From an uncultured Spirochaetales bacterium (GTDB lineage Bacteria > Spirochaetota > Spirochaetia > Sphaerochaetales > Sphaerochaetaceae), in the NCBI GenBank assembly GCA_949292445.1, contig CASEZU010000034.1, forward strand, positions 1 to 20,004: a stretch of 20,004 nucleotides of DNA, given 5' to 3'. The notes under the pieces were generated by a model that worked only from the letters and a program-made list of their open reading frames with translations, did no database searches and was not told the DNA's origin. Both the position numbers and the translations under genes were made by a program. Positions 1 to 20,004 of the stretch are shown here, in pieces; the first letter of the stretch is position 1, and each line of letters opens with the position of its first letter.

Positions 1-1
1 T

Positions 2-163
2 CCGCTTTCAGAGATGTTCGGCTACTCCACAGTCCTCCGCTCTCTCACCCAGGGCAAGGCTGAGTTCACTATGGAAGTCGAGAAGTACGGACGCGTACCT
101 CAGTCAGTCTCCGATGAGCTCAAGAAGGAGTATCAGGAGAAGAAGAAGGCACAGGCAAAGTAA
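2..163 (+). CDS. fusA: Elongation factor G, C-terminal end (partial, 5' end outside window)
   Basis: Only the last 53 codons are present, read from base 2 to the TAA at 161-163. The peptide begins [20 protein letters not shown], which is the conserved domain V segment of EF-G (family pattern PLxxMFGYxTxLRSxTQGxxxFxMxF), followed by [13 protein letters not shown] is the cytoplasmic GTPase that drives ribosomal translocation. The last residues form a lysine-rich tail ([13 protein letters not shown]) that is longer than in the Escherichia coli protein. A strong intrinsic terminator follows 20 bases after the stop, so this is the last gene of its transcription unit. Spirochaetes often have two EF-G paralogues, and this fragment does not tell which one it is. 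The family call is secure from the motif; the gene symbol is less so. Confidence 0.85.
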
Positions 164-183
164 TAATTGCCAGAGCATTTCAG

Positions 184-210
184 AATCCCAGCTTCGGCTG
201 GGATTTTTTT
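184..210 (+). terminator. Intrinsic terminator after the EF-G gene
   Basis: A perfect 9-bp stem (AATCCCAGC at 184-192 with GCTGGGATT at 197-205) is closed by a TTCG tetraloop and runs into a run of T to 210. It is a textbook rho-independent terminator and separates the EF-G gene from the lipoprotein gene. Confidence 0.95.
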
Positions 211-227
211 GCTGCAATGGTTTCAAG

Positions 228-256
228 TTGCATCGCGGCATAGTCTGACATACCAT
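228..256 (+). promoter_or_regulatory. Possible promoter of the GLUG lipoprotein gene
   Basis: TTGCAT (228-233) and TACCAT (251-256) are separated by 17 bp and lie between the upstream terminator and the lipoprotein start at 282. Each box matches four or five of six sigma-70 consensus bases. It is the best candidate in this gap but is weak on its own. Confidence 0.35.
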
Positions 257-281
257 GGAAAAAGAAACGTGGAGGTGATTA

Positions 282-2582
282 ATGCACATCTTTGCAATGA
301 AAAGCAGTAAGGCCCGTTCAATCCGCAGAGGGGGGGGGTATAAGCTAGCAGCAATAGTCCTTTCCTGCTTCATCCTTTTCCTGACGGCATCCTGCCGCAA
401 TAATTCTTATCCGATTATTCTTCCGCCTTTAGCTGATATGAATGCAGGGCCGTCCGGCATTCTGTCCGGCGGAAACGGAACAGTGAGGAGTCCATATCAG
501 GTTGGGAGCTCTTCCGATCTTTCAGATCTTGCTGAACTTGTAAATAATGGTACGCTGTCCCAGCCATATTATTATGAACTGTCCGGTGATATAACGATTG
601 ATGATGAGGCATGGGAGCCGATAGGACGCGCGGCCGGCACCTCTTCCGGTGAGGTGACGGGAACTCCATTTACCGGTATTTTCGAGGGCAATGGGAATAC
701 AATCACGATAAATGTCAGCAGCATGGCAGGAGATGATGCTGCTGCAGGAATCTTCGGTGCTGTGGCCGGTGAGGACACGGTTCTGAGGAATTTCAGCGTG
801 GATGGAAAATTGAAGACGGACAGCGGCTACGCAGGACTCGTTGCCGGCATTCTCACCGATGGGGCAGTCGTTGAAGGTGTAACAACGCTTCCGACAGCCG
901 TCATTGAATCCTCCGGAGATGCTGCCGGATTCGTCGGCAGGATCTATGGCAGCGGTACTATCCGTAACTCCGAGAACAATGCGAGCGTCATTGCCACAGG
1001 CTCAGGAAGCAGAGCCGGCGGTTTCATAAATCTCTCAAAGTTCCCGGAATATGATGGTGCGATCATACTCAGCAACCTGGTCAATAAAGGGGATATTACC
1101 GGTACAAACGGCGGTACAGGCGGAATCGCAGGAGATATTGTTGGGACAAATGCCGATCATCTCTACAATGAAGGAGATGTCTCCGGACAAGGTATGGTCG
1201 GAGGCATTGCAGGTGGAATAGAGGGCGGCTCCTCAGTACAGAATGCCGAGAATAAGGGCACAGTGAAACTTGCTGCTTCAGACGGAGCCGTGAGGAATAT
1301 TGGCGGAATAATCGGCAGGATAAGCGGCGCGGATCATGTAACGCTTTCTGACGTGAAGAACAACGGTCTCTTTGATTTCTCAGATGCAGGTGAATTCTCA
1401 CATTCCTATATCGGCGGTATTGTCGCCTCTTCATATTCTCCTCTCACAATTACGGATGCGGAGAATAATGCTGTGATAAATGCAGCCGGCTCAAACAGCG
1501 TCGGAGGCATCATCGGTGCTACAGAAGAATCTTCCGGAAACTATTATGAACTGGTTATTAACGGCAATACGAAGAACAACGCCTCAATTACAGGGCATGA
1601 TAATGTCGGAGGAATTGCCGGAACTGCGTCTCGCGCTGAAATAATCGGTGCAGGGAACGGTGAGGATGTGACGATCACAGGTGCCAATGGCGTAGGCGGT
1701 ATTGTCGGACGCTTTATCTATGAGGCTGATTCCGTCATCAGCAATTCCCCGAATACAGCTGTGATAGCGGTTTCCCCGGGGCTTTCCTCAGCTGATTCTT
1801 TCGGCGGCATTGCCGGCTCCATCACAGCAGGGTCTCTCCGCATAGAGAGCAGCAGCAACAGCGGAACGTTTGATTTCTCTAATGTCCCTGTTCTGGATGC
1901 CCCCACATCAAATACCAGCCTTCAGCATAACAAAGGATATGGCGGCATTGTCGGAAGTGCTGCGAATTCTTCTTTGACGATTGAAGATTCTGATAACCAT
2001 GCAGACCTTCTGTGCAATGAATATGCCAAGTCGATCGGCGGAATCATCGGCTTGTTCTCAGGCGCAGAGGATTCATCGCTGCGGATTTCCTCTTCGCATA
2101 ATAGCGGGGAAGTGAGCGGATATATGAATATCGGCGGTATCGCAGGTACCGTTTCAAAGGCCGTTCTTGATATTTCCTCTGCCGTAAATGATGGTGATGT
2201 TTCCGGCAATTATTCAGCTGGAGGAATAATCGGTTCCGTCTTTTCATCTTCTGGTTCGGTTGATGAATCATCGAATTCCGGAGACATCTCCTACGGCCCG
2301 CCGGAAGGAAAGGGGCAGGTAGGAATCGGAGGCTTCATAGGATACCTTGCTGCAACAGAGAACCTGGCAGTTTCCGGCGGAAGCAGTACCGGCAATATAA
2401 ATGGTGTAACCAGCTGGTCACATTCCGGAGCATTCCTAGGCAGATGTGAGACAGGAACCTGTGCTTTTACAGATTGCTTTGCGAATAATATGGACCTGCC
2501 TGATGGCATCGGGTTCCATGGAACTGATGTGACCGGGTGCACTTTCTTCGGCTGCAGCCTGAATGGAGCTGATGTAAGCTAG
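282..2582 (+). CDS. GLUG-repeat surface lipoprotein, probably phase variable
   Basis: A 766-residue protein of unknown function. The start ATG at 282 follows a strong ribosome binding site (GGAGGTGAT, 271-279). Residues 1-37 make a basic, then hydrophobic signal peptide ending FLTASC, so Cys38 is the likely lipidated residue; threonine at -3 makes the lipobox atypical, though spirochaetal lipoboxes are relaxed. Residues about 65-180 have the usual opening of GLUG-type proteins (GGNGTVRSPYQV, then FEGNGNTITI). About 18 repeats of the form xGGIxG follow at irregular 25-45 residue spacing, which fits a right-handed beta-solenoid exposed on the surface. Four cysteines lie in the last 50 residues. 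There is no LPXTG or transmembrane anchor. A run of nine G falls in codons 17-19; a change of one G closes the frame. No ATG, GTG or TTG after the tract could restore the signal peptide. The gene stands alone between two terminators. Adhesin or host-interaction roles are inference only. Confidence 0.85.
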   Translation: MHIFAMKSSKARSIRRGGGYKLAAIVLSCFILFLTASCRNNSYPIILPPLADMNAGPSGILSGGNGTVRSPYQVGSSSDLSDLAELVNNGTLSQPYYYELSGDITIDDEAWEPIGRAAGTSSGEVTGTPFTGIFEGNGNTITINVSSMAGDDAAAGIFGAVAGEDTVLRNFSVDGKLKTDSGYAGLVAGILTDGAVVEGVTTLPTAVIESSGDAAGFVGRIYGSGTIRNSENNASVIATGSGSRAGGFINLSKFPEYDGAIILSNLVNKGDITGTNGGTGGIAGDIVGTNADHLYNEGDVSGQGMVGGIAGGIEGGSSVQNAENKGTVKLAASDGAVRNIGGIIGRISGADHVTLSDVKNNGLFDFSDAGEFSHSYIGGIVASSYSPLTITDAENNAVINAAGSNSVGGIIGATEESSGNYYELVINGNTKNNASITGHDNVGGIAGTASRAEIIGAGNGEDVTITGANGVGGIVGRFIYEADSVISNSPNTAVIAVSPGLSSADSFGGIAGSITAGSLRIESSSNSGTFDFSNVPVLDAPTSNTSLQHNKGYGGIVGSAANSSLTIEDSDNHADLLCNEYAKSIGGIIGLFSGAEDSSLRISSSHNSGEVSGYMNIGGIAGTVSKAVLDISSAVNDGDVSGNYSAGGIIGSVFSSSGSVDESSNSGDISYGPPEGKGQVGIGGFIGYLAATENLAVSGGSSTGNINGVTSWSHSGAFLGRCETGTCAFTDCFANNMDLPDGIGFHGTDVTGCTFFGCSLNGADVS
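330..338 (+). repeat. G9 homopolymer tract in the signal-peptide coding region
   Basis: Nine consecutive G encode Gly17-Gly18-Gly19 of the lipoprotein. Nine keeps the frame open. Ten would give GTA TAA directly after the tract; eight would give GGT ATA AGC TAG. Poly-G tracts in coding regions or promoters are known slipped-strand switches in Treponema pallidum and other host-associated bacteria. Confidence 0.9.
741..2448 (+). repeat. GLUG-like repeat array (about 18 protein repeats)
   Basis: Counted by eye, the core xGGIxG or a close variant occurs about 18 times in the lipoprotein, from AAGIFG through VGGIAG, IGGIIG, FGGIAG and AGGIIG to SGAFLG. DNA identity between copies is limited to short stretches, so this is a diverged protein repeat rather than a long exact DNA repeat. 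Repeat spacing is irregular. Confidence 0.75.
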
Positions 2583-2621
2583 GCTGCAGGTCATATCGAT
2601 CATTTTCATCTGAAATGACGG

Positions 2622-2653
2622 CATGGCTCCTCTTGGCGGGAGCCATGTCTTTT
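2622..2653 (+). terminator. Intrinsic terminator after the lipoprotein gene
   Basis: A 9-bp stem CATGGCTCC (2622-2630) pairs with GGAGCCATG (2639-2647) across an 8-base loop and is followed by TCTTTT. It lies 40 bases after the lipoprotein stop and ends just before the -35 box of the MarR promoter. Confidence 0.8.
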
Positions 2654-2657
2654 GCGG

Positions 2658-2686
2658 TTGACATCAGCCTCTTTCAGTTCTAAAAC
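2658..2686 (+). promoter_or_regulatory. Sigma-70 promoter of the marR-exporter operon
   Basis: A perfect -35 box TTGACA (2658-2663), a 17-bp spacer and a -10-like TAAAAC (2681-2686). Transcription would start near 2693, inside the dyad operator. The promoter begins five bases after the terminator of the upstream gene. Confidence 0.6.
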
Positions 2687-2718
2687 AGTTGCAATACCAA
2701 CTGTTGCAAGGACAACTG
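2686..2718 (+). promoter_or_regulatory. Tandem dyad operator, probable MarR autoregulatory site
   Basis: Two inverted repeats of the form GTTG-N6-CAAC lie head to tail with a 15-bp period. The first is CAGTTG (2686-2691) and CAACTG (2698-2703); the second is GTTG (2703-2706) and CAAC (2713-2716). They start at the last base of the -10 box and end two bases before the marR start codon, so bound repressor dimers would block transcription initiation. Short dyads over the promoter are usual for MarR autoregulation. That this MarR protein is the ligand is inferred from position. Confidence 0.6.
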
Positions 2719-2720
2719 TA

Positions 2721-3146
2721 ATGGAAAAGAGACTTCATATGCTTCTTTACAGGGCGTTTCATGGCCAGAAGGCAATGCTCCGTCCTGTCCGCGAGTCGCT
2801 GGGACTGGGACCGGGACAGCCAAAGCTGCTGCTTTTTCTCAGGACAAATGGGCCGGCTCCCCAGCGAGCGATTGCATCGTATTTGCATCTTGATCCTGGG
2901 ACTGTATCCAGGCTTGTGGAGCCGCTTCTGAGGAACGGATTCATTGAGATACTCGGCACAGATGACAGGAGAGTCAACATCATCGCGCTGACAGAGAAGG
3001 GCAGGACAGCCGCAATGGAGTGGGATGAGGCTTGCAGCCGGGCAGAGGAGCGGATGCTTGCCGGCTTCGATGAAGCTGAGAAGGAAACACTCCTGGCCCT
3101 TCTCAAGAGGGTCGCGGCCAACCTCGGGAGCGGAAGCGATGAATGA
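2721..3146 (+). CDS. MarR-family transcriptional repressor of the adjacent exporter
   Basis: A 141-residue MarR-type winged-helix regulator. I chose ATG 2721, preceded by AAGGA at 2708-2712 with 8-base spacing; a TTG start at 2652 would lie in the terminator and upstream of the promoter. The helix-turn-helix is at about residues 46-69 (PQRAIASYLHLDPGTVSRLV), and the wing follows at about 78-89 with the typical DDRRVN and ALTEKG. The length is normal for the family, and terminal helices would form the dimer. It is the first gene of an operon with two ABC half-transporters and overlaps the first of them by 8 bp. MarR proteins next to multidrug-type exporters usually repress their own operon until a small hydrophobic ligand binds. 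The tandem dyad at 2686-2718 fits this. The inducer cannot be told from sequence. Confidence 0.88.
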   Translation: MEKRLHMLLYRAFHGQKAMLRPVRESLGLGPGQPKLLLFLRTNGPAPQRAIASYLHLDPGTVSRLVEPLLRNGFIEILGTDDRRVNIIALTEKGRTAAMEWDEACSRAEERMLAGFDEAEKETLLALLKRVAANLGSGSDE

Positions 3147-4872
3147 TCTCAGACGGCTTTTCTCATATTTCGGCAGATATAGGCGTGATGTGGCCGTTGC
3201 CTGTCTCCTTGTCGCCGTGGAGACATCCTTTGAGCTGACAATCCCCATAATGATGGCGGATCTTGTGGATCTCGGTGTCATGAACAGAGATATCCAGTAT
3301 ATGACGGATAAAGGCCTGCAGATGGCTCTCTGTGCTGTTTTTGCACTTGCAACCGGCCTGATGTACGCCCGTTTTGCTGCCCGCGCGGCTTATGGCTGGG
3401 GAGCTGAGATAAGAAAGGCCGAATACAGGAAGCTGCAGGGATTCGCCTTCTCGGACATAGACAGATTCGAGACATCATCGCTTGTCACCAGGCTCACAAG
3501 CGATGCGACCGTAATGCAGAATGCCATCAATGGGGGACTCAGACCCCTTGTGCGCAGTCCGATACTTCTGGTTCTCGGAGTGGCCTTTTCCTTCATGATG
3601 GATCCGGAACTGGCTTTCATATTCATCATCCTTGCCCCCGTCCTTGGCGTCATACTTTTCCTCATCATAAGGCGTGTCGCTCCGATGTACTCATGGCTGC
3701 AGAAGGCTGTGGACAGGCTCAATGGTGTTGTCGAGGAGAATGTCAGGGCCATAAGGACAGTGAAGGCGTTTGTCAGGGAAGAGTATGAGGAGGGCCGTTT
3801 TGATGAGGCCAACGGAGAGCTGAACAGGATCGGCGTTGAAACCAACCGGTTCGCAGTGCTCAACATGCCTTCCTTCCAGATCGTCGTGTATACGGCGGTG
3901 GTCCTCATAATGTGGTTCGGAGGTGAGAAGATGCTCTCGTCCAGGCTCGAGGTCGGAGCGCTCACAGGTTTCCTCAGCTATGTCATGCAGGTCATGAATT
4001 CCATGATGATGATCTCCAATGTGTTCATGCTTCTGACGCGTTCGCTGGCATCGGCGAAGCGTATCTGCGAGGTTCTTGATACAGAACCGTCGCTGGAGGA
4101 GAAGGCAGAGCCGGTGCAGACCGTTCCAGACGGCAGCATCGATTTCTCCCATGTCTTTTTCCGCTATTCAGCCGCCGCTTCGGAGTATACGCTTTCCGAT
4201 ATCGATTTCAGCATCAGATCAGGAGAGTGCATCGGTATCCTGGGAGGGACCGGAAGCGGCAAGACTTCGCTCGTGCAGCTGATACCAAGGCTTTATGATG
4301 TCTCTTCCGGATCGGTCAGGGTAGGCGGCATCGATGTGCGCGATTATTCACTTGATTCCCTCCGCCGCAGTATCGGCATCGTGCTGCAGAAGAATGTCCT
4401 CTTCTCAGGCACGATCCGTGAGAACATGAGATGGGGAAAGCCGGATGCAACGGACGATGAGATATGGGAAGCCCTCCGCATCGCCGCCGCTGATGACTTT
4501 GTCTCCTCATTTCCCGGAGGCCTTGATTATGACCTCGGGCAGGGCGGAGTGAATGTCTCCGGTGGTCAGAAGCAGAGGCTCTCAATAGCCCGTACCGTAC
4601 TCTCGCATCCAGCAGTGCTGATCTTCGATGATTCCATGAGTGCCGTGGATACCGCCACCGAACGGAAGATAATGGATGGGCTGTCATCGCTCAGCGGTAC
4701 CACAAGGATATTCATAGCGGAACGTATCTCATCCGTGCGTACCGCCGACAGGATCATCGTTCTCGATGACGGGCGCGTGGAGAGCATCGGCGACCATGAG
4801 ACGCTCATGGCGACAAGCCATGTCTACCGCGATATCTGCCGCGCCCAGCTCAAAGGAGGCCGCGATGCCTAA
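3139..4872 (+). CDS. Heterodimeric ABC exporter subunit with a degenerate ATP site (TM287-like)
   Basis: A 577-residue half-transporter. Start ATG 3139 overlaps the marR stop, with GGGAG at 3126-3130 as the binding site. Residues 1-300 form the six-helix exporter domain (helices near 18-40, 58-80, 135-154, 157-178, 240-262, 275-298). The nucleotide-binding domain has Walker A GGTGSGKT (369-376), Q-loop VLQKN, a good signature VSGGQ (473-477) and Walker B LIFDD. Asp498 stands where the catalytic glutamate should be, and Glu528 (FIAERISSV) replaces the switch-loop histidine. These losses mark it as the non-catalytic partner of a heterodimer, as in Thermotoga TM287/TM288 and BmrC/BmrD. Its intact signature would complete the active site of the next protein. 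It sits in the inner membrane and probably exports drugs, lipids or peptides; substrate unknown. The next gene overlaps by 8 bp. Confidence 0.9.
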   Translation: MNDLRRLFSYFGRYRRDVAVACLLVAVETSFELTIPIMMADLVDLGVMNRDIQYMTDKGLQMALCAVFALATGLMYARFAARAAYGWGAEIRKAEYRKLQGFAFSDIDRFETSSLVTRLTSDATVMQNAINGGLRPLVRSPILLVLGVAFSFMMDPELAFIFIILAPVLGVILFLIIRRVAPMYSWLQKAVDRLNGVVEENVRAIRTVKAFVREEYEEGRFDEANGELNRIGVETNRFAVLNMPSFQIVVYTAVVLIMWFGGEKMLSSRLEVGALTGFLSYVMQVMNSMMMISNVFMLLTRSLASAKRICEVLDTEPSLEEKAEPVQTVPDGSIDFSHVFFRYSAAASEYTLSDIDFSIRSGECIGILGGTGSGKTSLVQLIPRLYDVSSGSVRVGGIDVRDYSLDSLRRSIGIVLQKNVLFSGTIRENMRWGKPDATDDEIWEALRIAAADDFVSSFPGGLDYDLGQGGVNVSGGQKQRLSIARTVLSHPAVLIFDDSMSAVDTATERKIMDGLSSLSGTTRIFIAERISSVRTADRIIVLDDGRVESIGDHETLMATSHVYRDICRAQLKGGRDA

Positions 4873-6721
4873 GCACCAGTATTCCGCAAGAAAGCCGAAG
4901 AACCTGAAATACACTGTCTCACGGCTCATGGGTTATCTTGGAAAGGAGAAGTTCGCGTTTGCCGCAGTCGCCGTCCTTGTCCTCGTGAGTGTCTCCTGTG
5001 ATCTTCTCGGCACATACATGATAAAGCCGGTCGTGAACGGGATCCTGGAAGGGGGCGGCGCTGAAAAGCTCCTGAAGGGAGTCATTATGACGGCAGCGAT
5101 ATATCTTGCAGGAGTTGCCGCCGCATTCCTATACACGCAGATAATGGCCAGAACGGCGCAGAAGGTCGTCTATGATATTCGGCGCGATCTTTTCCGCCAT
5201 ATGGAGACGCTTCCCCTCCATTTCTTCGATCAGCGCAGATTCGGAGACATCATGAGCCTCTACACCAATGATGTGGACACGATCTCCGATGCCATGAACA
5301 ACAGTTTCTCCGCCATTATCAAGAGCTTCATGCAGATAGCCGGCACGCTCACCCTGATCATAGTGCTCAACTGGCGTCTCTCTCTTGTCGTAGCTGTAGC
5401 GTACGTTGCCATGTTCCTCTACATACGGTTCAGCGGCAGGCGCAGCAAGCGCTATTACACGCAGCAGCAGGGAAGGCTCGGCGATCTGGACGGGTACATA
5501 CAGGAGATGGTCAACGGGCAGAAGGTCATAAAGGTCTTCTGTCATGAAGATGAGAATATCCGTGGTTTCGAGGAGCGCAATGAGGCGCTCCGCAAGGCAG
5601 GGACAGCGGCCCAGGCCTATGCTGCGACAATGATTCCTGCGGTTGTCAGCATATCATATCTGAATTATGCGATCGTAGCTCTTGTCGGAGGACTCATGGC
5701 TGTGAAGGGATGGACTGATCCTGGGAGCCTCGCAAGCTATCTTGTCTTCGTACGTCAGGCAGCCGGTCCCATAAACCATTTCACGCAGCAGACGAATTTC
5801 CTCCTTTCGGCTCTGGCCGGTGCCGAGAGGATATTCTCTGTGCTTGATGAGAAACCTGAACCGGATGAGGGCTCTGTCACCCTCGAGAAGACGGCAGACG
5901 GATGGCTCTGGAGGAAAGGGGACGGCTCGTCCGTTCCTCTCAGGGGCGATGTGAGAATGGAGAATGTGTCGTTCGGTTATGAGAAGGGCCATGAGGTGCT
6001 CTCCTCTCTAAGCCTCTATGCCCACCCGGGGCAGATGATTGCTTTCGTCGGCTCGACAGGGGCAGGGAAAACCACGATAACAAACCTCATAAACCGCTTC
6101 TATGATGTGGACTCAGGGCGTGTCATTTTTGATGGAATTGACGTGCGGTCAATCCGCAAGGCCGACCTCAGGAGATCCCTCGGCATGGTACTGCAGGACA
6201 CCCATCTCTTCACAGGTACCATCAGGGAGAACATACGCTTCGGCCGCCTTGATGCAGATGATGAGGACATCAGGAAAGCTGCAGCCACTGCCAATGCCGA
6301 CTCATTCATACGCCGTCTGCCTGAGGGATATGACACGATGCTGACAAACGACGGGGCAGGTCTGTCGCAGGGGCAGCGTCAGCTGATAGCCATTGCCAGG
6401 GCAGCTGTCTCCGATCCTCCCGTCCTCATTCTTGATGAGGCCACGTCCTCGATAGACACCAGGACAGAGGACCTCATAGAGAAAGGCATGGACAGGCTTA
6501 TGGAGGGCCGTACCGTATTCGTGATAGCCCACAGGCTGTCCACTGTGCGCAATGCCGATGCGATCATGGTACTGGAGCATGGCAGGATAACCGAACGGGG
6601 CAGCCATGATGAGCTGATGGCCCGGAAGGGATTGTATTACAGGCTCTATATGGGAATGGCAGGGCTTTCCGACAACGATGAGGAACCGGAGGAGAGGCGG
6701 ACGCTTCCTGTGCAGCGGTGA
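4865..6721 (+). CDS. Heterodimeric ABC exporter subunit with the catalytic ATP site (TM288-like)
   Basis: A 618-residue half-transporter, the likely partner of the protein upstream. ATG 4865 overlaps that gene by 8 bp and has a strong site AAAGGAGG (4852-4859). Six transmembrane segments occupy about residues 30-330; the motif HFFDQRRFGDIMSLYTNDVD is typical of type IV exporters. An extra stretch with a WLWRKGDGSSVP segment links this domain to the nucleotide-binding domain. Walker A is GSTGAGKT (396-403), Walker B is LILDEATSS with catalytic Glu525, and the switch histidine is His556 (VIAHRLSTV). The signature is the non-canonical LSQGQ (500-504), as in TM288. Together the two proteins give one hydrolytic site and one degenerate site. 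No convincing terminator follows; the next gene has its own promoter. Confidence 0.9.
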   Translation: MPKHQYSARKPKNLKYTVSRLMGYLGKEKFAFAAVAVLVLVSVSCDLLGTYMIKPVVNGILEGGGAEKLLKGVIMTAAIYLAGVAAAFLYTQIMARTAQKVVYDIRRDLFRHMETLPLHFFDQRRFGDIMSLYTNDVDTISDAMNNSFSAIIKSFMQIAGTLTLIIVLNWRLSLVVAVAYVAMFLYIRFSGRRSKRYYTQQQGRLGDLDGYIQEMVNGQKVIKVFCHEDENIRGFEERNEALRKAGTAAQAYAATMIPAVVSISYLNYAIVALVGGLMAVKGWTDPGSLASYLVFVRQAAGPINHFTQQTNFLLSALAGAERIFSVLDEKPEPDEGSVTLEKTADGWLWRKGDGSSVPLRGDVRMENVSFGYEKGHEVLSSLSLYAHPGQMIAFVGSTGAGKTTITNLINRFYDVDSGRVIFDGIDVRSIRKADLRRSLGMVLQDTHLFTGTIRENIRFGRLDADDEDIRKAAATANADSFIRRLPEGYDTMLTNDGAGLSQGQRQLIAIARAAVSDPPVLILDEATSSIDTRTEDLIEKGMDRLMEGRTVFVIAHRLSTVRNADAIMVLEHGRITERGSHDELMARKGLYYRLYMGMAGLSDNDEEPEERRTLPVQR

Positions 6722-6772
6722 GCGCTGATGTGCAGAATCATTCATTTTCTTGGTGAGTTTCCGTTTCAGCCA

Positions 6773-6781
6773 TGTTATAAT
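6773..6781 (+). promoter_or_regulatory. Extended -10 promoter of the RecA-like gene
   Basis: TGTTATAAT is an extended -10 element (TG, one base, perfect TATAAT at 6776-6781). No good -35 box is seen at 16-18 bp, as is common for extended -10 promoters. It gives a leader of about 20 bases before the ATG at 6809, which has GGAGGTG at 6795-6801. Confidence 0.6.
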
Positions 6782-6808
6782 CGCTTTTAACAACGGAGGT
6801 GCAGAGAA

Positions 6809-7516
6809 ATGGATATCAAGGAACTTAACAGCGTAAGTCCACTTCGCGTCTTTGACGAAGCCATCAACGGCGGACTCGGACGCGGCAATCTCGGTGTCAT
6901 CGTATCAAGGCACGGAATCGGCAAGACGGCATGTCTTGTTCATCTTGCTACAGATAAGCTCTTCAAGGGAGAGAGCGTTATCCATGTTTCTTTCTCAGGC
7001 AACGTGGAACATGTCATAAACTGGTATAAGGAGGTTTTCAGGGAAATTTCTGAGATGCAGTCTCTCGATGATGCGGCCATGGTATACAATGCGATACTAG
7101 CAAACCGCGTCGTCATGAATTTCTCGCAGGAACAGGTTTCCGTTGAGAAGATACTCGCTTCTCTCGAGAGCCTGATCAACCAGGGATCCTTCAAGGCTGA
7201 TTGTATCCTCTTCGACGGTTATAAGCTGACCATTGCGGATGAGGAGGATATCATCAAGATCAAGGAATTCGCAAAGAAGATGAATATTGAGGTATGGTTC
7301 TCCGTGTCTCCCGTACGCCCTGATGTGGTATACGATGACAATGGCGTTCCCAATACGCTCGTGAAGTATTTCGATCTCATTGATGTCCTTATAGCTCTCC
7401 GCTATGACGAGAAGATCGACAAGGTTGTCATGACAGTGGTGAGGGCGCATCATCAGAATGTGCCGAAGCCGATGAAGGTCAATCTCGACCCGAAGACAAT
7501 GCTTATTTCAAAGTGA
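6809..7516 (+). CDS. RecA/KaiC-like P-loop protein of unknown function
   Basis: A 235-residue cytoplasmic protein. ATG 6809 follows GGAGGTG with 7-base spacing. The opening (SPLRVFDEAINGGLGRGNLGVI) resembles the start of the RadA/KaiC/DnaB type RecA fold, where a 'G.L..G.l.vi' strand leads to the P-loop. Walker A is SRHGIGKT (33-40); the first glycine of GxxxxGKT is replaced by serine but Lys39-Thr40 are kept. A Walker B-like strand DCILFDG places Asp136 after a hydrophobic run. There is no zinc finger, protease or DNA-binding domain as in RadA, and no second ATPase domain as in KaiC. It has its own promoter between the exporter operon and the minus-strand carD operon. It looks like a complete single-domain ATPase, and spirochaetal genomes may share it, but I cannot name a family member with a known role. 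ATP binding is a reasonable inference; function is not assigned. Confidence 0.75.
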   Translation: MDIKELNSVSPLRVFDEAINGGLGRGNLGVIVSRHGIGKTACLVHLATDKLFKGESVIHVSFSGNVEHVINWYKEVFREISEMQSLDDAAMVYNAILANRVVMNFSQEQVSVEKILASLESLINQGSFKADCILFDGYKLTIADEEDIIKIKEFAKKMNIEVWFSVSPVRPDVVYDDNGVPNTLVKYFDLIDVLIALRYDEKIDKVVMTVVRAHHQNVPKPMKVNLDPKTMLISK

Positions 7517-7522
7517 GCTGGT

Positions 7523-7548
7523 GAGGGGCCGTCCGGAAGGGCGGCCTC
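7523..7548. terminator. Possible shared hairpin between convergent genes
   Basis: An imperfect GC-rich hairpin (GAGG..GCCGTCC with GGGCGGCCTC, two-base bulge, GGAA loop) fills the 34-base gap between the RecA-like gene and the convergent ispF. It has no T-run on either strand, so it is a weak candidate for a bidirectional terminator. Confidence 0.3.
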
Positions 7549-7550
7549 GG

Positions 7551-8009
7551 TCATTCTATGAGGACCGCTGCCTCCGCGCTTACTGCGAGGCCTTTGCCTA
7601 TTTCGCCGAGACCTTCCGCGCTCTTTGCCTTCACGGAGACTCTCTCGATGCCGAGCCCCGCTGCTTCTGCGAGGGTCTTTCTCATTTCCCCGATATAAGG
7701 GGAGAGCTTTGGGCGTTCAAGGCAGACAGTGCTGTCGATATTGATGATTCTCACGCCTGTGCGGGCGATGACTGTTCTCAGCATTTCCACGCTCGAGGCG
7801 TTTTCCGTTCCCCTGCTCGTATCGGGAAAGAGCGTACCGATATCTCCCGCAGCCGCGGCTCCGAGTATGGCATCGATCAGTGCATGGATGAGCACATCAC
7901 CGTCTGAGTGTGCCTCCTCCCCACGGTCAAATGGAATCTCAATGCCGCCGATGATGAGCTTCCTGCCGCTGACAAGACGGTGTATGTCACTCCCGATTCC
8001 CACTCTCAT
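7551..8009 (-). CDS. ispF: 2-C-methyl-D-erythritol 2,4-cyclodiphosphate synthase
   Basis: A 152-residue protein of normal IspF length. It converts CDP-methylerythritol 2-phosphate to the cyclic diphosphate with release of CMP, the fifth step of the MEP isoprenoid pathway, as a cytoplasmic trimer. The metal site is visible: GSDIHR gives Asp8 and His10, and SDGDVLIHA gives His42. The loop GDIGTLFPD and the C-terminal substrate loop KAKSAEGLGEIGKG are present; the latter is usually KATTxExLGFxGRxEG, so it is somewhat diverged. It is the last gene of a minus-strand operon and overlaps the end of ispD by 23 bp, which suggests translational coupling. The two enzymes are non-consecutive steps of the pathway but are very often adjacent or fused in bacteria. 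Confidence 0.95.
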   Translation of the reverse strand: MRVGIGSDIHRLVSGRKLIIGGIEIPFDRGEEAHSDGDVLIHALIDAILGAAAAGDIGTLFPDTSRGTENASSVEMLRTVIARTGVRIINIDSTVCLERPKLSPYIGEMRKTLAEAAGLGIERVSVKAKSAEGLGEIGKGLAVSAEAAVLIE

Positions 8010-8802
8010 CGTATCTGTCTCCCTGCTGCAGAAGCTCTCTCATGCGTTTTGATGCGGCGGCACTCTTCCGTCCTTCCGCTCTCGCCCTGATATATTCCTC
8101 CGCCTGGCGCTCGGCATCCGGGATATCCGTGATGTAAGTGATCTTCCTGTTTTCCATGCTTCCTCTGGAGACAGTGCACTGATAGCCGGCGCTGATGAAT
8201 ACAGCCGCATCGTCATCTGCCTCAAGTCCGGGGAATCTGTCATAGGCGTCGAGCAGCTCTGTGCGCCGGAAGATCTGAGGTGTCTGCACTGTCACAAGGG
8301 GGGAGCGGTCGACATTCTCAGCTATCAGGCCGTCCTTCCCGAGCTTCTTGACTGCATCGGTCACTCTCAGTGCAGGAACAGCTCCGCCTGTCACAGTTGC
8401 GGCGGCAAGAGTGCGTATGATGAGGCTCTCATCCACATACGGGCGCGCTCCGTCATGGATTGCGATGTAATCAAAGGGGACAGCAAGTCCTCTGAGCGCC
8501 TCGAGCGCCGACCTCACCGATTCCTTTCTTGTCATCCCTCCCGGGATGATCAGGAATGGTATTGCGGATATATCCGCGAGGTCCTCAAGGGCCACGACTG
8601 TCTCATCTTCCGAACCTTCCGGACATGTCACCACCACTGCGCTGAGTCCCGGGACGGAAAAGAACGGGCGCACAGCACGGTAGAGCACAGTGTGTCCGTC
8701 TATCGAGAGATATTCTTTTTTGACAGGTTCCGTGATTGATGCGGAGAACCTTGATGATGCGCCGGCTGCGGTTATCACAGCCGCAAAAGGGGGTATGCTC
8801 AT
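7987..8802 (-). CDS. ispD: 2-C-methyl-D-erythritol 4-phosphate cytidylyltransferase
   Basis: A 271-residue protein. IspD joins MEP and CTP to give CDP-methylerythritol, the third step of the MEP pathway. The nucleotide-binding opening AVITAAGASSRF (residues 8-19) is the expected AAGxGxR loop with serine for the second glycine, followed by KKEYLSIDG. Also present are GGMTRKESVRSAL, the DGARP motif (117-121) and RSPLVTVQTPQIF. The enzyme core ends near residue 235; the remaining 35 or so residues are a basic and polar tail (RARAEGRKSAAASKR) not found in typical 230-residue IspD. The start codon overlaps the carD stop by 4 bp (ATGA), and the tail region overlaps ispF by 23 bp, so the tail may partly exist because of gene overlap. 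Confidence 0.94.
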   Translation of the reverse strand: MSIPPFAAVITAAGASSRFSASITEPVKKEYLSIDGHTVLYRAVRPFFSVPGLSAVVVTCPEGSEDETVVALEDLADISAIPFLIIPGGMTRKESVRSALEALRGLAVPFDYIAIHDGARPYVDESLIIRTLAAATVTGGAVPALRVTDAVKKLGKDGLIAENVDRSPLVTVQTPQIFRRTELLDAYDRFPGLEADDDAAVFISAGYQCTVSRGSMENRKITYITDIPDAERQAEEYIRARAEGRKSAAASKRMRELLQQGDRYDESGNRE

Positions 8803-9287
8803 TTTTCGAGTCTTGCGAAGATTTTCTTCTTCATTTCCTCCGTGCCTATTCCTAGCACAGACGAGGACTCATCGACAAGGATGGAGAGGGCGCTGTCGTA
8901 GAGCTTCCTCTCCTGTACGGGCAGCTCCTTCACCTTCGATCGCCTGTACAGTGAGTTGACGACCTTTGCCACAGAACTCAGTGTCCCTTCCTTCATCAGT
9001 TCCTGGTTCATCAGGAGGCGCTGCTTCCAGTCCAGACCCCGGGATTCCCTTTTCTCAGAGAGCGATGAGAGCGCCTTCTTTGCTTCCGTGGCCGAAGCCA
9101 GATGCCTCAGCCCCAGCGCAGAGGCGTTATCCACAGGCAACAGCACGTCCATATCCGAGGCTGATATCTGCACCCGGTAGTATTCCTTTTCACGCCGTGT
9201 CTCACGGCTTAGGATACAGCCGACGCCCTGCATCGGGTATACAACCGCATCTCCGACCTTGAATACTGATTTATCCGTGCCGTTCAT
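8799..9287 (-). CDS. carD: CarD/CdnL-family RNA polymerase-binding regulator
   Basis: A 162-residue protein. The N-terminal 60 residues form the Tudor-like RNA polymerase interaction domain, opening VFKVGDAVVYPMQGVGCI, the typical CarD signature. The rest is alpha-helical and basic (DWKQRLLMNQELMKEG, then SLYRRSKVKELPVQERKLYDSALSILVDE), as in the CarD C-terminal DNA-binding domain. CarD/CdnL binds the RNA polymerase beta subunit and stabilises open complexes, often at rRNA promoters. It is the first gene of a minus-strand operon with ispD and ispF. ATG at 9287 has no Shine-Dalgarno, but an extended -10 lies seven bases before it, so the mRNA may be leaderless. The start is divergent from malQ, with 133 bp between the two start codons. 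Confidence 0.92.
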   Translation of the reverse strand: MNGTDKSVFKVGDAVVYPMQGVGCILSRETRREKEYYRVQISASDMDVLLPVDNASALGLRHLASATEAKKALSSLSEKRESRGLDWKQRLLMNQELMKEGTLSSVAKVVNSLYRRSKVKELPVQERKLYDSALSILVDESSSVLGIGTEEMKKKIFARLEK

Positions 9288-9293
9288 ATACAG

Positions 9294-9302
9294 ATTCTAC
9301 CA
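9294..9302 (-). promoter_or_regulatory. Extended -10 promoter directly before carD (leaderless start)
   Basis: On the minus strand TGGTAGAAT is followed by six bases (CTGTAT) and then the carD ATG. TAGAAT (9294-9299) with the upstream TG is an extended -10. Transcription would start at, or within a base or two of, the ATG. No clear -35 box is seen. Confidence 0.55.
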
Positions 9303-9384
9303 TGTTTTCCGGTTTCCGCATCGAGAATCTCCCCAAATGGGGAAAATCAGTCAGAGCGCGGCAGAATGCGCCATCTCTTTGCAA

Positions 9385-9413
9385 TTGAGATTGCCAGGCC
9401 GTGGGGTTATACT
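9385..9413 (+). promoter_or_regulatory. Promoter directly before malQ (leaderless start)
   Basis: TTGAGA (9385-9390), a 17-bp spacer and TATACT (9408-9413): each box has five of six consensus bases. The malQ ATG is at 9421, seven bases after the -10, so transcription would start at the initiation codon. Confidence 0.65.
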
Positions 9414-9420
9414 GCATTGC

Positions 9421-10938
9421 ATGGCAGACAGGAATACAAGAAAGGCAGGTGTACTGCTTCATATAACATCCCTTCCGTCGGATTACGGCATCGGGGACCT
9501 CGGGGAGAATGCCTACAAATTCGTCGATTCGCTCTCAGAGTCGGGAATAGGGCTCTGGCAGATGCTCCCGGTAGGTCCTACCGGCTATGGTGACAGCCCT
9601 TATGCCGCACGTTCGGCATTCGCTGGAAACGAGCTCCTCATTTCTCCCAGGCTTCTCTATCTGGAAGGTTATCTGGATATTGCTGAGGCAATGGAGAAGG
9701 CAAAGCCCTCTGAAAGGGTGGATTACGGAGAGGCGAGGGCTCTGAAAATGCCGATGCTCCGCCGTGCAGCTTCCCGTTTCCTCGAAAGTCATGACAGCGC
9801 AGTCAGGGATTTTATGGCATTCCGCGAGAGGGAAGGCTGGTGGCTGGAGGATTATGCGCTCTTCCAGGTCCTGGCAGATGAATACAATGACTCAAGGTGG
9901 TTCCTCTCATGGCCTGAGGATCTGAGAATGCGCCGCCCGGAGGCTCTGGAGAAGAAAAGGGCTGAGAAGAAGGATGAGACGGATATCTACGCCGTGCTTC
10001 AGTATTTCTTCTATAAGCAGTTCATGGATCTCAAGGCATATGCCAATGAACGCTCTGTCGAGCTCGTCGGTGACATCCCGATCTTCGTCGCCGGGGATTC
10101 AGCCGATGCATGGTCTCACAGGGAGCTTCTGCAGATAAATGAGAATGGTGAGCAGGAGGCTTCGTCAGGCGTGCCGCCAGATGCGTTCTCTGCCGACGGG
10201 CAGCTCTGGGGCAATCCCCTTTACAGGTGGGATGAGCATGTGAGGACAGGCTTCAGGTGGTGGATCGACAGGTTCAGAAAGAACCTGGAGCTTTTCGATA
10301 TCGTGCGCGTTGATCATTTCCGCGGCTTTGAGGCCTGCTGGGAGGTCCCGAAAGGAGAGACGACGGCCAAGAACGGGAAATGGGTTAAGAGTCCCGGCCA
10401 GCAGCTCTTCGATGCCCTCAGGAATGCTCTGGGTCCGGATCTTCCTGTCATAGCCGAGGATCTCGGAGTCATAACGCCGGAGGTAGAGGAACTGAGGATC
10501 AGGAATGGATTCCCCGGCATGAAGATCCTGCAGTTCGCCTTTGCTTTCGAGAATGGTGACTGGCAGACTGACAATGCCTATCTTCCTCATAACATCGAGC
10601 ATATGTCGGTGGCCTATACCGGAACGCATGACAACAACACCACAAAGGGGTGGTATGAGGAGCTCGATGACGGCATGAAGGATTATGTCCGCCGTTACTT
10701 CGAGTGCAGCGATGATGAGGTCCTGTGGAAGATGATCAGGGCCCTGATGGGGTCGAATGCGATGTATGCGATCTTCCCGATGCAGGATATTCTGGGCCTC
10801 GGAGCGGAGGCGAGGATGAATGTGCCTTCAACATGCGGCACATCGAACTGGTCATGGAAGATGGAGAAGGATGATCTCTCGACACCATCATTTGCGGGAA
10901 TGAAGTACTATTCCCATCTTTACGGAAGGGACAGGTGA
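9421..10938 (+). CDS. malQ: 4-alpha-glucanotransferase (amylomaltase, GH77)
   Basis: A 505-residue enzyme of normal MalQ length. It transfers alpha-1,4-glucan segments between maltodextrins or to glucose, in the cytoplasm, in glycogen and maltodextrin metabolism. The start at ATG 9421 gives RKAGVLLHITSLPSDYGIGD, which matches the family start; longer upstream reading would run into the carD region. The three catalytic residues are visible: nucleophile Asp298 in VRVDHFRGFE, acid/base Glu346 in IAEDLGVITPEVE, and Asp404 in TGTHDNNTTKGWY. The substrate segment GDIPIFVAGDSADAW is present. No Shine-Dalgarno precedes the ATG; a good promoter ends seven bases before it. The stop overlaps the rsmE GTG start (GTGA), so these genes form one operon. 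Confidence 0.95.
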   Translation: MADRNTRKAGVLLHITSLPSDYGIGDLGENAYKFVDSLSESGIGLWQMLPVGPTGYGDSPYAARSAFAGNELLISPRLLYLEGYLDIAEAMEKAKPSERVDYGEARALKMPMLRRAASRFLESHDSAVRDFMAFREREGWWLEDYALFQVLADEYNDSRWFLSWPEDLRMRRPEALEKKRAEKKDETDIYAVLQYFFYKQFMDLKAYANERSVELVGDIPIFVAGDSADAWSHRELLQINENGEQEASSGVPPDAFSADGQLWGNPLYRWDEHVRTGFRWWIDRFRKNLELFDIVRVDHFRGFEACWEVPKGETTAKNGKWVKSPGQQLFDALRNALGPDLPVIAEDLGVITPEVEELRIRNGFPGMKILQFAFAFENGDWQTDNAYLPHNIEHMSVAYTGTHDNNTTKGWYEELDDGMKDYVRRYFECSDDEVLWKMIRALMGSNAMYAIFPMQDILGLGAEARMNVPSTCGTSNWSWKMEKDDLSTPSFAGMKYYSHLYGRDR

Positions 10939-11642
10939 ACATCATTCTCCTGGAGAAAGATGAACTCTTTCTTCCATCATCGGATGAGAGGGCGAAGCAT
11001 ATAAGGAAGGTCCTGCACATGGGACCGGGGGACTCGTTCAGGGCCGGGATCGTGAATTCGATGCAGGGGACTGCTCTGATAGTCTCGTCGGATGCTGAGG
11101 GGATCAGGCTTGAGTTCACTCCTGAGAAGGATGGCTCTGAGCTCTATCCCCTGACCCTGATCATCGCGCAGGTCAGGCCGATCTGCATGCGCCGCATTCT
11201 CAGGGAAGCGGTCTCCATGGGTGTCAGGAAGATGATTCTTCCTGTCTCGGACCTAGGAGAGAAGAGCTATCTCGGTGCTTCCCTCTATACGGAAGGCGAG
11301 TACAGGAAAATACTTCTTGATGGGGCAATGCAGGCCGGATGCACGGGAGTGAGCGATGTTTCCATCGTGCAGTCGCTTGATGAGGCCATCGGAGAAGCTG
11401 AGGGCGATGTCAGGATCCTGCTTGACAACAGGAAGGGAGCAGAGAGTCTTTCCCTCTCTGATCTCCGGGAGAAGAGCGTTGTCCTGGCAATAGGGCCGGA
11501 GCGCGGATGGTCGGAGCGCGAGGTTGAGCTTTTCAGCCGCAGCGGCTATCTTCCTATGCTGCTTGGAACGCGGATTCTCAGGACTGAGACCGCTGCTGTC
11601 GGCGGGACGCTGCTTGCTTTGTCCCGCATGGGTTTTGTTTGA
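10935..11642 (+). CDS. rsmE: 16S rRNA (uracil-1498-N3)-methyltransferase
   Basis: A 235-residue SPOUT methyltransferase. RsmE adds a methyl group to N3 of U1498 in the 30S decoding region. The N-terminal PUA-like part carries the usual HIRKVLHMGPGDSF segment (residues about 22-35). The C-terminal SPOUT knot shows AIGPERGWSEREVELF and LGTRILRTETAAV, the S-adenosylmethionine-binding knot motifs; the first is usually IGPEGGF. The start is GTG at 10935, overlapping the malQ stop by 4 bp, with GGAAGGG upstream. It lies between malQ and thyX in an operon with no obvious common pathway. The family call is secure. Confidence 0.93.
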   Translation: MNIILLEKDELFLPSSDERAKHIRKVLHMGPGDSFRAGIVNSMQGTALIVSSDAEGIRLEFTPEKDGSELYPLTLIIAQVRPICMRRILREAVSMGVRKMILPVSDLGEKSYLGASLYTEGEYRKILLDGAMQAGCTGVSDVSIVQSLDEAIGEAEGDVRILLDNRKGAESLSLSDLREKSVVLAIGPERGWSEREVELFSRSGYLPMLLGTRILRTETAAVGGTLLALSRMGFV

Positions 11643-11656
11643 AATAAGGAGTTGAT

Positions 11657-12475
11657 ATGCATTGCATTGTACCGGAAGCGGAGGAGATCCTCGACAAGGA
11701 ATATCCTGTTCTTGACCACGGCTTCGTGCGCCTCGTGGATTATCTGGGATCGGACCAGCGCATCGTGCAGAGCGCGCGCGTGAGCTATGGAGAGGGTACT
11801 AAGACATACAGGCAGGACAAGGGCCTGATAAACTATCTCATGAGGAATGACCATACATCTCCGTTTGAGCAGGTGGTGTTCACCTTCCATGTGAAAATGC
11901 CGATTTTCGTGGCAAGGCAGTGGACACGCCACAGGACTGCCCGCATGAATGAGATATCAGGGCGCTACTCCGTCATGAAGGATGAGGTATATGTGCCTGC
12001 ACCTGAGTGCATAGCGATGCAGAGCGAGGATAACAAGCAGGGCAGGGCTTCGGAGCCTGTTCCACCTTCCATCGCGGCAGAGGTTGATTCGATCATGCGT
12101 GAGGATGCTGACCGCGCTTTCTCGAATTATCACAGGATGCTGGATATGGGGATCGCGAGGGAAATAGCCCGCATTGACCTGCCGCTTTCCCTCTATACGG
12201 AGTTCTACTGGGAGATCGACCTGCACAATCTCTTCCACTTCCTGAAGCTGCGCCTCGATGCCCATGCGCAGTATGAGATAAGGCAGTATGCCTCAGTGAT
12301 GCTCGAGATAGTGCGGAAGGTCTGCCCGATTGCTGTGGAGGCTTTCGAGAATCACAAGCTCAGCGGCCGCAGTTTCTCCGGCCGTGAGATTGCGGCCATC
12401 AGGGCTATGCTCGATGGAAAGGAGTGCCCTCTTGAGAAGCGGGAGAAAGAGATATTCCTGGAGAAGCTCAGATAA
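11657..12475 (+). CDS. thyX: Flavin-dependent thymidylate synthase
   Basis: A 272-residue protein. ThyX makes dTMP from dUMP with methylenetetrahydrofolate, FAD and NADPH; it replaces ThyA in many bacteria. The signature RHRTARMNEISGRYS (residues 91-105) is the RHRxxSxNExSxR motif with arginine at one usual serine position. HTSPFEQ (66-72) and RLDAHAQYEIRQYA (199-212) are the other conserved parts of the dUMP and FAD sites. A Shine-Dalgarno AAGGAG (11646-11651) stands 5 bases before ATG 11657, 14 bases after the rsmE stop. It ends the malQ operon. Its 3' end overlaps the convergent hydrolase by 8 bp, and no terminator is visible between them. Confidence 0.95.
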   Translation: MHCIVPEAEEILDKEYPVLDHGFVRLVDYLGSDQRIVQSARVSYGEGTKTYRQDKGLINYLMRNDHTSPFEQVVFTFHVKMPIFVARQWTRHRTARMNEISGRYSVMKDEVYVPAPECIAMQSEDNKQGRASEPVPPSIAAEVDSIMREDADRAFSNYHRMLDMGIAREIARIDLPLSLYTEFYWEIDLHNLFHFLKLRLDAHAQYEIRQYASVMLEIVRKVCPIAVEAFENHKLSGRSFSGREIAAIRAMLDGKECPLEKREKEIFLEKLR

Positions 12476-13139
12476 TGGAATTCTCTCCGCAGAAATTATC
12501 TACAATTATCTCGCCGATCTTCTCCGAGCTGTCGATATAGGAGGAGTGGCTCTCCCCCGGAAGTATGAGAAGGCGGGATGAGGGTATGGAGGACGCTATG
12601 AATCTGGTGTCCTCCTCTTTTATCATGTCATTCTCTCCGGCCATGACCAGTGCAGGGACGCTGATTCTCTCCAGGTCCTCTTTCCTGATGTCCGGTTCCG
12701 TCGCGATCATTCTGGCTTTCGGATCTGATGAGAAGACGGAGAGTTTCCTGTATCCCAGCCTGTAGAGGAATCTGAGCCCTTTCGGATTTGTGTTCGCGCC
12801 GCTGACGGCGATTGCCCTGACGTACTCAGGGTGGGTGTATGCCAGAATGAGGGCGGCAATGCCTCCGTCGGAGAAGCCATAGACTATGGGTCTGTCGAGC
12901 TGCAGCAGCACTATGAACCGGCTGACATCATCGGCGATGAGGTCATAATGCAGCGGACCCTTGCCGCTCTGCCCGTGGCATCTTGAATCAATGCGGTACA
13001 CGGTGAAATGTCTCTCAAGCAGCGGAAGCGCCTTCTCGAAGATGGATATATCCTCGCCGCTTCCGTGCAGCATGATCAGCGGGGCTCCGTTTCCGGAGAC
13101 TTCGTAGTGCAGTCTTACCTTGCCGTTTTCCAGGAACAT
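12468..13139 (-). CDS. Alpha/beta-hydrolase fold protein
   Basis: A 223-residue complete alpha/beta hydrolase. The oxyanion segment MLHGSGED is at about residues 23-30, the strand RIDSRCHGQSGKG at 49-61, and the nucleophile elbow YGFSDGG gives Ser90. The other members of the triad are probably Asp171 (MAGENDMI) and His198 (PGESHSSYI). The cap region is short. No signal peptide is present, so it should be cytoplasmic. It resembles small esterase or peptidase members of the family that are found by the dozen in genomes; the substrate cannot be told. It is a single gene, divergent from the epimerase and convergent with thyX. A perfect TATAAT ends seven bases before its ATG and the nearest GGAG is 12 bases away, so its mRNA may be leaderless. 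Confidence 0.88.
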   Translation of the reverse strand: MFLENGKVRLHYEVSGNGAPLIMLHGSGEDISIFEKALPLLERHFTVYRIDSRCHGQSGKGPLHYDLIADDVSRFIVLLQLDRPIVYGFSDGGIAALILAYTHPEYVRAIAVSGANTNPKGLRFLYRLGYRKLSVFSSDPKARMIATEPDIRKEDLERISVPALVMAGENDMIKEEDTRFIASSIPSSRLLILPGESHSSYIDSSEKIGEIIVDNFCGENSII

Positions 13140-13145
13140 GTGACG

Positions 13146-13151
13146 ATTATA
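13146..13151 (-). promoter_or_regulatory. -10 box directly before the hydrolase gene (leaderless start)
   Basis: On the minus strand a perfect TATAAT is followed by CGTCAC and then the ATG. A TTGACA lies 27 bp further up, too far for a normal -35. The start point would fall at the ATG. Confidence 0.5.
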
Positions 13152-13213
13152 CTCCGATTGCCTCCCTCCTCATAGTTTTGTCAAATGAAGTGGCAGGATG
13201 AAAGGAACAAGGG

Positions 13214-13219
13214 TATCAT
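13214..13219 (+). promoter_or_regulatory. -10 box directly before the epimerase gene (leaderless start)
   Basis: TATCAT (13214-13219) is followed by TGTCTC and then the ATG at 13226. A loose -35 candidate GTGGCA lies at 13190-13195 with an 18-bp spacer. An AAGGG sequence stands 12 bases before the ATG and is too far for a good ribosome binding site. Confidence 0.45.
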
Positions 13220-13225
13220 TGTCTC

Positions 13226-14407
13226 ATGGAAACGATCAGAGAAGTACAGGAAAGATACAGAAAGGAACTGACGGAGAATATCCTGCCGTTCTGGCTTGAG
13301 CATGGACTGGACAGGGAGAACGGCGGCATATGGACGTCGCTGGACCGGGATGGAAGCCTCATAGAGACGGATAAGTCCGTATGGTTCCAGGGCAGGGCGC
13401 TCTGGGTATTCTCCACTGCATATCTTGAGATAGAGAAGAGGCCTGAGTATTTTGAGGCGGCAAGGCTCATTGCCTCATTCATAGACAGACATTGCTTTGA
13501 CAGCGACGGAAGGATGTTCTTCCGTGTCACAGCTGACGGACGCCCCGTGATAAAGCGCATAAGGTATTTCTTCAGTGAGACTTTCGCTGCGATCGGGTAT
13601 GCAGCCTATGCAAGGGCCTCAGGCGATGAGTCGTATAAGGCAAAGGCTCTTGAGGTTTATGAGAATGCAAAGCGGGTCCGGAACACGCCGGGTATCCTCG
13701 TGCCTAAGTTCGACCCTGAGGTACGCCCGATGCGGGGCCATGCTGATTCAATGATAATGATCAATGTCATTTCAGAGCTCAGGAAGGCGCTGCCGGAGAA
13801 GGAGGAGTATCTCACAGCTGAGATAGACAGGGAGATCGCCGACTGCAGGCGCTATTTCATCAGGCCGGAGATGAGGACGGTGCTTGAGACTGTAGGACCC
13901 GACGGGGAACTGCTTCTTGATCATTTCGAGGGCAGGATCGTCAATCCTGGCCATGCCATCGAGGGGGCGTGGTTCATCATGGAGGAGGGAAGGCGCCGCG
14001 GTTCTGAGGAGTATATCCGAACCGGCCTCGATGTGCTCGACTGGATGTGGGACGCAGGCTGGGACAGCGAGTACGGCGGAGGAATAATCCAGTACCGCGA
14101 TGCCGTGGGAAAGAGCCTTTCTGAGTACCATCAGGACATGAAGTTCTGGTGGCCGCAGACGGAGGCTGTCATCGCCAACCTGATGGCTTACTCAATAACA
14201 GGGGACATGAAGTATCTTGAACACTTCCGCTTGGTTGATGAGTATATCTCCGCAAGATTCCTCGACAGGGAGTATGGAGAGTGGTTCGGCTATTTCCACC
14301 GCGACGGAACGCTTGCGACCGCCCTCAAGGGCAATCTTTACAAAGGTCCGTTCCATGTGCCGCGCATGTACATGAAAGCAATTGAGATCCTCAGCAGGAT
14401 CGGGTGA
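13226..14407 (+). CDS. AGE-family sugar 2-epimerase (N-acylglucosamine 2-epimerase-like)
   Basis: A 393-residue protein of the AGE family, an (alpha/alpha)6-barrel. Family members invert carbon 2 of a sugar (GlcNAc/ManNAc, or cellobiose and mannobiose) or isomerise mannose to fructose. The family landmarks are present: WFQGRALW with Arg57, NPGHAIEGAWF with His243, FWWPQTEAV near 307-315, and KGPFHVPRMYM with His377; the two histidines are the usual acid/base pair. The length matches AGE proteins of about 390-420 residues. The KGPFHVPR ending is close to the N-acylglucosamine 2-epimerase branch, but I cannot separate this from cellobiose epimerase by eye. It is its own transcription unit, ended by a terminator 6 bases after the stop, just upstream of the sugar-uptake operon, which hints at a shared sugar. 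No kinase, deacetylase or sialate lyase is next to it. Confidence 0.85.
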   Translation: METIREVQERYRKELTENILPFWLEHGLDRENGGIWTSLDRDGSLIETDKSVWFQGRALWVFSTAYLEIEKRPEYFEAARLIASFIDRHCFDSDGRMFFRVTADGRPVIKRIRYFFSETFAAIGYAAYARASGDESYKAKALEVYENAKRVRNTPGILVPKFDPEVRPMRGHADSMIMINVISELRKALPEKEEYLTAEIDREIADCRRYFIRPEMRTVLETVGPDGELLLDHFEGRIVNPGHAIEGAWFIMEEGRRRGSEEYIRTGLDVLDWMWDAGWDSEYGGGIIQYRDAVGKSLSEYHQDMKFWWPQTEAVIANLMAYSITGDMKYLEHFRLVDEYISARFLDREYGEWFGYFHRDGTLATALKGNLYKGPFHVPRMYMKAIEILSRIG

Positions 14408-14412
14408 GCAAA

Positions 14413-14436
14413 GGGGGCTGCGGCCCCCTCTTCTTA
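14413..14436 (+). terminator. Intrinsic terminator after the epimerase gene
   Basis: GGGGGC (14413-14418) and GCCCCC (14423-14428) close a TGCG loop, followed by TCTTCTT. It lies six bases after the epimerase stop and separates it from the sugar operon. Confidence 0.85.
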
Positions 14437-14487
14437 TGCAGTTTATCATCAGATCCGGCCCCGGGATGCTTGTCATTCAATTTTTCA

Positions 14488-14515
14488 TTGCGCATTCGGG
14501 AATCGGTGATAGAAT
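14488..14515 (+). promoter_or_regulatory. Extended -10 promoter of the sugar ABC operon
   Basis: TGATAGAAT is an extended -10 (TG at 14507-14508, TAGAAT at 14510-14515). A poor -35, TTGCGC, stands 16 bp upstream at 14488-14493. The expected start point near 14522 falls inside the LacI-type palindrome. Confidence 0.55.
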
Positions 14516-14517
14516 CA

Positions 14518-14533
14518 GATTAATCGATTAATC
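14518..14533 (+). promoter_or_regulatory. LacI-family operator, perfect 16-bp palindrome
   Basis: GATTAATCGATTAATC is a perfect inverted repeat with the central CG step typical of LacI/PurR-family operators, where hinge-helix leucines insert. It covers the predicted start point, so binding would block initiation. The LacI gene at the end of the same operon is the obvious candidate regulator, giving negative autoregulation of the whole operon. I saw no second copy in the window. Confidence 0.82.
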
Positions 14534-14549
14534 ACAAAAGGAGGAGATT

Positions 14550-15839
14550 ATGAGAGCAACTTTCAGAATGAAAGCGGTATGCGCTTTCCTTGCGCTCGTA
14601 CTTCTTGCGCTTCCTGTAATTGCACAGGGCAGCACCGAAAGCTCCGCAGCCCCGTCCGGCCCGGTGGAGATCAAGATCGCTACATGGACAAGCAATCCAG
14701 ATCAGATAGCCCTGCTTCAGAGCTTCGTAGATGAATTCGCTGCAAAGGAGGGCATCGAGATAGAGTCAGAGTTCGAATCAATTGATTTCGGCGAGTACAA
14801 CACGAAGCTCTCCCTCGAGCTGCAGGGATCCGAGGCTCCGGATGTTTTCTGGGTTCTCGAGACATCCGCTCCGGCTTTCATCCAGTCAGGCCTGCTCGCT
14901 GAGCTCGATGAGGCTCTTGCTGAGTACAATCCTGATGATTTCTCCGCAAAGGCGATGGAGCTCTGGCAGAATGGCGGAAAGACATATGCCGTACCGTTCT
15001 CGACCAGCCCGTTCTTCATCCTCTACAATGCTGACCTTTTTGCTGCAGCCGGAGCTCCCACTCCTGAGCAGCTTGTGGCTGAGGGCAACTGGAACTGGGA
15101 TACATTCCGCTCCGTAAGCAAGGCCGTCAAGGATGCCACAGGAGTATGGGGATACCAGACTGTAGACGGCGGCGGATATGATGTCAGGATCCTTCACAAC
15201 CTCTGCCCGATCATCCGTTCCTATGGCGGCGATGCCTGGACAAGCGACGGTCAGATCCTCATCAACACACCGGAATCCGTAGCTGCAGTCCAGCTCTTCC
15301 ATGACATGGTTTATGTGGATGGTTCCGTTGTTCCTCCTGGAGATCAGAGCAACTTCTTCGCAGGATCTGCTGCGATGACTGCCGCCCAGGTATCCAGAGT
15401 CTCGAACCTCGCTGATGCTGATTTCGCATGGGGCGTCGCCCCGATGCCGGCAGGGCCGATGGGCGATGTTCCTATCATCGGGCAGGCTGGAATCGGCGCA
15501 TTCAGCAAGGGAGAGAACGTCGAGATCGCAAAGAAGCTCGTTGCCTACATGACCAATGAGGATTGTGTGGCCCGCATGGCCGGAATCTGGCCGCCTGCAA
15601 GGAAGAGCGTGCTTGAGTCGCCTGACTTCCTCGCTTCGCAGCCTCTTCTCACCGAGGATCAGATGTCTGTTGCTGTCGCTTCCTCAATCGAGACCGGAAG
15701 GGTTCTCCCGTCCCATGTGATGTATCCGCAGATCGAAGTCGAATCCAGGATCGTGTGGGACAGGCTCTGGACTCCGGATGCCGATGTTCAGGCTGTGCTT
15801 GATGCGGTTGCCGACGTCTACGCCAAATACATCAACTGA
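14550..15839 (+). CDS. Sugar ABC transporter substrate-binding protein (CUT1 family)
   Basis: A 429-residue extracytoplasmic solute-binding protein of the MalE/UgpB type. ATG 14550 follows AAGGAGG (14538-14544). Residues 1-25 form a signal peptide with cleavage probably after VIA (ALPVIA before QGSTE). There is no lipobox cysteine, so in a diderm it would be free in the periplasm. The mature chain starts VEIKIATWTSNPDQ, then FVDEFAAKEGIEIESEF and APDVFWVLETSAPAFI, which is the classical lobe I pattern of this family; the hinge part FSTSPFFILYNADLFAAAG is also typical. It binds a sugar or sugar derivative and delivers it to the two permeases downstream. It is the first gene of a LacI-controlled operon. 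The sugar cannot be identified from sequence alone. Confidence 0.93.
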   Translation: MRATFRMKAVCAFLALVLLALPVIAQGSTESSAAPSGPVEIKIATWTSNPDQIALLQSFVDEFAAKEGIEIESEFESIDFGEYNTKLSLELQGSEAPDVFWVLETSAPAFIQSGLLAELDEALAEYNPDDFSAKAMELWQNGGKTYAVPFSTSPFFILYNADLFAAAGAPTPEQLVAEGNWNWDTFRSVSKAVKDATGVWGYQTVDGGGYDVRILHNLCPIIRSYGGDAWTSDGQILINTPESVAAVQLFHDMVYVDGSVVPPGDQSNFFAGSAAMTAAQVSRVSNLADADFAWGVAPMPAGPMGDVPIIGQAGIGAFSKGENVEIAKKLVAYMTNEDCVARMAGIWPPARKSVLESPDFLASQPLLTEDQMSVAVASSIETGRVLPSHVMYPQIEVESRIVWDRLWTPDADVQAVLDAVADVYAKYIN

Positions 15840-15856
15840 TTGAAAGGGGAGGAACC

Positions 15857-16756
15857 ATGCGCTTGAAGCAATCTAGGCTCGCAAGAGGAGAAGCGTTGAC
15901 AGGATATCTTTTCATCCTGCCTCAGATGCTGGGATTCCTGATTCTGGTGCTGGTTCCTCTTGTAATGGTTTTCGTCTATTCCTTTGAGTCCCGCAACCTC
16001 CTTTTCGGGAATATGGGATTCGCAGGACTGGATAATTACAGGACACTCGTGGAAGATGATCTTTTCTACATGACGCTGAAGAACACGATCATCTTCTCAC
16101 TTGGTGTCGTTCCTCTCAACCTCGTGCTTTCGCTTGCGCTCGCCCTGTACCTCGGGGCGAATGCTGCGGGGGCCAGGGTCGTGAGGAGTGTCATTTTCCT
16201 GCCGGTAATAACCTCCGGAGTCGCCTGGGCGATCGTTTTCAAATATCTTTTCCAGGGGGGGGAAGCCGGACCGATAAATTACATACTCTCGTTCATCGGG
16301 ATAGAAGGGCCGAACTGGCTCCACGAGAAGGGCTGGGCAATGACAGCCGTTGTCATCTCCAGAGTCCTGAAGAATCTCGGTATGAACGTGCTGATCTTCA
16401 TGGGTGCCGTTATGAATCTTCCGCAGGATGTTCTCGAGGCAGGGAAGATAGACGGCGCGACGAAACCCGTTCTTTTCTGGAAGATAAAACTCCCTCTTCT
16501 GATGCCGTCGATTCTCATGGTGATGATTGTGACGGTGATCGGTTCCATGAGGGTCTTCGATACGATAAAGCTCATGACCGACGGCGGTCCGGAAGGCTCT
16601 ACGATGGTGCTTGTCTACTACATCTACCATCAGGCTTTCAAGACATTCAACATCGGTTACGCTTCGGCTGTGGCGGTGGTTCTGTTCCTGATAGTCCTGC
16701 TGCTCACGATCATCCAGTGGTCGCTCAGGAGGAAGGCATCGTATTATGAAGACTAG
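15857..16756 (+). CDS. Sugar ABC transporter permease, MalF/UgpA type
   Basis: A 299-residue inner-membrane permease with six likely membrane segments (first near residues 17-42). ATG 15857 follows AGGGGAGG (15845-15852), 17 bases after the upstream stop. The EAA loop that contacts the ATPase is at about 194-213 (EAGKIDGATKPVLFWKIKLP). Conserved MalF-branch features include RSVIFLPVITSGVAWAIVFK and a final segment TDGGPEGSTMVLVYYIYHQAF. A run of eight G (16255-16262) falls in the loop codons QGGE of residues 133-136. The next permease gene begins 11 bp before this one ends, so the two are probably translationally coupled and form a heterodimer. No ATPase gene is present in the operon. Confidence 0.93.
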   Translation: MRLKQSRLARGEALTGYLFILPQMLGFLILVLVPLVMVFVYSFESRNLLFGNMGFAGLDNYRTLVEDDLFYMTLKNTIIFSLGVVPLNLVLSLALALYLGANAAGARVVRSVIFLPVITSGVAWAIVFKYLFQGGEAGPINYILSFIGIEGPNWLHEKGWAMTAVVISRVLKNLGMNVLIFMGAVMNLPQDVLEAGKIDGATKPVLFWKIKLPLLMPSILMVMIVTVIGSMRVFDTIKLMTDGGPEGSTMVLVYYIYHQAFKTFNIGYASAVAVVLFLIVLLLTIIQWSLRRKASYYED

Positions 16757-17576
16757 AATCGCACAGAAAACAATCTATTACATCGTTGTTGCCCTGATCG
16801 TGGTCGTATTCATCTATCCGTTCTGGTGGATGGTCACGAACTCGCTCAACTCGATCAATGAGATATTCGGCAAGCCCACGCTTCTGCCCAAGTCGTGGAT
16901 GTGGCATAACTACATTGAGATTTTCCAGGTACAGCCGTTTGCAAGGCATTACCTGAACACAATAATGGTCGCAGTGCTGGGAACTGCGGGAAACGTCTTC
17001 ATCTCGGCGCTTTCAGGATATGCGTTCGCACGTCTGAGGTTCCCCGGCCGTTCCGCGCTTTTCATCCTGCTTCTCACAGCCCTGATGATGCCGATCGAGG
17101 TCACGATTGTTCCGATGTACTTCATGATGAACAACATCGGGGCGAATGACACCCTCGTTCCCCTGATCCTCATTCCTGTGTTCTGCTCGCAGGGAGCGTT
17201 CTCCGCCTTCATGCTCCGTCAGCATTACATAACGGTTCCCAAGGAGCTTGAGGAAGCTGCGAGGCTTGACGGGTTGAGGCCCGCGGGAATCTTCTTCCGC
17301 ATCATGCTCCCGATATCGGTGCCGGTGCTCAGTTCTGCCGCGATCCTGGCATTCCTCTCAGTCTGGAACATGTATCTCGAGCCGCTTGTGTTTGTTTCCA
17401 GCCTGGATAAATTCACACTGCCGCTTTCGCTCTCGAACTTCAATGACACCTACGGGCTTCCGCAGTGGAACCTGCAGCTGGCGGCGACTACACTGTCTGT
17501 CATTCCGGTGATGATCTTCTACCTCATCTTCCAGAACAAGATATCGAACGCGATGGTCACATCGGGAATGAAATAA
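16746..17576 (+). CDS. Sugar ABC transporter permease, MalG/UgpE type
   Basis: A 276-residue inner-membrane permease, the partner of the MalF-type protein upstream, which it overlaps by 11 bp. A purine-rich AGGAGGAAGG upstream serves as binding site. The opening YPFWWMVTNSLNSINEIFG and the segment NTIMVAVLGTAGNVFISALSGYAFARLRFPG are typical of the MalG branch. The EAA loop is at about 169-189 (EEAARLDGLRPAGIFFRIML). The C-terminus ends ISNAMVTSGMK, close to the usual 'GLTAGAVKG' tail of this family. It should pass sugar from the binding protein into the cytoplasm, using a shared ATPase encoded elsewhere. The FAD oxidoreductase starts 10 bases after its stop. Confidence 0.93.
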   Translation: MKTRIAQKTIYYIVVALIVVVFIYPFWWMVTNSLNSINEIFGKPTLLPKSWMWHNYIEIFQVQPFARHYLNTIMVAVLGTAGNVFISALSGYAFARLRFPGRSALFILLLTALMMPIEVTIVPMYFMMNNIGANDTLVPLILIPVFCSQGAFSAFMLRQHYITVPKELEEAARLDGLRPAGIFFRIMLPISVPVLSSAAILAFLSVWNMYLEPLVFVSSLDKFTLPLSLSNFNDTYGLPQWNLQLAATTLSVIPVMIFYLIFQNKISNAMVTSGMK

Positions 17577-17586
17577 GGAGTCTTAA

Positions 17587-18951
17587 ATGAATAATGATCA
17601 TACTGTTCTTGAATATGATGTGGTGATTGCCGGAGGAGGCATCGCCGGCTCTCTCGCTGCTGTGGCTTCGGCACGCCATGGTGCCAGGACGCTCCTGGTG
17701 GAGGAGACAGGGTTCCTCGGCGGTTCCCTCACTGTCTGCGGGACAGGTCCTATGATGACATTCCATGCCGGTGATAAGCAGGTGATAAAGGGGCTCGGAG
17801 AGGAACTCATAAACAGGCTGAAGGAGAAGAACCTCTCTCCCGGACATACTGTTGACAGCACGGGATATACTTATACCGTGACTCCTTTCGATGCCGAGGG
17901 CCTGAAGCGCGAGCTTGAGCTCATGGTGACTGAGAGCGGGGCAGAGATACTCTATCATGCGAAGCTGATAAGCGCTTGTGTGAGCGGCGGCAGGGCAGAT
18001 TCCATCACCGTTTCCTCAATGGGTGTCAGGATTGAGATAAAAGGCAGGGTCTTCATAGATTCTACAGGGGATGCGACTCTTCTTAAGCTCTCCGGTGTTC
18101 CCGTTTCATCCGGAAGAGACAGTGACGGAGCTAATCAGCCCATGACGATGAACTTCAAGCTCTCCGGTGTCGACATACCTCTGATCCGCTCGATAATGGA
18201 GAAGGATGTTGAGCTGTTCCCGTTCCTGAAAAAACATCCCAAAGGACTGGAGAAAGAGGCTTCAAGGCTCTCAATTTCGGGGTTCCAGGACATCATGAAG
18301 GAAGGGATTGCCTCCGGGGAACTGGATATAGACAGGGATATAGTGCTCTGCTTTGAGACGAACAATTTCAACGAGGTCATCGTGAACATGACACGAATCC
18401 ACAGCCTCGATCCGCTGAATCCCTTCGATATCTCCAGAGCCGAGACGGAGGGAAGGCGGCAGGTCTGGGAGATGTATGCGTTCCTGAGAAAGCATGTGCC
18501 CGGTTTTGCCTCTTCCGTGCTAATCTCGTCCGGCCCCCGCATAGGAGTCAGAAGCTCCGGCCGCATGAACGGTGTCTATTCGCTGACCGCTGATGATATC
18601 CTCTCTGAGACGAAATTCGCTGACGGCATTGCCTGCTGCGGCTATCCCATCGACATTCATTCCGATGGTGCCGAGACAAAGAGCACATTCCTCAGATGGG
18701 GAGGCTATTACTCGATACCGTACCGCTGTCTCATAAACAGCACGGTCAGCAATATAATGGCTGCCGGACGCGATATCTCCTGCACTTTTGAGGCGCATGC
18801 ATCGCTTCGTGTGAGTCCCTGCTGCACTGCCACAGGGCAGGCTGCAGGCACTGCTGCCGCGATGGCTGCAGCTTCAGGCCTCTCTCCTCTTGATGTGGAT
18901 ACGGGCAGCCTGAGGGATAATCTCAGGAAGGACGGTGCGATTGTTGAATAG
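17587..18951 (+). CDS. FAD-dependent oxidoreductase (PF12831-like) of the sugar operon
   Basis: A 454-residue cytoplasmic flavoprotein. ATG 17587 follows AAGGAG (17575-17580). The Rossmann dinucleotide motif VVIAGGGIAGSLAAVASARHG (about residues 12-32) ends at a glutamate of TLLVEE that would hold the FAD ribose. Next comes GFLGGSLTVCGTGPMM, the family's post-Rossmann segment, with Cys51 close to where the flavin ring should sit. The second FAD motif is IDSTGDATLL (157-166). The C-terminal part IPYRCLINSTVSNIMAAGRDIS and ATGQAAGTAAAMA completes the FAD domain. Proteins of this kind are often beside carbohydrate uptake genes, but few have a known reaction. Its position between the permease and lacI suggests that it oxidises or reduces the imported sugar or a derivative; this is inference. 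Length and motifs are complete, with no break. Confidence 0.88.
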   Translation: MNNDHTVLEYDVVIAGGGIAGSLAAVASARHGARTLLVEETGFLGGSLTVCGTGPMMTFHAGDKQVIKGLGEELINRLKEKNLSPGHTVDSTGYTYTVTPFDAEGLKRELELMVTESGAEILYHAKLISACVSGGRADSITVSSMGVRIEIKGRVFIDSTGDATLLKLSGVPVSSGRDSDGANQPMTMNFKLSGVDIPLIRSIMEKDVELFPFLKKHPKGLEKEASRLSISGFQDIMKEGIASGELDIDRDIVLCFETNNFNEVIVNMTRIHSLDPLNPFDISRAETEGRRQVWEMYAFLRKHVPGFASSVLISSGPRIGVRSSGRMNGVYSLTADDILSETKFADGIACCGYPIDIHSDGAETKSTFLRWGGYYSIPYRCLINSTVSNIMAAGRDISCTFEAHASLRVSPCCTATGQAAGTAAAMAAASGLSPLDVDTGSLRDNLRKDGAIVE

Positions 18952-19930
18952 GAGGATAACTCTCTCGGATGTGGCATCGGCTGCCGGCGTGTCAGCAGCG
19001 ACAGCCTCAGCCGTACTGAGCGGAAAGGAGGGGCAGAGCATAAGGGTGAGCCGTGAACGGCGCCGGGCCATCCTCGATGCAGCTGCTTCCCTCGGATATG
19101 TTCCCAATACCGCTGCCCAGCAGCTGAAGGCCGGCGATGACAACCATATCATCGCGGTTTTCACCTATGAGAACATTTTCCCCGCTGATCCGAGGAGTGA
19201 GTTCTACCTTTTCTTCGCAGGCATCCAGCAGGAAGCCGAGAGGGAGGGGTATGATATCCTGATCCTCAATAACTGGGGCCGGGACAAATCCCGCAGCTCC
19301 AGGATAAGGCTGGCAGCCGGTGCGATAATGATCGGCGTCACGAGGGATGACCGTCATATAACCTCGCTTGTGAAGCAGGATTTTCCCCTTGTCTTTGTTG
19401 GGCGGCGGGAAATAGGCAGCGGCCTTCCCGTCCGCTGGGTGACCTTTGACTATGAGAAGGCAGTAGGGCGGATCGTGGAGCTTGTCGCACCGTTCGCATC
19501 CGGCAGTATCGTTTATGTCTCTTCTCCTCTCTCTTCTGCGGAGCCATCGGAAGACAAGAGCATTTTCCTCCATAATGCATGTGCCCGGATGGGAATAAAG
19601 GTCATTGATATGATCATCACGGACAGTGTCTCTCCTCAGCAGCTTGCAGCTGTCCTGGAGGCCGGTGCTGTCGTGTTCGACAGGCTTTTCATCGCGGATA
19701 TCTTCACCTCAGCATTCCGCGGACACGGCATCTCCATCGGCAAGGATATCCATGGGGCTATCCTGGAGGATGACTGGACAGGCACGCATGGAGAGTGGAC
19801 CGTATGGGAGAACAGGAGACTCGATCTCGGAGCGCTCTCAGCCAAGTATCTGATCTCCCTCCTTGCCGGAAAGGATGAGACTCCGGCTCCTGTATCGATG
19901 CCGGTGATAGTAAGGCAGAGCGCAATGTGA
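18941..19930 (+). CDS. LacI-family transcriptional regulator of the sugar operon
   Basis: A LacI/GalR-type repressor of about 329 residues. The helix-turn-helix ITLSDVASAAGVSAATASAVLSG begins only a few codons after the start, and the hinge YVPNTAAQQLKAG contains the leucine (Leu62) that wedges into a central CG step. A periplasmic-binding-protein-like effector domain follows (IIAVFTYENIFPADPRSEFY). The start is uncertain: TTG 18941 is chosen because AGGAAGGA (18925-18932) stands 8 bases before it; GTG 18935 and TTG 18944 are alternatives. All overlap the end of the FAD oxidoreductase gene. A strong AGGAGG at 18950-18955 lies inside the frame but has no start codon at a usable distance. It probably binds GATTAATCGATTAATC upstream of the binding-protein gene and so controls its own operon. 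Confidence 0.9.
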   Translation: MLNRRITLSDVASAAGVSAATASAVLSGKEGQSIRVSRERRRAILDAAASLGYVPNTAAQQLKAGDDNHIIAVFTYENIFPADPRSEFYLFFAGIQQEAEREGYDILILNNWGRDKSRSSRIRLAAGAIMIGVTRDDRHITSLVKQDFPLVFVGRREIGSGLPVRWVTFDYEKAVGRIVELVAPFASGSIVYVSSPLSSAEPSEDKSIFLHNACARMGIKVIDMIITDSVSPQQLAAVLEAGAVVFDRLFIADIFTSAFRGHGISIGKDIHGAILEDDWTGTHGEWTVWENRRLDLGALSAKYLISLLAGKDETPAPVSMPVIVRQSAM

Positions 19931-19931
19931 C

Positions 19932-20004
19932 TCAGGACTTCTGCAGGGCCCTTATCTTCGCCATGTAGTGGTTCTTCATATCGTTCTCAAAATCTTTGTC
20001 ACAG
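19932..20004 (-). CDS. C-terminus of an unrecognised protein (partial)
   Basis: The minus strand reads 23 codons to a TGA at 19932-19934, giving CDKDFENDMKNHYMAKIRAL then QKS. The amphipathic, charged helix looks like real coding sequence, and the codon choice (AAG, CTG, AGG) is like the neighbours. The gene continues beyond the right edge. It ends one base from the lacI stop, tail to tail, with no terminator between. No family can be named from this fragment. Confidence 0.6.
   Translation of the reverse strand, partial: CDKDFENDMKNHYMAKIRALQKS

Follow-up and report, generated by a model that had tools for sequence, protein, structure and literature searches.

A poly-G tract in the signal peptide of a spirochaete lipoprotein gene as a candidate phase-variation switch

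Does a run of nine Gs near the start of a spirochaete lipoprotein gene allow the cell to turn that gene on and off? The question arose from the initial annotation of 20,004 nucleotides of an uncultured Spirochaetales bacterium, the whole stretch of DNA analyzed here (the window), which proposed such a switch. We give a probability of roughly 0.86 to the reading that the tract is a translational phase-variation switch of the lipoprotein gene. The proposal is supported by the positions of repeats in relatives, by the frames of these repeats, and by other tracts that are linked to lipoprotein genes.

According to the proposed mechanism, slipped-strand mispairing at replication would add or remove Gs in the tract. 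At a length of nine Gs, a single frame would run from the start codon through the signal peptide into the mature lipoprotein (ON). A length that differs by a non-multiple of three would bring in a stop codon a few codons past the tract, ahead of the hydrophobic core, and no lipoprotein would be exported (OFF). Random switching would then produce a mixed population, and the benefit may lie in a diversity that counters antibodies, phages, or a change of ligands. We infer that slippage occurs at positions 330-338 in living cells, and hence that this gene may switch. The window alone cannot show switching, and the case beyond chance therefore rests on relatives.

The tract, its reading frame, and the flanking sequence

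Features of the locus and the evidence for each are listed in Table 1.

Table 1. Features of the lipoprotein locus (window coordinates)
Feature	Position	Strand	Basis or remark
Intrinsic terminator of upstream gene	182..210	+	11-bp stem, 4-nt loop, T run
Weak promoter candidate (TTGCAT, 17 nt, TACCAT)	228..256	+	By eye; putative
Shine-Dalgarno sequence GGAGGTG, 5' of ATG	271..277	+	Sequence
Lipoprotein gene, 766 aa	282..2582	+	Open reading frame list; in frame (ON) in assembly
Second in-frame ATG, also 5' of G9 tract	297..299	+	Sequence
G9 tract, Gly17-19, in signal peptide n-region; proposed slipped-strand switch	330..338	+	Same position in relatives
Signal peptide hydrophobic region and lipobox ending in Cys38	342..395	+	Sequence, alignment, model
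Mature part: predicted long beta-solenoid, GLUG-like repeats, no catalytic domain recognized	393..2579	+	Model, fold search, Pfam

The frame logic can be read directly from the DNA and agrees with what was first described. The nine Gs form codons 17 to 19 (GGG GGG GGG) in frame with the lipoprotein gene, beginning 48 nt past the A of the ATG. One additional G gives GTA and then TAA, and loss of one G gives GGT ATA AGC and then TAG, closing the gene within five codons in both directions. The sequence also bears out that no in-frame ATG, GTG, or TTG occurs from the tract to the Cys38 codon. The tract is a pure short repeat in the 5' coding region, and slips of one unit either way close the gene, whereas length changes by three keep it open. 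The signal peptide reads MHIFAMKSSKARSIRR-GGG-YKLAAIVLSCFILFLTAS-C, with the tract directly before the hydrophobic core. As read from sequence, it has the positive n-region, hydrophobic core, and lipobox Cys of a lipoprotein, and Cys38 is unchanged in all 12 aligned sequences.

By its length alone the tract is unusual, though possible by chance: a simple base-composition model predicts about 0.17 runs of at least nine Gs per 20 kb on one strand. There is no other run of at least nine Gs or Cs in the 20-kb window. GGG is the rarest glycine codon of the lipoprotein gene (17 of 129), and three in a row are expected at about 0.14% from codon usage alone (14/126 cubed). The window contains one G8 run (16255-16262), located inside, and not close to the start codon of, an open reading frame (15857-16756) that appears by eye to encode an ABC permease-like protein; this run looks ordinary. 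The only second allele found, P0001, is identical at 763 of 766 residues and retains Gly-Gly-Gly in its protein sequence.

Upstream, EF-G ends with its C-terminus 5' of the terminator, which has a predicted fold of -16.9 kcal/mol (z -4.6). Given this terminator, the lipoprotein gene looks like a unit of its own. A consensus scan listed neither the terminator nor the promoter candidate, and no promoter was called with confidence. A switch of the type known for TP0126, with the tract as promoter spacer, was ruled out at this locus because the tract lies 3' of the Shine-Dalgarno sequence and the ATG; TTGACA is absent from position 165 up to the tract. The lipoprotein gene, a MarR regulator, and two ABC transporter genes make up a block (164-6737) that looks like a lineage-specific insertion or loss, because it is missing between EF-G and a KaiC-like gene in two genomes, G341 (L014) and G276 (L016).

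Repeats at lipoprotein signal peptides in related genomes

For comparison we used 48 genomes from the genus of G250, a genome picked from a sample of the phylum for a 4-alpha-glucanotransferase that is 85% identical to that of the window; the window species may lie outside this genus. Among the homologues listed for this enzyme, the first to carry a name at genus level is Candidatus Ornithospirochaeta (P0172, 66% identical). A search with the lipoprotein found matches in 20 of the 48 genomes, and an orthologue search of genome contigs found eight loci, all distant.

The closest match among the 48 genomes (L020 in G402, 58% identical) has A9G9 at the same site. Its ATG frame is shut right past the tract, while the lipoprotein frame stays open over 752 aa. 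L021 (G416, 39% identical) has G9 at the same site, a closed start-codon frame, and a lipoprotein frame open for 731 aa. More distant members carry (AG)12 (L023 in G409) or (AG)15 (L042 in G341) between the ATG and the core, both out of frame. Some members of the family have no repeat at the signal-peptide site (e.g., L022 and L033), and others have a tract in the promoter. Tract length, which the initial annotation had singled out for comparison among relatives, does differ, as do the frames. Interruption by other glycine codons, named there as a sign against a switch, was found in none of the relatives examined, which have a pure repeat in another frame or (AG)n. Fixed poly-glycine was ruled out because in relatives the repeat is out of frame or is (AG)n. 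Differing repeats at one anatomical site and in differing phases are what a switch would predict, and what neither chance nor coding constraint would.

The three nearest protein relatives after P0001 (P0002, P0003, and P0004), known from protein sequences alone, begin within the hydrophobic core, as would the output of a gene caller confronted with an out-of-frame start. Signal peptides are complete in P0006 and P0007. For the out-of-frame relative in L188, the open reading frame finder starts at an internal TTG and returns 743 aa; P0002 likewise has 743 aa. These cases (P0002-P0004 and the relative in L188) are a warning for annotation, as out-of-frame lipoproteins tend to receive false internal starts. 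The region L188:2994-10161 of G402 encodes three adjacent lipoproteins, and each gene carries a separate tract. Two of the tracts are G9 in the signal peptide and out of frame; the third is a G8 in the promoter spacer.

Across the genus, we assembled 31 loci from places matching a start-codon pattern, places with (GA)8, the window, and L020. The pattern required a Shine-Dalgarno sequence, an ATG, and at least eight Gs within 45 nt, and of its 23 distinct places 21 were used. At 28 of the 31 loci the repeat lies between the start codon and the core, with a lipoprotein core and lipobox right behind it. The other three were not scored as lipoproteins: the tract of L130 is of promoter type, L150 reaches the contig end, and L156 shows no lipoprotein. 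Position and frame are direct observations here. Eight of the 28 are in frame (six G tracts including the window, and two GA arrays) versus 9.3 expected to be ON at random phase, near one in three, and 20 are out of frame (14 G and 6 GA), so repeat phase varies among related loci. The 20 out-of-frame loci are otherwise open as far as the DNA examined reaches. The number of pattern matches is weak as proof, because the pattern is not specific (14 of 48 genomes matched, versus 9 of 48 for the reversed control); the evidence is the downstream sequence.

Arrays of (GA)8 or longer in the 48 genomes occur at eight distinct loci (L160-L167), all eight in the n-regions of lipoprotein signal peptides, where they encode an Arg-Glu run. 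A signal-peptide family in G347 (MEKIRRSIL) has copies with 9, 10, and 11 Gs. Four further signal-peptide tracts were identified outside the set of 28; L065, L228, and L259 are out of frame and L238 is in frame. The G9 of L238 encodes the residues directly preceding the lipobox Cys.

Promoter-spacer tracts, the census, and other explanations

A number of lipoprotein paralogues carry their G tract within the promoter, arranged as TTGACA, 8-9 nt, G8-G10, and a TA-type -10. The pattern TTGACAN{5,12}G7N{0,6}TANNNT matched 34 of the 48 genomes in the G250 genus, whereas its reversed control matched none of the 48. In the family, genus included, it matched 50 of 139 genomes (control 0), and in the phylum sample 80 of 392 (control matches in 4 genomes). 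We inspected 30 promoter-type loci (L080-L109); an open reading frame was found within 400 nt at 24 of them, and none was found at six. By eye, 23 of these 24 reading frames begin with lipoprotein signal peptides and one (L081) with an ordinary signal peptide.

Among the matches listed, which extend to genome G410, 138 promoters have a -35/-10 spacer of 14-23 nt (mode 19) and a tract of 7-12 (mode 9), after trimming of second readings of the same tract and omission of the doubtful G398:C4. The mode of 19 exceeds the optimum of 17 given for TP0126 of Treponema pallidum, whose tract lies between the -35 and -10 (PMC7864442). We grouped copies within one genome that have an identical -35-side spacer and an identical -10. 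Among the matches listed there are 15 such groups, and the number of Gs differs in 12 and is equal in 3; the length differences between otherwise identical promoter copies are thus observed directly. In G401, the tract lengths of five copies are G9, G9, G8, G9, and G8, although the sequence shown after the tract is identical, as far as the lipoprotein start if the contig reaches it. Where the contig shows them, the promoter, ribosome site, and signal peptide (MKKSILIGVLAALMLFAFTAC) are common to the G401 copies, and the mature parts are divergent. Near-identical cassettes with G8, G9, or G11 were seen in this genome at L110, L112, and L115-L121.

Tracts of at least nine Gs were searched in five genomes, and all those of G402, G416, and G341 (19, 16, and 11, respectively) were classified by hand; G409 and G250 were left out of this census. 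In total, 36 of 46 tracts lie in or just before lipoprotein genes, which is not an unbiased rate because the three genomes were chosen for holding relatives of the gene. They comprise 28 tracts that form the spacer within a -35/-10-like pair ahead of a lipoprotein (TTGACC or TTGACT in some cases), five tracts in signal-peptide n-regions, one in a lipobox, and two before a lipoprotein without a clear -35; the other 10 have no lipoprotein link. Each of the three genomes has 8 to 14 lipoprotein genes with a candidate poly-G switch. An automatic detector scored 33 of the 46 tracts. For comparison, in six loci from related genomes it scored 480 of 6,000 random positions, and among G5-G6 runs in these loci and the window it scored 7 of 61. 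It missed L224 and L225, which are lipoproteins by sequence, and L238. In a broader sample, consisting of the first listed tract of at least nine Gs in each of 30 genomes, 10 of 30 were judged to be linked to lipoproteins: eight of promoter type (including L063, at a contig end with no visible gene) and two of signal-peptide type. The remainder included one promoter-like tract without a lipoprotein and 19 that are neither. Many, not all, long G tracts are candidates for switches. A raw excess of G9 was not usable as a measure, as counts are near the simple expectation for 2 Mb; position alone is informative.

The likeliest of the alternatives, although we consider it improbable, is that RNA polymerase or the ribosome slips on the tract, yielding an in-frame fraction that is fixed at any DNA length and tunes expression with no switching. 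Slippage is plausible at long G tracts and at the A9G9 run in L020. The OFF state may not be silent, as G or A tracts can make RNA polymerase slip, and some leakage from OFF alleles is likely. However, genes of this class also use (GA)n arrays and poly-G promoter spacers, and a change in DNA length would cover all of these, whereas transcript slippage would not; moreover, the promoter copies do vary in DNA length. We regard as very unlikely a chance run of GGG codons retained without function in a flexible n-region. Such a region tolerates glycines, and about 0.17 runs are expected per 20 kb on one strand, but chance was rejected as the main explanation because the repeat position recurs in relatives: repeats that differ in sequence occupy corresponding sites in 28 lipoprotein genes, and in 20 of these the repeat is out of frame while the rest of the gene is open over the DNA examined. 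Least probable of all is that the OFF frames of relatives are assembly or sequencing errors; assemblies can miscount homopolymers, the relatives are many-contig genomes, and errors at G9 and (GA)n are possible, but errors leave the placement of repeats at lipoprotein signal peptides and promoters unexplained.

Returning to phase variation, the sequence comparisons indicate that the window locus belongs to a larger lipoprotein system, one of a known, Opa-like kind. It is likely that most species of an uncultured spirochaete genus, related to the chicken-gut Candidatus Ornithospirochaeta, have a lipoprotein "phasome." Its candidate switches would be built interchangeably as promoter-spacer poly-G, n-region poly-G or (GA)n, and once as lipobox poly-G. 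Part of the system would have a common promoter-plus-signal-peptide cassette fused to divergent mature parts, and each cell would show one of very many lipoprotein coats.

The mature protein and comparison with known systems

AlphaFold2, supplied with the 12-sequence alignment, predicts a beta-solenoid with a mean pLDDT of 86.1. Residues 1-54 are mostly below 50, and a helix at residues 22-34, in the signal peptide, is predicted with low confidence. The only solved structure with E <0.001 in the fold search is 3n6z from Bacteroides ovatus (E 9e-5); IgA1 protease chains are among the weaker matches. Our reading of the window protein is a scaffold of repeats or a surface protein resembling an adhesin, not an enzyme. 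It is probably a cell-surface or outer-membrane beta-helix, with surface exposure suggested by the repeat-rich beta-solenoid. The earlier label of "GLUG-repeat" lipoprotein finds weak support in this protein: relatives P0003 (29.5 bits) and P0004 (82.5 bits) pass the cut-off of 20.5 for the Pfam GLUG motif (PF07581), but the window protein, at 8.9 bits, falls below it. "GLUG-like beta-helix" is the safer description.

The mechanism as such is not new, and the best-known cases of simple-repeat phase variation are in pathogens. Neisseria PilC has poly-G in the signal-peptide region of an exported protein, as in the window gene, and the two differ in protein class. The Vlp lipoproteins of Mycoplasma hyorhinis have poly-A in the promoter spacer and join a common cassette, made up of promoter and signal peptide, to mature parts that diverge. 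The G401 cassettes have the same layout, with a homopolymer in the spacer and divergent mature parts, but the homopolymer is poly-G, the bacteria are unrelated, and the putative switch in the window is translational. In Neisseria Opa, CTCTT repeats occupy the coding region of the leader peptide, and slippage shifts the frame (PMC3960869). The window gene resembles Opa in having its repeat in the leader peptide of a putative surface protein, where slippage would shift the frame. The genus differs in having mono- and dinucleotide repeats, lipoproteins instead of beta-barrels, and a place among gut spirochaetes.

Poly-G switching in Treponema pallidum, invoked when the tract was first described, is indeed documented: PMC7864442 covers poly-G promoters of TP0126, TprE/G/J, and TprL, with a tprL tract of 7 to 11, and 76% of 17 poly-G targets clearly variable as measured. 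That organism is likewise a spirochaete with poly-G at surface proteins, and the promoter type occurs at other genes of the window's relatives. Its switch is transcriptional and controls outer-membrane proteins, however, whereas the window tract is inside the open reading frame. Literature searches, which covered few subscription papers, found no report combining GLUG with phase variation, which is no proof of novelty, and none combining Sphaerochaeta with phase variation. Ornithospirochaeta is named in three papers, and further searches turned up work on Treponema pallidum, Neisseria, Helicobacter, and mycoplasmas, among others.

If the switch is real, apparent commensals too would gamble with their surface, and control of this kind would recur at lipoproteins in most species of a gut spirochaete genus. 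This would represent a second, non-syphilis spirochaete system, with poly-G switches that could be counted directly in gut metagenome reads. Outside the family, many promoter-spacer matches were also seen in G340, G353, G040, G159, and G270, some of those in G340 with 12 to 17 Gs.
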